NCBI GenBank assembly: GCA_019347575.1
Contig: JAHWKY010000026.1
Location: 1-64,000 of the forward strand
Source: Actinomycetota bacterium
Lineage (GTDB): Bacteria; Actinomycetota; Nitriliruptoria; Nitriliruptorales; Nitriliruptoraceae
Length of the DNA: 64,000 bases
Direction of reading: 5' to 3'
Position 1 is the stretch's first letter. The number at the start of each line of letters is the position of its first letter. A program made the position numbers and the translations under genes. This document shows, one piece after another, positions 1 through 64,000 of this stretch. The notes beneath the pieces were generated by a model. That model saw nothing but the letters and a program-made list of their open reading frames with translations. It made no database searches and was not told the origin of the DNA.

Positions 1-185
1 CACCGCCGTCGCCCGATCCGACGCCTGATCCGGTGCCGGAGCCGACTCCTGAGCCGGTCCCGACACCCCCGTCGCCTGACCCGACGCCTGATCCGGTGCC
101 GGAGCCGACTCCTGAGCCGGTCCCGACGCCCCCGTCGCCTGATCCGACGCCGGAGCCCACTCCCGAGCCGACTCCGGATCCGACC
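1..185 (+). repeat. 63-bp-period tandem repeat encoding a Pro-rich linker
   Basis: The DNA repeats with a 63-bp period (the stretch at 1-60 recurs at 61-123 almost unchanged, then decays by about 185). Each unit encodes 21 residues of P-E-P-T and P-D-P type. It lies inside the dnaX reading frame, so it is a coding repeat that lengthens or shortens the linker before the C-terminal domain without breaking the frame. Copy number may differ between strains or be collapsed in short-read assemblies. Confidence 0.85.
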
Positions 186-671
186 CCCGCTCCGGAACCG
201 TCGCCGCCCGATCCGGTGCCGGATCCGGTGGCCGCCGAGGACGTCGCCCGGATCGTGCAGCGGTGGACGGCCGTGCTCGAGGAGCTGCGGAGGCGCTCGA
301 TGCGCGTGCACGCGATCTTCTCGGAGGCCCGACCCCACGCGTTCGCCCGCGGCGTGCTGACCCTCGCGTTCCAGCCGCGCCACGCGGGCTTCCACGCGGA
401 GGAGGCGAAGAAGGGCCACTACGCGGACACCCTCAAAGAGGCGGTCAAGACCATCCTCGGGGAGGACGTACGGGTGGACACGACCGTGCTCGACGAGGAC
501 GAGGAGGACCCCGGCGCTCCCTCGCGCGGCGCGACGGATCCCGTTGCGGTCGAGGACGACGAGGTCGCGGTCGTCGAGGCCGAGTACGCCCCGCCCGTCG
601 ATGCCGACGAGGCCGCTCAGACGGCAGCCGACCTGCTCGTCACCGAGCTCGACGCCGAACCCGTCGACTAG
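1..671 (+). CDS. dnaX: DNA polymerase III gamma/tau subunit, C-terminal part (5' truncated by window)
   Basis: The frame is open from the first bases, so the gene begins upstream of the window. What remains is a long Pro/Glu/Asp/Thr linker (roughly the first 75 codons) followed by a domain of about 100 residues with the spaced pattern W-xx-VLEEL ... HAIFSEARP ... LAFQPRHAGFHAE ... YADTLKEAVKTILGEDVRV. This matches the C-terminal domain of actinobacterial DnaX, which in tau-type proteins contacts the polymerase core. An acidic tail follows. The clamp-loader ATPase domain is not visible. recR, its usual neighbour, lies 4.1 kb downstream, which supports the call. I am fairly sure of the family, less sure whether gamma and tau forms are both made. 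Confidence 0.8.
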   Translation, partial: PPSPDPTPDPVPEPTPEPVPTPPSPDPTPDPVPEPTPEPVPTPPSPDPTPEPTPEPTPDPTPAPEPSPPDPVPDPVAAEDVARIVQRWTAVLEELRRRSMRVHAIFSEARPHAFARGVLTLAFQPRHAGFHAEEAKKGHYADTLKEAVKTILGEDVRVDTTVLDEDEEDPGAPSRGATDPVAVEDDEVAVVEAEYAPPVDADEAAQTAADLLVTELDAEPVD

Positions 672-806
672 CCCCTCCACCCGAACGTGCGCATCGGGAC
701 CCGGGGGTAGCGGGTCGACCGGTACCCGCTGGTGGTGAGGCTCCACCACTGTGTGGGCACCCGGTCGCGAGATGCTCCGACGAGCTCGCTCCCTCGCCTC
801 GGGGCC

Positions 807-835
807 TTGACAGATACATACGCGATATGCATACT
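807..835 (+). promoter_or_regulatory. Sigma70-type promoter of the padR-ABC operon
   Basis: A perfect TTGACA (807-812) is followed after 17 bp by CATACT (830-835), one base from TATACT. Transcription would start near 842, giving a leader of about 16 nt before the padR GTG at 858. This is the clearest -35/-10 pair in the window and sits in a locally AT-rich patch inside very GC-rich DNA. Confidence 0.75.
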
Positions 836-844
836 GCGTATGTA
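815..844. promoter_or_regulatory. Palindromic operator, likely PadR autoregulatory site
   Basis: TACATACGC (815-823) and GCGTATGTA (836-844) form a perfect 9-bp inverted repeat around a 12-bp centre. It covers the spacer, the -10 box and the start of transcription, the expected position for a repressor site. PadR-family operators commonly carry ATAC/GTAT-type half-sites, so autorepression by the adjacent PadR gene is the natural reading. Binding itself is inferred. Confidence 0.7.
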
Positions 845-857
845 CCCAGGAGAGCGC

Positions 858-1373
858 GTGAGCGTCAAGGATGGCCTGCTGGCTCTGCTGAACGGCGAGG
901 CCAAGCACGGCTACCAGCTCAAGGTGGACTTCGAGTCCTCCACGGGCGGGGCGTGGACGATCAACATCGGCCAGGTCTACACCTCCTTGCAGCGTCTCGA
1001 GCGCGATGGCCTGGTCGAGCTCGCCGAGGACGACGGTGAGCGCAAGAGCTACCGGCTGACCGAGGCAGGGCGCGAGCACCTCGAGAGCTGGCTGCTCGGC
1101 CCAGTCGATCGGTCAACTGACACCCGCGACGAGGTCGTCATGAAGATCCTCCTCGCCGCGAGCACCGACGCCGGTGATCCCCTCGCGGTCATCGCCGCGC
1201 AGCGCACCGCCACGATGGGGGCCCTGCAGACCTACACCCGTCAGAAGGCCTCCGACGAGGGTGACCTCGCCTGGCTCGTCCACCTCGACCGTCTCATCCT
1301 GCGCTGCCGTGCAGAGCTCGACTGGCTCGACCTCGTCGAGGAGCGCCTGCACCACGCCGGGAACGGCCGATGA
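858..1373 (+). CDS. PadR family transcriptional regulator
   Basis: 171 residues. The first ~85 form the PadR winged helix (KDGLLALLNGEAKHGYQLK, then the Q-VYTSLQRLERDGLV recognition segment and the K-SYRLTEAGREHL wing). The remainder is the helical C-terminal dimerisation region found in Vir-like PadR proteins. GTG 858 is chosen as start because AGGAG (847-851) sits 6 nt upstream. An upstream ATG at 840 lies inside the operator. It is followed by an ABC exporter gene pair, the usual partner of such regulators, and probably represses the operon until a drug-like ligand binds. Confidence 0.9.
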   Translation: MSVKDGLLALLNGEAKHGYQLKVDFESSTGGAWTINIGQVYTSLQRLERDGLVELAEDDGERKSYRLTEAGREHLESWLLGPVDRSTDTRDEVVMKILLAASTDAGDPLAVIAAQRTATMGALQTYTRQKASDEGDLAWLVHLDRLILRCRAELDWLDLVEERLHHAGNGR

Positions 1374-1401
1374 ACGCACTCCGAACGCGAAGGAGCACAC
1401 C

Positions 1402-2109
1402 GTGACCGCAGTCCTCGAACTCGCCGGCGTCTGCCGTCACTACCGCGACGGCGACCGGCTCGTGGCGGCTCTGGACGGAGTCGACCTCGAGATCCACCCG
1501 GGGGAACTCGTCGCGATCACCGGCCGGAGCGGCGTCGGCAAGTCCACCCTCGTCAACCTCGCCGGTGGCCTGGACCGACCCACCGCCGGCAAGGTGTTGA
1601 TCGAGGGCACCGACCTCACCACCCTCGGCGCCAACGACCTCGCGGCCGTCCGACGGCGGCACCTCGGGTTCGTCTTCCAGTCCGGCAACCTCATCCCGAC
1701 GCTCACGGCGGTCGAGAACGTCGCGTTGCCACTCGAACTGGACGGCGTTTCGGTCCGGGATGCTCACGACGAGGCGCGCGCGGCCATCGCCTCCGTCGCC
1801 GACCCGGCGCTCGCCGACCGCTACCCCGACCAGCTCTCGGGCGGCGAACAGCAGCGCGTCGCGGTCGCGCGGGCGTTGACGGGCCGCCGTCGTCTCTTGC
1901 TCGCCGACGAGCCGACCGGTGCCCTGGACGAGGTGAGCGCCGAGGGGGTGCTGCGCCTGATCCGGCAACGGTGCGATGCCGGCGCATCGGCGCTGATGGT
2001 GACCCATGATCCGGCGCAGGCTGCCTGGGCCGATCGCATCGTGCGACTCCGCGACGGGATCATCGAATCCGTCGTCGAGACCAGCCGCGACGTGGAGGTG
2101 GTGCGGTGA
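1402..2109 (+). CDS. ABC transporter ATPase (MacB/LolD type)
   Basis: 235 residues with a complete nucleotide-binding domain: Walker [10 protein letters not shown] (41-49), Q-loop in [11 protein letters not shown], signature [15 protein letters not shown], Walker [13 protein letters not shown] and the H-loop in MVTHD. The pattern is that of MacB/LolD-type ATPases that power FtsX-fold permeases. GTG 1402 is preceded by AAGGAG (1390-1395). It overlaps the permease start by 4 nt (GTGA), so the two products are translationally coupled. The likely role is export of a toxic or envelope-active compound under PadR control. The substrate cannot be inferred. Confidence 0.9.
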
Positions 2110-4697
2110 CGCCGGCTCTGTGGCGCATCGCACGACGGTCCGCGTGGACGTCGAAGCGGCGCAGCTTCCTCATCGTCATCCTCATCGCGCTGGCGGTCGC
2201 CGGTGCGGTCGCTGCGGCCGTCGGAGTGCGTTCGGGCCAGGTCCCGCTCGATCAGCAGCTCGCCGCCCGGTACGGCACCGCCGACCTGCGCGTCGATCTG
2301 TTCCGCCACGGTGTCAGCTACGGGGACCTTCCGCCGCAGTTGCAGGCGGTGGTTGACGATCGCTACGGCGGACCCGTACCCGAACTCACCGCGGCGGCCG
2401 TCCAGACCGTGCTCGACCGCGAGCTGTCCACCCGGGCCGAGGTCCTGCGTTACGAGGAGACGTACCTGGTCAGCGACGAGTTCGACGCGATGATCTCGAC
2501 CATCGACCCGACCGCCGGCCTGGCCGCAGGCCGGCTCATCACGCCGGGTCCCGCCCCCGGCCCCGGCGAGACGCTGGTCTCTCCCAGCCTCCTCGAGGCG
2601 CTCGACGTGGGCGTCGGCGACCGTGTCGAGCTGCCGGGCCTCGCGCAGCTCGAGGTCGTCGGCACGGCGGAACCCGCCGATGTGCTCGGGATGGGCCTCG
2701 CCGTGGTCCACCCCGAGGACGCCCTGCCCGCCTTCCTCTGGGGTCGGACCACCGTGTGGCTGGTCGGTGGGCTGGGAGAGGAGGAGGCCGCCGAGTTCGG
2801 TGCGCGACTCGACACGCTGCTCAACCGGCAGGAGGATCCGGTTGTCGGCGGACCCGCACCACCCCATCACGTGTCCGTCACCTCGCGTGCCCAGGAACGG
2901 GGTTGGATGGTGGAGAGCACCCAGATGCTCAGCCAACCTCCCTTCGTCGGCGCGATGGTCGGGGCGGTTCTGCTCGCGCAGGTCGCCCTCGTCGCCGCCG
3001 CGGCCTTCGCGACGGGGACGCGCCGGCGACTGCGCGAATTCGGGCTGCTCTCCGCTGGGGGCGCCTCCCCCCGCCACGTCCGCGCACTGGTCCTCCGCGA
3101 GGCCGGCGTCCTGGGGACCGTCGGGGCGCTGGCCGGCATCGTGCTCGGCGTGGTGGCGGTCCGGTTCGCCGAGCCGCTCATCGAGGCCTTCACCGCGCGC
3201 CCCCTCGCCGGGTACCGCTGGCACGTCGCGGACCTGGTCGTCCCCGCCCTCGTCGGGGTCGTCGCCGCGGTCGCGGCGGCCTACCTGCCCGCCCGAACCG
3301 TCGCGCGCGTTCCGGTGGTAGCCGCCTTGGCGGGGCGCGCACCGATCGGACGCGTTCCGCGTTGGGTCGCCCCGCTCGCGCTCGTCGCCTCCGCGAGCGG
3401 GTTGCTGCTCCTCGGCTCCGTCATCCGCTCGGCGCGGTACGGCAGCAGCCGGTCCGCGCTCATCGCACTCGGAACCATCCTCGCCATCGGCGGGGCGGCC
3501 GGCCTGGCATCCCCGATCATCGGCGTGGTCGGTCGCGTCGCCGACCGACTGAGGCTGCACGCTCGGCTCGTGACCCGGGATGCCGCCCGTCAGCGGACCC
3601 GCAGCGCCGCAGCGGTCGCGGCGCTCACCGTCGTGTTCGTCGCCCCCGTCGCTGCCGCGACGGTCGTGGCGTCGGAGGCGGACGCGGTGGCGGGACGCTC
3701 CGCGGCCGCCGGCCGCGAGGACGTTGCGATCGTGACCGGCCCGTCGTACGCCGACATCCAGCTGCCGCCCACCGCCGAGATGGTCGAGACAGCCAAGGCC
3801 TCGCTGCCCGTCGCCACCGAGCGTGAGACGCCGGTGTCTGTGCTCGGGCGGTCGGAGCGCGAGTGGCTGTACCTCGAGATCGGCTCGAGCGAGGCCGCTG
3901 GCGTCGTCTACGGCGTCCAGCCCGGTCTTCTCACCCCCGGGGCCGCCCAGCTCCTCGGCCTCGACGAGATCACGCCGGGGACGGTGGTGCTCACCAACGG
4001 GTCGTCCATCGATGACCTCGTCGGTGCCGGTGACTCCCTCGTCCTCGGGATCGAGGCGCCGGACGCCGACGACCCCGCCCCGACCCGGCTGCAAGCCGTC
4101 CGCGCCCCGACCCCGGTGGCGGCGTACGGCCTGCCCGAGGTGCTGCTCGCGCCCGATGTGGCGCAGCGGCTCCGGCTCGAACCCGTCGGGGCGGTGGTCG
4201 CGCTCGAACTCGCTCGCCCGCTCACGGATCCGGAGGCCGATGCCGCGCAGCGCTCCGGGGGGACCACGCTGTGGGGGCTGAACCTCGCGCCTCCGCACGG
4301 GGTCGGTGGCAACCCGCTGGTCCCGATGGCGATCGTCGCCGGCATGGCGATCCTCCTCGCGATCGTGATCACCGCGATGACGACCGCCCTGGCTGCCACC
4401 GAGTCCGATCGCGACCTCGCGCTCGTGACCGCGGTCGGCGCGGAGCCACGCCTGCGACGGCGCTTCCACGGCCTGCAGGCGTGGTACCACGCCGGCATCG
4501 CCGCCATCGTCGCGACGCCGGTGGGGATCCTGCTCGTGGCCGCCACGCGCCGCTCGGGCCCGGTCGGGGACCCGCTCGTGGTGCCCTGGGCGGTGCTGAT
4601 CGGCATCGTCGTTCTCTCCCCGTTGGTCGTCGGCGCGGTGTTCCGCCTCGTGATGCGCCCCGCTCCCGTCGGGGCGCCGGGGCGGCGCCTCGCCTGA
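2106..4697 (+). CDS. FtsX-like ABC transporter permease
   Basis: 863 residues. There is an N-terminal membrane helix (about 16-38), a large extracytoplasmic region, an FtsX-like block of three helices (about 280-400), then helices near 415-455 and after 500, a second extracytoplasmic region, and a final FtsX block near 745-850. This duplicated FtsX layout is typical of actinobacterial MacB-like export permeases. It starts at GTG inside the ATPase stop region. It is the last gene of the PadR cassette. A 90-bp G-rich gap separates it from recR. Confidence 0.85.
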   Translation: MTPALWRIARRSAWTSKRRSFLIVILIALAVAGAVAAAVGVRSGQVPLDQQLAARYGTADLRVDLFRHGVSYGDLPPQLQAVVDDRYGGPVPELTAAAVQTVLDRELSTRAEVLRYEETYLVSDEFDAMISTIDPTAGLAAGRLITPGPAPGPGETLVSPSLLEALDVGVGDRVELPGLAQLEVVGTAEPADVLGMGLAVVHPEDALPAFLWGRTTVWLVGGLGEEEAAEFGARLDTLLNRQEDPVVGGPAPPHHVSVTSRAQERGWMVESTQMLSQPPFVGAMVGAVLLAQVALVAAAAFATGTRRRLREFGLLSAGGASPRHVRALVLREAGVLGTVGALAGIVLGVVAVRFAEPLIEAFTARPLAGYRWHVADLVVPALVGVVAAVAAAYLPARTVARVPVVAALAGRAPIGRVPRWVAPLALVASASGLLLLGSVIRSARYGSSRSALIALGTILAIGGAAGLASPIIGVVGRVADRLRLHARLVTRDAARQRTRSAAAVAALTVVFVAPVAAATVVASEADAVAGRSAAAGREDVAIVTGPSYADIQLPPTAEMVETAKASLPVATERETPVSVLGRSEREWLYLEIGSSEAAGVVYGVQPGLLTPGAAQLLGLDEITPGTVVLTNGSSIDDLVGAGDSLVLGIEAPDADDPAPTRLQAVRAPTPVAAYGLPEVLLAPDVAQRLRLEPVGAVVALELARPLTDPEADAAQRSGGTTLWGLNLAPPHGVGGNPLVPMAIVAGMAILLAIVITAMTTALAATESDRDLALVTAVGAEPRLRRRFHGLQAWYHAGIAAIVATPVGILLVAATRRSGPVGDPLVVPWAVLIGIVVLSPLVVGAVFRLVMRPAPVGAPGRRLA

Positions 4698-4743
4698 ACG
4701 AATGCGGGCGGTCGTCCGCGCTGGAGGTAGGCGGGCTCGGTCC

Positions 4744-4780
4744 GGGGGTGGGCGGGGGGTCGGCGGGGCGGGGGTAACCT
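4744..4780 (+). promoter_or_regulatory. G-quadruplex motif and -10 box of a probable leaderless recR promoter
   Basis: Between 4744 and 4774 the coding strand carries five G-runs (5, 3, 6, 4 and 5 Gs) with 1-5 nt loops, a strong quadruplex pattern. It runs into TAACCT (4775-4780), a good actinobacterial -10, only 7 nt before the recR ATG. There is no Shine-Dalgarno, so a leaderless transcript is the simplest reading. The same arrangement occurs before the gene at 24791. Confidence 0.5.
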
Positions 4781-4787
4781 CGGTCGC

Positions 4788-5387
4788 ATGTACGAGGGCG
4801 CGGTCCAGGACCTGATCGACGAGCTCGGGCGGTTGCCCGGGGTCGGACCCAAGTCCGCCCAGCGCATCGCCTTCCACCTGCTCCAGGCCGACGCCGTCGA
4901 CGCCAAGCGCCTCGCCGAGGCCATCACCCGCGTGAAGGACACCGTCCGCTTCTGCGCGCGCTGCTGGAACATCGCCGAGGCCGAGGAGTGCCGCATCTGC
5001 CGCGACGCGCGGCGTGACGACACCTACCTGTGCATCGTCGAGGAGCCCCGCGACGTCATCGCGATCGAGCGCACACGCGAGTACCGCGGCCGCTACCACG
5101 TGCTCGGCGGGGCGATCTCGCCGATCGACGGCATCGGCCCCGACCAGCTGCACATCAAGGAGCTGATCGGCCGCCTCGACACGGAGCCGATCGCGGAGGT
5201 CATCCTCGCGATGAACCCCAACGTCGAGGGCGAGGCGACCGCCAGCTACCTCGGCCGGCTCATCGGCCCGCTCGGGGTCCGCGTCACCCGGCTCGCCAGT
5301 GGCCTGCCGGTCGGCGGCGACCTCGACTACGCCGACGAGGTCACGCTGGGGCGGGCGTTCTCGGGGCGCCGCGAGGTCTCCGCCTGA
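4788..5387 (+). CDS. recR: Recombination mediator protein RecR
   Basis: 199 residues, full length for the family. The N-terminal helix-hairpin-helix contains [12 protein letters not shown] four-Cys zinc site follows (C56, C59, C68, C71), then the Toprim domain (about 80-170, starting [13 protein letters not shown]). RecR works with RecO/RecF to load RecA at single-strand gaps. In most Actinomycetota it follows dnaX and ybaB. Here ybaB is absent and the PadR-ABC cassette lies between. Translation probably starts at the very 5' end of the mRNA, since no ribosome binding site precedes ATG 4788. Confidence 0.95.
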
Positions 5388-5488
5388 TCGCAGTCCGCGT
5401 CGCTATCCGTCGTTCCGGTGGTTGAGCAGGACGCCCTCCAAGAGGAGGCCAACCCGGACCATCGTGCGGTTCGTGGGATACTCGTTCG

Positions 5489-5911
5489 ATGGAGTCGACA
5501 CCGCGCGATCGCCTGCCGTACACCGACGCCGACGTCGAAGCGGCAACCACGTGGGTTCGAGATATCTGTTCCAGCCTGCCAGAGCTGACCGAACGCCTGA
5601 GCCACGGGGCGTTGACCTTCTTCGTACGTGGGAAGCGGACCTTGTGCTACCTCACTGACGACCACCACGGCGACGGACGTCTCGCGGTGGTCTGCCCAGC
5701 AGCTCCGGGTGCCCAGCAGGAGCTCGTCGAGTTGGACCCAGAGCGTTTCTTCCGACCGCCATATGTCGGTCACCGCGGATGGATCGGACTTCGGGTCGAC
5801 ATCGATCCTGACCGGGACGAGGTTGCGACTCTACTCACCGAGGCGTACCGCCTCGTCGCCCCGAAGGCGCTCGTCCGCAAGCTGGACGACGCCCGGTCGG
5901 ACCGGGGGTAG
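5489..5911 (+). CDS. MmcQ/YjbR-like family protein
   Basis: 140 residues with the YjbR/MmcQ pattern: an N-terminal helix, then FFVRGKRTLCYL, a strand with LAVVCPAAPGAQQELVEL, RFFRPPYVGHRGWIGLRVD and a C-terminal helix ending LVAPKALVRKLDD. These small CyaY-like proteins are DNA-associated in a few studied cases but lack a settled function. No ribosome binding site precedes ATG 5489. GATACT (5477-5482) lies 6 nt before it, so a leaderless mRNA is possible. It is a single gene between recR and sat-cysC. Confidence 0.75.
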   Translation: MESTPRDRLPYTDADVEAATTWVRDICSSLPELTERLSHGALTFFVRGKRTLCYLTDDHHGDGRLAVVCPAAPGAQQELVELDPERFFRPPYVGHRGWIGLRVDIDPDRDEVATLLTEAYRLVAPKALVRKLDDARSDRG

Positions 5912-6046
5912 CCCGTAATCCTGCTCCGTACGGTCAAGAGGATCGATGGCTCGCACCGCGAGGTTCGTCGCCCCGCCGTACTCGCCTACGCTTCGCTCAC
6001 GTCGACTTCCCTCTCGAGCGCCGTTGCGCGCCAGGAGACCCACTCC

Positions 6047-6111
6047 GTGACCGATATCGTCTCACCTCCCACGCCGGCAACGCCGGCGCCTCCCCCCTTG
6101 AGGGGGGAGGC
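6047..6111 (+). repeat. 65-bp start-codon-associated palindromic repeat, copy 1
   Basis: The unit runs from an old-looking start (GTGACCGAT at 6047, with AGGAG at 6033-6037) to the base before the present sat-cysC start (GTGACGGAT at 6112), exactly 65 bp. It contains GCCGGC-AAC-GCCGGC, then CCTCCCCCCT and AGGGGGGAGG as a perfect 10-bp hairpin whose 3' arm is the Shine-Dalgarno of the downstream gene. Related copies lie at 12993, 23462, 23527 and 36224. Confidence 0.85.
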
Positions 6112-7848
6112 GTGACGGATTCCTCCCACCTCATCGCGCCCCACGGCGGGGCGCTCGTGGATCTGACCGTCGCCGCCGGCCGCGCGGTGGAACTCAAGGA
6201 GGCGTCGCGGGACTGGCCGAGTTGGGACCTAACCGACCGCCAACTGTGTGACCTCGAGCTGCTGGCGAACGGGGCGTTCTCGCCACTCACCGGGTTCCTC
6301 GGCCAGGCCGACTACGAGCGCGTCCGCGACGAGATGCGGCTGGCCGACGGGACCCTCTGGCCGATGCCGGTCACGCTCGATGTCACCGAGGAGTTCGCCG
6401 ACGAGGTGGCCGTCGGGGGGCACGTCGCGCTGCGCGACCCCGAGGGCACGATGCTGGCGGTCCTGCACGTCACCGACCGGTGGACGCCGGACAAGGACCT
6501 CGAGGCGGAACAGGTCTTCGGAACCACCAGCACCGAGCATCCGGCCGTGGCGTACCTGCAGCAGACCGCGGGCGAGGTGTACCTGGGCGGATCGATCGAG
6601 GCGCTGCAACTGCCCAACCAGTACGACTTCAAGGACCTGCGCAAGACCCCCGCGCAGGTCCGCGCCGACTTCGCGCGCAACGGCTGGACCCGCGTCGTGG
6701 CGTTCCAGACCCGCAACCCGATGCATCGCGCCCACGTCGAGATCACGATGCGCGCCGCGAAGGAGGTCGAGGCCAACCTGCTGATCCAGCCCGTGGTGGG
6801 GATGACCAAGCCCGGCGACGTGGACCACTTCACCCGGGTCCGCGTCTACCGCCACATCGTCAACCACTACCCGCCGGGGACGGTCGACGTGGCGCTGCTG
6901 CAACTCGCGATGCGCATGGGCGGCCCGCGCGAGGCGGTGTGGCACGCCATCATCCGCAAGAACCACGGCGTGACCCACCTCATCGTCGGTCGCGACCACG
7001 CCGGTCCCGGCAGCGACTCCTCGGGCGAGCCCTTCTACGGGCCCTACGACGCGCAGGAGCTGCTCAGCCAGCACACCGACGAGCTCGGGGTGCAGATGGT
7101 GCCGTTCAAGATGATGGTCTACGTGCCCGACAAGGACGCCTACCAGCCCGTCGACGAGATCGACGAGGGCACACGGACGTTGTCGATCAGCGGGACCGAG
7201 CTGCGCGAGCGCCTCGCCTACGGCCGCGAGATCCCGGAGTGGTTCACCTTCCCGGAGGTCGTCGAGGAACTGCGGCGCACCCACCCGCCCCGCGCGAAGC
7301 AGGGCTTCACGGTGTTCCTGACCGGCCTGTCCGGTTCGGGCAAGTCCACGGTCGCCAACGTGCTGGTCACCAAGCTGCTGGAGGTGGGCGGCCGGCCCGT
7401 CACCCTGCTCGACGGTGACATCGTCCGCAAGCACCTCAGCAGCGAGCTGGGGTTCTCGAAGGAGCACCGCGACCTCAACATCCAGCGCATCGGCTTCGTC
7501 GCGTCCGAGATCACCAAGAACGGCGGCATCGCCGTGTGCGCCCCGATCGCCCCCTACGACGCCGTGCGCGAGCAGGTCCGAGCGCTGGTCGAGGAGACCG
7601 GCGGCGGGTTCGTACTGGTGTACGTCTGCACGCCCCTCGAGGTGTGCGAGCGGCGCGATCGCAAGGGCCTGTACGCCAAGGCACGCGCCGGCATCATCAC
7701 CGGGTTCACCGGCATCGACGACCCCTACGAGGAACCCGCTGACGCCGAACTCGACATCGACACGACCGACACCACACCCGAGGAAGCGGCCAACCGGATC
7801 CTGCTGCACCTCGAGCGCGAGGGCTACTGGGGCGCGCAGAGCGGCTGA
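6112..7848 (+). CDS. sat/cysC: Bifunctional sulfate adenylyltransferase / adenylylsulfate kinase
   Basis: 578 residues. The N-terminal two thirds are an ATP sulfurylase of the Sat (not CysDN) type with QTRNPMHRAH (199-208, ATP and sulfate binding) and GRDHAGPG (about 293). From about 400 an APS kinase follows with P-loop GLSGSGKST (405-413), LLDGDIVRKHLSSELGFSKEHRD and the lid segment KGLYAKARAG. Together they convert sulfate plus 2 ATP to PAPS for assimilation or sulfation. Start GTG 6112 has GGGGGAGG 2-9 nt upstream, but that SD is part of a repeat hairpin. A second GTG at 6047 is out of frame by the 65-bp repeat unit, so 6112 is the working start. Confidence 0.95.
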   Translation: MTDSSHLIAPHGGALVDLTVAAGRAVELKEASRDWPSWDLTDRQLCDLELLANGAFSPLTGFLGQADYERVRDEMRLADGTLWPMPVTLDVTEEFADEVAVGGHVALRDPEGTMLAVLHVTDRWTPDKDLEAEQVFGTTSTEHPAVAYLQQTAGEVYLGGSIEALQLPNQYDFKDLRKTPAQVRADFARNGWTRVVAFQTRNPMHRAHVEITMRAAKEVEANLLIQPVVGMTKPGDVDHFTRVRVYRHIVNHYPPGTVDVALLQLAMRMGGPREAVWHAIIRKNHGVTHLIVGRDHAGPGSDSSGEPFYGPYDAQELLSQHTDELGVQMVPFKMMVYVPDKDAYQPVDEIDEGTRTLSISGTELRERLAYGREIPEWFTFPEVVEELRRTHPPRAKQGFTVFLTGLSGSGKSTVANVLVTKLLEVGGRPVTLLDGDIVRKHLSSELGFSKEHRDLNIQRIGFVASEITKNGGIAVCAPIAPYDAVREQVRALVEETGGGFVLVYVCTPLEVCERRDRKGLYAKARAGIITGFTGIDDPYEEPADAELDIDTTDTTPEEAANRILLHLEREGYWGAQSG

Positions 7849-7899
7849 GCACGCGAGACGTCGACGGACCGGGGCCGACCGGACCGGAGGAGAGGCGAC

Positions 7900-8346
7900 G
7901 TGACGACCGTCCGGGTGAGCATCGAGCTGCCTCAGGCGCCGGAGACCGTGTTCGCGTTCCTCGCCGACCCCACCAACGACCCGTCGTGGTGCTCCGCGGT
8001 ACCGACGACAGAGTACGTGGGGGGTGCGCCGGCCGGCGAGGTCGGGGCGCGCTACCGGTTCACGGAGGGCTTCAAGCCGGAGAAGGCGCTGGCTGGCGAG
8101 GTCGAGATCACCGCGCTCGAACCACCCCGCCGCATGGAGAGCGTCGCGACGACGCCGCGTCGTCGCTACGTCCTCACCTACGAGCTCGAGCCCACTCCCG
8201 GGGGTGGTACGCGCCTGACCCAGACCGCGCAGGCACGTTTCGCGGGAGCGGCCGGCCGCTTCACCGGACTGTTCAAGCCGCTGATCGCGCTGCAGTACCG
8301 GCGCCAGTTCCGCGCCCTCGCCCGGGTCCTCGCAGACCGAGGCTGA
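7900..8346 (+). CDS. SRPBCC (START-like) family protein
   Basis: 148 residues fitting the polyketide cyclase/START fold: the opening strand VRVSIELPQAPETVFAFLADPTNDPSW, then the antiparallel sheet with YRFTEGFKPEKALAGEVEITALEPPRRME, and a long C-terminal helix. Members bind hydrophobic ligands. The ligand here is unknown. A strong GGAGGAGAGG precedes GTG 7900. It is 51 bp after sat-cysC on the same strand and could be co-transcribed with it. Confidence 0.8.
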   Translation: MTTVRVSIELPQAPETVFAFLADPTNDPSWCSAVPTTEYVGGAPAGEVGARYRFTEGFKPEKALAGEVEITALEPPRRMESVATTPRRRYVLTYELEPTPGGGTRLTQTAQARFAGAAGRFTGLFKPLIALQYRRQFRALARVLADRG

Positions 8347-8481
8347 GACCCACGGTCGCGCCGCGGCCCGGTCGCGCGGGCCCCCCACCCTGGGCCACGA
8401 GCGCACAGCGCTCCGTGTTCAAGTGCTCACAGAAAGTTACCGATACCTCTCCTGTGCCGTCGAACGACGTCCGAAGAGGGT

Positions 8482-9909
8482 GTGCGCGTGTCCGTCCGAT
8501 CGATCCGAACCGCCGTCGCCGTGCTGGCGACCGTGCTGACGCTGCTGCCGCTGGGTGTCGCCCAGGCGGGCGGCTCACCGGGTCTCGCCCCGCTCGACGA
8601 GGTCGCCTACGAGGGGCTGATCAACGGCGAACGAGCCAAGGCCGGGCTGCGCCCCCTCACCGTGCACCTGCAGCTCACCCGCATCGGCCGTGGACACTCC
8701 GGCGTGATGGCCGCTGACTCCGACCGTGGTGGCAGCTGCGGCGACGGGCGGACTCTGCGCCACCGCAACCCCCTCGACGGCGGCGTCACCGAGAACTGGC
8801 GCAGCCTGCGTGAGAACGTCGGCTGCGGCAGCGGGACGCTCGGCTCGCCCGAGTCGCTGCACCAGGGCTTCATGAACTCCCCGGGTCACCGTGCCAACGT
8901 CCTCGCGCCCGACGTCGAGCACGTCGGCATCGGGGTCGTGGTCGACAGCAGGGGGACCACGTGGGTCACCCAGATCTTCATGGGCGGCGGCACGCCACCG
9001 GTCCTGACCGCGATCGGCGAGGGACTGAAGGCCAGCCAGGTCACCTTCCCGACCGACGACCGCCCCGACTTCATCGTTGTCTCGCGCGCCGATCTGTTCG
9101 CCGACTCGCTCGGCGGCGCAGCCCTGGCCGGTGGGGACGCCCCGGTGCTGTTCACCGACGGCCCGACCCCCGCCGAGCCCCAGCCGGTCCTGCGCCCCGA
9201 CACGCGGGTCGAGATCGACCGCCTCCTGGGTGGCAGCGGCCGCGTGTACCTGCTCGGAGGTCCGGACGCGCTGAGCCCTCGAGTCGAGTCGGAGCTGCGG
9301 GGCGCGGGCTACGACGTCAAGCGACTCGCCGGCGCGACGCGCGTGGAGACCGCGATCGCGATCGCCGACGAGACCGTCAAGCTGCGCGGCACCCCCGACA
9401 AGATCGCCGTCGCCTACGCGTGGAACTGGCCCGACGCCATCACCGGTGGCGCGGCCGCTGGTCGCAACGGCGTCCCGCTGGTCCTGGTCGACACGAACGC
9501 GGTTCCCGCAGCGACCGCTTCGTTCCTCGCCCGCCATCCTAAGGCCGAGCGCCTCGTGCTCGGAGGTTCGGTCGTCGTCAGCGACCGCGTCCTGCGCGAC
9601 GTGTCGGGTCAGCGCCTCGCTGGCGCGACACGCCACGACACCGCCCTCGCGGTCGCCGACGGCCTGTTCGGCGCGGTCGGATCACGCGTGGTCGTGATCG
9701 ACGGCTGGGACCCCGACGGATGGGGCAGGGCCCTGGCGTGGAGCGCCTACGCCGTGCGCAACGGCGCCCCGACGATCCTGGTCAACGACGACGTGCCCAG
9801 CAGCGTGGCCAACTGGCTGGCAGCCCAGGACGACGGTGTCGTTCCGCTGTTCGGCAGCGCGGTGACCAGCAGTGCACGGTCGGCGGTGGAGCAGCTGCTC
9901 GCCAGCTGA
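8482..9909 (+). CDS. Secreted CAP-domain protein with cell-wall-binding repeats (CWB2)
   Basis: 475 residues. A signal peptide (about 1-30, ending near VAQAGG) is followed by a CAP/SCP domain (about 40-170) with LINGERAKAGLRPL, HRNP, SLRENVGCGSG and NSPGHRANVL. From about 185 to the end come three cell-wall-binding type 2 repeats, each built around a Rossmann-like half with RLAGATRVETAIAIAD, RLAGATRHDTALAVAD and LGG. The product is exported and probably held at the wall by secondary polymers. The CAP domain lacks an evident enzymatic role in bacteria. Start GTG 8482 has a weak SD (AGAGGG). GTG 8488 is an alternative. Confidence 0.9.
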   Translation: MRVSVRSIRTAVAVLATVLTLLPLGVAQAGGSPGLAPLDEVAYEGLINGERAKAGLRPLTVHLQLTRIGRGHSGVMAADSDRGGSCGDGRTLRHRNPLDGGVTENWRSLRENVGCGSGTLGSPESLHQGFMNSPGHRANVLAPDVEHVGIGVVVDSRGTTWVTQIFMGGGTPPVLTAIGEGLKASQVTFPTDDRPDFIVVSRADLFADSLGGAALAGGDAPVLFTDGPTPAEPQPVLRPDTRVEIDRLLGGSGRVYLLGGPDALSPRVESELRGAGYDVKRLAGATRVETAIAIADETVKLRGTPDKIAVAYAWNWPDAITGGAAAGRNGVPLVLVDTNAVPAATASFLARHPKAERLVLGGSVVVSDRVLRDVSGQRLAGATRHDTALAVADGLFGAVGSRVVVIDGWDPDGWGRALAWSAYAVRNGAPTILVNDDVPSSVANWLAAQDDGVVPLFGSAVTSSARSAVEQLLAS

Positions 9910-9921
9910 CATCCTGGGGGC

Positions 9922-10551
9922 ATGCGCCTCTACACCGACCGTGAGGAAGCTGGCCGCGAGCTCGCTGCCGCGCTACGCGACCTAGAGCTCGACGACCCCC
10001 TGATCCTCGGTCTTCCGCGCGGCGGCGTGCCGGTGGCACGAGAGGTCGCGGACGAGCTGGACGCCCCGCTCGACGTGCTCGTGGTGCGCAAGATCGGTGC
10101 GCCCGGCCACGCCGAGTACGGCATCGGCGCCATCGGCGAGGAGGACGTCGAGGTCCTCGACGACGACGCCATGCGAGCGCTCCGCCTCGGTCGCGCCGAC
10201 CTCGAGGCCACCATCGCGCGCGAGCGCACCGAGCTGCAACGTCGGGTCCGGCTCTACCGCGGCGACCGTGCCCCGACCTCGCTGCGGGACCGGACCGTCG
10301 TGATCGTCGACGACGGGCTCGCCACCGGCAACACCGCTCGCGCTGCGGTCGCCGTCGTGCGCCAGCGCGGTGCGGGGCGAGTGGTCGTCGCGGTGCCGGT
10401 CGGGGCACCCCAGAGCGTCGACGATCTGCGCCGCCTCTCCGACGAGGTGGTGTGTCCCCACGCACCGCGCAGCTTCCGCGCCGTCGGCAGCTGGTACGGC
10501 GACTTCCACCAGGTCACCGACGAGGAGGTCCAGTCGCACCTCGCCGCCTGA
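9922..10551 (+). CDS. Phosphoribosyltransferase
   Basis: 209 residues. The PRPP-binding loop VVIVDDGLATGNTA lies near 126-139 in a type I PRTase fold, with LPRGGVPVAREVADEL and VVRKIGAPGHAEYGIGAIGE upstream. This subgroup (sometimes fused to dienelactone hydrolases) is widespread but its base substrate is not established. SD GGGGG sits 4 nt before ATG 9922, 12 bp after the CAP/CWB2 gene. Confidence 0.88.
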   Translation: MRLYTDREEAGRELAAALRDLELDDPLILGLPRGGVPVAREVADELDAPLDVLVVRKIGAPGHAEYGIGAIGEEDVEVLDDDAMRALRLGRADLEATIARERTELQRRVRLYRGDRAPTSLRDRTVVIVDDGLATGNTARAAVAVVRQRGAGRVVVAVPVGAPQSVDDLRRLSDEVVCPHAPRSFRAVGSWYGDFHQVTDEEVQSHLAA

Positions 10552-10647
10552 GTCGGGATCGTGCCCGCGGTGGAGGGCGGGGAGGTGGTGGCGGTTACGT
10601 TGCTGCGGCTCCGCTCGAGGTCGACGACGGTGCCGTCCCCTCGTCCA

Positions 10648-11628
10648 TCATCCGCGGAAGCGCAGCTCGGCGCGCCAGGCGGCACCGATGCGGCCCAGCA
10701 CGACGTCCTCGGTCGGCACATCGGTGGGCACCGGTGATCGGGTCAGCGTCGCGGGGATGAAGCCCATCTGCCCCGACAGGCCGCCGTCGAAGCGGTCGCT
10801 GAGCGACAGCTCCGACACCCCCATGCCGGTGAGGTCGAGAGCGCGTAGGGCGCGCCGCACGAGTCGGGCGAGCAACTCGTCGTCGACGGTCGTCTCGAGG
10901 TCGATGGGCTGGACCGTCACCAGCTCTCCCTCGGGCACCGTCGCGAACAGCGACAGCGCGCCGCGCACCGCCTGTGCGATGCAATCGGCACGGGTGGCGC
11001 CCCACGCGCGCACGTAGAGGGTGTCCTCGTCGACCTCCACCCGACCGGGACGTGCTTCCGCGTCCCACGACCGCTCATCACGCTCGACGTCGTCGGGCTC
11101 GGTCTGCACGCCGGGTTGGACCGCCGCGACATCGGGACCCTCGATGTCCCCGGAGTCCGGCTGGGGTGACGGCGGTGCGGGGTGGGCCAGCGGTTCGGTG
11201 GTCGGGGGCGCGGGGCGGGCCAGCGGTTCGGTGGTCGGGGGCGCCGGGGGAGCCGCCGTGGCGGCCCCCAGCAGCAGCAGCGCCGCCGCAGCGGTGGCGA
11301 CCAGCGATCCGCTGGTGATCTCGCCCTCTGGGCCCAGGGCCAGCCAGGCGACCACGAGGACGGCAGCGGCGACCGCGCTGGCGGCTCGCGGCCAACCGTG
11401 GTCATCGATCAGCGCGGCGATGCCCGGGACGATCGCGAGCGCGATGAGCGCGACCGCGAGCGTGGGTAGACCCGTGCCCTCGCCCCACGACAGCAGACCG
11501 AGGTCGAGGGCCACGCGACCATCCGCCGTCCACGGCAGGAAGGCGCCGGCGACCAGCAGGCCGGCGCCGATCAGGCCGAGCGCCCGCCCGATGCTCCAGC
11601 TCGGGGCGGTACCCGATGGTGACGCCAT
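10648..11628 (-). CDS. Membrane protein with C-terminal archease-like domain
   Basis: 326 residues. Four hydrophobic segments lie within about 12-140, followed by a Pro-rich linker with a duplicated PAPPTTEPLA unit and an acidic stretch. Residues ~205-326 match the archease pattern: LYVRAWGATRADCIAQAVRGAL, a central DDELLARLVRRALRALDL helix, and a terminal strand pair ending WRAELRF. Archeases are normally soluble activators of the tRNA ligase RtcB, so the membrane tether is unusual. ATG 11628 is chosen because the longer frame upstream runs through lysC on the other strand. It is divergent from lysC. Confidence 0.6.
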   Translation of the reverse strand: MASPSGTAPSWSIGRALGLIGAGLLVAGAFLPWTADGRVALDLGLLSWGEGTGLPTLAVALIALAIVPGIAALIDDHGWPRAASAVAAAVLVVAWLALGPEGEITSGSLVATAAAALLLLGAATAAPPAPPTTEPLARPAPPTTEPLAHPAPPSPQPDSGDIEGPDVAAVQPGVQTEPDDVERDERSWDAEARPGRVEVDEDTLYVRAWGATRADCIAQAVRGALSLFATVPEGELVTVQPIDLETTVDDELLARLVRRALRALDLTGMGVSELSLSDRFDGGLSGQMGFIPATLTRSPVPTDVPTEDVVLGRIGAAWRAELRFRG

Positions 11629-11749
11629 GGCTCCAGCGTAGGGCGCGGTGTCCCTGGAGGCGGCCGCTGTGCGGGTGGCCGTGCACACGGTCAGCCACCT
11701 CTGCCGTACCCTCAACGCCCGGATCGTGCGCCTTCTCCCGGAGTCCCGC

Positions 11750-13033
11750 GTGGCCATCGTCGTGCAGAAGTTCGGAGGCACCTCGGTCGGCGACGTGGAG
11801 CGGATCCAGCGCGTGGCCGACCGCATCGCGCGCCGGCGCCAGGACGGCGACGACGTCGTGGTCGTGGTCTCGGCCATGGGGGACACGACCGACCAGCTCG
11901 TCGCGATGGCCGAGCGCATCTCGCCGGCGCCACCCGGACGCGAGCTCGACATGCTCCTGACCGCAGGGGAGCGCATCTCGATGGCGCTGCTCGCCATGGC
12001 TCTGCACGAGCGCGACATCGAGGCCAAATCGTTCACCGGATCGCAGGCCGGGATCATCACGGATGCCGCCCACGGCCGTGCCCGCATCGTCGACATCACC
12101 CCGGGGCGGGTCCAGGAGGCGCTCGACGCCGGCCACGTCGTGATCGTCGCGGGATTCCAGGGTGTCAGCCAGGACACCAAGGACGTCACCACGCTCGGAC
12201 GGGGCGGGTCCGACACGACCGCGGTCGCCCTCGCGGCGGCGCTCGGGGCGGAGGTGTGCGAGATCTACACCGACGTCGACGGGGTGTTCACCGCCGACCC
12301 GCGGTTGGTACCCGACGCTCGTCGTCTCGACCGCGTCACCTACGAGGAGATGCTCGAGCTCGCCGCCCAGGGGGCACGTGTCCTGCAGGTCCGTTCGGTC
12401 GAGTTCGGACGCAACTACGGGGTCACGATCCACGTGCGCTCCTCGTTCAGCGAGGACGAGGGCACGTGGGTCGGCCCGGAAGGAGAAGCCGACGTGGAAG
12501 ACGCCATCATCTCCGGAGTCGCGCACGACACCAGCGAGGCGAAGATCACCGTCCAGGGCGTCGTCGACAAGCCCGGCGTCGCCAAGACGCTGTTCACCGC
12601 GCTCGCCGACGCCGGTGTCTCCGTCGACATGATCGTGCAGAACGTCTCGGAGGCGCAGCACACCGACATCTCGTTCACCGTGCCACGGGCCGAGGCCGAG
12701 TCCGCCGGCGAGATCGTCAAGCGCATCGGGGACGAGGTCGAGGCCGCCGGCGTCACGGTGGACGCGGCGATCGCCAAGGTCTCGCTGGTCGGCGCGGGCA
12801 TGAAGACCCACAGCGGCATCGCCGCCCGCATGTTCGCGGCGCTCGCTGGGGCGGGCGTCAACATCGAGATGATCAGCACGTCGACGATCCGGATCTCGGT
12901 CGTCATCGACGAGTCGGACGTCGAAGCGGCCGTGCGAGCCATCCACGCCGAGTTCGAGCTGGGCGCCGATGTGCGCGAGGAGGTGGGAGCATCCGGCAAC
13001 GCCGGCCCCTCCCCCCTGAGGGGGGAGGCATGA
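11750..13033 (+). CDS. lysC: Aspartate kinase
   Basis: 427 residues. [13 protein letters not shown] (7 onward) and [20 protein letters not shown] mark the amino-acid kinase domain. Two ACT domains follow (about 265-340 and 345-415), the usual allosteric site for Lys/Thr feedback. The enzyme phosphorylates aspartate, the first step to Lys, Met and Thr. GTG 11750 has GGAG 6 nt upstream. The last ~10 codons ([14 protein letters not shown]) come from the palindromic repeat at 12993, so the native C-terminus has been replaced or extended. The stop overlaps asd by 4 nt (ATGA). Confidence 0.95.
12993..13029 (+). repeat. Start-codon-associated palindromic repeat, copy 2 (truncated)
   Basis: 37 bp matching the right-hand part of the 65-bp unit: GCCGGC-type palindromes, then CCTCCCCCCT (13008-13017) and AGGGGGGAGG (13019-13028), ending one base before the asd ATG. 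The left ~28 bp of the unit are missing. It lies inside the 3' end of lysC and supplies the asd ribosome binding site. Confidence 0.85.
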
Positions 13034-14094
13034 ACCATCCTCCTCGGATCGCCATCGTCGGAGCCACCGGCGCGGTCGGGTACGCGATGCGTCGGCTCCT
13101 CGACGAGCGCGACTTCCCTCTCGCCGACGCCCCGATCTTCATCGCGAGCGAGCGCTCCACGGGGCGGAAGCTGCCGTGGCGCGACGGCGAGGTCACGGTC
13201 CAGGCCCTGTCATCCCAGATCTTCGACGGTGTCGACATCGCGATCTTCAGCGCCGGCGGTTCCACGTCGAAGCAGTGGGCGCCGGTCGCCGCCGAGCGGG
13301 GCGCGGTCGTGATCGACAACTCTTCGGCGTGGCGCATGGACGACGGCGTGCCGCTCGTCGTCACCGAGGTGAACCCTCAAGCGGCGGGGCGGCGACCCAA
13401 GGGCATCATCGCCAACCCAAACTGCACGACGATGGTGCTGATGGTCGCCGCCAAGCCGTTGCACGAGGCGTTCGGCCTGACCGACGTCGTGGCCACGACC
13501 TACCAGGCGGCGGGCGGGGCGGGACAGTCCGGCATCCGCGAGCTCGCGGAGCAGGCGAGCAAGCTGCTGGCCGACCCGGACCTGCTCGTGACCGACGGCC
13601 CTGCGGCGCTCCGCAGCGTCGAGGCGGAGCAGTTCAGCAAGCCGATCGCGTTCAACGTGCTCCCGCACTGCGGCGACTTCGCGGACGAGCGCTACACCGT
13701 CGAGGAGTGGAAGCTGGTCCACGAGTCGCGCAAGATCCTCGAGCTGCCGGCCCTCCGCGTGTCGCCGACGTGCGTCCGCGTGCCGGTCTTCGTCGGGCAC
13801 TCGATCGCGGCCCGGATGACGTTCGTCGAGCTGCCTGACCGCGACCGCGCGGTCGCGGCGCTCGAGGCGGCCCCCAACCTCCGCGTCGTCGACGGGGTCG
13901 ATGTGGACGGCGAGGAGCTCGCCTACCCCTCGGCGCTCGACGGTGCCGGGGTCGACGAGGTGCTCGTCGGGCGCGTCCGAATCGATCTCGCCGATCCCCA
14001 GGCGCTGAACCTGTGGGTGACGGGCGACAACCTCCTCAAGGGCGCCGCCCTCAACGCCATCCAGATCGCCGAGCTCCTGCTCGACGAGGCCTGA
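13030..14094 (+). CDS. asd: Aspartate-semialdehyde dehydrogenase
   Basis: 354 residues. [14 protein letters not shown] is the NADPH-binding start. The catalytic cysteine is C132 in IANPNCTTM, and [14 protein letters not shown] carries the active-site His region. It reduces aspartyl phosphate made by LysC. ATG 13030 overlaps the lysC stop. Its SD is the 3' arm of the repeat hairpin, so translation probably depends on ribosomes arriving from lysC to open it. Confidence 0.95.
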
Positions 14095-14136
14095 GGCCGC
14101 CCGCCGCTCAGGGCGGTGAACTGCTCCCACTGGCGG

Positions 14137-16236
14137 TCAGGAGGCGTCGACCTTGCTCGCCGCGCCGACCGGGTCGGCGGTCTTCGCCAGCAGCGCCCCG
14201 ATGGTGGCCTGGTCGGCGGGGCGCGCGAACAGGTAGCCCTGGCCGAGCTGGCAGCGCAGCTCACGGAAGCGGCTGAGCTGCTCGTTGTGCTCGATGCCCT
14301 CGGCGACGGTCTCCAGGTGGAGCGAACGACCGAGCTCGATGATCGCGCGGACGAGGGCCGGGCTCTGGGTGCCCTTGCTCATGCCGTCGATGAACGAGCG
14401 GTCGATCTTCAGCACGTCTATGGGGAAGTTCTGCAGGTAGCTGAGCGACGAGTAGCCGGTGCCGAAGTCGTCGATCGCGATGCGCACCCCGAGCTGACGC
14501 AGCTGCGTGAACACCTCCATCGTAGCCTGGGTGTCCTGGAGCAACGCGCCCTCGGTGATCTCGAGCGTGAGGCTCTCCGCGGGCAGCCCGGCAGCGTCGA
14601 GCGCGGCGCTCACGTCCTCGACCAGGCACCCGGCGGCAACGTGGCGCGCTGAGACGTTGACCGAGATGTACAGCGGTGGGTGTGACGGGAACGCCTCCTG
14701 CCACGCCTTCAGCTGGCTCGTGGCCTGCTCGAAGACCCACCGGCTCAGCGGGATGATGAGGCCGCTCTCCTCGGCGACGGGGATGAACTCGCCGGGCGGC
14801 ACCATTCCGCGCTCGGGGTGGTGCCAGCGGATCAGCGCCTCGACACCGACGACCTTGGCCGTCTCGAGCACCACGATGGGCTGGTAGAACAGCTCGAACT
14901 GATCGTCCTCGACCGCGTGCTGCAGGTCGGCCTCGAGCTCCAAGCGCTGGACGACCGAGACGTGCATCTGCGGCTCGAAGATCTCGTAGTCGCCCTTGCC
15001 GGTGTGCTTCGCCATGTACATCGCGATGTCGGCGTTGCGCAGCAGCTCCTCGGCGTCGGCGGCCTCGGGCGAGAACGCGATGCCGATGCTGGCGTCGATG
15101 CGGACCTCCTTCCCCTGCAACGTGATCGGACGGCGCAGCGCCTCGAGCAGACGCGTCGCGACGCGGGCCGCGCTGGCGTCGTCGCGGACCTCTTCGAGCA
15201 GGATCGCGAACTCGTCTCCGCCGAGCCGGGCGGGCGTGTCGGACTCGCGGATCGTGGCCTGGATGACCTTGGCGACCTCGACCAGCAGCTCGTCACCGGC
15301 GGCGTGGCCGAGGGTGTCGTTGACGACCTTGAAGCCGTCGAGGTCGAGGAACATCACCGAGAAGGGGTTCTTGGAGCGGCTCGCGCGCGCGACGGTGTGG
15401 GCGACGCGATCGCGGAACAGGGCGCGGTTCGGCAGGCCGGTGAGGGTGTCGTGGAACGCGCGGTACTCCAGCCGCTCCTCGAGGACCTTGCGGTCGCTGA
15501 CGTCGCGGGTGTTGAGCACGAAGCCGCGGATGTTGCGATCGAACAGCAGGTTGTGGCAGTTGGACTCGACCGGCAACCAGCGTCCGTCCTTGTGGCGGAT
15601 GCGGTTCTCGATCATGCCGACCGCGCCGGCCTCGCCTGCCATCTGCTCCACGAACGCCAGCACGCGCGGTAGGTCCTCGGGGTGCAGCAGCTGGAGGTAC
15701 TCCTGGCCGAGCATGTCCTCCTCGGAGTAGCCGAGGACGCCGGTCGCCGACGGGCTCATGTACTTCACGCGGGCGTCACCACCGATGACCACGATGGCGT
15801 CGGAGCTGTACTGGACCAGGCCACGGAAGCGCTCCTCGCTGGCACGCAGTTCGGCCTCGGCGAGCTCCTTGGTGCGCATCATGATGCGGATCTGCTCGGC
15901 GACCACGACCAGCGCCCCCGAAGCCACGAGGGCAACGCCGTGCGTCGAGGCGTCGGGTACGTAGTTGGGGACGATGCCGAGGACGATGCCGAGCTGCGCC
16001 GCGGTGGTGGCGACCAGGGACCAGGCCAGGGCGGGGCGGATCGTCCGCGCGCCACCGCGTCTGAGGCCGTCGGCGAGGGTGAGCAGGTGCCCGAAGGCGC
16101 CCACGAGGGGCCCCCACCCCGTTGCGTAGGCGACGGCGGTCACGATCGCGACCCGCACGGCCAGCCACCCGTGCAGGCGCGACCGACCGGTTGCGTCGCG
16201 CCAGACGCGCGGGATCGAAGTTGTCGTGCTGCTCAT
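14137..16236 (-). CDS. Membrane PAS-GGDEF-EAL c-di-GMP signalling protein
   Basis: 699 residues: N-terminal hydrophobic segments (about 25-115), a PAS domain (about 140-255), a GGDEF domain with intact RLGGDEF (near 337) and an EAL domain with VEALIRW (near 463), DDFGTGYSSL and KIDRSFI. Both catalytic signatures look intact, so it could make and degrade c-di-GMP. ATG 16236 is preceded by GAGGTG at a good distance. Upstream in-frame codons run into a GC-rich gap without coding character. It stands alone between asd (convergent) and the mazG-like gene. Confidence 0.92.
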   Translation of the reverse strand: MSSTTTSIPRVWRDATGRSRLHGWLAVRVAIVTAVAYATGWGPLVGAFGHLLTLADGLRRGGARTIRPALAWSLVATTAAQLGIVLGIVPNYVPDASTHGVALVASGALVVVAEQIRIMMRTKELAEAELRASEERFRGLVQYSSDAIVVIGGDARVKYMSPSATGVLGYSEEDMLGQEYLQLLHPEDLPRVLAFVEQMAGEAGAVGMIENRIRHKDGRWLPVESNCHNLLFDRNIRGFVLNTRDVSDRKVLEERLEYRAFHDTLTGLPNRALFRDRVAHTVARASRSKNPFSVMFLDLDGFKVVNDTLGHAAGDELLVEVAKVIQATIRESDTPARLGGDEFAILLEEVRDDASAARVATRLLEALRRPITLQGKEVRIDASIGIAFSPEAADAEELLRNADIAMYMAKHTGKGDYEIFEPQMHVSVVQRLELEADLQHAVEDDQFELFYQPIVVLETAKVVGVEALIRWHHPERGMVPPGEFIPVAEESGLIIPLSRWVFEQATSQLKAWQEAFPSHPPLYISVNVSARHVAAGCLVEDVSAALDAAGLPAESLTLEITEGALLQDTQATMEVFTQLRQLGVRIAIDDFGTGYSSLSYLQNFPIDVLKIDRSFIDGMSKGTQSPALVRAIIELGRSLHLETVAEGIEHNEQLSRFRELRCQLGQGYLFARPADQATIGALLAKTADPVGAASKVDAS

Positions 16237-16405
16237 CTCACACCTCGCGGCTCCGGACTCGGGCCGAGCGCCGCCCGGCCCGCATGGAGCTCGTTCCATG
16301 GGGGATGGCCCAGAGTGACTAGTTCCTACTGACAGTAAGGGGCCTCGGCAGCCGCGGGGCGGGTCTTGAGCCCCGACAGGGCGGTCCGCGTCCCGAGGGC
16401 TCCCA

Positions 16406-16684
16406 TCAGCACCGACAGGGCAGCTGGCCGCACTTGGGGCAGCCCTGGCGGTAGCGGTCGGCGGCGGCCGCGAGGTCGATCCCGGCCTGGTCGGCCAGCG
16501 ACGCCAGCCACGCCAGGACGTCAGCGAACTCGCGGCGCCGGTCCTCGTCACCGCCCCGCCGTAGCGCCCGCGACAGCTCGCCGACCTCCTCGACGAACCA
16601 GCCGAAGGTCGCGTCGAGGCCGCGTGCGCGGTCGCGCTCGCCGTACGTGGCCGCCATCAGCTGCTGGAACTCGCCGATGTCCAC
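16406..16684 (-). CDS. MazG-like nucleotide pyrophosphohydrolase with Cys-rich tail
   Basis: 92 residues. The EE-x-x-E (VEEVGEL) and EFADVLAWL helices form the metal-binding core of the MazG/all-alpha NTP-PPase fold. The last 12 residues, CPKCGQLPCRC, are a compact four-Cys cluster that may bind zinc. It starts at GTG 16684, directly after the stop of the cation transporter gene, so the two form an operon. The substrate is unknown. House-cleaning of modified NTPs is typical of relatives. Confidence 0.8.
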   Translation of the reverse strand: MDIGEFQQLMAATYGERDRARGLDATFGWFVEEVGELSRALRRGGDEDRRREFADVLAWLASLADQAGIDLAAAADRYRQGCPKCGQLPCRC

Positions 16685-16685
16685 G

Positions 16686-17654
16686 TCACCGGTCCCCGTC
16701 GACGCTGAGGGCGTCGAAGCCGTGCGCGTGGTGGTCCTCGTCCTGGTGCTCGGGGTGGCCGGCGGGTTCGAAGTGGATCACGGCATCGGCGATGTCCGGT
16801 ACCGCAACCCGCAAGGAGTCCTGCATCTCGTGGCTGATGTTGTGGGCACGCTCGAAGGTGAGGTCCGCGTCGAGTTCGACGCAGACGTCGAGGAAGATCC
16901 GCGACCCCACCATCCGTGCGCGCAGCGTGTGGTGCTCGTGCACCTCGGGGAACGAGTGGATGACCTCGGCGATCCGCCGCACGATGTCCTCGTTCGGCGC
17001 CTTGTCGGTCAGCACGCCAGCGGTACGCCGCAGCAGTCCGATCGCGGTGATGGCGACGAAGAACGCGACGACGAGGGCGGCGATCGGGTCCGCGATGGGC
17101 CAACCGGCACCGGCTGCCACCAGGCCGATGAGCACCGCGATGTTGGACCACACGTCGGTGGTGAAGTGCAGCGCGTCGGCCTCGAGCGCCTGGCTGCCTC
17201 CTGACTCCGCGGCCGCGCGGAGGAGCTTGCGCGAGATCCACCAGTCGACGAGGAGGCTGAACACGATCACGGCGACCCCGAGCAGCGGCACGTCGACGGC
17301 GCTCGTCCCTCCGAGGCGCTCGATCGCCTCGACCGCGATGATCCCGACCGTGAGGAACAGCGCGCCGAGCTGCACCAGGCTCGACAGGCTCTCGAACTTC
17401 TCGTGGCCGTAGGCGTGGGTGTCGTCCGGGGGACGCGATCCGATGCGGACCCCGATGTACGCGAACAGGCTGGCGGTCAGGTCGAGGAACGAGTCGGCGG
17501 CGGAGGCCCACAGCGCGATCGAACCCGTGATCACGCCGACGACGACCTTGAGCAGGGACAGGCCGATGTTGACCGCGATGCTCGTCGCTGCGGCGCCCCG
17601 CTTGATGCGGGTGCGCTCGTCGTGGCTGTGCACGTGAGTGGACCGGTCAGCCAT
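16686..17654 (-). CDS. Cation diffusion facilitator family transporter
   Basis: 322 residues with a His-rich N-terminus (HVHSHDE), the CDF membrane core of about six helices (SIALWASAADSFLDLTASL and ALEADALHFTTDVWSN carry the H/D metal-site residues) and a C-terminal cytoplasmic domain (about 215-300) ending in HPEHQDEDHHAHG. It should export a divalent metal such as Zn, Fe or Mn. ATG 17654 has GAGG upstream. Longer in-frame codons upstream run into the tRNA gene and are not real. Confidence 0.92.
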   Translation of the reverse strand: MADRSTHVHSHDERTRIKRGAAATSIAVNIGLSLLKVVVGVITGSIALWASAADSFLDLTASLFAYIGVRIGSRPPDDTHAYGHEKFESLSSLVQLGALFLTVGIIAVEAIERLGGTSAVDVPLLGVAVIVFSLLVDWWISRKLLRAAAESGGSQALEADALHFTTDVWSNIAVLIGLVAAGAGWPIADPIAALVVAFFVAITAIGLLRRTAGVLTDKAPNEDIVRRIAEVIHSFPEVHEHHTLRARMVGSRIFLDVCVELDADLTFERAHNISHEMQDSLRVAVPDIADAVIHFEPAGHPEHQDEDHHAHGFDALSVDGDR

Positions 17655-17752
17655 GGACGTCCTCACGTAGCCCGGAGGGCGGTAGGACAACAGCCCGAGC
17701 CTACGTGGCCGCGACGCCGCTGACTCTTCACCGGACGTGCCACCGTCCGGGT

Positions 17753-17787
17753 CACACGACGCCCCGCCGTCGGCGGGGCGTCGTGTG
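17753..17787 (-). terminator. Strong hairpin terminator directly after tRNA-Pro
   Basis: CACACGACGCCCCGCC (17753-17768) pairs perfectly with GGCGGGGCGTCGTGTG (17772-17787) across a 3-nt loop, a 16-bp stem. It begins at the CCA end of the tRNA on the minus strand and sits between that tRNA and the cation transporter gene downstream. Confidence 0.85.
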
Positions 17788-17863
17788 GTCGGGATGGCCG
17801 GATTCGAACCGGCGACCTCCACGTCCCGAACGTGGCGCGCTAACCAAGCTGCGCTACATCCCG
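17786..17863 (-). tRNA. tRNA-Pro(CGG)
   Basis: On the minus strand the acceptor stem CGGGATG pairs with CATCCCG, followed by A and an encoded CCA. The D-arm contains AGCTTGGTTAGCGC, the anticodon arm CCACG-TTCGGGA-CGTGG reads CGG (for CCG codons), and the T-loop is GGTTCGAATCC. 78 nt including CCA. Confidence 0.95.
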
Positions 17864-17971
17864 CTGTTGCTCGGAGCGGGTCGCGAGGGTACCCAACGCC
17901 TCGCCGCCCTCGCGCGCCCCGCTGTGGGTCGGGTTAGCCGTATCCGCCCGGAGGTCGACCCGGAGCGGCGG

Positions 17972-18865
17972 TCAGGTGAGTTCGAGGAGGGTGGCCTCGG
18001 GGCGGCAGGCGAAGCGGAAGGGTGCGTAGCGCGAGGTGCCGAGCCCGGGCGAGACGTGCAGCCACGCCGAGCGCCACCGCGACAGGCCGCGGACCTGGTC
18101 GAGCGGGAGGTCGCAGTTGCCGATGACCGCCCCGAACGGCGGGAAGCGCACCTGACCGCCGTGGGTGTGGCCGGCGAACAGCACGTCGTAGCCGCCTTCG
18201 ACCAGCAGATCGAGCGCTGCGGTGTACGGGGCGTGCACGAGGCCCAGGCGGGCGACCACGTCGGGTTCGTCGCAGGCGATCGCAGAACGGGGCGGCAGCA
18301 CGGTGGACTTGAGGTGGGGGTCGTGGATCCCGCCGACCGCGACCCGCCCCGCACGCGTCTCGACGACCACGGTGTCGTCGCGGAGCACGGTGAAGCCGTG
18401 CTTGTCCAACCCTCGGACCAGCCGGTCGGTGTCGAGTCGTCGGCCGTGGATGCGCCGGTCGGGATCGGTGAGGTAGTGGTGGTAGCTCTTGGCCGTGGGT
18501 CCGTACAGGTCGTTGGATCCCAGCACCATGACCGCCGGCGTGTCCTCGGTGGTCAGCTCCGCCAGCAGCTCGGTGGCCGCATCCTCCGCCCCGGCCGCCC
18601 CGAGGACATCGCCGGTGCAGATGACGAGGTCGGGGCGCTCGACGGCGAGGCTGCGTACGAACCGCTCCAGGGGTCGCTGGGGTGGATCGAGGTGCAGATC
18701 CGAGACGTGCAGCACCCGCAGCGGACCCTGGGACGGATCGGCCAGCGCGTCGCGGACGCGGATGCGACGCAGGCGGTACCAGCGACGCTCGATGAACACC
18801 CCGTAGGCGATGCAGGCCCCACCGGCGACGACCGTCGCTGCCGTCAAGCGCGGGAGCCAGCGCAC
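17972..18865 (-). CDS. Membrane-anchored metallophosphoesterase (YaeI-like)
   Basis: 297 residues. An N-terminal membrane segment (about 7-25) is followed by the calcineurin-like motifs VSDLHL, CTGD, LGSNDLYG (the usual GNHD is GSND, losing the His) and AGHTHGGQVRFP. Relatives cleave phosphodiester or UDP-sugar-lipid bonds at the membrane. GTG 18865 follows the PBP stop immediately, so the two are co-transcribed. The same pair occurs in mycobacteria (Rv3682-Rv3683, recalled), suggesting an envelope role. Confidence 0.88.
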   Translation of the reverse strand: MRWLPRLTAATVVAGGACIAYGVFIERRWYRLRRIRVRDALADPSQGPLRVLHVSDLHLDPPQRPLERFVRSLAVERPDLVICTGDVLGAAGAEDAATELLAELTTEDTPAVMVLGSNDLYGPTAKSYHHYLTDPDRRIHGRRLDTDRLVRGLDKHGFTVLRDDTVVVETRAGRVAVGGIHDPHLKSTVLPPRSAIACDEPDVVARLGLVHAPYTAALDLLVEGGYDVLFAGHTHGGQVRFPPFGAVIGNCDLPLDQVRGLSRWRSAWLHVSPGLGTSRYAPFRFACRPEATLLELT

Positions 18866-21580
18866 TCAGCCTTCCTCGTCGTCGCCGCTGGAGTTGCCGC
18901 CACCACCCCCGCCGCCGCCCTTGGGCGACTCGGTCGCGTCGGGCGACGGTGTCTCGGTCGGTGACGGTTCGGGCTCGGGCTCCTCGTACTTGCCCACGAG
19001 GATGGCGACCTGCGCCCCGTCTCCGGGAACGAGTTCGCGTCCGGGCTTGGGGTTCTGGTCGACGACGACGCCGTTCTGGTCCTCGTCATCCACCTCGCGC
19101 TCGAGCACCCGGACCTCGTAGCCGGCCCCTTCGAGGACCGCGGTGGCCTTCTTCTGCGACATGCCGACGACATCCGGCACCAACGGGGCCTGACCCTCGC
19201 CGTTGCTCACGTGCACGAAGATCGCGCGACCCGCGAGCACCCCCGTGCCGGGCGGCGGGTCCTGGCCGACGACCGTCCCCGGCGCGGCGTAGTGCTCGAT
19301 GGTCGCGACCTCGAAGTTGAGGCGGGCGCCCTCGACGATCTTCTGCATCTCGCCGCGGGTCTCGTCGATGGATCGGTCGATGAACGCGCTGAGGTCGGGG
19401 ACGGTCGCTCCCGGGAGGGGGCCGGGGCGCGGGAAGCCCACGGGTTCGAAGCGCTCCACCGCGCGCTCCATGTAGGCCTTCCACATCGGGGCGGGGATGG
19501 TGCCGCCGAAGACGCGGGAGTACGCCTGGCCGCCGATCGTAACGTTGCGCAGGTAGCGCGTGACGATGCAGACGTTGCCCTCGAGGTCGTCGCCACCCCC
19601 ACCATCGTGCTGGTGGGGACACGCGGCGGCGGCCTGCTCGGCTGTGGCGTAGCGGTCAACACCGTTCTCGTAGCCGATCCACGCGGCCGTGGCGAGCTGC
19701 TTGACGTAGCCGACGAACCACGCGTCGACGTTGTCGTCGGTGGTCCCGGTCTTGCCCCGGGTGTCCCACTTCCCGAGATTGGCCACCGGGGCGGTCCCGC
19801 CGGACTGCACCGGGCCCTTCATGATGTCGACGACGCGATCGGCGATGCCCTCGTCGATGACGCGCTCACAGTCGGGCGTGTGCTCGAAGAGCAGCTTGCC
19901 CGTGCGGTCCTCGATGCGGCTGATCGCGAACGGCGGGCAGTAGACGCCGCGGTTGGCGAACGTCGCGAACGCGGCGGCGTGCTCGACCGGGAAGACCTCC
20001 TCCGAGCCCAACGCCATGGCGCACACCTCTTTGAGCTCGGTCGAGCGGATCCCGAGCCGCGTGGCGACCTCCTTGACCTTCGCCGGCCCCACCTCGGAGA
20101 TCAGGCGTGCGTGGAAGACGTTGCTGGAGCCGGCGATGCCCGAGTACATGTCGCGCACGCCGTTGCCGCCGGAGTTGTTGACGGTCCACGGTTTGTTGTT
20201 GGTGCTGCAGGTGGGATCGGTGATCGTCTGCGGCCCGGTCGCCTCGATCTGCCACCCCGGCGGGTAACCCGCCTCGAGCGCTGCGGCGATGACGTAGGGC
20301 TTGAACGACGAGCCCGGCTGCCGGCCACGGCGCCCGCTGCCGGCGTCCGCCGGCACCGCCGGGTTGAACTTGGTCTTGTCGCACAGCTCGCGGCCGGTCT
20401 CGTCGACCTCGACCGGCTCGCCGCAGTCCCCGTGCGTCTTGGGGCCGACGGCCATCGTGCGGATCGCGCCGGTGCCGGGCTCAACCGAGACGATGGCTCC
20501 CATCGGGTCGCGCAGCGGATCGTTGAGGAACTCCGCGAGCGCCTCCTCGGCGTGCAGCTGGAACTCGGGGTCGATGGTCGTGTGGATGCGGATCCCGCCC
20601 TGGAAGACGGTCGCGATGCGCTCGTCCGGCGTCTCGCCCACGGCTCGCAGCGCGTTCATCTGCGATCCCAGACCCTGCGCGGTGGGCTCGTTGATGAGCA
20701 GCCGTGTCACCCAGTCGATCCAGAACGGCGTCTCGGGGGTGGCCAGCTCGTTGATCTTGAGTTCGAGCGGCCGTGCCGTCGCCGCTTCGGCCTCGTCGGC
20801 CGTGATGAACCCCGCGGTCGCCATCTGGTCCAGCACGACGTTGCGACGCTCGAGCGCGTTCGCCTCGTTCTTGAGCGGGTTGTTCCGCTCGGGCGAGCGG
20901 ATCAGGCCGGCCAGCATCGCCGCCTGCTCGACACTGAGCTCGCCCAGGGGACGGCTGAAGTAGTACTCGGCGGCGGTGCCGATCCCGTAGACGCCGGAGC
21001 CGAAGTAGGTGCGGTTGAGGTAGCGCTCGAGGATCTCGTCCTTGGACAGGCGTCGCTCCAGCTCGACGGCCCAGACCGCCTCCTTGATCTTGCGGTCAAG
21101 GCTCTTGTCGGTCGCCAACCCGGCTGCGGTCTTGATGTACTGCTGGGTGATCGTCGAGCCGCCCTGCTCGACCTCGCCTGCGCGGACGTTGGCGATGGCG
21201 GCACGCACGATGGCGGTGTGGTTGATGCCGTTGTGCTCGTAGAACCCCAGATCCTCGGTGGCGATGACCGCGTTGCGCACGAGCGCGGGTACGTCGTCGA
21301 GGGATACCGAGACGCGGTTCTCCTCGAAGTAGATCTCGGCCAGCTCCGACCCGTCGGCGGCCAGCACGATCGATCGCTCCGGCGGTACCTCGAACTCCTC
21401 GGGCAGCGGAGGCACGGACAGCACCTCGGTCCGCACCGAATCGACCACGTCGGTGACGGCGAACGCGGTCGGCAGGAAGAGACCGGCAAGCAGCGCTCCC
21501 GACGCGCCCACGACGAACAGCAGCAGCACGAGCCGTGCCACGAGGGCACGGCGGGGGTGGCTCACGTCGGTCGGAGTCAC
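18866..21580 (-). CDS. Class A penicillin-binding protein with PASTA domains (PonA2-like)
   Basis: 904 residues: cytoplasmic N-terminus, one membrane helix (about 12-36), glycosyltransferase GT51 domain (ATEDLGFYEHNGINHTAIVRA, GGSTITQQYIKT), transpeptidase domain with SxxK in GSSFKPYV (near 424), SSN and GKTGTTDD (near 606), then two PASTA domains (about 700-830) and an acidic Pro/Ser/Gly tail. It polymerises and crosslinks peptidoglycan outside the membrane. Divergent from whiB, as in the mycobacterial ponA2-whiB4 locus. gene_symbol left blank because orthology was not tested. Confidence 0.95.
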   Translation of the reverse strand: MTPTDVSHPRRALVARLVLLLFVVGASGALLAGLFLPTAFAVTDVVDSVRTEVLSVPPLPEEFEVPPERSIVLAADGSELAEIYFEENRVSVSLDDVPALVRNAVIATEDLGFYEHNGINHTAIVRAAIANVRAGEVEQGGSTITQQYIKTAAGLATDKSLDRKIKEAVWAVELERRLSKDEILERYLNRTYFGSGVYGIGTAAEYYFSRPLGELSVEQAAMLAGLIRSPERNNPLKNEANALERRNVVLDQMATAGFITADEAEAATARPLELKINELATPETPFWIDWVTRLLINEPTAQGLGSQMNALRAVGETPDERIATVFQGGIRIHTTIDPEFQLHAEEALAEFLNDPLRDPMGAIVSVEPGTGAIRTMAVGPKTHGDCGEPVEVDETGRELCDKTKFNPAVPADAGSGRRGRQPGSSFKPYVIAAALEAGYPPGWQIEATGPQTITDPTCSTNNKPWTVNNSGGNGVRDMYSGIAGSSNVFHARLISEVGPAKVKEVATRLGIRSTELKEVCAMALGSEEVFPVEHAAAFATFANRGVYCPPFAISRIEDRTGKLLFEHTPDCERVIDEGIADRVVDIMKGPVQSGGTAPVANLGKWDTRGKTGTTDDNVDAWFVGYVKQLATAAWIGYENGVDRYATAEQAAAACPHQHDGGGGDDLEGNVCIVTRYLRNVTIGGQAYSRVFGGTIPAPMWKAYMERAVERFEPVGFPRPGPLPGATVPDLSAFIDRSIDETRGEMQKIVEGARLNFEVATIEHYAAPGTVVGQDPPPGTGVLAGRAIFVHVSNGEGQAPLVPDVVGMSQKKATAVLEGAGYEVRVLEREVDDEDQNGVVVDQNPKPGRELVPGDGAQVAILVGKYEEPEPEPSPTETPSPDATESPKGGGGGGGGNSSGDDEEG

Positions 21581-21835
21581 GGGATCCAGCGTGTCGGCGG
21601 AGGGTGTACCAGCGAGCGTCCACGCGCGGGGCGGAGCGGTGGAGGCGCGGTCGCAGAGGATACCGGCCTGCCGACCTGCTCTCTCGTTGCGGGCGCGGCA
21701 GCGGACGTTCGGCCGACGGACTAGTCCGGACCGCCCATAGCGGACCCTTCCCCTGAGCTATCCAACTGGCCGGGCCACCCCCGTACGGTCTGCGACGTCA
21801 GCAAGTTGGGGCGCTACCCGGGGAACGGGAGACAC

Positions 21836-22078
21836 GTGGCGGGAACGGATTGGCTGTCCGAGGCCAGGTGCCACGACCGCGAGACGGACATCTTCTTCGT
21901 CCGGGGGGCAGCGAAGGCGCGACGCGCGCAGAACATCTGCCAGCACTGCAGCGTGCGTGAGGAGTGCCTGCAGTACGCGATGGACGAGCAGATCGAGTTC
22001 GGCGTGTGGGGTGGGTTGACGGAGCGTCAGCGCCGTTCCCTGGCGCGCCGGCTCAACGTCACCTCGGTCGCGTCCTAG
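21836..22078 (+). CDS. WhiB family Fe-S regulator (WhiB4-like context)
   Basis: 80 residues. Four cysteines (C12, C35, C38, C44; the CxxC is ICQHC) should hold a 4Fe-4S cluster. The FGVWGGLTERQR turn and the basic tail are the WhiB signature for sigma-factor and DNA contact. GTG 21836 is chosen because GGGAGA lies 7 nt upstream. A TTG at 21806 would add ten residues without an SD. It lies between a PonA2-like PBP and two ArsA-like ATPases, the whiB4 neighbourhood of mycobacteria, where the protein senses redox. Its TAG stop is the first part of an inverted-repeat element. Confidence 0.93.
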   Translation: MAGTDWLSEARCHDRETDIFFVRGAAKARRAQNICQHCSVREECLQYAMDEQIEFGVWGGLTERQRRSLARRLNVTSVAS

Positions 22079-22241
22079 GAGGGCTGTGCGCAACTGTGGC
22101 GCACGCCTGGACGGTCCAGATCGCCCCTGGCTGCGTTGCGGACTCGCTCGCGTAGCGCTGCTACGCGTCGCTCGCCGCGCCTTGCCAGATGACGATCTGT
22201 CCTCGTCCAGCCGCACACCACGTTACGCACAGCCCTCCTAG
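22075..22241. repeat. 167-bp inverted-repeat (MITE-like) element
   Basis: The ends CTAGGAGGGCTGTGCG (22075-22090) and its exact complement (22226-22241) match perfectly over 16 bp, and similarity continues at a lower level over about 60 bp of each arm. The centre is itself palindromic (GCGTAGC-GCT-GCTACGC). It carries no reading frame of note. Its left tip overlaps the whiB stop codon. It could act as a terminator for the convergent whiB and arsA transcripts. No second copy is seen in the window. Confidence 0.8.
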
Positions 22242-22264
22242 CCTCATCGAGGTCCACCGAGCGT

Positions 22265-23461
22265 TCAGGCTCCGGGGGAGCCCTCGCCGACCGGCACCTC
22301 GGCCTCGTGGGTGGTCAGTCGTGCGGCGATCGCGGCGAGGGTGTCGAGGTCGTGCACGTCCGAGCGCAGCAGCGGCACCTCGATGATGGCGCGGGGCGAC
22401 AGGGCGAACATGGCGGCGGTGACGTCGCGCCGCTCGCGTCCGGCAAGCCTGCGGATGTCCGCCGCGAGGTCGAGGGCCGCAGCGACGGGATCGTCGAGCC
22501 CGAGGGCGTTGGTCGCCTTCTCCAGCGTCGTGTCGTCCGGTAGACCGCCGAGCGTCGGGTGGATGCGGTTCACGACCAGGCCGGCACTGTGCAACCCCTC
22601 CTGCTCGAGCCGTTCCAGGAAGTAGCGCGCCTCGCGGAGCGGAGGCGGCTGTGGCGAGGTCACGACGACGAACCTCGAGCCGGGGTCACGCAGCAGCTCG
22701 AGGACCTCGTCGGCGCGTTGCTTGAAGCCCTCGTACATACCCTCGAAGTTGCGGAAGAAGTCGGCGAGGTCCTCGAGCAGGTCCATGCCCGTCACCTTGC
22801 CAGCGACCTTCATGAACGCCGTCGCCCCGAACCCCACGACGCGCCCGATGCCCTTGCCCGCGGCGATCCCCGGCTTCATGAGCAGGCGCAGCAGTCGGCC
22901 CTCGAGGAAGCTGGTCATGCGCTTCGGAGCGTCGAGGAAGTCGAGCGCGTTGCGCGTCGGAGGGGTGTCGATCACCAGCAGATCCCACTCGCCCGACTCG
23001 TGCAGGTCGTGCAGCATCTCCATCGCCATGTACTCCTGCGTCCCGCTGAGGGTGGACGACAGGGTGCGGTAGATCCGGTTCGCCTTGATCGCGGCGGCCT
23101 GCCGACGGTCGCGCGCGTGGCGTTCGACCAGGGCGTCGAAGGTCGAGCCCATGTCGAGCATCATCGCCCACAGCTCGCCGGGGCCCGCGTCGTCTCCGGG
23201 GCCTTCGAGCCTCGCGGGGAGCTCCACACGGCGGGGCGTGCTCTCGAGCCGCTCCAGACCCATCGACTGTGCGAGCCGCTTCGCGGGGTCGATGGTCAGC
23301 ACCAGGGTCCGGCGTCCCGCCGCAGCGCCTGCGAGCCCGATCGCGGCCGCGATCGTGGTCTTGCCCACCCCGCCCGCGCCGGTGGTCACGAGCACGTGGG
23401 CATCGGTCACGTCGCCGTCGAGCCGACGGGCACGCGCCTCGTCCAGCGCCGCTTCTGTCAT
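22265..23461 (-). CDS. ArsA-like (GET3/anion-pump family) ATPase, long form
   Basis: 398 residues. Deviant Walker A TTGAGGVGKTT (28-36 core), switch LTIDPAKRLAQSMG, Walker B-like LLVIDTPPTRNALDFLDAP and a hydrophobic/Gly-rich middle (KPGIAAGKGIGRVVGFGATAFMKVAG). The pair with the next gene corresponds to mycobacterial Rv3679/Rv3680 (recalled), thought to form a GET3-like heteromer linked to envelope homeostasis. ATG 23461 has its SD in the repeat hairpin just upstream. ATGs at 23526 and 23591 mark earlier repeat-unit boundaries. Confidence 0.88.
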   Translation of the reverse strand: MTEAALDEARARRLDGDVTDAHVLVTTGAGGVGKTTIAAAIGLAGAAAGRRTLVLTIDPAKRLAQSMGLERLESTPRRVELPARLEGPGDDAGPGELWAMMLDMGSTFDALVERHARDRRQAAAIKANRIYRTLSSTLSGTQEYMAMEMLHDLHESGEWDLLVIDTPPTRNALDFLDAPKRMTSFLEGRLLRLLMKPGIAAGKGIGRVVGFGATAFMKVAGKVTGMDLLEDLADFFRNFEGMYEGFKQRADEVLELLRDPGSRFVVVTSPQPPPLREARYFLERLEQEGLHSAGLVVNRIHPTLGGLPDDTTLEKATNALGLDDPVAAALDLAADIRRLAGRERRDVTAAMFALSPRAIIEVPLLRSDVHDLDTLAAIAARLTTHEAEVPVGEGSPGA

Positions 23462-23591
23462 GCCTCCCCCCTTGAGGGGGGAGGGGCCGGCGTTGCCGGC
23501 CTGGGGGGTGAGGTCCGATGGGTCATGCCTCCCCCCTCAAGGGGGGAGGGGCCGGCGTTGCCGGCCTGGGGGGTGAGGTCCTATCCGTCAT
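23462..23591 (-). repeat. Start-codon-associated palindromic repeat, copies 3 and 4 in tandem
   Basis: Two head-to-tail 65-bp units (23527-23591 and 23462-23526 on the minus strand). Each starts with ATGAC at 23591, 23526 and, for the gene itself, 23461. Each contains CTCACCCCCCAGG, GCCGGC-AAC-GCCGGC and the CCTCCCCCCT/AGGGGGGAGG hairpin ending one base before the next ATG. The first ATG overlaps the stop of the upstream ArsA-like gene, so the two genes were probably once joined by a 4-bp ATGA overlap and were pushed apart by 130 bp. Confidence 0.9.
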
Positions 23592-24643
23592 GCGGCGCCG
23601 CCCAGCGCCTCGTCGGCACGCGGTCCGGGTTCCCCGACGTTCCGTGCGATCACGTCAGCGAGGATCTCGAGGTCCCGGTGGTCGAAGGTTGCCCCGGTGA
23701 GCAGGGGCAGCTCGATGAGAGGGCGCTCGGTCCTCGTCGTGAGCTGCTCGCGGAGCCCGTCCTGCAGCTCGAGGCGGGCGCGATGGGCGGCCACCTGGTC
23801 CAGTACGGCGGCGGCCGTGGGTCCATCGAGCGGTGCGCCCACCTCGGAGGTCCGTCGCTGGATGCCGGTGACACCGAGTTCCTCGAGCGACCGGAACTGG
23901 GGTCCGTCCAGCCGCGGCCGCCGAACCTGGTTGGCGATGACGGGTCCAACGGCGACGTCGGTCGCGTGCAACGCCTCGATCGCCTCGGTTGTCTCGGTGA
24001 CCGGCATCTCCTCGAGCAGCGTGACCAGGATCGCCTGCGTGCGCTGGGGGTTGTGCAGCATCTGGGCGATCTGAGCCGACTGCCGCTTGATGGGCCCGAC
24101 CCGCACGATCTCGGTCACGCCCTCCGGGGACTCGAGGAACGGCACGATCCGTCCGGTCGGTGGGGCGTCGAGGACGATGAGGTCGTACTGGCGACGGCCG
24201 TCGGGGCGGCGACGTGCCTCGATCTCGTACACCTTGCCGATGAGCAGCAGGTCGCGCAGTCCCGGCGCGGCGGTCGTGACGAAGTCGAGCGCGTTCGTGC
24301 GCTCCATCATCCAGCCGACCCGCTTCAACCCGTAGAACAGCTCCAGGTACTCCAGCACCGACTCGGTCGGGTCGATCGCGATGCCCCACAGGCCGGGGCG
24401 GAACTCGCGCTCCTCGAAGTCCCACGGCTGGGTCCCGAAGGTCCGGCTGAAGCCCTGCCTACCCTCGACTTCGGCCAGCAGCGTGCGGCGCCCCGAGGCG
24501 ACGCCCGCGAGCGCCAGCGCCGCCGCGACCGTGGTCTTGCCCACGCCGCCCTTGCCAGTGACGACGAGGAGATTCGACGAGAAGAGCGCGTCGAAGCTGT
24601 CGGGCAGCGGCGGCGCGGCGGCGCGTGACGACGGGGTGGGCAT
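23588..24643 (-). CDS. ArsA-like (GET3/anion-pump family) ATPase, short form
   Basis: 351 residues. Walker A TGKGGVGKTT (30-38, with the signature Lys K31), switch region LLAEVEGRQGFSRTFG and Walker B LIVLDAPPTGRIVPFLES. First gene of the ArsA pair, followed by the repeat array and the long form. Divergent from the NfeD-like gene across 147 bp. The pair probably acts together, since the long form lacks the signature Lys at the equivalent position (Ala29) while this one has it. Confidence 0.88.
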   Translation of the reverse strand: MPTPSSRAAAPPLPDSFDALFSSNLLVVTGKGGVGKTTVAAALALAGVASGRRTLLAEVEGRQGFSRTFGTQPWDFEEREFRPGLWGIAIDPTESVLEYLELFYGLKRVGWMMERTNALDFVTTAAPGLRDLLLIGKVYEIEARRRPDGRRQYDLIVLDAPPTGRIVPFLESPEGVTEIVRVGPIKRQSAQIAQMLHNPQRTQAILVTLLEEMPVTETTEAIEALHATDVAVGPVIANQVRRPRLDGPQFRSLEELGVTGIQRRTSEVGAPLDGPTAAAVLDQVAAHRARLELQDGLREQLTTRTERPLIELPLLTGATFDHRDLEILADVIARNVGEPGPRADEALGGAA

Positions 24644-24748
24644 GCCCCGAGGCTACTGCGGGGCGCGTGGCGCGCCCCCCGGGATCGTGGTGTCACTTCG
24701 TCCGCTCGAGCCGACGAAGTGCGCTCACGAGCTCGTTGCGTCGGAGGC

Positions 24749-24782
24749 GGGGGCGGGGCGGGGGTTCGGGGCGGGGTAGCCT
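24749..24782 (+). promoter_or_regulatory. G-quadruplex motif and -10 box of a probable leaderless nfeD promoter
   Basis: Five G-runs (5, 4, 5, 4, 4) at 24749-24776 lead into TAGCCT (24777-24782), 8 nt before ATG 24791. No Shine-Dalgarno is present. The layout copies the one before recR (4744-4780). Confidence 0.45.
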
Positions 24783-24790
24783 GCGCCCCG

Positions 24791-26170
24791 ATGTCCCACC
24801 TCTCCCTGCCTCCGAGGCGGATCCGACTGCTGCTGGCGTGCACGCTCGTGCTCGCCAGCCTGCTCGGGCTTCTGTGGACGTCCGGGGCCACGGCTCGAGC
24901 GACGGAGGACGACCGTCCCACGACCCGCGTCGACGTGCTCCCGCTGACCGGCGCCATCGACCGCGCGGTCGTGTCGGGGATCCGATCGGTGCTCGACACC
25001 GCGGCGGACGACGGCGTCGACCTCGTCGTGCTCCAGATCGACACGCCCGGCGCGCTCGCCGTCGATGACGCCGAGGTCCTCGGGGCGCTGGCCAGTTCCA
25101 CCGTCCCGGTCGCGGTCTACGCCGGTCCTGGCCTGGTCCAGGCCGAGGTACAGGGTCTGGGTGTGTCGATGCTGCTGGTTGCCGACATCGCCGCCATGGC
25201 GCCGGACGCCACCCTCGGGCCGGCCCTGCCCGTCGACCTCGCCGACGACGTCGGTGAGGGGCGGGAGGTGCTCGAGGCGGCGGTCGCGTCCGCTGGGGTC
25301 GATGTCGACGCCGACGAGCTCGCCGAGCTGCTCGCCACCGCGCGACTCGACGCCACGGACGCGCTCGAGGCCGGCGTGGTCGACCTCGTCGCCGACGGGG
25401 TCGAGACGCTCCTGGTGGATCTCGACGGCATCGAGGTGACGGCCACGGACGGGGCGCTGCGCACGCTGGAGCTGGGTAACGACGACGACGTCGGCGTGCG
25501 CTTCACCACCATCGGGCTGGTCCGCCGGGTCCTGCACGCCTCGAGCACACCGACGCTGCTGTACCTCACCCTGCTGGTCGGGGTCGCCCTGCTGCTGTTC
25601 GAACTGTTCCAGCCGGGCTTCGGCGTCGCCGGGTTCGCCGCGGCGGTCCTGCTGCCGATCGCTGGCTACGGCGTGGTCGTCCTGCCGATCGCGTGGTGGG
25701 CAGCACTGCTGATCGTGGTCGGGCTGGCGCTGCTGGCGATCGACGTCGCCGTGGCCGGGCTCGGGATCCCCACCGCCGCGGGCACCCTCGCGATCGTGCT
25801 CGGTTCGATGAACCTGTTCCCCTCCCCCCACCTGGGCATGGCGGGCTGGATCATCGCTCTCATGACGGTCAGCGCGGTCGTGTTCTTCGTGGTGATCATG
25901 ACCATCGTGCTACGCGCGCAGGCGGGTCCCGACCGCGAGGCGGTGGCGGCGCTCGTCGGCAAGGTCGGCGTCGTGCGATCCGTGCTCAACCCCGAGGGTC
26001 ACGTCTTCATCGAACACGCGCTGTGGCGCTCGCGCTGGACCGGCGAGGGCAGGCTCGCCGTCGGCACCACCGTCGAGGTGGTCGGGGTCGACGGGGCGGT
26101 GCTGCTCGTCGACCGGGTCGCGACCGCGACCGGTCCCAGCGATGTGGCGGATCGTTCGACATCCACCTGA
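24791..26170 (+). CDS. NfeD-like membrane serine protease family protein
   Basis: 459 residues. Signal/anchor helix (about 12-33), a ClpP-like domain (about 45-205, with VVLQIDTPGALAVDDAEVL), four or so membrane helices (about 250-365) and a C-terminal OB-fold NfeD domain (about 385-450, VGKVGVVRSVLNPEGHVFI). In the ClpP-like part the usual Ser-bearing segment reads LGVSMLLVADIAAMAPDATLGP, and I cannot identify a convincing Ser-Lys dyad, so it may be catalytically dead. Relatives work with stomatin-like proteins, but none is adjacent here. Confidence 0.85.
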   Translation: MSHLSLPPRRIRLLLACTLVLASLLGLLWTSGATARATEDDRPTTRVDVLPLTGAIDRAVVSGIRSVLDTAADDGVDLVVLQIDTPGALAVDDAEVLGALASSTVPVAVYAGPGLVQAEVQGLGVSMLLVADIAAMAPDATLGPALPVDLADDVGEGREVLEAAVASAGVDVDADELAELLATARLDATDALEAGVVDLVADGVETLLVDLDGIEVTATDGALRTLELGNDDDVGVRFTTIGLVRRVLHASSTPTLLYLTLLVGVALLLFELFQPGFGVAGFAAAVLLPIAGYGVVVLPIAWWAALLIVVGLALLAIDVAVAGLGIPTAAGTLAIVLGSMNLFPSPHLGMAGWIIALMTVSAVVFFVVIMTIVLRAQAGPDREAVAALVGKVGVVRSVLNPEGHVFIEHALWRSRWTGEGRLAVGTTVEVVGVDGAVLLVDRVATATGPSDVADRSTST

Positions 26171-26317
26171 GCCCGGAGCGGCTCCTGAGGTCCCGCTACG
26201 CGGCGGACCGGCACCAGAGCGTGGCCGCACCGCTAGCTGACAGCTAATCCGAGCTTGCCGACAGCGAGCAGCCCGGGTCTTTACGTCAGGCATGAGCAGC
26301 CCTACGGTGCAGGTTCC

Positions 26318-26626
26318 ATGCCGCACGAGAGGGAGCGGGAGACGATCGCCACTCGCATCGTCGAAACAGAGGGGTGGGAACAGGCCGGCGCGTGCCGTGG
26401 TGTCGATCCGACGCTGTTCTTCGGACCCAACCGGTTCGAGCCCAAGCGTGAGCGCCTCGCCCGTGAGGCGGCCGCGAAGGCCATCTGTGCCAACTGCCCG
26501 GTCATCGAACCGTGCCGCGAGTCCGCCGTGCGGCTCGAGGAGGGCTTCGGTGTCTGGGGCGGGCTCGGCGAGATGGAACGGCGCTTGCTGGTCGAGGCCC
26601 GCGGGCGTTACTCCAAGGCCGGCTGA
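26318..26626 (+). CDS. WhiB family Fe-S regulator, second copy
   Basis: 102 residues. Cluster cysteines C26, C57, C60 and C66, then FGVWGGLGEMERR and a basic end. ATG 26318 gives the normal N-terminal length for this subgroup (GWEQAGACRGVDPTLFFGP). There is no strong SD. TACGGT at 26303-26308 would suit a leaderless start. WhiB2/WhmD-like proteins regulate septation and are often essential, but assignment to a subclass from this sequence alone is uncertain. Confidence 0.9.
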   Translation: MPHERERETIATRIVETEGWEQAGACRGVDPTLFFGPNRFEPKRERLAREAAAKAICANCPVIEPCRESAVRLEEGFGVWGGLGEMERRLLVEARGRYSKAG

Positions 26627-26762
26627 TCCCGCCCGGCCGGGCGGCGCTGCCGCCCGGGTCGGCCTCACGGCGCCCCTGCCGCCGCGGTTGCACGCCATGG
26701 CCGGTTCGCTGCGGGGTGCGTCAGCCGGTACGCAACGCCCGCCACGACCGAGAGGCCGCGCC

Positions 26763-26924
26763 GTGACCGTGTGGGAGTACGTGACCGTGCCGTTGGTGAG
26801 CCACGCCCTCCAGCAGATCCTCAACCAGTGGGGTTCCGAGGGTTGGGAGCTGGTCACCGTCATCGACAACGTCGCCTACTTCAAGCGGCCGCGGGAGGGT
26901 GGCAGCACCGGGGAGGGAGGTTGA
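26763..26924 (+). CDS. Small Trp-rich protein (DUF4177-like)
   Basis: 53 residues: TVWEYVTVPLVSHALQQILN then WGSEGWELVTVID and VAYFKRP. The WEY...LN-x-x-G-x-x-GWELV pattern is that of the DUF4177 fold seen in many small bacterial proteins. GAGAGG lies upstream of GTG 26763. One base separates its stop from ridA, so the two are co-translated. A small protein gene beside ridA is also seen in mycobacteria (recalled). Function unknown. Confidence 0.75.
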   Translation: MTVWEYVTVPLVSHALQQILNQWGSEGWELVTVIDNVAYFKRPREGGSTGEGG

Positions 26925-26925
26925 G

Positions 26926-27393
26926 GTGACCGATACGCCCGAGGACCGGCTCGCCGAGCTCGGCATCGAGCTGCCCCCGCCCCCCAAGCCAGCGGCGGCG
27001 TACGTGCCCTGGCGGCGGATCGGCGACATCATCTTCACCGCCGGGCAGGTGCCGGTCGAGGGCGGGGCGGTGCGCTACTCCGGTCTCGTCGGCGATCAGC
27101 TCACCACCAACGAGGGCGCGGAGGCCGCGGAGCTGTGTGCGCGCAACGTGCTCGCGGTCGCCGCCGATGCCGCCGGCGGCCTCAGTGGACTCCGTGCGGT
27201 CAAGCTGACCGTCTTCGTCGCCAGCGCCCCGGGCTTCACCGAGCAGCACGTCGTCGCCAACGGTGCCAGCGAGCTGATCGCGAAGGTCCTCGGCGACAAC
27301 GGCGTGCACGCCCGGTCCGCGGTCGGGATGGCGGCTCTGCCGCTGAACGCCGCGGTCGAGGTCGAGGCCGTCTTCGAGGTGCTCGAGGGCTAG
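26926..27393 (+). CDS. RidA/YjgF family protein (Rv3678c-like)
   Basis: 155 residues, the longer RidA subgroup: TPEDRLAELGIELPPPPKP, FTAGQVPVEGG, QLTTNEGAEAAELCARNVLA and HARSAVGMAALPLNAAVEVEAVFEV. The canonical Arg that binds enamine carboxylates is in the HARSAVG segment. RidA-type proteins hydrolyse reactive enamines/imines, but this subgroup may have another role. GTG 26926 has GGGAGGGAGG just upstream. Its TAG shares the palindrome CTAG with the stop of the convergent nrfD gene. Confidence 0.88.
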   Translation: MTDTPEDRLAELGIELPPPPKPAAAYVPWRRIGDIIFTAGQVPVEGGAVRYSGLVGDQLTTNEGAEAAELCARNVLAVAADAAGGLSGLRAVKLTVFVASAPGFTEQHVVANGASELIAKVLGDNGVHARSAVGMAALPLNAAVEVEAVFEVLEG

Positions 27394-28301
27394 CCAGCTC
27401 GAGAGCGAGGACGCTGCTCACGCGCGCGTCGTTGCTGGCTGAACGTCGCGCGGGGGTCGCGGCTCGATGCGCGCCCCGCCTGGAACAGGCCGAAGCGCAG
27501 CGCCAGCCCACCGAGCGTCCCGAGGACCCCCGACAGCCTCCGCCGCCACCCCTTCGGCAGAGGCAGCAACGACACCAGCAGGCTGAGCGCGGTCAGGATC
27601 TTCGCCGCGCCCCACAGGTCGCCGGCCACACCCTCGTGCAGCGCGCGGCCGACCTGCTCGACCGCGTCGGCGTCGCGCTCGACCGCGACCGTCGCCCCGA
27701 GCTCGGCGACCTTCGCGGCGACCCCGAGCCGATGGGTGACCTCGTGCTCCTGTTCCGACAACGGCAGCAGGTCCAGCGTCGAGGTGGCCCCGGCGAGCGC
27801 GGACGCCCCGAACAGCAGCGGCAACGACCGCTGCGTCGCCCGCCACACCGGGACCGCCGTGTCCGCGAGCAGCACCCCGGTGTAGGTCCCCAGCACCGGG
27901 GCGAGCGCGCCGGACGCCAGACCGGCGGCGTTCCCGAGCGCTCCCGGAAGGACCACCGACGCGGTCGTGGTCCCACCCGTTGCGGCGAGCGTCCACGACC
28001 CGACCGAGATCGCCGACGTCGGACGGAACACCCGCAGCATGTTGAGGAACCGCTCGGGTCGGCCGAGGTCGACGATCAGCAGCACCGTGCCGAGCATCGA
28101 GCCGACCGCCGCGGTCCGTCGTGACCACCGCACCAGACCGTCGAGTCCGCCGGCGAGCTGCGCCACCGCCCCGAGCATCGCCGCGCCCGCCGTGACCCCG
28201 CCGACGTGGAAGTAGGTCGGGACCGACCAGATCCACACCGGCTCCTTGATGACCGGCCGGTCGTAGTACGTAACGTCGGCCGCGTCTGTCTCCTCGCTCA
28301 T
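27390..28301 (-). CDS. NrfD-like membrane subunit of formate dehydrogenase
   Basis: 303 residues, about eight hydrophobic helices. The N-terminal TYYDRPVIKEPVWIWSVPTYFHVGGVTAGAAMLGAVAQ segment is typical of NrfD/PsrC quinone-binding subunits. It should take electrons from the Fe-S subunit and pass them to menaquinone. ATG 28301 overlaps the Fe-S gene stop by 4 nt (ATGA). Last gene of the fdh operon. It lacks the haem ligands of FdnI-type cytochromes, so electron transfer is haem-free. Confidence 0.85.
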   Translation of the reverse strand: MSEETDAADVTYYDRPVIKEPVWIWSVPTYFHVGGVTAGAAMLGAVAQLAGGLDGLVRWSRRTAAVGSMLGTVLLIVDLGRPERFLNMLRVFRPTSAISVGSWTLAATGGTTTASVVLPGALGNAAGLASGALAPVLGTYTGVLLADTAVPVWRATQRSLPLLFGASALAGATSTLDLLPLSEQEHEVTHRLGVAAKVAELGATVAVERDADAVEQVGRALHEGVAGDLWGAAKILTALSLLVSLLPLPKGWRRRLSGVLGTLGGLALRFGLFQAGRASSRDPRATFSQQRRAREQRPRSRAG

Positions 28302-29248
28302 CGCCCCGACCGTCCGGCCGCGACGCTGACGACCGCTCCGATCACCGCTGCGACCATCGCGGCCCCGGTCGCCAACGCCGAGCGCCAGCTCGAGCCGACC
28401 CACTCCGTCGGGTCGACCGGGTCAGGCGGCAGGTTGTAGACCTCGGGGCGGTCGGTGAGGAGGAAGAAGGCGTTGAGCTGGCCGGTCCCGGGCAGCTGCG
28501 CCTCGTCCGCGCCGTACAGGTACGCGCTCGACACGCCCCGCTCGTGCAGGACCGCGACGCGCTCCTGGGCCAGCTCGACGAGATCCTCGACCTCGCCGAA
28601 CACGATCGAGTCGGTCGGGCACGCCTTGGCGCAGGCCGGCTCGAGGCCGCCGTGGAGGCGGTCGTAGCAGAGGGTGCACTTGAACGCGCGGCCATCGTCC
28701 TCGTTGCGGTCGATGACGCCGAACGGGCAAGCGACCACGCACATGCCGCAGCCGTTGCAGATGTCGGGCTGGACGAACACCGAGTCGTACTCGGTGCGGA
28801 TGATCGAGCCGGTCGGGCACACGTCGAGGCAGCCCGCGTGCGTGCAGTGCTTGCACACGTCGCTCATCATCAGCCACCGGAACGGATCCTCACCTGTCTG
28901 AGCGACAGCCGGTGAGACGTCTTCGCCGAACCAGCTCAGGTCCACGGGGCCCTCGCGCTCCACGAAGGCGACGTGGCGCCAGGTCGACGCCCCGAGGTCG
29001 CTGGTGTTGTCGTAGCTCTCGCCGGTGAACAGGAAGCCGTCGTCGGGGAGCTGGTTCCACTGCTTGCACGCGACCTCGCACGCCTTGCAGCCGATGCACA
29101 CGGTCGTGTCGGTGAAGAAGCCGTAGGCCCCGGGTGGGTGCGCGGTGCCCCGCCCGGGCTGCCACGCGTCGACGCCGACCAGCTCGGAGGACGTGCGCAG
29201 CTCGCGCGACTCGTCGGGGCCCGGCAACGTCTCGGGTGAGGTGGCCAT
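28298..29248 (-). CDS. Formate dehydrogenase iron-sulfur subunit (FdhB/HybA type)
   Basis: 316 residues with four 4Fe-4S motifs: CIGCKACEVACK, CKHCTHAGCLDVCPTG, CNGCGMCVVACPFG and the split CTLCYDR...CAKACP. A C-terminal membrane helix (about 290-312) anchors it next to the NrfD subunit. ATG 29248 overlaps the fdhA stop by one base (TGATG). Electrons from formate would move from FdhA through this protein to the quinone pool. Confidence 0.93.
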   Translation of the reverse strand: MATSPETLPGPDESRELRTSSELVGVDAWQPGRGTAHPPGAYGFFTDTTVCIGCKACEVACKQWNQLPDDGFLFTGESYDNTSDLGASTWRHVAFVEREGPVDLSWFGEDVSPAVAQTGEDPFRWLMMSDVCKHCTHAGCLDVCPTGSIIRTEYDSVFVQPDICNGCGMCVVACPFGVIDRNEDDGRAFKCTLCYDRLHGGLEPACAKACPTDSIVFGEVEDLVELAQERVAVLHERGVSSAYLYGADEAQLPGTGQLNAFFLLTDRPEVYNLPPDPVDPTEWVGSSWRSALATGAAMVAAVIGAVVSVAAGRSGR

Positions 29249-32200
29249 CAGGTCTCCTCGTCCTGTTGCGTCTGTCCCGCGCGCACGCCGTGACGGCCAC
29301 GCGGCCGCTCGAGCCCGGGGAGGTCGCGGCTCACGTCGGGGATGGTGTCGGCGAGCAGGCCCGACGTCACGACCCGCCGGCCGCGCGAGCGCCGCCCCGG
29401 CTGGATATCGGCGGTGAGCGCCTTGGACTCCTGGATGGACACGTTGGGGTCGGCCACGAACCCGATCAGCTCGTTGACGGTGTCGCCGGTCACGAGCCCG
29501 AGGTAGGACCAGTGGTAGGGCAGGCCGATGGTGTGCACCACGCGCCGGCGGCCTTTGCCGACCCGCAGCGGCCGCACCCGTGGAGTGACCAGCACGCGAC
29601 ACTCGATCTCGCCCCGCGCGGTCGAGACCGTGGCCCAGCCGCCGTTCTCCAGGCCGCGCTCACGAGCGAGCTCGGGGGAGACCTCGCAGAACAGTTCCGG
29701 CATCAGCTCGCTCAGCCACCCGACCCAGCGGCTCATCCCCCCGGCGGTGTGGTGCTCGGTGAGTCGGTAGGTCGTCAGCGCGTAGGGGTACCGAGGGTCG
29801 TCGTAGGCGCGGTGCATCGGGTTGTCGGCGCGCGCCCACTCCATCCGCGCCGGGTTGCACTGCTGGCCGTACAGCAGGTTCTCGACCGGCGACTCCTGCG
29901 GCTCGTAGTGGGTCGGCAGAGGCCCGTCGAGCAGGCCGGTCGGGACGAACAGCCACCCCTTGCCGTCGGTCTGCATGATGAAGGGCGAGTCACCGGCGAG
30001 CGCATCGGTGCCCGATGCATCCTCGGGCGGCTCGTACCCGGGTGGGCGGCCGGGGATGAAGTCGGTGCTGTCGTAGCCGGTCCACTCCTCCTCGTCGGCG
30101 TCCCACCACACGTAGCGCTTGCGCTCCGACCACGGGTGCCCGTCGGGGTCGGCGGACGCGCGGTTGTACAGGATCCGGCGGTTGTCGGGCCAGGCCCAGG
30201 CCCACTCCGGGGCGACCCAGTTCTGCTCGTACCACGGCTTGCGCCGGTCGGTCTGGTTCACGCCGTCGGCGAACGCCCCCGAGTAGATCCAGCAGCCACT
30301 GGCGGTGGACCCGTCGTCGGCCAGGTCGGTGAACGAGGACACCAGGTCGTCATCGTGGATGACGCCGCGACTCGAGCGCTCGCTCCAGCGCCAGCCGTTG
30401 ATCTCGCGCAGCACCGCCTCGGCGACGGGCTCGTCGTGCGGCCCCTGCGTCGGGTAGTCCCAGGTGAGGTGCTGGATCGGTCGGTCCTGGGGGTCCTGGC
30501 TGTCGGCGTAGAGGGCCTTGAGCCGCCGGCCCAGGTGGTAGACGAAGCCCAGCTCGCTGCGGGCGTGGCCGGGTGGCTCGACCGCCTTGTGGTGCCACTG
30601 CAGCATCCGCTGGGTGTTGGTGAAGCTGCCGTCCTTCTCGGTGTGGTTCGCCGCGGGGAAGAAGAACACCTCGGTGTCGCAGTCGGCCGGGGACACCTCG
30701 TCGCGCTCGAACTCGGGGCCGGTGCGCCAGAACTCGGCGGACTCGGTCGGGGCGAAGTCGCGCACCACGCACCACTTCAGGTTGCGCGCCGCGGCACGGT
30801 GCAGCGCCCCGTGCATCGAGCCGACCACGGGGTTCTCGCCCATGATGAAGTAGCCCTCGACGTCGCCGTCGGCCATCGCCGCGACCGTCGTCATGTGGCT
30901 GTGGTCGCCGGACTGGCGCGGCAGGTACTCGTACGCGAAGTCGTTGTCGGGCTGGGCGTGATCGCCGAAGTACGCCTTGAGCAGGCTCACCGCGTACTTG
31001 CCGAAGTTCGCCCACCAGCCCGCGCCGGCCTCGTTGTAGGCGATGTAGTCGTCCAGCGAGGTGTCGTGGTCGGCGTGCGGCATCGGCAGGTAGCCCGGCA
31101 ACAGGTTGTAGAGGGTCGGGATGTCGGTGGAGCCCTGGATCGAGGCGTGGCCGCGCAGCGCCAGGATGCCGCCGCCGGGACGCCCGATGTTGCCCAGCAG
31201 GAGCTGCAGGATCGAGGCGGTGCGGATGTACTGCACCCCCACCGTGTGTTGGGTCCACCCGACCGCGTAGCAGAAGGCCGAGGTACGCTCGCGCCCCGAG
31301 TTGTCACACAGCGACGCGGCGACGCGGAGGAACAGCTCCTCGTCGATGCCGCAGATCTCGGCCACGACGTCGGGCGTGTAGCGCTCGAAGTGCCGCTTCA
31401 GCACCTGGAACACGCAGCGCGGGTGCTGCAGCGTCGGGTCGGTCTCCTCGTGGGTGACGTCCTTGCCGCGGTGTGCCTCCGCCCCCGAGGCGAACATCTC
31501 GCGCTGGCCCGCCGACGGGGCCACCTCCGTGCCCTGGTACTGCCACGAGCTGGGGTCGTACTGCCCCTCGTCCGGATCCCAGCCGCTGAAGACGCCGTCG
31601 AGGTCCTCGGTGTCGACGTAGTCCTCCCGGAGCACCACCGCGGCGTTGGTGTAGTGCACGACGTAGTCGCGGAAGTACCGCTCCTCGGTCAGCACGTGGT
31701 TGATCAGGCCACCGAGGAACGCGATGTCGGTCCCGGCCCGCAGCGGGACGTGGATGTCAGCGACCGCAGAGGTCCGCGTGAAGCGCGGGTCGACGTGGAT
31801 CACGGTGGCTCCGCGGCGCTTGGCCTCCATCACCCACTGGAACCCCACCGGATGGCACTCCGCCATGTTAGAGCCCTGGATGACGACGCAGTCGCTGTTG
31901 GCCAGGTCCTGCTGGAAGGTGGTCGCGCCGCCGCGGCCGAAGGAGGTGCCCAGACCGGGCACCGTGGAGCTGTGTCAGATCCGCGCCTGGTTCTCGATCT
32001 GGATCGCGCCCAGCGCGGTGAACAGCTTCTTGATGAGGTAGTTCTCCTCGTTGTCCAAGGTGGCGCCGCCGAGGTGGGCGAACCCCAGGGTGCGGTTGAC
32101 GCGTACGCCGTCGGGGCGCTCGACCTCGAAGGTGCGGTCGCGGGTCTGCTTGACCAGTTCGGCGACGCGGTCCATGGCCCACTCGAGGTCGACCGGCTCC

Positions 32201-32547
32201 CAGTCCTCGCTGCCGGGGCGGCGGTAGAGCACGGTGCGGGGCCGGTGGCTGCCGGTGACGAGCTGGAGCGTCGCCGCGCCCTTCGGGCAGAGCTTGCCGC
32301 GCGAGACGGGCGAGTCGGGGTCGCCCTCGATGTCGGTGAGCTCGCCGTCCTTGGTGTACAGCAGCTGGCCGCAGCCGACCGCGCAGTAGGGACAGACCGA
32401 ACGTGCGACGCCGTCGGCCTCGTCGCTGCGCGGGGCCAGCGAGGCGGAACGTTCGCTGCCGGCGGTGTCCACGAGCAGCGCGGTCAGGTCGCGGTGGCGC
32501 AGCTGTCGCACGACAGGCCAGCGTTCGAGCCGCTCACCCAGACCCAC
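29248..32547 (-). CDS. fdhA: Formate dehydrogenase catalytic subunit, selenocysteine-containing
   Basis: 1099 residues when the in-frame TGA at 31977-31975 is read as Sec (U191). It would otherwise be miscalled as two genes. The first 190 codons hold the 4Fe-4S site (C52, C55, C59, C87) and end ALGAIQIENQARI. Then comes U-HSSTVPGLGTSFGRGG, the invariant Sec/Cys neighbourhood of molybdopterin formate dehydrogenases. The rest gives the bis-MGD binding domains (GSNMAECHPVGF, CDTEVFFFPAANHTEKDGSF, LLYGQQCNPARM). No Tat motif is seen at the N-terminus, so it may face the cytoplasm. GTG 32547 has GGGAGG upstream. selB and selA lie next door. Confidence 0.95.
31945..31977 (-). promoter_or_regulatory. 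Bacterial SECIS element of fdhA with its UGA codon
   Basis: On the minus strand the UGA (31977-31975) is followed by 11 nt and then GGTGCCC-GGTCT-GGGCACC (31963-31945), a perfect 7-bp stem with a GGTCT loop. The E. coli fdhF SECIS has the same spacing and an AGGUCU loop, the part bound by SelB. This makes recoding rather than termination the clear reading. Confidence 0.93.
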
Positions 32548-32575
32548 GGATCCTCCCGCGCCTCCGCCGCACCAT

Positions 32576-32624
32576 CAGGTTGTGCTATCGCTTCGCTACT
32601 TGAGCACTCAGGTGGTGCTATCGC
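32576..32624. promoter_or_regulatory. Direct-repeat operator candidate upstream of fdhA
   Basis: CAGGTTGTGCTATCGC (32576-32591) and CAGGTGGTGCTATCGC (32609-32624) differ at one base and are offset by 33 bp, close to three helical turns. They begin 29 bp upstream of the fdhA start. Two same-face sites are what a dimeric or paired activator/repressor would use. On the minus strand TTGACT (32637-32632) just beyond them could be a -35, but no convincing -10 pairs with it. The regulator is unknown. Confidence 0.5.
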
Positions 32625-32832
32625 CGACGCTAGTCAACCTCGCCGCGACCGGGGGGCGGCGTGTTGCACGACGAACGACGGTGGCCACTCGGTCGAGCGA
32701 GTCTCGGCCGGTCGGTCCGGCCCGGTCGCGGTCACCCACCCACGGTCAGGGCGAACACCGCCGCGTCCCGGCGACCTGCGGCAGGATTGAGGACACGAAC
32801 GGAGCGCGAACACCGCGACCTAGGAGGACACC

Positions 32833-32892
32833 GTGTACATCGGCCTCGGCACCCTGCTGCTCATCATCATCCTGATCCTCATCTTCGCCTGA
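32833..32892 (+). CDS. 19-residue single-helix membrane microprotein
   Basis: GTG 32833 encodes MYIGLGTLLLIIILILIFA and a TGA stop. The peptide is almost entirely hydrophobic, long enough to span the membrane once. TAGGAGG (32821-32827) is 5 nt upstream, one of the best ribosome binding sites in the window, and a terminator-like hairpin follows at 32938. Too short for automatic calling. It lies between the divergent fdh operon and the convergent selB. Function unknown. A role as a small subunit or regulator of a membrane complex is only a guess. Confidence 0.6.
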   Translation: MYIGLGTLLLIIILILIFA

Positions 32893-32937
32893 GCAACTCG
32901 ACCACCAAGCCCAGATCTCGCGGTCCATGCCAGGTGG

Positions 32938-32966
32938 TGCCCGCGGCTCGCTGGGGGCCGCGGGCA
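32938..32966. terminator. Bidirectional hairpin between microprotein gene and selB
   Basis: TGCCCGCGGC (32938-32947) and GCCGCGGGCA (32957-32966) form a perfect 10-bp stem with a 9-nt loop. No clear T-tract follows on either side, so termination efficiency is uncertain. Its position between convergent genes supports the role. Confidence 0.6.
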
Positions 32967-33005
32967 TCACCGTCTCTGACACGGGGGACGCGACCGTAGG
33001 GGCGG

Positions 33006-34865
33006 TCAACGGACCGTGCGGGTCGCGCCGTCGAACGCGGTGACGCCCGCTGCGTCGAGGTGCTCGAGCAGCGGGATGGCGTACTTCCTCGACGTGCCGA
33101 GCGCCTCCCGCGCCTCCGAGGCGGTGAACGGTCCCTGGGTCGCTGCCAGCGAACGCAGGAGCGCCGCGGCATCGTCCACCGCGGTGCGGGTGAACGCGAC
33201 CGGCCCACAGCGGACCACCACGCCATCGTGCACGACCCCGGTGAGCTCTTCGTGGCTCATGCCGAGCTCCCGGGCGGTCGCCGCGAGGTCCGGTGGGCCG
33301 AACGGTTCCTCCCCGAGGCGTCGCAGCAGCTCGGTCCGTCGTCGCTCGCGGGCCTCGTCACGTCGAGGCGCGAAGGAGGCCAGCGCGTACGCCGACCCTG
33401 ACCGGCGCAGGTCGCCTGACTGAGCGAGGTGATCGATCAGCTGGTCCGCCGCCTCCGGAGGGCAGCCAGCGGCGGTCGCGGCGGCGGTCAACGCGCCCCG
33501 TCCCACGCCGGGACTGGTCGGCTCTGCCTCGTGGTGCCTCGAAGCGGCAGCCGCGACTGCACCCGCCCACGCCGCGAGGTGGCCCGGCTCGACCAGGTGG
33601 GAGCCGACCGTCTCGACTCCCGGTGAGGGCTCGTCGACACCGGCGGCAGCGAGGGCGACGCCACGGCTCCACGCCCCGCCGTGTGCCAGGAGCAGCGGAC
33701 GCAGCCGTGCGTCTCGCGGCGCGTGGCGCACGGCCTCGAGTTCGCTGACGCGCTCGAGCCGGGCGTCGGTACCGCGGATGCGCCCGTCCGGCAGCGGGTC
33801 GAGCACCTCCCCCCCGCCGCACGTCGCACGTCGGCCGGCATCACGCAGCACGAATCGGTCGCCAGCCGCGATGACCACGGGGCGATCGAGGTCGAGGCGT
33901 ACGTACCCCTCGCTCCCGCCGGAGAGGTCCTCGCCGAGCAGTGGGTGGACCGTCGCGGTCACCTCCGCCGCTCCGGTGTGGACGTGCCACGCCCCCGTCC
34001 TGCCGACCTCCTGTCCCGGTAGCACCCGGACCCACCCGTCGAAGGTGCTGGAGACGACCCAGCGGTCAGCAGGGCCTGCGACCACGACGTGGCCTCGTCC
34101 GAGGTCCTCGCGTGCCACCCCGGCGAGGTTGAGCGCGACACGGCTGTCGGGCTCGGCGCGCTCGATGGGCTCGCCCAGCGACTGCATACCGCGGATGCGG
34201 GTCGTCCCGCCCTCGGGGAGCAGCGTCACCTCGTCGCCGACCGCGAGCACCCCCCCGGTCAGGGTGCCGGTCACGATCGTGCCGGCGCCGCTGATGCTGA
34301 ACGTGCGGTCGACCCACAGCCGCGGTCGGTTCTGGTTGCGGGGTCGGGGCGCGGCGGCGAGGCGCGACGCCAGGCTGGCGCGGAGCTCGTCGAGGCCGTC
34401 TCCGGTCACGGAGTCGACGAGGTGCACCGGTGCGCCACGGAGCGTGGTCGCTGCCAGCCGCTCCTCGACGTCGGCCGCGACCTCGAGCGCGCGATCCTCG
34501 CCAGCGAGCCGCAGCTTGGTGACCGCCGCGACCGCCCCGTCGACCTCGAGCAGGTCGAGGATGTCGAGGTGCTCCTGCGACTGCTCCGACCAGCCGTCGT
34601 CGGCGGCGACGACGAACAGCGCGAGCCGGACCGCGCCCGCCCCGGCGAGCATGTTGGGCACGAACCGCTCGTGGCCCGGGACGTCCACGAACGCGACCGT
34701 GACCGTGCGACCCGCGACCTCGAGGTCGGTCCAGACGAACCCGAGGTCGATCGTCAGGCCGCGGCGGCGCTCCTCCTCCCAGCGGTCAGGCTCCATGCCG
34801 GTGAGCGCGCGGAGCAGGCTCGACTTGCCGTGATCGACGTGCCCTGCGGTCGCGACGACCCGCAC
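33006..34865 (-). CDS. selB: Selenocysteine-specific elongation factor SelB
   Basis: 619 residues. GTPase domain with GHVDHGKSS (8-16), the RRRGLTIDLGF switch and DVPGHE, followed by SelB domains II-III (GTIVTGTLTGG) and C-terminal winged helices (from about 390) that read the SECIS RNA. The G4 position, normally NKxD or TKxD, reads TKLRLAGED: the guanine-contacting Asp is missing or shifted, which is odd. GTG 34865 lies 2 nt after the selA stop. It delivers Sec-tRNA to fdhA (and perhaps to the small gene at 36367). Confidence 0.95.
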   Translation of the reverse strand: MRVVATAGHVDHGKSSLLRALTGMEPDRWEEERRRGLTIDLGFVWTDLEVAGRTVTVAFVDVPGHERFVPNMLAGAGAVRLALFVVAADDGWSEQSQEHLDILDLLEVDGAVAAVTKLRLAGEDRALEVAADVEERLAATTLRGAPVHLVDSVTGDGLDELRASLASRLAAAPRPRNQNRPRLWVDRTFSISGAGTIVTGTLTGGVLAVGDEVTLLPEGGTTRIRGMQSLGEPIERAEPDSRVALNLAGVAREDLGRGHVVVAGPADRWVVSSTFDGWVRVLPGQEVGRTGAWHVHTGAAEVTATVHPLLGEDLSGGSEGYVRLDLDRPVVIAAGDRFVLRDAGRRATCGGGEVLDPLPDGRIRGTDARLERVSELEAVRHAPRDARLRPLLLAHGGAWSRGVALAAAGVDEPSPGVETVGSHLVEPGHLAAWAGAVAAAASRHHEAEPTSPGVGRGALTAAATAAGCPPEAADQLIDHLAQSGDLRRSGSAYALASFAPRRDEARERRRTELLRRLGEEPFGPPDLAATARELGMSHEELTGVVHDGVVVRCGPVAFTRTAVDDAAALLRSLAATQGPFTASEAREALGTSRKYAIPLLEHLDAAGVTAFDGATRTVR

Positions 34866-34867
34866 CG

Positions 34868-36223
34868 TCAGTCGACCCCCAGCGCCGCCCGGACCGCAGC
34901 CACGACGGTCTCGTCCTGGCTGGGGGCGACCGTGCGCAGGTCGAGCAGCACCAGCCCATCCTCCACGCGGGCGACGATCGGCGGCTCGCCGCTGCGAAGG
35001 CGAGCGGCGAAGCCGTCGGCATCAGCCACGCGCAACGCGACCGCCCACGACGACAGATCGGCGCCAGGCATCGAACCGCCTCCCACCAGCGCGGTGCTCG
35101 GCTGGGCGTCGGCGTCGGTCCCGATCGCGTCGGCGACGGTGCGGGCCCGTGCGTGGAGCGTCTCGGGATCGGCGTGGAGCATCGCCCACGTCGGCAGATC
35201 GAGCGGGACGTCGTTGCGCAGATGCGATTCGAGGGTCGCCTCGAGTGCGGCTCGCTGGAGCTTGTCGATGCGGAGCGCTCGCGCGAGCGGGTGTCGCGAG
35301 CAGCGCAGGATCAGGTCGTCCCGGCCCGCGATGATCCCCGCCTGCGGACCACCGAGCAGCTTGTCGCCACTGAAGATCACGAGGTCGGCTCCCTCCGCCA
35401 GCGCTGCCTCGACGGAGGGCTCTCCGGCGAGTACGCCGCGGTGGTCGTGCAGCAGACCCGAGCCGATGTCGTAGGCGAGCGGAACGCTGGCGTCCTTGGC
35501 GACGCGGGCGAGCTGCTCGACGCTCGGGGTCTCGGAGAAGCCCACGACGCGGTAGTTGGACTGGTGCACCTTGAGGATCAGTCCGGTGCGGTCGCTGGCC
35601 GCGGCCTCGTAGTCGCCGGGGCGCGTGCGGTTGGTGGTGCCGACCTCGTGCAGGCGTGCTCCCGACGCCGCCATGATGTCGGGCAGTCGGAACGAGCCGC
35701 CGATCTCGATCAGCTCGCCGCGACTCACGATGGTCTCGCGGCCTCCCGACAGCGCGGCGAGGACCAGCACGAGCGCCGCCGCACCGTTGTTGACGACCGT
35801 CGCGGCCTCCGCCCCGCACGCCTCCGCCGCGAGCCGACCGACGTGCCGGGTGCGCGACCCGCGCGCTCCCTCGTCGCGCTCGAACTCCAGGGTCGTGTAG
35901 CCCGCCGCCTCCTCGACGGCCCGCCGCGCGTCCAGGGACAGCGGGGCGCGGCCGAGGTTGGTGTGCAGCACCACCCCCGTGGCGTTGACGACGCGCGTGA
36001 GCCGACCACGGCGTCGCGCGGCGAGGTCCTCGGTGGCGACGGCGAACAGCTCGTCGGGGCGCGGCACCGGACCGCCGTTGCGGACGCGCTCGCGCGCCTC
36101 CGCCAGCGCACGTCGCAGCGCCTCGGTGACGGCGCGCCGACCGTACTGCTCGATCGGGGCGACGGCCGCGTGCCGCTCCAACAGCATCCCCAGCTGGGGC
36201 AGCCGCGACAGGTCCGGTGTCAT
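34868..36223 (-). CDS. selA: L-seryl-tRNA(Sec) selenium transferase SelA
   Basis: 451 residues from ATG 36223. PLP fold with NATGVVLHTNLGRAPLS, VNNGAAALVLVLAAL and the PLP lysine K288 in FSGDKLLGGPQAG. Converts Ser-tRNA(Sec) to Sec-tRNA(Sec) with selenophosphate. Two starts are possible. ATG 36223 has the repeat-borne SD and the normal family N-terminus (DLSRLPQLGMLLERH). ATG 36292 is in frame and would add 23 residues encoded entirely by the 69-bp repeat unit. TAGGCT at 36306-36301, 8 nt before ATG 36292, suggests transcription starts right there. Confidence 0.95.
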   Translation of the reverse strand: MTPDLSRLPQLGMLLERHAAVAPIEQYGRRAVTEALRRALAEARERVRNGGPVPRPDELFAVATEDLAARRRGRLTRVVNATGVVLHTNLGRAPLSLDARRAVEEAAGYTTLEFERDEGARGSRTRHVGRLAAEACGAEAATVVNNGAAALVLVLAALSGGRETIVSRGELIEIGGSFRLPDIMAASGARLHEVGTTNRTRPGDYEAAASDRTGLILKVHQSNYRVVGFSETPSVEQLARVAKDASVPLAYDIGSGLLHDHRGVLAGEPSVEAALAEGADLVIFSGDKLLGGPQAGIIAGRDDLILRCSRHPLARALRIDKLQRAALEATLESHLRNDVPLDLPTWAMLHADPETLHARARTVADAIGTDADAQPSTALVGGGSMPGADLSSWAVALRVADADGFAARLRSGEPPIVARVEDGLVLLDLRTVAPSQDETVVAAVRAALGVD

Positions 36224-36292
36224 CGCCTCCCCCCTCGTCGAGGGGGGAGGGGCCGGCGTTGCCGGCCTGGGGGGTGAGTCCGGATCGGTCAT
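36224..36292 (-). repeat. Start-codon-associated palindromic repeat, copy 5 (69 bp, in frame)
   Basis: From ATGACCGAT at 36292 to the base before ATGACACCG at 36223. It carries the same CTCACCCCCCAGG, GCCGGC-AAC-GCCGGC and CCTCCCCCCT...AGGGGGGAGG hairpin, with a longer CGTCG loop and an extra CG before the start. The 4 extra bases make it a multiple of three, so it is translatable as an N-terminal extension of SelA. Confidence 0.88.
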
Positions 36293-36300
36293 GGTCGCCC

Positions 36301-36306
36301 AGCCTA
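36301..36306 (-). promoter_or_regulatory. Candidate -10 box for selAB (possible leaderless start at 36292)
   Basis: On the minus strand TAGGCT is followed by 8 nt and ATG 36292, without a Shine-Dalgarno. Same geometry as the recR and nfeD -10 boxes. Confidence 0.4.
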
Positions 36307-36366
36307 CTTGTGCGCTCTTCCCTGCCCGTCTCCTAGGCTGGCGACGGCCCGATCCAGGAGACCGAC

Positions 36367-36519
36367 ATGGCTCGCCCGTCGATGCGTGACGTGTTCACGA
36401 ACTGGCGCACCTACGACGCGTCGATCGCGACCAAGCTCCGGTTGTCGGCCAAGAACCAGGCCATCAAGCTGCGCACACGCAGCAACTGTTGCGGTAACCA
36501 CGGCGAGCCCGGCTGTTGA
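36367..36519 (+). CDS. Small Cys-rich protein; candidate selenoprotein (UGA at 36517-36519, tail to 36579)
   Basis: 50 codons to the first TGA. AGGAG (36356-36360) sits 6 nt before ATG 36367. The N-terminal half is basic and helical (SMRDVFTNWRTYDASIATKL). The end is RTRSNCCGNHGEPGC, a compact Cys cluster that I associate with small actinobacterial and Chloroflexi proteins of unknown function. If TGA is read as Sec, 19 more codons follow (QAADRGSGRG, then HHDHPHDEH) to a TGA at 36577-36579, giving a GCU motif and a His-rich tail. A hairpin with a GGTC loop follows the TGA. The gene is divergent from selAB. The short gene is well supported. Readthrough is a hypothesis. Confidence 0.7.
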   Translation: MARPSMRDVFTNWRTYDASIATKLRLSAKNQAIKLRTRSNCCGNHGEPGC

Positions 36520-36534
36520 CAGGCCGCTGATCGC

Positions 36535-36550
36535 GGCTCCGGTCGGGGCC
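36535..36550 (+). promoter_or_regulatory. Candidate SECIS-like hairpin after the UGA of the small Cys-rich gene
   Basis: GGCTCC-GGTC-GGGGCC (36535-36550) forms a 6-bp stem (one T-G wobble) with a GGTC loop that starts 22 nt after the UGA. The fdhA SECIS loop is GGTCT, 19 nt after its UGA. A competing hairpin, GCCGC-TGATC-GCGGC (36523-36537), overlaps it. In DNA this rich in G and C such hairpins arise by chance, so this is suggestive only. Confidence 0.35.
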
Positions 36551-36605
36551 ACCACGACCACCCCCACGACGAGCACTGACGCGTCCGAACGGACGGCGTG
36601 GGTCG

Positions 36606-36647
36606 ATGTACCCGCTTCGGTGCCAGATGGCACCGGAACAGGTACAT
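36606..36647. terminator. Two-part hairpin between the small Cys-rich gene and acyl-CoA dehydrogenase
   Basis: ATGTACC (36606-36612) pairs with GGTACAT (36641-36647) and inside it GGTGCC (36619-36624) pairs with GGCACC (36629-36634) around an AGAT loop. It separates two convergent genes. No T-tract is seen. Confidence 0.5.
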
Positions 36648-36669
36648 GGACGGGGCGCAGGCGTCTGCC

Positions 36670-37833
36670 TCACAGGCCGAGGGACCGGGAGATGACGAGG
36701 CGCTGGACCTCGGAGGCGCCCTCGACGATGCGGAGCATGCGGACGTAGCGCCACACGCGCTCGATCGGGGCCTCGCGCATCAGTCCCATGCCGCCGAGCA
36801 CCTGCATCGCGCGGTCGGCGGCGCGGAACGCCATCTCGGTGTCGTAGAGCTTGACGATGCTGGACTCGAGCATCGGCGCGTCGCCCTGGTCGACCTTCCA
36901 GGCCAGGTTGTAGGTGAGCCAGCGCCCCGCCTCGATCTCGACCTTGGTGTCGGCGAGGGGGAACGACACGCCCTGGTTGCGGGCGAGCGGCTTGCCGAAC
37001 ACGGTGCGGCTCTGGGCGTGCTCGACCGCAACGTCGAGGCAGAACTGCGCCATGCCGAGGCAGTTCGCGCCGATGTAGGCCCGCCCCGCGTTGAGGAAGG
37101 TCATGGCGGTGTAGAAGCCGAAGCCGACCTCGCCGACGACGTGGTCGGCGGGCACCTCGGCGTCGTCGAAGACCAGCTCGTAGGGGTGGGTGCCCGCGAC
37201 CGTGAGCTGCTGGCGGACCACCCGGTACTGGTCGCGGGGGACGATGAACGCGGTGATGCCGCCGTGGGCGCGCTTGTCGGCATCGTTGACCGCGAACACG
37301 AGCGCGAGCGACGCGTCGTCGGCCGCGGTGATGTAGTGCTTGGTGCCGTTGAGTACCCACGTGTCGCCGCGCTGCTCCGCCCGCGTGCGGATCGCCTGCG
37401 CGTCCGAGCCGGCCTCGGGCTCGGTCAGGGCGAAGCACATCGTCTCTTCGCCGGCGACGAGCGGCGGGAGGTAGCGGTCGCGGACGTGCGGCTGCGCGTC
37501 CAGGAGCACAGGCGACGGAGCCGCGGGGTTGGGCGGCCCCATCGCGGCCATCGCGAACTGCATCCCGCTGCGGCCGGTGTCCTCGACCAGCAGCGTCGTC
37601 CCCAGCGTGGAGACGCCCTGGCCTCCGACGTCCTCGGGGAGGTAGCAGGCGTAGAAGCCCTCCTGCGCCGAGCGCTTGCGGATCGCGACCCCGTCGGCCT
37701 GCATGTCGTCGGTCCACTCGCCGAGTTCGAGCTGTGGCCGCCAACGATCCTCGACCGGGCGTACCTCGCGCTCGAGGAACGAGCCGTACGAGTCGCGCAG
37801 TGCCTGCAACTCGTCGGGGATCGAGAAGTCCAC
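36670..37833 (-). CDS. Acyl-CoA dehydrogenase
   Basis: 387 residues, full ACAD fold. Helical N-domain, FAD-binding CFALTEPEAGSDAQAI and WVLNGTKHYIT, a beta domain, then the C-domain with RTVFGKPLARNQGVSFPLADT and the catalytic Glu in MLRIVEGASEVQR. It oxidises an acyl-CoA with electrons going to ETF. Chain length cannot be read from the sequence. Stands alone on the minus strand, 30 bp after the last gene of the MoxR/VWA operon, and could be transcribed with it by readthrough. Confidence 0.93.
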   Translation of the reverse strand: MDFSIPDELQALRDSYGSFLEREVRPVEDRWRPQLELGEWTDDMQADGVAIRKRSAQEGFYACYLPEDVGGQGVSTLGTTLLVEDTGRSGMQFAMAAMGPPNPAAPSPVLLDAQPHVRDRYLPPLVAGEETMCFALTEPEAGSDAQAIRTRAEQRGDTWVLNGTKHYITAADDASLALVFAVNDADKRAHGGITAFIVPRDQYRVVRQQLTVAGTHPYELVFDDAEVPADHVVGEVGFGFYTAMTFLNAGRAYIGANCLGMAQFCLDVAVEHAQSRTVFGKPLARNQGVSFPLADTKVEIEAGRWLTYNLAWKVDQGDAPMLESSIVKLYDTEMAFRAADRAMQVLGGMGLMREAPIERVWRYVRMLRIVEGASEVQRLVISRSLGL

Positions 37834-37863
37834 GACGCCCCTGTCCTCGGCGGGGGGCGCACG

Positions 37864-40800
37864 CTACCGGTGAGGCTCGTCGTCCCCGGTACCGCGCGCA
37901 CGCCGGCGGGCATCGAGCAGGCCCGCCGCCCCGGCGCTCCCTTGCGGCTCGGGCCCGCCGTCCCGTGGCGGCTCCGGAGGGGCGGGTGTCGCCGCTCCCT
38001 CGTCGACGGGAGCGCTGGACCCAGTATCCGGAGAGGGATGGTCCCCCGAGCGGTCGGGGGTCGGTCGCTCGGCGGTGAGTCGCTCGCGGGCGCGGCGCTT
38101 GGCGGCGATGAGGCCCTCGGTGGACTCGCGGCGCTCGGCCGGGGCGCGGCGCCCGCGCCAGCGCGCGACGAACCAGCGGCCCACGCGGCCGAGGTCGCCC
38201 CGCTCGAGCCGCAGCCGCCGTAGGCCCACGTCCGCGGGCAGCAGCAGCAGCGCGAGCAGTGCCAGCCACGGCCACAGCTCTCGCGATGCCTCGCCGGGTT
38301 CGAGGCCCTCGGCCGCGAACGCCGACTCGGGGGCAGGATCGAAGCGCCCGCCACCGGCCTCCGCGATGCGCTCGGCCAGCCCGACGTTGCTGGCGTCGAG
38401 CGCGTACTCGGTCGAGTACGAGCGGATCGCGGTGACGGTGTCGTGGAACACCGCGGTGTCGCCCCGCGAGAGCTGGACCGATACCGCGTGCACGCCCTCG
38501 CCGCCACCGGGAACCGATGCGGAGAACGTGGCGAGGTCGGTGCGCTCGAGCGGCACCTCGACCCGGCTGCCGTCCGGCAGGGTCACCGTCGCCAGCCCAG
38601 TGACGTCGCCGGAGACCACCTCCGCGGCGTCGACGGTCACCTCGATCCGGTCCGCGTCGGTGGTGGCGGACACAGCGAAACTGGGGTCGGGGTCCGCGGG
38701 CAGGGTCGCCTTGACGACGTCGGCCCAGAACTGCGAGAAGCGCTCCCACGACACCCACCCCGCCGACCATCGGTCGGTCGCGTCGGAGGTCCACGCGGTC
38801 ACGGTTCCCAGCCCCGCCTGCCACGTGGCGAGCAACGGGTCGCGTTCCTCGCCGATCTGCAGCAGCGTCCGTGCCGTCGGCTTGGCGGTCGTGGCGAGGT
38901 AGCCCAGCAGCGGCGGGGTCTCGGACAGGTCCTCGGTCGCCGGGGCGATGCCGGTCACGACGGGGAGGAACGAGCCCTCGTTGATGATGGGGCGCGCGGC
39001 GAACTGCACCTCGGAGACGATGATGTCGGGGATCGACATCAGGTCGCGTCCGGGGTAGTAGCGCCCGCCACCCGCCTCGGCCATGCGGCGCAGCACCTCG
39101 CCGGTGCCCTCGCCGGTCGCGACGACCGACAGGGTGATCCCGGCCTCGGCGGCCTCCCGTGCGACGTCGAGCATGTCGGGGTTCTCGCTGAAGCCGTCGG
39201 TGAAGAGCACGATGTGGCGCAGCCGGGCGTTGGCGTCCTTGAGCGCGGTGATGGCCTCGCGGATGGCGCCGGGGACGTTGGTCTCGCCGTTGGGGTGCAG
39301 CTTGGCGAGGGCGTCGTCCACGACCGCGTCCGAGGGCAGGCTCTGAAGCGGCAGGACCCAGCGTGCGTTGGCGTTGAAGGCCAGCACGCCGACGAGGTCC
39401 TGGGCCTCGAGCGCACGGACGGCTCTGGCGACCGCCTCCTTGCTGATGTCGGTCTTGTTGATCCCGCCCTCCTCCGACATGCCAGGGCCGCCGCCGAAGC
39501 CGTCGGCGCGGCAGTGGCACGCGGCCATCGACCCGGAGACGTCGACGACGAGCGCCTCAGCGACGGAGGGTCGGCGCTTGGGGTCCTTGACCCGGGCGAA
39601 CACCGGGAGCAGGTCCTCGAGGGGCGTGGTGTCGTAGCCGCCCATGCCGTAGGAGTCGTCGCCGCCGACCGTGACCAGGCCGCGCCCCGCGTCGCGCACG
39701 TACGCGTCCAGCGTCACCATCCCCTGCTCGCCGATCGCGCTGACCGGCACGTCGACGAGCACGACCGCGTCGTAGTCGAGGAGGCGGTCGAGCGGGGGCA
39801 GCGGGGCCTGCTCGGCGCCGGAGCGGTCGGCCGGGACCGATGCCGCCTCGAGCGCGGCCTCGATGTCGCTGCCCGCGCCGGTCTCGTGCTCGTAGACGAG
39901 CACGCGTGCCGGCCCGTCGACCTGGACCGCGGTGTAGGCGACGTCGTTGGCGGTGATCGACGACGCTCCGGACGCGAGCCGGACCTGGTAGCGCACCGTG
40001 CCGGTGCGGTCGGCGACCTGCGGGACGGTGACCTCGGTGCGTCCGGGCGCGGCGGAGACGGACTCCCGGTGCACCTCGCTGCCGTCGGCCTCGACCACGA
40101 CGACGACATCGGTTGCGGACCCGCCCGTGTTGCGGATCACCCCGGTCACGTCGAACGCGTCACCCTCGCGCACCCTCGACGGTGCGTGCACCGACTCGAC
40201 GAGGACGTCGGCGCGCTGACCCGACGCGATCGGCACGACGTCGACCGCGACGCCGGAGACGGCCAGCTCCTCGGCGGCGGCGAGCGCATCGCCGGACGTC
40301 TCGCGTCCGTCGGTGATCAGCACGACCCGTCGCCGCTGCTGGCTGCCCAGCGCGCCCTGAGCCAGCCGCAGCGCTCGGGATAGGTCGGTGGCGCTGGCGT
40401 CTACCACGGTGGCGAACTCGTCCGTGGGTGGGTCGGGGCGCAGCGTGTACTCGAGGCGTGCGTCGCGGCCGAACACCGCGAGCGTGGCGCGGTCACCCTC
40501 CGGCTTGGCGGCGATGGCAGCGTCCACCCAATCGCGTGCGTCGTGCTGGTTGCCGCCGACCGAGTCCGACACGTCCACCAGGAACGCGACGTCGACGTCG
40601 CGCCCCGCCGAGGCCCACCGGGGTGCGGCGAGCGCGAGGACCAGCAGCGCGATCGCGGTGGCACGCAGCCACGTGGCGGCGCGCTGCTGGCGCGGTCGCA
40701 CCGCCGCCACCGGGCCGCCTCGGCGCAGCCCCGCCCACACGATAAGCGGGACGACTAGGAGTCCGAACAGCCACAGCGGATGATCGAACGCGAGACGCAT
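37864..40800 (-). CDS. Large VWA / GATase-like membrane protein (last gene of the MoxR operon)
   Basis: 978 residues. Two N-terminal helices (about 10-25, 45-60), a first von Willebrand A domain with MIDAS DVSDS (76-80), an Ig-like segment, a class I glutamine-amidotransferase-like domain (YDAVVLVDVPVSAIGEQG, GLVTVGGDDSYGMGGYD) interrupted by a second VWA (VVDVSGSM with an unusual Cys-His-Cys insert right after it), another Ig-like segment, a membrane helix near 835-855 and a basic, disordered tail. The MIDAS sites suggest metal-dependent partner binding at the outer membrane face. ATG 40800 shares its first base with the preceding stop. Confidence 0.8.
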   Translation of the reverse strand: MRLAFDHPLWLFGLLVVPLIVWAGLRRGGPVAAVRPRQQRAATWLRATAIALLVLALAAPRWASAGRDVDVAFLVDVSDSVGGNQHDARDWVDAAIAAKPEGDRATLAVFGRDARLEYTLRPDPPTDEFATVVDASATDLSRALRLAQGALGSQQRRRVVLITDGRETSGDALAAAEELAVSGVAVDVVPIASGQRADVLVESVHAPSRVREGDAFDVTGVIRNTGGSATDVVVVVEADGSEVHRESVSAAPGRTEVTVPQVADRTGTVRYQVRLASGASSITANDVAYTAVQVDGPARVLVYEHETGAGSDIEAALEAASVPADRSGAEQAPLPPLDRLLDYDAVVLVDVPVSAIGEQGMVTLDAYVRDAGRGLVTVGGDDSYGMGGYDTTPLEDLLPVFARVKDPKRRPSVAEALVVDVSGSMAACHCRADGFGGGPGMSEEGGINKTDISKEAVARAVRALEAQDLVGVLAFNANARWVLPLQSLPSDAVVDDALAKLHPNGETNVPGAIREAITALKDANARLRHIVLFTDGFSENPDMLDVAREAAEAGITLSVVATGEGTGEVLRRMAEAGGGRYYPGRDLMSIPDIIVSEVQFAARPIINEGSFLPVVTGIAPATEDLSETPPLLGYLATTAKPTARTLLQIGEERDPLLATWQAGLGTVTAWTSDATDRWSAGWVSWERFSQFWADVVKATLPADPDPSFAVSATTDADRIEVTVDAAEVVSGDVTGLATVTLPDGSRVEVPLERTDLATFSASVPGGGEGVHAVSVQLSRGDTAVFHDTVTAIRSYSTEYALDASNVGLAERIAEAGGGRFDPAPESAFAAEGLEPGEASRELWPWLALLALLLLPADVGLRRLRLERGDLGRVGRWFVARWRGRRAPAERRESTEGLIAAKRRARERLTAERPTPDRSGDHPSPDTGSSAPVDEGAATPAPPEPPRDGGPEPQGSAGAAGLLDARRRARGTGDDEPHR

Positions 40801-42761
40801 CAGGCCGCACCTCCCGCGGCGTCGGCGGGCTCCGCGCCCCGACCCCGCCCGAAGCGACCGCGCCGCACGGGTCCACGCTCACGTCCCGAACCGCCGTGGC
40901 GCGACCGCCAACGCCGTCCGACGTGGACCCACAGCCACTCGGCGGCCGCAAGGACCGCCACCGCGAGCACCAGCCACGGGGCGAAGCTGCGGCGGCCCTC
41001 GGCCGCGCCCGATCGGACCACGTCGGCCTCAGCGCGGGCCTCGACGGGGTCGGGGCGCGCTCGGGAGAGGTCGGCCTCGGTCGGCTCCGCATTGACCGCT
41101 ATCGCCGCGGGTGCCGCGTCGGAGCCGCCCTCGATGCGCCAGACCCCGACCTGGTCGACCAGCAGCTGGGGGCGCAGCGGATCGACGCTGACCGGGTCGC
41201 CACTGGGTGGAGCCACGGTGATGGCTCCGTCGCCGTCCGCACCTGGCGCATCGGCGGGAAGCGCCACGGTCGAACCGGCGATGGCGGGAGCGGTCGCGGG
41301 AGGGCCTGCGAGCCACGACACCGCGTTCGCGACGAACACGGGCCACGCCGTCAGCAGAGGGAGGTTGGACTGGAGCAGGTCGAACCCGACCAGCACGACC
41401 GGCGCTCCGTCGAGCCGCCCCGCCTGCACCAGCGCCCCGTCGGGGCCGCCGACGACCTGCGCCAACGCGGCCGCGTCGTAGCTCGTCGCGGCCGCGATCG
41501 CGATCTCGGACAGGTCGACGTCCGCGAGCAGCTCGTGGGCGGGATCCTGGAACGTGACAGGCGGCAGCTCCACCTCGCCGGAGGCGACGACGCCGGCCGG
41601 TGGCTCGGCGGGAGCGACGTAGAGCGTGGGCAGGGTCGGGGCGCCCGGGGCGGCGACACGATCGACCACGAGCAGGTCGACCTCGAGCAGGTTGGTCGGG
41701 ACGACGGGGGAGGTCTGCACGGTCACACCCGGCACCGCTGCGAACGCGGCCTCGAGGAACACGTTGCCGGGACCGGCGATCATCACCGTGAGCTCGCGCG
41801 GCGCGGCCAGCACCGCGAACGCCTGGTCGTCGAGCCCGAGCGCATCACCGACCGCGACTCCCGTCACGTCGGTCCCGACCGGCTCGACGCGGGCGCGCAG
41901 GATCTCGCCGTCGCCAGCCGGCACGGTCAGCACACGGTCTTCGGTCCCGCGGGGCGCGAGGTGGACGGTCTCCTCGACCACGTCGATGCCGTCGACCGAC
42001 AGGGTCAGCACGGCGTCCGCTCCGAGCTGGCCGAGGTTGCGCACCTGCACCAGGGCCTGGTTCGTACCCGCCCCGAGGGGGACCGCGGAGAGGCGGGTCA
42101 CGGCGAGGTTCGGTCGGTCGATGCCCACGGCGGTCACGACCAGCTCCTCGGGCACGGCGGCCTGCGCCTCGGTCGGCACCGCGCCGTCGGTCAGCAGGTG
42201 CAGCACGGTCGACTGGGCGGGGCGCTGCAGCGCTGCTGCCAGCGTGAACGCGTCGACGAGGTCGGCGGCGCCGTGGGTGGGGCGGACCGCACGGAGCGCA
42301 CGCCGGATCGCGGCGGGGTCCGAGGAGGCGGACAGCAGCACGCGGGCACGACTCGACGCCTCGACGACCGAGATCTCCTGCCCCGGTGACATCCGCGCGA
42401 CGAGCTCGTCTGCCTCCCGTCGCGCCAGTTCGAGTCGGGTCGGACCCTCCTCGTCGGCGAGCATCGATGCGGACGCGTCGACGATGAGGATGGTGTGGTC
42501 GCCCAGCTCCGCCGGGACGGTCACGAACGGACGCGCGAGTGCGACCGCTCCCGCGAGGATCGCCAGCAGCACGAGCCAGAACGTGGCGTCGGGTCGGAAG
42601 CGCTGCCAGGGCACGGCGGCGGTCACGGACCGATCGGTGTGCCCCCAGAGGTAGGTCGAGGCGACCCGGACGGCGGGACGGCGCGAGCGCAGCAGGTACC
42701 AGACCACCAGAGGGACCGCGAGGGCGGCGGCCCCGAGGCCGATGGGGACCGCGAGGTTCAC
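40800..42761 (-). CDS. BatA-like VWA membrane protein
   Basis: 653 residues. N-terminal BatA region (LAVPIGLGAAALAVPLVVWYLL and LAILAGAVALARPF, two helices), VWA domain with MIDAS DASAS (95-99), a CARDB-like segment, a GATase-like region and a C-terminal helix near 610 followed by a basic Gly/Arg tail. GTG 42761 overlaps the DUF58 stop by 4 nt. In other bacteria BatA sits with MoxR and DUF58 proteins, and the set is linked to stress tolerance or metal insertion. Confidence 0.85.
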   Translation of the reverse strand: MNLAVPIGLGAAALAVPLVVWYLLRSRRPAVRVASTYLWGHTDRSVTAAVPWQRFRPDATFWLVLLAILAGAVALARPFVTVPAELGDHTILIVDASASMLADEEGPTRLELARREADELVARMSPGQEISVVEASSRARVLLSASSDPAAIRRALRAVRPTHGAADLVDAFTLAAALQRPAQSTVLHLLTDGAVPTEAQAAVPEELVVTAVGIDRPNLAVTRLSAVPLGAGTNQALVQVRNLGQLGADAVLTLSVDGIDVVEETVHLAPRGTEDRVLTVPAGDGEILRARVEPVGTDVTGVAVGDALGLDDQAFAVLAAPRELTVMIAGPGNVFLEAAFAAVPGVTVQTSPVVPTNLLEVDLLVVDRVAAPGAPTLPTLYVAPAEPPAGVVASGEVELPPVTFQDPAHELLADVDLSEIAIAAATSYDAAALAQVVGGPDGALVQAGRLDGAPVVLVGFDLLQSNLPLLTAWPVFVANAVSWLAGPPATAPAIAGSTVALPADAPGADGDGAITVAPPSGDPVSVDPLRPQLLVDQVGVWRIEGGSDAAPAAIAVNAEPTEADLSRARPDPVEARAEADVVRSGAAEGRRSFAPWLVLAVAVLAAAEWLWVHVGRRWRSRHGGSGRERGPVRRGRFGRGRGAEPADAAGGAA

Positions 42762-43641
42762 GCCACCACCCCGAGCCGCCGGAGCGCTTCGAACACGAGC
42801 CGATCGACCGGTTCGTCGTCGACCAGACGCGACAGCACCACGCCGTGCCGACCGCACGCCTCCGCGATGGCGTCGAGCCAGGCGTCGCGGACCTCTGCGT
42901 GCTGACGGAGGGTGTCCTCGGCGATGCCGACCTCGACCTCCTCGCCGGTCTCGGCGTCGACGAGTCGCAGGTCCCCGCGCTCGGGCGGGTCGAGATCGTC
43001 ACGCCCGAGGACCTGCACCAGCAGCGCGTCGCCCCGCCCTGCCGCGAGCGTGCGCACGACCTCGTCCCAACCGTCGAACAGCAGGTCGCTGATCAGCACG
43101 ACCGGCCCTGTCGGTCCCTCGCCGTGGGCGCGTCGGAGCGCGGCGACGAGGTCGGGGCGGCCGGCGGGCTCGTCGCCCCCGACCGCAGACACGGCCGCCA
43201 GGAGCTGGTCCTCCAGGGCGTAGGGTGCCGACGGGCCACGCAGCCACGGACCGGCAGCTACGGCATCGCCATCGGCAGCGATCAGCCGGACGCGGTCCTG
43301 ACCGTTGGTGGCGAGCACCCCGAACGCGGCCGCGACCTGCTGCGCGGCGCTGAGCTTGTCCCCGAACGTCATCGACGCCGAACGGTCGAGCACGATGCGC
43401 AGGGCCGCCTCGTCCTCGGCCTCGTAGAGCTTGACGAGCATCCGTCCCAGCCGCAGGTAGGCAGGCAGATCGAGACGTCGGGGATCGTCGCCCGCGACGT
43501 ACTCGCGGTAGTCGGCGAAGTCGAGCGAGCTGCCGAAGCGACGGGATGCGTGCCCACCGGCGTAGCGCCCCGCGACGCGGCGCCGCGCCTGGAGACGGAA
43601 CCGTGACAGCCCCGCGACCAGGTCGGTGGACAGCAGTCGGC

Positions 43642-43645
<4 letters not shown>
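42758..43645 (-). CDS. DUF58 domain-containing protein
   Basis: 295 residues. GSSLDFADYREYVAGDDPRRLDL is the DUF58 signature, followed by a VWA-like fold with LDRSASM. Soluble partner of MoxR ATPases. GTG 43645 overlaps the moxR stop by 4 nt and the next start by 4 nt. Confidence 0.9.
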
Positions 43646-44625
<980 letters not shown>

Positions 44626-44627
44626 CG

Positions 44628-46286
44628 TCAACCTCCGGTCCCGATGCGGTCGAAGTAGCCCTGGATGAGGTCGCGGAGGCGCACCGGGAACCCGGCGCGC
44701 TCGATCGCCTCGGTCGCGGCGTCGCGGTAGCGGGCGAGCACATCCAGGTAGGGCACCAGCGCCTCGTTGCGCACGCCCTCGCCCTCGCCCCGCCCGACCG
44801 TGGCCTGCTCGCCCTGCCCCGAGTCGCGCCCGCCGAGGTGGATGTCGTCCCCGTCCGGGCCCGCCAGCTGCGGCGGATCGAAGACCGTCGCGAGGTCGGG
44901 CTGTGTCTCGGCACCGGCGGCGTTGCCCGGGCCCTCTCCCGGCGTCGCGTCGCCCTGTCCCTGCGTCCCGGTCGGGTTGCCACCCCCACCGGTGTTCCCC
45001 TGCGCCTGTCCCTGGCCCTGTCCTTGCCCTTGGCCCTGGCCTTGGCCCTGCCCTTGTCCTTGTCCTTGGCCTTGTCCTTGTCCTTGGCCTTGCCCTTGTC
45101 CTTGTCCTTGGCCTTGCCCTTGTCCTTGTCCTTGGCCTTGCCCCTGGCCTTGCCCCTGGCCTTGGCCCTGGCCTTGTCCTTGGCCCCCGCCCGCCGCCGG
45201 GTTGCGCAGGCGCTGCAGCGCCCCGCTGACCGCGCCCTCGGCCTGCGCCGTGGCGCCCTGCGCGTCGAGGTGGTCGAGCGCCGAACCGACCGCTTCGGAT
45301 GCCTCGGCCAGCGCCCCGGCGGCCTCACCGGCCTGCCCGCTGGCCAGCGCGTCGGCAGCCTGACCCAGCGCCGCAGCGACCTCGGGCTGTCCCGACGCGA
45401 GCGACTCCGCCAGTTCCGCGAGCCGCTCCGCGGTGGCGGCGGCCTCCTCGTCGGACAGCTGCTCAGCCTGGCGCGCCAGATCCTCGAGCTGCGACCGGAC
45501 CGTGTCGCCGGCTCCCAGTGGCGAGCGAGCGAGATCGCGCGCGAGTCCGGTCAAGGCGGTGCGCTGGGACGCCAGGTCACGGTCGAGCTGCTCCGCGAGC
45601 TCCGCCCGCGAACGCGCGAGCGCTTCCAGCGCCTGTTCCAGCTCACCGCTCTCGAGCCGCTCGGCGAGCTGCTCCAGCTCGGCAGCGAGCGCGTCGCGCT
45701 CGGGATCGCCGGGGCGCGCGAGTTCCGCTGCCTCCTCACGGAGTTGCTCCGCCTCGTCGTCGAGGAGCTGCTCGACGGCGGCACGCTCGGCCCGTACCTC
45801 GTCCATCGGGTTGGGCGCCGCGACCAGGGCGACGGCGGCCAGGATCGCGACGGCGCCGAGGGCGTGGAGCCTGCCGGGGCGGCGCAACCCGTCGGGCCAC
45901 GACTCCACCGACCCGGCCGCAGCCTCGGCCGCGGCGATCTGCGGCAGCGCGAGCTGTGACCGGCTCTCGCGCTCGCGTAGCTCCACGGCGGTGGCGTACC
46001 GGTCGTGTGTCCCCAGCCAGCGGTCGGCTGCCCAGGCCGCCCACACCGACGGGATGCGGACGCTCGCGGCGACCGCGAGGGTGAGAGCGACGGCCGTGCC
46101 GAGCAGCGCCACCAGGACCACGTCCGCGTCGGGCAGCAGCCACAGCCGTGAGGCGATGCCCCAGACGACGCCGACGGCGCCCGCCGCGATGAGTGCATGC
46201 GCGCCCGCCGCGATGGCGCGGTTGGCGCGCATGCGCCGACGCGCACGGGTCACGAGCCGGTCGAGGTTGGGGGTCGGCCCAGTCAC
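44628..46286 (-). CDS. Coiled-coil membrane protein with (Gln-Gly)n repeat
   Basis: 552 residues. Two N-terminal helices (about 22-75), a third near 145, then a long Glu/Ala/Leu-rich coiled coil (about 165-360), a run of about 30 Gln-Gly pairs, a low-complexity Gly/Pro/Asp segment and a conserved-looking C-terminus (LVPYLDVLARYRDAATEAIERAGFP). Resembles the DUF4175/DUF4129-type proteins that accompany MoxR operons only in architecture. Starts at GTG 46286, overlapping the permease stop by 4 nt. Function unknown. A scaffold or periplasmic spacer role is a guess. Confidence 0.7.
   Translation of the reverse strand: MTGPTPNLDRLVTRARRRMRANRAIAAGAHALIAAGAVGVVWGIASRLWLLPDADVVLVALLGTAVALTLAVAASVRIPSVWAAWAADRWLGTHDRYATAVELRERESRSQLALPQIAAAEAAAGSVESWPDGLRRPGRLHALGAVAILAAVALVAAPNPMDEVRAERAAVEQLLDDEAEQLREEAAELARPGDPERDALAAELEQLAERLESGELEQALEALARSRAELAEQLDRDLASQRTALTGLARDLARSPLGAGDTVRSQLEDLARQAEQLSDEEAAATAERLAELAESLASGQPEVAAALGQAADALASGQAGEAAGALAEASEAVGSALDHLDAQGATAQAEGAVSGALQRLRNPAAGGGQGQGQGQGQGQGQGQGQGQGQGQGQGQGQGQGQGQGQGQGQGQGQGQGQGQGQGQGQGQAQGNTGGGGNPTGTQGQGDATPGEGPGNAAGAETQPDLATVFDPPQLAGPDGDDIHLGGRDSGQGEQATVGRGEGEGVRNEALVPYLDVLARYRDAATEAIERAGFPVRLRDLIQGYFDRIGTGG
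45006..45186 (-). repeat. 6-bp coding repeat, (Gln-Gly)n
   Basis: About 30 six-base units alternating CAAGG and CAGGG forms, with higher-order periods of 12-24 bp. Lies in the coiled-coil gene and keeps the frame. A strong candidate for slippage and for assembly collapse. Confidence 0.9.
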
Positions 46287-47422
46287 CTCACAACCTCCTC
46301 GTCGTCACCGGCCGCCGTCGCGGGCGGCGGGTCAACGGTCAGGTCGGGCAGCGGCTCGATCAGGGTGCCGTTGGCGCCCTTCACGCGTCGGCGGTACCGG
46401 GGCGGGACCCGGTCGGGGCGCAGGCGTCGCGCCGCCACCACGAAGCCCACGAGGCCCAGTCCGGCGTAGATAGCCAGCACCCGCCACCACACGTCCTCGG
46501 GCTCCTCGTCGAAGCCGACGAAGTCGGGACCGACGAAGCCCTGCTCCTCGAAGATCCGCTCCTCGAAGAACGCCGGCGCGTCGAGGAACTCACCCTCGAC
46601 GAACCCGCCCTCGAGCATCACGTGTTCCATCCCTCCATCTCCGAACGGCAGCTGCGATGCGAACGGCGACAGCAGCGTCGGCAGCTCGCGGCCGACGTAC
46701 AGCTGCCGCGCTGCGCCGGCCGCGTCTGCCACGCCGTAGAAGGGGTTGAGGTGCAGCGACATCGATGTGCTGCCGGTGAAGTTGAGCTCACGCACCGACG
46801 TCTCGATCAGGTGGCCGAAGCCCGTCCCGATGGTCAGGAACAGCACCAGGCCGTAGGTCGTGACGACCGCCGCCGACGTGCGGCGTGCGAACGACGAGAT
46901 CCCGAGGCTGATCGCGGCCAGGGAGATCGCGATGACGATCAGCGCGAGTGCGCCCTTCGCGAGGTCACCGGCCGAGACCCCGCCGAGGAAGAACGTGGCC
47001 GCCCCGAACGGCAGCGCGGCGACCACGAGCAGCAGCAGCCAGGCGACCGACGCCCCGAGCTTGCCCAACGCGATCGACCACGGCCGCACCAGGGTCACCT
47101 GCAGCAGCGACAGCGTCCGGCGCTCACGTTCCCCGGCGATCTGGGCCGCCGCGTACCCCGGAGCGATGAACAGCACGAGCAGGAGCACGAACCCCAGGAG
47201 GTTGTCGAACAGGAAGCGCCCGAGCGACGGACTCAGTGCGAAGTCCTCGAACCCGGCGAAGCGCGCGTGCTGCTCGATGTCGTGGTTCGCCCACCACCAC
47301 AGCAACTGCATGAGCAGCGCCAGTGTGGTGACGTAGGCGGTCAGGACCACGAAGGTGCGGCGGCCGCGCCAGCGCTCCAGCAGCTCACGACGCAGGACCG
47401 GGTTCACCGCCAGGGCCTTCAT
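46283..47422 (-). CDS. ABC-2 type permease
   Basis: 379 residues with six or so membrane helices: one near 30-50 before a loop, then FLFDNLLGFVLLLVLFIAPGYAAAQIAGERERRTLSLLQVT (the ABC-2 coupling segment), three more around 130-215 and a C-terminal one near 320. A long extracytoplasmic loop (about 220-310) is rich in Phe, Glu and Gly. ATG 47422 overlaps the ATPase stop (ATGA). Works with the next-upstream ATPase, probably to move or gate the operon's other proteins. Confidence 0.85.
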   Translation of the reverse strand: MKALAVNPVLRRELLERWRGRRTFVVLTAYVTTLALLMQLLWWWANHDIEQHARFAGFEDFALSPSLGRFLFDNLLGFVLLLVLFIAPGYAAAQIAGERERRTLSLLQVTLVRPWSIALGKLGASVAWLLLLVVAALPFGAATFFLGGVSAGDLAKGALALIVIAISLAAISLGISSFARRTSAAVVTTYGLVLFLTIGTGFGHLIETSVRELNFTGSTSMSLHLNPFYGVADAAGAARQLYVGRELPTLLSPFASQLPFGDGGMEHVMLEGGFVEGEFLDAPAFFEERIFEEQGFVGPDFVGFDEEPEDVWWRVLAIYAGLGLVGFVVAARRLRPDRVPPRYRRRVKGANGTLIEPLPDLTVDPPPATAAGDDEEVVR

Positions 47423-48411
47423 CGCACGATCCCTTCCGTGACCGACAGGAACAGGTGCTCGAGGCCGCCCCGCGCCTCCCGGAAGTCCACGACCCGGATC
47501 CCGTCGGTGACGAGATCCGCCAGCAGGTCGGCGACCGCCTCCTCGCTCCCGGCGAGTTCGGTGTTGATGCGGTTGCCGGTGATCGCGATCGCTGTGCCAC
47601 CGTGGCGTCCGATCGTCGCCACGGCGCGCTCGACGGTCGCCTCGTCCCCCAGGATGCGGATCGAGATCGTGATCGCCGATGCCAGCGTGGCCCGGATCGC
47701 GTCGGGGGTGCCCTGGGCCAGGACCTTGCCCGCCTCGATGATGCCGACCTGGTCGCACAGCTCCTCGAGCTCCGCCAGGATGTGCGAGCTCACCAGGATC
47801 GTGCGTGACTGCCGGCTCAGCTCGAGCAGGATCTCGCGCAGCTCCACCCGGGCCCGCGGATCGAGACCCGACGCGGGCTCGTCGAGGACCAGCACCTCCG
47901 GGTCATGCACCAGCGCCCGGGCCAGCGACAGCCGCTGCTGCATGCCGCGCGACAGCCCCGACACGTCGGTGTCGCGCTTGTGGCTCAGCTCGACGAGTTC
48001 GAGCAGGTCGCCGACCTGCCGGCGCCGCTCGGGCCCGGACAGGTGGTAGGCGCTGGCGAAGAAGTCGAGGTACTCGGCGCACGTGAGCCCGTCGTAGGTG
48101 CCGAAGAAGTCGGGCATGTAGCCCACGCGACGGCGCACCTCGCGTTGATCGGTGGTCGGATCGAACCCGCAGACCTCGATCGAGCCGCCGTCCGGGGTCA
48201 GGAGCGTGACGATCGCGAGCATGGTCGTGGTCTTGCCCGCCCCGTTGGGCCCGATCAGACCGAACACCGCCCCGCTGGGGACGTCGAGGTCGAGCGCGTC
48301 GACCGCCCGGAGATGCCCGTAGCGCTTCACGAGACCCCGGACCGTGATCGCCGCGTCACCGAGGACGACCTCGGACGCCGACGTGTCGGGCGGTACTGCG
48401 GTCGCGGTCAC
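47419..48411 (-). CDS. ABC transporter ATPase (NosF/GldA type)
   Basis: 330 residues. Walker A IGPNGAGKTTT, Q-loop VGYMPDFFGTYDGLT, signature SGLSRGMQQRLSLARAL, Walker B VLVLDEPASGLDP, H-loop SSH, then a C-terminal regulatory domain of about 100 residues. The YMPDFFG Q-loop is typical of the NosF/GldA-like subfamily paired with ABC-2 permeases. Overlaps both neighbours by 4 nt. Confidence 0.92.
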   Translation of the reverse strand: MTATAVPPDTSASEVVLGDAAITVRGLVKRYGHLRAVDALDLDVPSGAVFGLIGPNGAGKTTTMLAIVTLLTPDGGSIEVCGFDPTTDQREVRRRVGYMPDFFGTYDGLTCAEYLDFFASAYHLSGPERRRQVGDLLELVELSHKRDTDVSGLSRGMQQRLSLARALVHDPEVLVLDEPASGLDPRARVELREILLELSRQSRTILVSSHILAELEELCDQVGIIEAGKVLAQGTPDAIRATLASAITISIRILGDEATVERAVATIGRHGGTAIAITGNRINTELAGSEEAVADLLADLVTDGIRVVDFREARGGLEHLFLSVTEGIVR

Positions 48412-50909
48412 GTCATCGCCCTCTGTCGCAGGGTCAGGCCTCGTCCCGAGAAGTCGAACGGGAAGAACTCGCCCTCGACGCGGATGTAGACGTCACCGAG
48501 CGGCAGGAGGTAGGGCTCCGCCGGGGCGGTCACCTCGCCGTTACGCTCCTCCCGGAACGCCTCGTCGAAGGGGCGCCACTCACCGGCCACGTGGTCCCAC
48601 ACCGACAGGCGGACCTGTCCGCCGGGGAAGGGGAAGTCGGGCGGGGGTGGAGGCATCGGTTCGGACTGGACGATCGCGCTGCACTCGACGACGTCCCCGT
48701 CGGAGGTGCAGATCTCGAAGACCTCACCATCGAAGCTGCACTCCGCGTTGGGGGGACAGTCGGGAAGGGGTGGGGCTGGGATCGCTTGGGGTAGGGGTGG
48801 TAGACCCGCCCCGCCGGGGCAGACGGTGATCCCGTCCTGGTCGAAGCAGTCGCCCGGCACGGCCACCGGGCCACCGGGCTCGAGCAGGTGACCCGCCTGC
48901 GCCCCGAGCGTCGCCACGAGCGTGTCGCCGTCGGTCTGAGGCAGCCGGAAGCGCAACAGCACCTGTCCCGAACCCTCGACCGCCAGCGGCCCAGGACGCC
49001 AGAGGTCGCCGAACCCGCGGCTGGTGAGCACCGCGCGGGGCGTCAGCGCGGGGCTCGCGACGCCATCCGCTGATGGGGTGATGCCGACCGCCACGAAGGT
49101 ACCGAGGTCGCGGGCCGGGCGGCCGTCGACCTCGACCGCGCCGGTCGCGTCCTCCTCGGTGGCGTAGGCGCCAGTCACGAACACCGCCCCAGGGCTCCCG
49201 TCGAGGATCGAGTTCCGGAGCAGGGCTGCGAACGCGCCCGGCGGTGTGGGCTGGCCGTTGGCCTTGCGCAGTCCCTGGAACGGATCGAGGTAGGGGTCGA
49301 CCGTACCGAGCCGCTCGGGCAGCGCGACGGTGCCGCTCGTGCGCTCGCCCGGTCCGATGTCGTCGAGGCGCACGGCGCGGGTGGCCAGTCGGATCCGGGC
49401 GTCCTGCAGGACGGCGTCGCCGAGGTTGGTGACCTCGACGGTGAGCTCGTCGCCATCGACCTCGGCGACCACGTCGAGGGGAGGCGCTTGCGCCGTCGGT
49501 CGCCACGCCACCACCGAACCGACCTGCAGCGACTCGAGCGGCAACTCGACCTCGACCCGGTCGGAGCCCCGGGAGAGGTGCGCGGGTCCCGAGAACGATT
49601 GGGGGATCACGTCCCAGTCGGTCCCAGGCAGCACCACCTGGTGCTCGCCGGGGGTCGGGGCGCGGACGACCGCGGTCACGAGCTCCGCACCGCTCCCGTC
49701 GAGCCACCAGCTCGTCGCTCCCTGCAGCCCGACCGGCGGTTGGGAGCCGGTCGCGGCCAGGAAGCCGCCTCCAGCGAACAACAGCGTGATGACCGGCACC
49801 GTCCCCCAGGCGAGCTCGGGGCGACGCAGTCGTCTGAGGATCAGGCCGTTCGCGGGACCCACGAGCAGCACGTAGCCGACCAGGAAGGCCGTCAGCCACG
49901 GTAGCGACGGCACGTCGAGGCCCTGGCTGCCGACCGCCTCGGTCGCGATGCCGGTGACCGAGTGGTTGTCGTCGAAGTTCGGAGGACGCTCCACCGACCC
50001 GACGGACTTGGGGGCGAGCTGGCTCCACAGTCCGGCGTCGGTGCCGAGGGGCGGCTCGCCGAGCACGGCGGCGGTCACGGTGACCCGGCCGCGTCCGGCG
50101 ATCGTCGCCGCCGCGATGACCGCGTCGTCACGTTCGATCGTGCGTGCACCCTCGGCAGGCACGAGCGCCGGAGCCTCACCGGCTGGCTCGACCGCCGTCG
50201 CGGGACTCCAGGGCAGGCCGAGATCGACGGGCCCGGGAGTCGTCGTCGACACGACGAGGTCGAGCCCGGACGTGACGGCCGTGGCCAGGTCGGTGCGACC
50301 CTCGTCCGGCAGCGCCACGAGCTGGTCGGCGGTGATGATCAGGGTCGACAGTGACTGCATCGAACGCGGAGACACCTCGAGCCAGGCGGGATCGACTGGG
50401 ACGAGCAGCGCGGTCTCCTGCGTCGCGGCGAACTGGATCGTCGGGGCGGTGGCCGGCACCTCTCCCACGACCCCGACGGCGTACGAGGAGGTCATCAGCC
50501 GCAGCGTCACGGCCCGCTCCAGCGGGTCGCGACCGTCCTCGCTCACCCGCACCCGGATGCGCTCGGTCGGTGCGATCAGGAAGCGGAACACCTGTTCCGA
50601 GCCGGCCGGGACCTCGACTTCGCGTTCCTCGACCATCTCGGCGACGGACAGGTGGGCGCCGATGGAGATCGTGCCGGCGAAGACGCGGGTCGGGGCGAGC
50701 CGCACGGTAACCGGTACCCAGCCGAAGCCGTGGTCGTCCGAGAACCCGGCTCGGACCTCGAGCCCGAGTTCCTCGGCGGTGAGCGCAGCGTCGGCTTCCC
50801 CGGCTCCTGCCGGTGTCGCGGTGAGAGCCAAGGTGAGCAACAGCGACCAGGCCAGGAGGGACACGAACGCGAACGCGCCGACACCCCGCCGTCGTCGCAC
50901 GATCTCCAC
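48408..50909 (-). CDS. Large exported membrane protein, first gene of the MoxR-ABC-VWA operon
   Basis: 833 residues. Signal peptide (about 1-38, ending ATPAGAGEAD), an extracytoplasmic beta-rich region (about 45-330), two membrane helices (about 345-370 and 385-405), then a second extracytoplasmic region with a Cys-containing Pro-rich segment (CFDQDGITVCPGG, CPPNAECSFDG) and a final strand domain. The domain order beta-sandwich/two helices/beta-sandwich resembles proteins adjacent to Bat or NosDFY-like operons, but I do not recognise a named family. GTG 50909 or the GTG nine bases later may be the start. GGAG lies just before the latter. Confidence 0.7.
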   Translation of the reverse strand: MEIVRRRRGVGAFAFVSLLAWSLLLTLALTATPAGAGEADAALTAEELGLEVRAGFSDDHGFGWVPVTVRLAPTRVFAGTISIGAHLSVAEMVEEREVEVPAGSEQVFRFLIAPTERIRVRVSEDGRDPLERAVTLRLMTSSYAVGVVGEVPATAPTIQFAATQETALLVPVDPAWLEVSPRSMQSLSTLIITADQLVALPDEGRTDLATAVTSGLDLVVSTTTPGPVDLGLPWSPATAVEPAGEAPALVPAEGARTIERDDAVIAAATIAGRGRVTVTAAVLGEPPLGTDAGLWSQLAPKSVGSVERPPNFDDNHSVTGIATEAVGSQGLDVPSLPWLTAFLVGYVLLVGPANGLILRRLRRPELAWGTVPVITLLFAGGGFLAATGSQPPVGLQGATSWWLDGSGAELVTAVVRAPTPGEHQVVLPGTDWDVIPQSFSGPAHLSRGSDRVEVELPLESLQVGSVVAWRPTAQAPPLDVVAEVDGDELTVEVTNLGDAVLQDARIRLATRAVRLDDIGPGERTSGTVALPERLGTVDPYLDPFQGLRKANGQPTPPGAFAALLRNSILDGSPGAVFVTGAYATEEDATGAVEVDGRPARDLGTFVAVGITPSADGVASPALTPRAVLTSRGFGDLWRPGPLAVEGSGQVLLRFRLPQTDGDTLVATLGAQAGHLLEPGGPVAVPGDCFDQDGITVCPGGAGLPPLPQAIPAPPLPDCPPNAECSFDGEVFEICTSDGDVVECSAIVQSEPMPPPPPDFPFPGGQVRLSVWDHVAGEWRPFDEAFREERNGEVTAPAEPYLLPLGDVYIRVEGEFFPFDFSGRGLTLRQRAMT

Positions 50910-51069
50910 CCTTCCGCGCCTGCTGTTGACTCACCTCGTCAGACGCGCCCCGCTCCCGTGAGGTTCCGGACCGCCCCCGCCGGGTTCGGCGGGCCGCAGT
51001 ATCCCCCTCTACGGTGCTCGGCGCACGCCGTTCGCCCTCCGTGACGCACGAGCGGCGCGGGAGGTTGCA

Positions 51070-51912
51070 GTGGCGGAACGCATCGGCGTCGGCGAGATCA
51101 CCGGCGAGGAGGTACCCGCCACGCCGTCGGCCACGGTGATGCTGCTGCGGGGCGGCGATGAGCGGCTCGAGGTGCTGATGCTCGAGCGCCACCTCGACAG
51201 CGACTTCGCGGGCGGGGCGTACGCCTTCCCGGGCGGGAAGGTCGACGACACCGACCGCTCGCTGGACGCGGGGCGCTGGTCCGGCCCCGAGGCATCGGAG
51301 CTGGCACGGGAGCTGTCCTGTGACGCCCCAGCCGACGCACTCGGTCTCCACGTCGCCGCGGTCCGCGAGACGTTCGAGGAGGCCGGGGTGCTGCTGGCCA
51401 CCTCCCCCGACGGTCCGGTCGACGCCGCGCTGCTCGCGACCGAGACGTACGTCGAGGCGCGGCGACGGCTGAACGTGCGCGGCGAGCCGTGGGACTGGCG
51501 GCCCTGGCTCGCGGCCGAGGGGTTGGCGCTCGATCTCAGCGCGCTCGCGCTCTTCTCGTGGTGGGCCACACCTGCTGGCGTGCACCGGCGCTTCGACACG
51601 CGCTTCTTCCTCGCCCAGCTACCGGACGAGCAGGCCGAGGTGGCCGCGCACAACCACGTCGAGACCACCGGTTCGCGCTGGATCGCGCCGAGTGAGGCCC
51701 TCGCGCAGGCCGAGCGGGGCGCGGTCACGATCGTCTACCCGACCCGCAAGAACCTCGCGGCCCTGTCTGCCTACCCCACCGCTGCCACCGCGTTCGCGGC
51801 CGCTGCGGCGCGCGAGACTGACCGCCGCCGCGTCCAACCTCGCATCATCCGCGGCCCCGAGGGCGAGCTGCTCGTCCAGCACCCCCACGGCGGCCCCCCC
51901 GAACCCGGCTGA
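51070..51912 (+). CDS. Nudix hydrolase (long, NUDT19-like form)
   Basis: 280 residues. The Nudix box is split by an insertion: AFPGGKVDD, then ~45 residues, then AAVRETFEEAGVLLA. This interrupted box is normal for the NUDT19/RappaG-type group (acyl-CoA or other diphosphate substrates). GGGAGG precedes GTG 51070. It starts 25 bp before a metallo-beta-lactamase-fold gene on the same strand, as in the mycobacterial Rv3677c neighbourhood (recalled). Confidence 0.9.
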   Translation: MAERIGVGEITGEEVPATPSATVMLLRGGDERLEVLMLERHLDSDFAGGAYAFPGGKVDDTDRSLDAGRWSGPEASELARELSCDAPADALGLHVAAVRETFEEAGVLLATSPDGPVDAALLATETYVEARRRLNVRGEPWDWRPWLAAEGLALDLSALALFSWWATPAGVHRRFDTRFFLAQLPDEQAEVAAHNHVETTGSRWIAPSEALAQAERGAVTIVYPTRKNLAALSAYPTAATAFAAAAARETDRRRVQPRIIRGPEGELLVQHPHGGPPEPG

Positions 51913-51937
51913 GCCGAGAGGTGCATACGCTCGGAGC

Positions 51938-52849
51938 GTGACCGCCGATCCGCTGGCCGCGCTCGAGCCGCCCGCCGACCCACGCGCGACGTGGGACCTT
52001 CCTCCGTTCGGCACGATGCCGACCACGGTGGAGCTCGACCCTCGGGTGACCCGCGTGCTCGCCCCGAACGCCTCGCCGATGACCTTGGATGGGACCAACA
52101 CCTACCTCGTCGGCGAACCGAGGGCGGGGGTGGTGTTGCTGGTCGATCCGGGTCCTGAGGACCCCGAGCACCTCGCTGCGGTCGAAGCGGCGATCGCTGA
52201 GCTCGACGCCGAGGTCGCCTTGATCCTGGTGACCCACCACCACCGCGATCACGCCGAGGCAGCCCTCGCCTGGGCGTCTCGGTTCGGGTGTCGCGTGGCG
52301 GCAGCACGCCCCGATGTGGCCGGCCCCGATGGTCTCGTGCTCGGTGCCGAGGACCTCGTCGCGATGCCGGGTTCGGGCGCGACCGTGGCGGTCGTGGCGA
52401 CCCCGGGACACTCGGCGGATCACCTCGCGTTCCGGCTGCCGCACGGTCCTCTCCTTACGGGCGACCACATCCTCGGCCGCGGGACCTCGGTCGTCGCCTA
52501 CCCCGACGGGGACCTCGGGGCCTACCTCGAGTCGCTGCGACGCGTGCTCGGTGTCGGCCCGGATGCGCTCTACCCCGGCCACGGGCCCGAGCTGGTCGCC
52601 GGCGATGCCACCGAGGTCATCGCCTACTACCGCGCCCACCGTGAGTTCCGGATGCGCCAGATCATCGCCGTGCTCGCGCGTGCCCCGCACACTCCACGAG
52701 AGCTCGTGGCCCGGATCTACGCCGATGTCGACCGCGGTCTGTGGGACGCGGCGGAGCTGTCGACCCGGGCGGCTGTGGAGGAGCTGCAGCGTCAGGGCGT
52801 CGTAGCCCTGGAGGAGGACATCGCGCGGCTGGTCGACGCAGGTGGCTGA
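51938..52849 (+). CDS. Metallo-beta-lactamase-fold hydrolase (LACTB2/Rv3677c-like)
   Basis: 303 residues. Metal site THHHRDHAEAAL, the downstream HSADH, TGDHILG and GHGPEL give the full zinc ligand set, followed by a winged-helix tail (about 235-300) of LACTB2-type proteins. Likely acts on RNA or on acyl-thioesters. GTG 51938 is taken because TACGCT (51926-51931) 6 nt upstream suits a leaderless start. An in-frame start further up lies inside the Nudix gene. Confidence 0.9.
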   Translation: MTADPLAALEPPADPRATWDLPPFGTMPTTVELDPRVTRVLAPNASPMTLDGTNTYLVGEPRAGVVLLVDPGPEDPEHLAAVEAAIAELDAEVALILVTHHHRDHAEAALAWASRFGCRVAAARPDVAGPDGLVLGAEDLVAMPGSGATVAVVATPGHSADHLAFRLPHGPLLTGDHILGRGTSVVAYPDGDLGAYLESLRRVLGVGPDALYPGHGPELVAGDATEVIAYYRAHREFRMRQIIAVLARAPHTPRELVARIYADVDRGLWDAAELSTRAAVEELQRQGVVALEEDIARLVDAGG

Positions 52850-52885
52850 GCCGACCCCTGGCAAGATGCCGCGACGGAGGACGTG

Positions 52886-53659
52886 ATGAGACGGACGATC
52901 GGGACGTGCGCGCTGATGGCCGTGCTGGCCGTGGCGTGCGGCGGCGACGACGCCGCACCGGAGCCGACCGCCCGCCCGAGCCTGACGGCTGTGCCGGTCG
53001 ACCCGCCATCGCCTCCGGCGACGCCGAGCACACCGTTGCCCGCACCGTCCCCGTCACCTTCCCCGTTGGAGGAGGTGTCGCCGACTCCCCACGATCCCAC
53101 GGACACCGATCGCGCGCGCTTCATCCAGGGGCACCACCCCGACGGTGCCGGCGACCTCGAGCACGTGGCGATCGACGTCGATGGCGACGCCGTGGAGGAG
53201 ATCGTGTTCGTCTACGTCCAGACCGCGGCCTCGGTCTCGAGGGTCGAGGTCGCCTGGTGGGCGGGCGCCGAGTACCGCATCGAGTGGACCGGCGACGGCG
53301 GGGCGGCCGACCGGGTCGACAACCTGTCGGTCCGCGACGTGAACGCCGACGGCCGTACCGAGATCGCCGTGTCGCAGTCGGTGGGTGCATCCGGCCAGTC
53401 GCTGACGCTGTGGCGGGCGGCGGACGGTGCCCGACGCTTCGACCCCTTGACCGCCCAGGGCGGCTGCCACGCGGGGTCCCACACCTACGGGGTCGTCGGG
53501 GCGCAACTGGAGGACACCGACGGCGACGGGTCGGCGGAGGTCCACGCCACCTGTGACGACAGCCCGCTCCCGGTCGCCGCGTGGACGACGGACGTCTACG
53601 TCTGGCGCGACGACGCCTACCGCTTCGACCGCACCCGCTTCCCCGGCGACAGCCCGTGA
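52886..53659 (+). CDS. Lipoprotein with VCBS/FG-GAP-like calcium motifs
   Basis: 257 residues. Lipobox LAVAC (near 19), a Pro/Ser/Thr-rich stalk (to about 75), then three D-x-D-x-D-G loops (DVDGDAVEEI, DVNADGRTEI, DTDGDGSAEV) typical of calcium-binding VCBS/integrin-like blades. It should be anchored outside the membrane. ATG 52886 gives the best SD distance (GGAGG at 52876-52880). The stop overlaps the UspA start by 4 nt (GTGA). Confidence 0.82.
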   Translation: MRRTIGTCALMAVLAVACGGDDAAPEPTARPSLTAVPVDPPSPPATPSTPLPAPSPSPSPLEEVSPTPHDPTDTDRARFIQGHHPDGAGDLEHVAIDVDGDAVEEIVFVYVQTAASVSRVEVAWWAGAEYRIEWTGDGGAADRVDNLSVRDVNADGRTEIAVSQSVGASGQSLTLWRAADGARRFDPLTAQGGCHAGSHTYGVVGAQLEDTDGDGSAEVHATCDDSPLPVAAWTTDVYVWRDDAYRFDRTRFPGDSP

Positions 53660-54027
53660 GCATCTACCGCGACATCGTGGTGGGGACCGACGGTTCAGTG
53701 ACCGCGTCGGAGGCCGTGCGACGGGCGGTCGAGCTGGGTCGGGCCACGGGCGCCACCGTGCACGTCGTCTACATCGGGGCGCCGGACCGATCCGAGAACA
53801 TCCTGCGCCAGGCCGTCGAGCCCTACCCCGACGACGACGTGCGCACCCTGCACCGCGAGGGCGACCCCGCGGAGATGCTCGTGAAGGCGGCGACTGACCT
53901 CGGCGCCGGCTGCATCGTGGTGGGCAACCGGGGCATGCGGGGCGCGCGGCGGTTCGTGCTCGGATCGGTGCCCAACACCGTCAGCCACACCGCCCCGTGC
54001 GACGTGCTGATAGCCGCCACCACCTGA
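53656..54027 (+). CDS. Universal stress protein (UspA family)
   Basis: 123 residues. DIVVGTDGSVTASEAVRRAVEL opens the Rossmann-like fold, and VVGNRGMRGARRFVLGSVPNTVSHTAPCDVLI is the ATP-binding end (G-x2-G-x9-G-S/T). Shorter than the usual 140-150 because the middle helix is reduced. Coupled to the lipoprotein gene by a GTGA overlap. Confidence 0.9.
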   Translation: MSIYRDIVVGTDGSVTASEAVRRAVELGRATGATVHVVYIGAPDRSENILRQAVEPYPDDDVRTLHREGDPAEMLVKAATDLGAGCIVVGNRGMRGARRFVLGSVPNTVSHTAPCDVLIAATT

Positions 54028-54033
54028 TCCGAA

Positions 54034-54147
54034 CCGCAGCGTGTGCATCTGGACCCGGAGGGCGGGTCTGGTTGCACCCACTGGGTTCGCGACAGCCGCA
54101 GCGTGTGCATCTGGACCCGGAGGGCGGGTCTGGTTGCACCCACTGGG
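54034..54147 (+). repeat. Two exact 52-bp direct repeats, each a two-part hairpin
   Basis: Copies at 54034-54085 and 54096-54147, separated by 10 bp (TTCGCGACAG). Inside each, GTGCA...TGCAC encloses GACCCG-gaggg-CGGGTC. They start 7 bp after the uspA stop. Two identical hairpins in a row suggest a structured RNA 3' end or a duplicated attenuator. Only two copies with a short spacer, so not CRISPR. Confidence 0.9.
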
Positions 54148-54148
54148 C

Positions 54149-54372
54149 CAAAACCGCGGAACCCCTCCCGGAGGAGGGGTTCCGCGTGGTGGTTCCCTAC
54201 GGAGCGGGAGAGGGGATGGGGAGAGACCCGCTCCGTTGGTTATCCACCCGCCAGCGTGACCTGAGGGGAGAGTCACACCGGCATCTCTACACACGAGACT
54301 GTACCGACCCACCGGGCGACCCCCCAGCCACGGAAGGACCAATTCGTCTAGTCCTTCCGAGTCACCCGGCCG
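54149..54372 (-). ncRNA. Candidate structured RNA in the 443-bp gap between uspA and the dynamin-like gene
   Basis: The gap 54028-54470 holds no credible protein gene. Besides the 52-bp repeats it has ACGGAGCGGG/CCCGCTCCGT (54199-54208 / 54227-54236), GTGAC/GTCAC (54256-54260 / 54272-54276) and a nested hairpin with CGGAAGGAC/GTCCTTCCG (54331-54339 / 54351-54359) inside CCGGGCGAC/GTCACCCGG (54312-54320 / 54361-54369, one mismatch). The terminator at 54155 is followed by TTTT only on the minus strand, so an RNA read from about 54400 toward 54149 fits best. I do not recognise a known RNA family. Confidence 0.35.
54155..54186 (-). terminator. Perfect 14-bp hairpin with T-tract on the minus strand
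   Basis: CGCGGAACCCCTCC (54155-54168) pairs with GGAGGGGTTCCGCG (54173-54186) around CGGA. On the minus strand the stem is followed at once by GGTTTTGG, a classic factor-independent terminator. On the plus strand no T-run follows, although it may still stop uspA transcripts. Confidence 0.75.
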
Positions 54373-54470
54373 CGACGTCGGCCCCTCGTCGGTAGCCAGT
54401 GTCAAGGTGGGTACGGTTCGTGCCGAACGGATGGACAGGGCCGTGTGCAGGCACGCCCGGAGGAGCCTCG

Positions 54471-56345
54471 ATGGCCGAGTTCCTGGACAGCTTCGACGTC
54501 GAACGCGGGTCGCTCCTGCAAGCGCTGCGTCACTTCGAGGAGGTCTGGGACCGTTTCCTCGAGCGACGGGCGCTCGAGATCGAGGGCCAGTCGGTCTCCG
54601 ACAGCCTCGTCACCAACGAGCTGATGCTCATCCGCAACGACCTCGAGGCCACGTCGTTCACCGTCGGCGTGTTCGGACTCATCAAGCGCGGCAAGTCCAC
54701 CCTGATGAACGCGCTGGTCGGCCGTCAGGTCAGCGAGATGCACGTGACACCCGAGACCGCGGTGCCGGTCTACTGCAGCTACGGCGAGACGCCGGAGGCG
54801 GAGGTTCACTTCGCCGACAGCAGCGTCCGGCACGTGGCGGTCGAGGATGTCGCCGAGTACACGAGCCAGAAGTCCAACGCGAACAACCAGCTCGGCGTCA
54901 CCTACGTCCACCAGCGCGTCCCCGTCGGGTTCCTGCGCAACGGGACCCGGCTGATCGACACGCCCGGGCTCGATGACGCACACGCCGACGAGGTCTACAC
55001 CGAGCGCACGATGCAGGAGCTGGACATCTGCGACGCCGGGGTCGTGGTGTTCCTCAGCCCTCCCAACGTCAGCGCGACCGAGATGCGCTTCCTCGAGCAC
55101 ATCGTCGCCCGCAACCTCAAGAAGACCTTCCTCGTGTGCAACATGTACCCCCAGCACTTCTACGACGTCGAGACGCGCAACGCGGTGCTCGAGTACGCGG
55201 GGCGCAAGATCGTGGAGGCCACCCGCCGCGCAGGCGGAACCGGCGAGGTCCGCGTCTACCCCGTCTGTGCCCTCGAGGCCTGGAACGCCCAGCTCGAGGA
55301 CGACATCGACAAGTGGAAGCGGTCCGGTGCGGACCGGCTCATGCGCGAGCTCGAGCTGTACCTGACCGAGGTCGCCGGCGCGGACGTGCTCGCGGATACG
55401 GCTCGGCGCATCGTCGAACTGACGAAGATGGCGAAGAGCGACGTGCAGGTACGTCTGCGGTTGCTCGACGATCCCGCGCAGCTCGCACAACGACGGGTGC
55501 AGCTCGACGGGAACGTCAGGGAGCTCGAGGCCGAGTACGACCGCGTCGTCAACTCGGCGATGACCGAGCTCGGTCCCCTGAAGATGCGAATCCGCGGGAT
55601 GCTGCTGCAGCCGTTCTCGCGCGCCAAGGGTGCCGTCAGCCGGATGCAGGAGGTCGAGGAGCTCGAGCGCTTCGCGGGCAAGTTCCGCCGCGAGATCGAG
55701 GTCGCCGGCGAGGTGGCGTCCCGCAACCTCGCGGATGGTTTCCGCACGATCGCCGATCGTGTCCGTGCCGCGCTCGAGGCGCAGTTCCACGCGGTCATGA
55801 GCGACTTCTCCCCCAACATCCCCGAGGTCAACCTCGGGCGGGGCGCGCTGCTGGTCGCTCCCGAGCACCTGCAGGAGCTCGCCCGCGCGGAGGACCGCAA
55901 GAAGCAGACCGCGATGGCCGGCGCGGCGGGCGGCGCGTTGACCGGCGGCGGCATGGCCATGCTCGCCATCGGTGGGCTGCTGGGTCCGCTGGGGTTGCTC
56001 GGCGGGGCGCTCGTCGGCTGGAAGCTGTCGGGGATGCTCGGCGGCTCGGGGATCGAACGCATGCGCGAGGGCATGATCCAGCGGCTGGACGAGATCGCCG
56101 ACCAGCTCGCTCGCGACTTCGACGCGCAGGTGGACGCGGGCATCGAGACCCTCCGTCGTGCCGCTGCTCGCCGACGCCAGATGTTCGCCGAGGACCTCTA
56201 CACGCAGTTCGATCTGGTCGAGAGCCTGGCCAACGATCCCGCCCTGCTCGACAGCTACCGCCTCGACGGCCAGCGCTTCATCGCCGCGTTCGACGGCTGC
56301 GCCGAACGTGCCCGGCAGGCCGTCAGGGTCACGGTCGCGGCCTGA
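54471..56345 (+). CDS. Dynamin-like GTPase
   Basis: 624 residues. G1 GLIKRGKST (69-77), G2 Thr in VTPETAVPV, G3 LIDTPGLDD. G4 (expected N/T-KxD) reads VCNMYPQHF, a departure seen in some bacterial dynamin-like proteins. A helical middle follows, then a Gly/Ala/Leu-rich segment (about 480-525, GGLLGPLGLLGGALVGWKL) that probably inserts in the membrane, then a C-terminal helix bundle. Membrane remodelling or repair is the family role. ATG 54471 has GGAGGAG upstream. Its TGA forms TGATCA with the stop of the convergent gene. Confidence 0.85.
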   Translation: MAEFLDSFDVERGSLLQALRHFEEVWDRFLERRALEIEGQSVSDSLVTNELMLIRNDLEATSFTVGVFGLIKRGKSTLMNALVGRQVSEMHVTPETAVPVYCSYGETPEAEVHFADSSVRHVAVEDVAEYTSQKSNANNQLGVTYVHQRVPVGFLRNGTRLIDTPGLDDAHADEVYTERTMQELDICDAGVVVFLSPPNVSATEMRFLEHIVARNLKKTFLVCNMYPQHFYDVETRNAVLEYAGRKIVEATRRAGGTGEVRVYPVCALEAWNAQLEDDIDKWKRSGADRLMRELELYLTEVAGADVLADTARRIVELTKMAKSDVQVRLRLLDDPAQLAQRRVQLDGNVRELEAEYDRVVNSAMTELGPLKMRIRGMLLQPFSRAKGAVSRMQEVEELERFAGKFRREIEVAGEVASRNLADGFRTIADRVRAALEAQFHAVMSDFSPNIPEVNLGRGALLVAPEHLQELARAEDRKKQTAMAGAAGGALTGGGMAMLAIGGLLGPLGLLGGALVGWKLSGMLGGSGIERMREGMIQRLDEIADQLARDFDAQVDAGIETLRRAAARRRQMFAEDLYTQFDLVESLANDPALLDSYRLDGQRFIAAFDGCAERARQAVRVTVAA

Positions 56346-56747
56346 TCAGGTTCGCCGGGTGCGCTTCACCCCTGCTTCCTGCAGCACCGACGCCGGGACT
56401 CCGATCTCGCGCCACGCCGGGTAGCTGATCCCTTTGCGCTCGCCGTACTCGGCGGCGACCTTGACGAACTCCTTCTCGAGTTCGTCGACCGCGGGCTTGT
56501 CCTCGATGTCGGTCAGACGTTCCTGGACATCCATACGCTTCTGGACCAGCTCGAGCCTCTTGGCGGGATCGTCCTCCGCGCCGATCTGTCCTTCGAGGTC
56601 ACTCAGCCGTTTCGACAGGGCCTTCTTGTCCGGCTTCGGACCGCGCTTCTTGGTCCGATCGAGCGCTTCGAGGTAATCGCGCACGGCGCGGGCCTGCTTG
56701 CGGCCTTTCGCCAGTGCCTGCTTGTGGGCTTTCGACATCGCTGGCAA
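56346..56747 (-). CDS. Conserved actinobacterial basic coiled-coil protein
   Basis: 133 residues. A Lys/Arg/Ala-rich N-terminus (HKQALAKGRKQARAVRDYLEAL, KKRGPKPDKK) leads into a helical pair (EDDPAKRLELVQKRMDVQERL) and a conserved end (VKVAAEYGERKGISYPAWREIGVPASVL). I recognise the family from many Actinomycetota but know no function. The N-terminus looks nucleic-acid binding and the last part resembles a small HTH. TTG 56747 suits GGAGG upstream. ATG 56738 is the alternative. Confidence 0.7.
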   Translation of the reverse strand: MPAMSKAHKQALAKGRKQARAVRDYLEALDRTKKRGPKPDKKALSKRLSDLEGQIGAEDDPAKRLELVQKRMDVQERLTDIEDKPAVDELEKEFVKVAAEYGERKGISYPAWREIGVPASVLQEAGVKRTRRT

Positions 56748-57003
56748 GGTTCGCCTCCCGGGTTCGCGCCCGTCTCGTCCGGCCCTATTGTGCCGGTCTC
56801 AGCGCGAGTCTCTTCCCCCGTTACCAGGCGTTAGCGAACCAGTCACCGCTCGGCCGGTCAAACCTCCGCGCGGGGACGCGGGGCACTCTGCGAACGACCG
56901 CGGTCGGTTCCTGCCGCCCAACCGGCCGCTGATAGGCTCCCAGGTCCAGGGCCGCCGTGGCGAAGCGGCAGCATCCCCGTTCGGATCACAGGAGATCGCA
57001 GCC

Positions 57004-58542
57004 GTGGCGTTCCAGCTCCCCGAGGCCCGGTCCGTCGAGGTCAACCCCACGCAGGAGCAGATGCGTGCGTGGGTGCTCGAGCACATGCCACGGGTGACCG
57101 AGACCCAGTTCGGCAACCTCAACTACCAGGCCGACGTCACGGCTCGACTCAAGCGCTCAACGTTCTTCGTGGCCGACGAGGAGATCCATCAGCAGCGCAT
57201 GTCGCGCTCCGAGGCCGACGGTTGGGCGGCCAAGCAGGACGCCTACATCGCCGACCAGGACATGATCCTGATCGAGGGTTACATCGGCCCTGACCCCGAC
57301 TTCCGCACCGCGTCGCAGCTGTACATCGAGAAGACCCAGGCCAACATCCCCGCGATGCAGCAGCAGCTGTACTTCCCCCGCGAGGACGGTTTCGAGGCCG
57401 AGTTCTCGGTCATCTACACCCCGGGCTTGATGGCGCCGGGTGTGCCCGACGACCGGCTCATCATCGTCGACCTCGACAACTACGTGACGCGCGTCTTCGG
57501 CTCCGACTACTTCGGTGAGTCCAAGATGGGCGGACTGAGGATGTGGAACAAGCTGGTCTACGACCGTGGCGGGCTCGCCATGCACGCCGGGTGCAAGACG
57601 TTCCCAGCCGCGAACACCCCCGACGGCGAGGAGAAGCTCGCGCTGATCATCGGGCTGTCGGGCACCGGGAAGACGACGACGACGTTCCGCCAGCAGCTCG
57701 GTTCGCTGCCCGTGCAGGACGACTTCATCGCGCTCCTCCCGGGTGGCGAGGTCCGCACCACGGAGGACGGCTGCTTCGCCAAGACCTACGGCCTCGATCC
57801 CGACGACGAGCCGACGATCTACGGTGGCACGACCGACCCCCGCGCCTGGCTCGAGAACGTCGGAGTCACCGAGGACGGCAAGGTCGACTTCTTCGACACC
57901 GTTCACACCGCCAACGGAAGATCGACCTTCCCGCTCGAGATCATCCGTCACCGCTCTCCGCGCGATCTGCCCAACGCCGACGTGCTGCTCATCCTCAACC
58001 GCAACGAGAACATCATCCCCGCGGTCGCCAAGCTCAAGCGCGAGCAAGCCGCCGCGTTCTTCATGCTCGGCGAGACGAAGGGGACCTCCGCGGGTGGCGC
58101 AGCCGAGGCCGGCAAGAACCTGCGAGTGCCAGGGACCAACCCGTTCTTCTTCAGCAACGACGCGTGGCAGGCCAACCGACTGCTCGAACTGCTCGACACG
58201 ATGCCCGACCTCGAGGTGTTCCTGATGAACACGGGGCGCGTCGGCGGCCCCGACGACGAGGACCGCTCGAAGAAGGTCCGCATCCCGCACAGTTCGGCCA
58301 TCGTGCAGGGCGTCATCGCACGCTCCATCGAGTGGGAAGAGGACCCCGACTTCGGCTACTACGTCGCCACGTCGGTCGCTGGGATCGACGACGACGAGCT
58401 GTTGCAGCCGCGCAAGCTCTACGAGCGTCAGGGGCGGCAGGACGAGTACCGCGAGCGGGTCGAGACGCTGAAGGCGGAGCGCATCGAGTACCTCAAGGGC
58501 TTCGATCAGCTCGACCCCAGCATCCTCAACGCCATCGCGTAG
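57004..58542 (+). CDS. pckA: Phosphoenolpyruvate carboxykinase, divergent ATP-type
   Basis: 512 residues, the length of ATP-dependent PEPCK (GTP types are ~600). P-loop GLSGTGKTT (217-225), IYTPGLMAPGVPDDRLIIVDL and GCKTFPAANTPDGEEKLALIIG match the family, but the kinase-2 GDDE-type motif reads VQDDFIALLP and the C-terminal region differs from the E. coli form. Interconverts oxaloacetate and PEP in gluconeogenesis. GTG 57004 has AGGAG 10 nt upstream. Most Actinomycetota use the GTP enzyme, so this is notable. Confidence 0.8.
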   Translation: MAFQLPEARSVEVNPTQEQMRAWVLEHMPRVTETQFGNLNYQADVTARLKRSTFFVADEEIHQQRMSRSEADGWAAKQDAYIADQDMILIEGYIGPDPDFRTASQLYIEKTQANIPAMQQQLYFPREDGFEAEFSVIYTPGLMAPGVPDDRLIIVDLDNYVTRVFGSDYFGESKMGGLRMWNKLVYDRGGLAMHAGCKTFPAANTPDGEEKLALIIGLSGTGKTTTTFRQQLGSLPVQDDFIALLPGGEVRTTEDGCFAKTYGLDPDDEPTIYGGTTDPRAWLENVGVTEDGKVDFFDTVHTANGRSTFPLEIIRHRSPRDLPNADVLLILNRNENIIPAVAKLKREQAAAFFMLGETKGTSAGGAAEAGKNLRVPGTNPFFFSNDAWQANRLLELLDTMPDLEVFLMNTGRVGGPDDEDRSKKVRIPHSSAIVQGVIARSIEWEEDPDFGYYVATSVAGIDDDELLQPRKLYERQGRQDEYRERVETLKAERIEYLKGFDQLDPSILNAIA

Positions 58543-58588
58543 TCCTAGTGGACTGCTAGCGTCGCGCGGACCGACCGGGGGGACCGGT

Positions 58589-59008
58589 GTGAAGCGCGGC
58601 CAGCGGGAGCAGATCGAGAAGCTGCGAGAGGTCGACCTCTTCGCGTCGTGCAGCGACGACGAGCTCGCGCGCATCGATCACCTCATCACCCAGATCGAGG
58701 TCGAGCAGGGCCGCGCCCTGACCCGTGAGGGCGAGCAGGGGCGGGAGTTCGTCATCGTCGTCGAGGGGACCGCCGGCGTCTTCAAGGGCGACGAGCAGGT
58801 CGCCGAGGTCGGTCCCGGCTCGTTCCTGGGCGAGATCGGTCTGCTGTTCGACGTGCCGCGCACGGCGACCGTCAAGGCGCTGACCCCGATGACCATCGAC
58901 GTGCTCAACCTGCGCGAGTTCCGCGACATGCTCGAGACGTCCCCGGATCTGCGCGCGAGCATCGAGGACGCCGCCCGCACCCGCTTCGGTGAGATCAGCC
59001 CGACCTAG
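58589..59008 (+). CDS. Stand-alone cyclic-nucleotide-binding domain protein
   Basis: 139 residues, one CNMP-binding beta-roll (about 15-130): LREVDLFASCSDDELARI, EGEQGREFVIVVEGTAGVFKGDEQ and the phosphate-binding cassette GSFLGEIGLLFDVPRTATVKAL, which keeps the key Glu and Arg. No HTH or other output domain, so it probably acts by binding a partner. GTG 58589 lies near GGGGGGA. 46 bp after pckA on the same strand. Confidence 0.88.
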   Translation: MKRGQREQIEKLREVDLFASCSDDELARIDHLITQIEVEQGRALTREGEQGREFVIVVEGTAGVFKGDEQVAEVGPGSFLGEIGLLFDVPRTATVKALTPMTIDVLNLREFRDMLETSPDLRASIEDAARTRFGEISPT

Positions 59009-59012
59009 GCCA

Positions 59013-60737
59013 TCACGGCTCTGTGTCGGGTGTTCTCCCGGAGAACCGGGAGTAACCACTACCCAAGGCCATGAGGATGGCGAGCGCGGCCAGCGCCACG
59101 CCCGCCCCTCCGCCGGTGGTCGGCAGCGTCGCGCCCGGAGCCGACGTGTCGGGGGCCGGGGCGGCTGGGTCGTCGGGCGCAACGGGCAGCGGGTCGAGCT
59201 CCACCGTGACGGTACGCGCGGCGAGGTCGATGCCGGTGGGCAGCACCAGCGCCCCGCTCGGGCCGAGGTCGACGTCGAACGTGCGCGCCCCGTCGAGCCC
59301 GGTCGCGCACGACGACGGCACGGTGACGGTGATCGTTCCGGTGCCGGTGAGCGTCAGCGCCTGGCACGACACCTCGGTCAGGTCGAGGAACTGCGGGTCG
59401 TTGCGGTCGGTGATGTCGAAGCGCCAGCCCCAGACCTCGAAAGACGCTTCGATCGAGCGGTGGTCGAAGGTGGTCGCCAGCGGGGGCGGATCGCCGTCGG
59501 GATGCAAGCGCGCAGCCTGCGCCTCGAGGTGCTCACGGAGCCAGGGGTTCCAGTACACGCCGCTGTGCAGTCCGGGGTGGATCTCGAACGTGCGCGTGAC
59601 CCCGGCCGCTTCGAAGGCTCGGTCCTGCTCCAGGTTCATCGGCAGGACGATGGACTCGAACGCCTGCGCCCCGAAGTAGCCGGGCGGGTCGGCGAGGTCC
59701 TCGCCGCGCCGGGGCACGGCATCGTTGACGAACGATCGCAGGTGCAGGGCCGGGACACCGTCGGCGGCGAACGCCCGCCCGTTACGAGCGAGGTCCACGG
59801 GCATGTTGCCGCGGTAGTAGGGCTGGTCCGCTACCGGGTCGCCCAGCGCGGTGAACGCCACCGCGAACCCCTGCGCCGGTCCGGGCGGCAGCGGCGCCCC
59901 GCCGAGCAGACCCGGCAGCACCGTGCCGCCCTCGGTCGGAAGCGGCAGGCTCAGCGGCTCGCCCGGCGGTGGGGCGAACAGGAAGTTCATCGCACCCGAT
60001 ACCGATCCGATCGTGGCGAACGCATCCGGTTGGCGCAGCCCCTGCAGGTACGCCCCGTAGCCCCCGAGCGAGACCCCGGAGATCCCGCGCCAGCCGCGTT
60101 CGCCGCGTGCGGCGCGTGTGGGGAACGTCGCGTCCACGAAGGGGATCAGCTCGTCGAGAAGCAGCGCTCCGAACCGCGGCGGTGGGGTGTCGTAGGACTG
60201 CGCCTCACCGCCCGAGGCGTAGCGCGGGTTCCAGTCGGTCCAGAACGAATCGAGGTGCGCGTCCGGCCCGTGACCGCCGGGCACGGTGCGACCGTGCGGG
60301 GCGACGAGGATGATCTCGAGCGGCGGGGCGGGGACCCAGCCGGCCGGGTCGTGGTAGCTCCAGGGGTCGTCGACCTCGCCCGGATCGACCGGCGGCGCGG
60401 AGGTGAGGGCGGCGACCCAGGCGGTCGGGGCGTCGGCGCTCCCCAGCATCGAGGTGTAGGTCCCCGAGAAGCCGTGCAGCAGGTAGAGCACGGGGCAGGG
60501 CTCGTCCTCGGTGCAGGCCGCGGGGAGGTGGTAGCTGACTGGGACCCGTCCACCCACCGCTGCGCTGTCGATGACCAGGCAAGCGACCGTGTCGGTGGCG
60601 AGGTCCTCGACGTCGCCGATGGCGTCAGCCGCGACGCACTCGGGGGGCGGCCACGGCTCCTGCGCGGCGGCCGACGCGCCACCCAGCACGACGCCCACGA
60701 GCACCGCGATGGACACCACCCCGACAGCGGCGCGCAC
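59013..60737 (-). CDS. Secreted esterase with LPTTG cell-wall anchor signal
   Basis: 574 residues. Signal peptide (1-25, AAAQEP), an alpha/beta-hydrolase esterase-D-like domain (about 55-400) with nucleophile elbow GVSLGG (near 222) and GLHSGVYW near the catalytic His, an Ig-like C-terminal domain and LPTTGGGAG + hydrophobic segment + basic tail at the very end. LPTTG fits the LPxTG sortase pattern. A sortase is not in the window. GTG 60737 has GAGGGGA upstream. Substrate unknown. Confidence 0.85.
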   Translation of the reverse strand: MRAAVGVVSIAVLVGVVLGGASAAAQEPWPPPECVAADAIGDVEDLATDTVACLVIDSAAVGGRVPVSYHLPAACTEDEPCPVLYLLHGFSGTYTSMLGSADAPTAWVAALTSAPPVDPGEVDDPWSYHDPAGWVPAPPLEIILVAPHGRTVPGGHGPDAHLDSFWTDWNPRYASGGEAQSYDTPPPRFGALLLDELIPFVDATFPTRAARGERGWRGISGVSLGGYGAYLQGLRQPDAFATIGSVSGAMNFLFAPPPGEPLSLPLPTEGGTVLPGLLGGAPLPPGPAQGFAVAFTALGDPVADQPYYRGNMPVDLARNGRAFAADGVPALHLRSFVNDAVPRRGEDLADPPGYFGAQAFESIVLPMNLEQDRAFEAAGVTRTFEIHPGLHSGVYWNPWLREHLEAQAARLHPDGDPPPLATTFDHRSIEASFEVWGWRFDITDRNDPQFLDLTEVSCQALTLTGTGTITVTVPSSCATGLDGARTFDVDLGPSGALVLPTGIDLAARTVTVELDPLPVAPDDPAAPAPDTSAPGATLPTTGGGAGVALAALAILMALGSGYSRFSGRTPDTEP

Positions 60738-60807
60738 GGCGTCCCCTCACTCCGAACCCCAGGAACGTAGCGAGGTCCCGAACGGTGCGGATGCGCCGTC
60801 GCTCGGA

Positions 60808-61026
60808 TCAGTCCGGGTAGAGGTGGGCGAGGCTGCCGGGCGCGATGCGGGACGAGTCCAGGAACGCTTCGACGTCCTCCTCCTTGATGCGGATGACGCG
60901 CCCGATCTTGTACCCCGTCAGCGCGCCCTCGTCGATGAGCCGGTAGAGGGTGCGGGTGTTGATGCCCAGCCGCCGCGCCGCCTCGTTCGTGCTCAGCCAG
61001 CCGTCACCCGCCACAGGTCCCTCCAT
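60808..61026 (-). CDS. Small HTH (excisionase/MerR-like) DNA-binding protein
   Basis: 72 residues: WLSTNEAARRLGINTRTLYRLIDEG, GYKIGRVIRIKEEDVEAFLDSSR and a conserved PGSLAHLYPD end. This is the actinobacterial HTH_17 protein of chromosomal type, not a phage excisionase; no integrase is near. ATG 61026 gives the usual length. Divergent from the CpaB-like gene across 99 bp. Confidence 0.88.
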   Translation of the reverse strand: MEGPVAGDGWLSTNEAARRLGINTRTLYRLIDEGALTGYKIGRVIRIKEEDVEAFLDSSRIAPGSLAHLYPD

Positions 61027-61125
61027 CCCGTTGCATCTCACGCTACCACGTGCTAGACCACATCGCCACGACGCGCTGCGTGGCCGGTCGGCTACCGTCG
61101 CCGTCGCGACGGGGGAGGGGAGCAC

Positions 61126-61872
61126 GTGGCCGATCTGGGGACCACGACCACCGCGGGCCGCGACGCCGCGATGCCCCGCCCCGACCCCTCCCGCGACGAT
61201 CGCACCGTCCGTCCCCGCCGTGGTCTGCCCGGTGGCCGCGCCGTCGTCGGCGGCTTCCTCGTCGCCGCCGCAGCCGTGGGCACGTTCGCGGCGTACACCG
61301 GAGCCACCGCCGAGCCCGGTACCCGCTACGTGGTCGCGGCGCGCGACCTGCCGGTGGGCACGCGCCTGCAGGCGGGCGACCTGACCACGGTCGCCATCGA
61401 CCTCCCCGACGCGCAGGCCGACCGAGCGGTGCCCGAGGAGCGCTCGGACGAGCTCGTCGACCTGGTCACCCTCGGACCCCTCGGCGCGGGGGACATCGTC
61501 AACCGCACCGACGTCGTGCAGCTCACGAGTGACAGCGGCCACCAGACCATCTCGTTCGCGGTGCCTCGCAGCCGCGCCCTGATGGGAGCGATCCGACCGG
61601 GTGAGACCGTCGACGTCGTGGCCACCTACCGAGGCGACGCGGGCGGCTCGTTCTCGGCGTACGTCGTGCGGGGCGCGCGGGTCGTGGCGGTCGAGGGTGG
61701 CAGCGGCACGTTCGGCGAGGACGGTCTCGTCTTCACGGTGGCGGTCACCAGCGCCGATCAGGTTCTCGCCATCGCCAACGCCGTCGACGCCGCCGAGGTG
61801 TTCGTGACCCGTCCCGCACGGGAGGGGGACGCGGCCGCAACGCCGCCACCGTTCCGACCCGAGGCGCCCTGA
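61126..61872 (+). CDS. SAF-domain protein, CpaB/RcpC-like
   Basis: 248 residues. Basic N-terminus, one membrane helix (about 40-60), SAF domain (VVAARDLPVGTRLQAGDL, about 66-130) and a C-terminal RcpC-like domain. CpaB proteins help assemble Flp/Tad pili at the envelope. GTG 61126 follows GGGGAGGGGAG. One base separates it from the CpaE-like gene. Confidence 0.85.
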   Translation: MADLGTTTTAGRDAAMPRPDPSRDDRTVRPRRGLPGGRAVVGGFLVAAAAVGTFAAYTGATAEPGTRYVVAARDLPVGTRLQAGDLTTVAIDLPDAQADRAVPEERSDELVDLVTLGPLGAGDIVNRTDVVQLTSDSGHQTISFAVPRSRALMGAIRPGETVDVVATYRGDAGGSFSAYVVRGARVVAVEGGSGTFGEDGLVFTVAVTSADQVLAIANAVDAAEVFVTRPAREGDAAATPPPFRPEAP

Positions 61873-61873
61873 G

Positions 61874-63184
61874 GTGACGGCCCCGCGGGAACGCTACGTC
61901 GTCCTGGGTCTGAGCCGACCTCGTGCAGGGTGGTTCCGTGACCTCGCCCAGTGGGCGACGGCGGGCGCCATCCCGGCCGAGTTCCTCAAGTGCGTGTCGG
62001 CACACGAGCTGCGCACCCGCCTCGACGGGGGACGCGCCTACTCGGCCGTGCTCGTGGACGGTGACCTACCCGCTGTGGACCGTGACCTGCTCGCAGCTGC
62101 ACGCGACCACGGCTGTCCCGTGATCGTGGTCGCCGATGATGACCGTGGACGGGACTGGTACGAGCTGGGCGCCGTCAGCGTGCTGCCCTCGACGTTCGGT
62201 CGCGACGAGCTGCTCGAGGTGCTCGCGGCTCACGCGACGCCGGTTGGCGGCGCAGCCGCGACCCGGGACGCAGCGACCGACGTGGTCGCAGCGAGCGACC
62301 CCGGCACGGTCGTCGCCGTGACCGGTCCCGGCGGGACCGGGGCGTCGACCGTCGCTATCGCACTGGCCCAGGGGTTGGCGTCCGTGGCGCAGGACGGCTC
62401 GGTGCTCCTGGCCGACCTGTGCCGGCACGGGGAGCAGGCGATGCTGCACGACGCTCGCGACATCGTCCCGGGCGTGCAGGAGCTGGTCGAGGTGCACCGC
62501 GGACGCACCCCCCGGCCCGACAGCGTCCTCGACGTCACCTACGACGTGCCCGCGCGCGGGTACCGGCTGCTGCTCGGTCTGCGTCGTGCGCGCTTCTGGT
62601 CGGCGCTGCGTCCACGGTCCTTCGAAGCCGCGCTGGCATCGCTCCAGCGGATCTTCGGGGTGCTCGTGTGCGACATCGATGCCGACCTCGAGGGTGAGGC
62701 CGACAGCGGCTCGATCGACGTGCAGGAGCGCAACCTCATGAGCCGCACGGTGGTCGCCCACGCGGACGTCGTCGTGGTGGTGGGGGCGCCGGGGATGAAG
62801 GGCAGCTACAGCCTCGTGAGGGTGATCGGCGACGTACTCGACGCCGGCGTCCCCGACGACCGCGTCCTGCCGGTCGTCGTCCCCGGTCCGCGGCATCCCC
62901 GCGTGCGCGCCGAGGTCGCGGCCACGGTCGCCGAGCTCGTACGTCCCGTCGGGGGCGAGCGGCTGCCCTCGCCCCTCTTCCTGCCGCGCCGCCGTGTCGA
63001 TGCGGCCCTGCGCGATGGCGTGCCGCTGCCCGAACCCCTGCCGCGGCTGCTGGTCGACGCTCACCGCGCCGTGCTCGCGAGAGCGGGTCGGCGCGCGGCG
63101 GCCACCGCCACCGAGGCCGGCGAGCGCATCGTCCCCGGCAGCCTCGGCCTCGCCGGATCCGAGGGCAGCGGCGAGGTCGCGTGA
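61874..63184 (+). CDS. CpaE/TadZ-like protein
   Basis: 436 residues. N-terminal receiver-like domain (about 8-110, no clear phospho-Asp), then a ParA/MinD-like ATPase whose Walker A reads GPGGTGAST (about 151-160): the catalytic Lys is Ala, as is common in TadZ. It should localise the Tad pilus machine at the pole. No TadA, TadB/C or pilin follows; the next gene is convergent, so this is a partial tad locus. Confidence 0.85.
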   Translation: MTAPRERYVVLGLSRPRAGWFRDLAQWATAGAIPAEFLKCVSAHELRTRLDGGRAYSAVLVDGDLPAVDRDLLAAARDHGCPVIVVADDDRGRDWYELGAVSVLPSTFGRDELLEVLAAHATPVGGAAATRDAATDVVAASDPGTVVAVTGPGGTGASTVAIALAQGLASVAQDGSVLLADLCRHGEQAMLHDARDIVPGVQELVEVHRGRTPRPDSVLDVTYDVPARGYRLLLGLRRARFWSALRPRSFEAALASLQRIFGVLVCDIDADLEGEADSGSIDVQERNLMSRTVVAHADVVVVVGAPGMKGSYSLVRVIGDVLDAGVPDDRVLPVVVPGPRHPRVRAEVAATVAELVRPVGGERLPSPLFLPRRRVDAALRDGVPLPEPLPRLLVDAHRAVLARAGRRAAATATEAGERIVPGSLGLAGSEGSGEVA

Positions 63185-63213
63185 CGCTGGGCGTAGAGAA
63201 CTGCGCTCACTCG

Positions 63214-64000
63214 CTACGCCAGAGGTGTGAACCGGGCGCGACGGGCGACACGCCGGAGGGCTGACAGGATCGCCGGACCTGTGAGCACCACCGCGACGGC
63301 GGTCGTCAGTGCGCGCCCCGTGTCCCAGCCGGCGGCCGACGTGCCGATCGTGAACAGCACGAACCGGTGCAGGTTCTCCAGCACCGGTGCGCCGGCCACG
63401 AACGACAGCTCGGTCTGCGGGCCGATCGCGAACGGCCAGAAAGACAGGTTGAGCAGCGCCCCGTAGGCGTAGGCCGCGAGCGCGCCGTAAGCGGCCAGCA
63501 GCGTTAGCTCGCCCTTGCCTCCGCTGCTGCGTGAGCGGCCCGGCAGCACCCCGGCGCCGGCGCCGACCCACGCCGCCGCCATCATCTGGAAGGGCAGCCA
63601 CGGCCCGACGCCGGCGGTGATGAGGGCGGACGCGAACATCGTGGTCGCCCCGAGCGCGAACCCGAACCCGGGTCCGAACACCCGCCCCGCGAGCACGAGC
63701 AGGAAGAAGATCGTCTCGATGCCGGCGGTGCCGGCCCCGAGTGGCCGCAGCGCCGCGCCGATCGCCGACAACACGCCCAGCATCGCCAGCGCCTTGGTGT
63801 CGATGGCGCCGTCCACCAGTTCGGCGACCACGATGGCGACGACGAGAGGCAGGATCAGGACGAACGCGAGCGGCGCCGTGGGACTGTGGCTCGACGCCGT
63901 CGCCGACGGCGCCATCAGCAGCGGCCAGGTGAACATCGCCAACCCGGCGACGGACGCGATGAGCAACACCGTGCCCGACCGCCACCCGATCGGCACCGGA
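63214..64000 (-). CDS. ECF transporter S component-like membrane protein (5' end at window edge)
   Basis: About 260 residues visible, six or seven membrane helices. LGVLSAIGAALRPLGAGTAGIETIFFLLVLAGRVFGPGFGFALGA and FQMMAAAWVGAGAGVLPG match the actinobacterial ECF S-component group annotated near cobalamin or other vitamin uptake. A GTG at 63996 could be the start, but the frame stays open to the edge, so the N-terminus is not certain. Confidence 0.75.
   Translation of the reverse strand, partial: PVPIGWRSGTVLLIASVAGLAMFTWPLLMAPSATASSHSPTAPLAFVLILPLVVAIVVAELVDGAIDTKALAMLGVLSAIGAALRPLGAGTAGIETIFFLLVLAGRVFGPGFGFALGATTMFASALITAGVGPWLPFQMMAAAWVGAGAGVLPGRSRSSGGKGELTLLAAYGALAAYAYGALLNLSFWPFAIGPQTELSFVAGAPVLENLHRFVLFTIGTSAAGWDTGRALTTAVAVVLTGPAILSALRRVARRARFTPLA

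Follow-up and report, generated by a model that had tools for sequence, protein, structure and literature searches.

Does the TGA codon at position 36517 of the window, as we call the whole 64,000-nucleotide stretch of DNA analysed here, end a gene of 50 codons, or is it read as selenocysteine (Sec)? An earlier note, drawn from the sequence alone, had put the gene forward as a candidate undescribed small selenoprotein beside selA and selB, and the conserved TGA, a covarying hairpin and relatives with TGC in its place now support that proposal. Judged from sequence comparison, the TGA almost certainly encodes Sec, and the gene very probably belongs to a family of small selenoproteins, with Sec at this position, that extends across Actinomycetota, Chloroflexota and Desulfobacterota. 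It is the family that is new; insertion is by the standard bacterial mechanism and not by a new one, SelB being expected to decode the TGA as Sec by way of the GGTC hairpin downstream of it.

Layout of the locus

The elements described in the earlier note are all present as claimed: a Shine-Dalgarno sequence, 50 codons that close with NCCGNHGEPGC immediately before the TGA, and a tail of 19 codons, 16 of which have G or C in the third position (Table 1). Translated with TGA as Sec (U), the product reads MARPSMRDVFTNWRTYDASIATKLRLSAKNQAIKLRTRSNCCGNHGEPGC-U-QAADRGSGRGHHDHPHDEH, and a TGA stop follows at 36577-36579. Profile matches confirm selA and selB on the opposite strand. Downstream of the in-frame UGA of the fdhA-type gene in the same window stands GGTGCCC-GGTCT-GGGCACC, whose loop begins at nucleotide 19, so that both loop distances given in the note, 19 nt for fdhA and 22 nt for the small gene, were borne out by the sequence. 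The two hairpins share a GGTC-type loop and differ in the letters of their stems.

Table 1. Features of the candidate selenoprotein locus and its context (window coordinates)
Feature	Position	Strand	Basis or remark
Shine-Dalgarno AGGAG	36356-36360	+	read directly; six nt 5' of the ATG
Putative selenoprotein gene	36367..36579	+	70 residues; ATG at 36367; translated with TGA=U
Conserved motif CCGNHGEPGC-U (Cys41, Cys42, Cys50, Sec51)	36487..36519	+	74-row alignment
UGA, predicted to be read as selenocysteine	36517-36519	+	TGA in 132/136 homologues, 3 TGC, 0 TAA/TAG
Bacterial SECIS-type hairpin GGCTCC-GGTC-GGGGCC	36535..36550	+	loop start 22 nt past the UGA; covariation, energies
His/Asp-rich C-terminal tail GHHDHPHDEH	36547..36576	+	at least 3 tail His in 38/132 members
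selA (machinery; context, outside the gene)	34868..36292	-	TIGR00474, 498.5 bits
selB (machinery; context)	33006..34865	-	TIGR00475, 277.4 bits
fdhA-type gene (context), in-frame UGA 31975-31977	29248..32547	-	molybdopterin domains in the read-through frame

Conservation of the TGA across three phyla

When public genomes were first scanned with the 50 residues that precede the TGA, 38 loci were obtained, in every one of which PGC was followed by TGA. As such a scan favours close relatives, we built a family profile and ran it against whole genomes; because the profile ends at the Cys before the TGA, it is blind to the codon that follows. The gene was recovered in 46 of 396 Actinomycetota, 25 of 247 Desulfobacterota and 30 of 251 Chloroflexota genomes, or about 10-12% of the genomes sampled across the three phyla, and a search of plasmids returned no match to the family. 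One locus labelled Acidobacteria (L030) proved to fall in the window's own phylum.

Once repeated loci had been removed, 136 non-identical loci were left. The codon after the Cys at the PGC position was TGA in 132 of them, TGC (Cys) in three and degenerate in one (L082). The earlier note had named as a refutation homologues in selAB-free genomes that stop with TAA or TAG right after PGC; nearly all the homologues keep the TGA, and none stops in that way. This pattern lies far beyond chance, since TGA stands at the same place in 132 of the 135 clean homologues and the stem downstream of it covaries.

These counts bear on the contrary reading, which we regard as extremely improbable, that the TGA is an ordinary stop, that the protein ends at PGC and that the hairpin either terminates transcription or is a chance GC-rich structure. 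Such a reading would fit the facts that the conserved core already lies within the 50-residue product, that hairpins past stop codons are common in GC-rich genomes and that the frame of some members ends one codon past the TGA. Against it, neither TAA nor TAG was ever found at this position, though the next in-frame stop past the conserved TGA is itself TGA in just 66 of the same 132 loci.

In a 74-row alignment N30, C41, C42, P48, G49 and C50 were invariant and N12, K23, G43 and G46 nearly so, giving a core of the form N-W...K-[LI]...[RK]-N...CC-G-x-x-G-[EQ]-P-G-C-U. After the Cys-Sec pair there is usually a tail, 1-35 residues long, and some members end within a few codons of Sec. One Chloroflexota subfamily (L131, L133, L137-L140) has a near-fixed tail, U-M-[TS]-x-x-EARAAGL, together with a CGTGC-type loop, the letters of the tail being partly dictated by the hairpin. 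Two tandem copies of the gene occur in L132 and two separate copies in a single genome (G406; L092 and L111). The core of L102, HF-TGA-SCCGHPREPGC-TGA, holds an additional in-frame TGA where relatives carry Gln, which may stem from a sequencing error, from decay or from a second site of recoding.

A covarying hairpin downstream of the TGA

A published model of the bacterial SECIS asks for a G in the first two loop positions, a loop 16-37 nt from the UGA and a minimum free energy of -7.5 kcal/mol or lower (PMC13188914). Each of the 131 readable TGA loci has a hairpin of four or more pairs without interruption, with a GGTC, GGTTC or CGTGA loop that mostly starts 17-24 nt past the TGA. The G that the model asks for was present in 126 of these 131 hairpins, and 83 of the 131, that of the window included (-9.5 kcal/mol), agreed with the model in every respect, energy among them. 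The mean hairpin energy was -9.0 kcal/mol, as against -3.1 for shuffled sequences and -2.7 for neighbouring windows; taking the best hairpin per locus favours strong ones, and the shuffles and neighbouring windows were handled alike.

The covarying GGTC-type hairpin that the earlier note suggested seeking was found in the homologues. Among 39 homologous hairpins with a four-nucleotide loop the covariation score was 0.795, compared with 0.178 for shuffled alignments and at most 0.226 when the stem was slid, and compensatory changes in which both sides were altered occurred in all seven stem pairs; since these hairpins were picked by their loop letters and by having at least four pairs, the percentage paired is biased upward. 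A terminator was rejected as an explanation of the structure: a T-rich run (at least five T in eight nt) follows only one of the 131 hairpins, and the nearly constant spacing between the TGA and the conserved loop likewise speaks against it.

In eleven loci just one codon lies between the TGA and the following stop, as in TGA-ATG-TAG (L067) and TGA-AAA-TAG (L105). All ten that could be read (L046 is masked) have the hairpin beyond this second stop, and selection there therefore acts on RNA. We infer that the second stop is the real end of these proteins, a reading qualified by the fact that some second stops are themselves TGA. The review places bacterial SECIS elements in coding regions (PMC13188914), whereas in these ten members the hairpin lies past a stop codon. 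The family also provides many bacterial SECIS hairpins that covary, about ten of which lie past the stop, as test material for what SelB requires.

Where the tail continues beyond the hairpin, a codon-position test counted 51, 44 and 81 differences at positions 1, 2 and 3 among non-independent pairs, and because the third-position excess is mild, this test taken by itself lends weak support to translation of the tail. Folded alone, the 45 nt past the TGA in the window prefer a different structure, GGCCGC-TGATC-GCGGCT plus a second hairpin (-22.0 kcal/mol); when a ribosome pauses at the UGA, it would presumably cover the 5' arm of this competing hairpin and so free the conserved one.

Relatives with cysteine in place of selenocysteine

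Cys at the position of a UGA is a classical sign of Sec. The replacement of TGA by Cys codons that the earlier note had named as possible support was observed in three relatives, one with CCGNHGQPGC-C-ATGSCSIGPEHPH-stop (L116) and two with CCGHPGEPGC-C-E-stop (L120 and L121), all with TGC for TGA and with 63%, 76% and 70% identity, respectively, to their nearest Sec relatives over the 46-residue core. The hairpin is absent from two of the three and weak in the third (L120, -3.8 kcal/mol), a joint change that counts against an ordinary stop. No selA was found in the genome of L121, and the other two Cys-form genomes have it. Such forms are scarce (three of 135 clean loci), which makes the family a good case in which to ask why selenium is kept.

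Selenocysteine machinery in carrier genomes

A selB gene over the cut-off, judged for the carriers from listed E-values, was present in 42 of 46 Actinomycetota carriers versus 172 of 350 other genomes (Fisher p = 2e-8, uncorrected for ancestry), an enrichment that is again at odds with an ordinary stop. Two of the four Actinomycetota carriers without selB have selA (G149) or a partial selA (G197). Among Chloroflexota, 26 of 27 TGA carriers and 172 of 221 other genomes have selA (p = 0.02). For Desulfobacterota and Chloroflexota together selA was over the cut-off in 48 of 52 TGA carriers and was a fragment in one more; it was not found in the remaining three (G451, G487 and G750), perhaps owing to incompleteness. 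These three, with G071, G371 and G409, are the few carriers without a detectable selA or selB.

In addition to selA and selB in the window, the window's own genome encodes a tRNA-Sec (C8:108287-108378) that scored over the cut-off at 76.8 bits. No selD was over the cut-off in this assembly (G000), the best matches being a ThiL-like gene (C13:21159, L172) and a HypE-like gene (C14:51162, L173), and its absence is probably due to an assembly gap.

Comparison with known selenoproteins

In Table 1 of a 2026 review, where 119 prokaryotic selenoprotein families or subfamilies are listed, no family with a CCGxxG[EQ]PGC-Sec motif could be recognised (PMC13188914). The window protein matched no selenoprotein family of NCBIfam at E = 1 and none over a curated cut-off. 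At the curated cut-offs of Pfam and NCBIfam neither this protein nor the family profile had a match, and 46 members had none of note. A profile search of the PDB returned chance matches only. In the searchable open-access literature the motif strings were absent, save for the letters GEPGC in two unrelated papers; an earlier mention is possible.

It would still be conceivable, if very unlikely, that the gene, though a genuine selenoprotein, belongs as a divergent member to one of the small Cys-Sec families already known, such as KCU-star/DUF466, SaoC, MbdU or TsoC. In favour of this are the shortness of the protein and a Cys-Sec pair that lies at the C-terminus or close to it, as in entries of the review's table (PMC13188914). 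However, none of 46 members matched the NCBIfam models of these families at E = 1, the sole match of any kind was that of one member to TrsS (E = 0.095), and Pfam gave nothing of note. KCU-star (NF033934, DUF466) is likewise a small protein with Cys-Sec at its C-terminal end, an arrangement in which the SECIS must fall entirely or almost entirely beyond the reading frame; in the present family, without an NCBIfam match to KCU-star, the pair comes after CCGxxGEPG and a tail of some length usually follows. SaoC, a Cys-Cys-COOH selenoprotein (NF040734), and MbdU, a metal-binding double selenoprotein (NF045648), share the CU motif (table in PMC13188914), and the name of MbdU proposes a metal context that is a further likeness; the new family has no NCBIfam match to either, contains one Sec and spans more than one gene cluster.

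We consider it rather probable that the family is widespread and nearly Sec-only, that its helical peptide of about 50 residues bears a stand-alone site for redox chemistry or a metal, CC...C-Sec, at the C-terminus, and that the SECIS has come to lie wholly outside the frame in several lineages. With so few Cys relatives, such a family would be missed by methods that depend on Cys homologues, a reliance that the deep-Sep paper itself names as a limit (PMC12013277). Current libraries do not see it either, because gene callers take the UGA for a stop and the protein is very small.

Possible function

An AlphaFold2 model of modest confidence (mean pLDDT 67) consists of two helices (residues 6-15 and 20-37) and an unstructured Cys/Sec end, and a fold search with it gave no match with an E below 9. 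The second helix, with a mean net charge of +4.7, is cationic and mildly amphipathic (moment 0.39 vs 0.29 shuffled). At least three His occur in the tail of 38 of 132 members, a His-rich run lies at the N-terminus instead in 11, and many members have neither. The metal-binding-like tail next to Cys-Sec in the earlier note is thus a common trait of the family and not a universal one. Where present, the His-rich runs suggest that a metal is held near the Cys/Sec site.

We tentatively assign to the protein a thiol/selenol redox centre, a reading to which we give nearly even weight. Mammalian thioredoxin reductase ends in a Gly-Cys-Sec-Gly tail, and the redox reading is preferred because the vicinal Cys-Sec pair here also follows Gly; the Cys-Sec and Cys-Cys pairs and a flavoprotein beside the gene in three loci were counted in its favour. 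The likeness is one of working and not of homology: the pair stands near the chain end in both, and some members read PG-C-U-x-G, whereas the new proteins are stand-alone chains of about 50-80 residues without a flavoprotein domain, and a domain search of the 70-residue window protein found no FAD/NADPH disulfide-reductase domain. By this mechanism the two short cationic helices would bear a flexible site at the C-terminus, where Cys50-Sec51 would cycle between selenol/thiol and selenenylsulfide, as in thioredoxin reductase, Cys41-Cys42 may serve as a second or resolving dithiol, and in many members the His-rich run at one end could keep a metal ion close to the Cys-Sec pair.

It is possible, if somewhat doubtful, that Sec is encoded but serves to bind or transfer a metal, a metalloid or selenium and not in redox catalysis, with CC...C-Sec as a set of four soft ligands and the His-rich run acting as a reservoir. 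The soft-ligand cluster CCGxxGEPGCU, the His-rich tails and N-termini and the want of a constant partner enzyme would suit this role; the many members without a His-rich run at either end do not, and no metal transporter or metalloregulator recurs among the identified neighbours.

Genes nearby encode, among others, malate and isocitrate/isopropylmalate dehydrogenases, fumarase, LeuCD-type subunits and sigma factors, each shared within lineages only, and operon guilt by association was therefore rejected as an indicator of function. Beside the gene, upstream in L026 and downstream in L112 and L113, lies a flavin disulfide reductase of the MerA/Lpd/glutathione-reductase type, a possible electron donor. 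In four Desulfobacterota loci (L027, L086, L094 and L102) a DUF523/DUF1722-like gene lies downstream on the same strand, that of L094 with a PRK10167-like match in NCBIfam.
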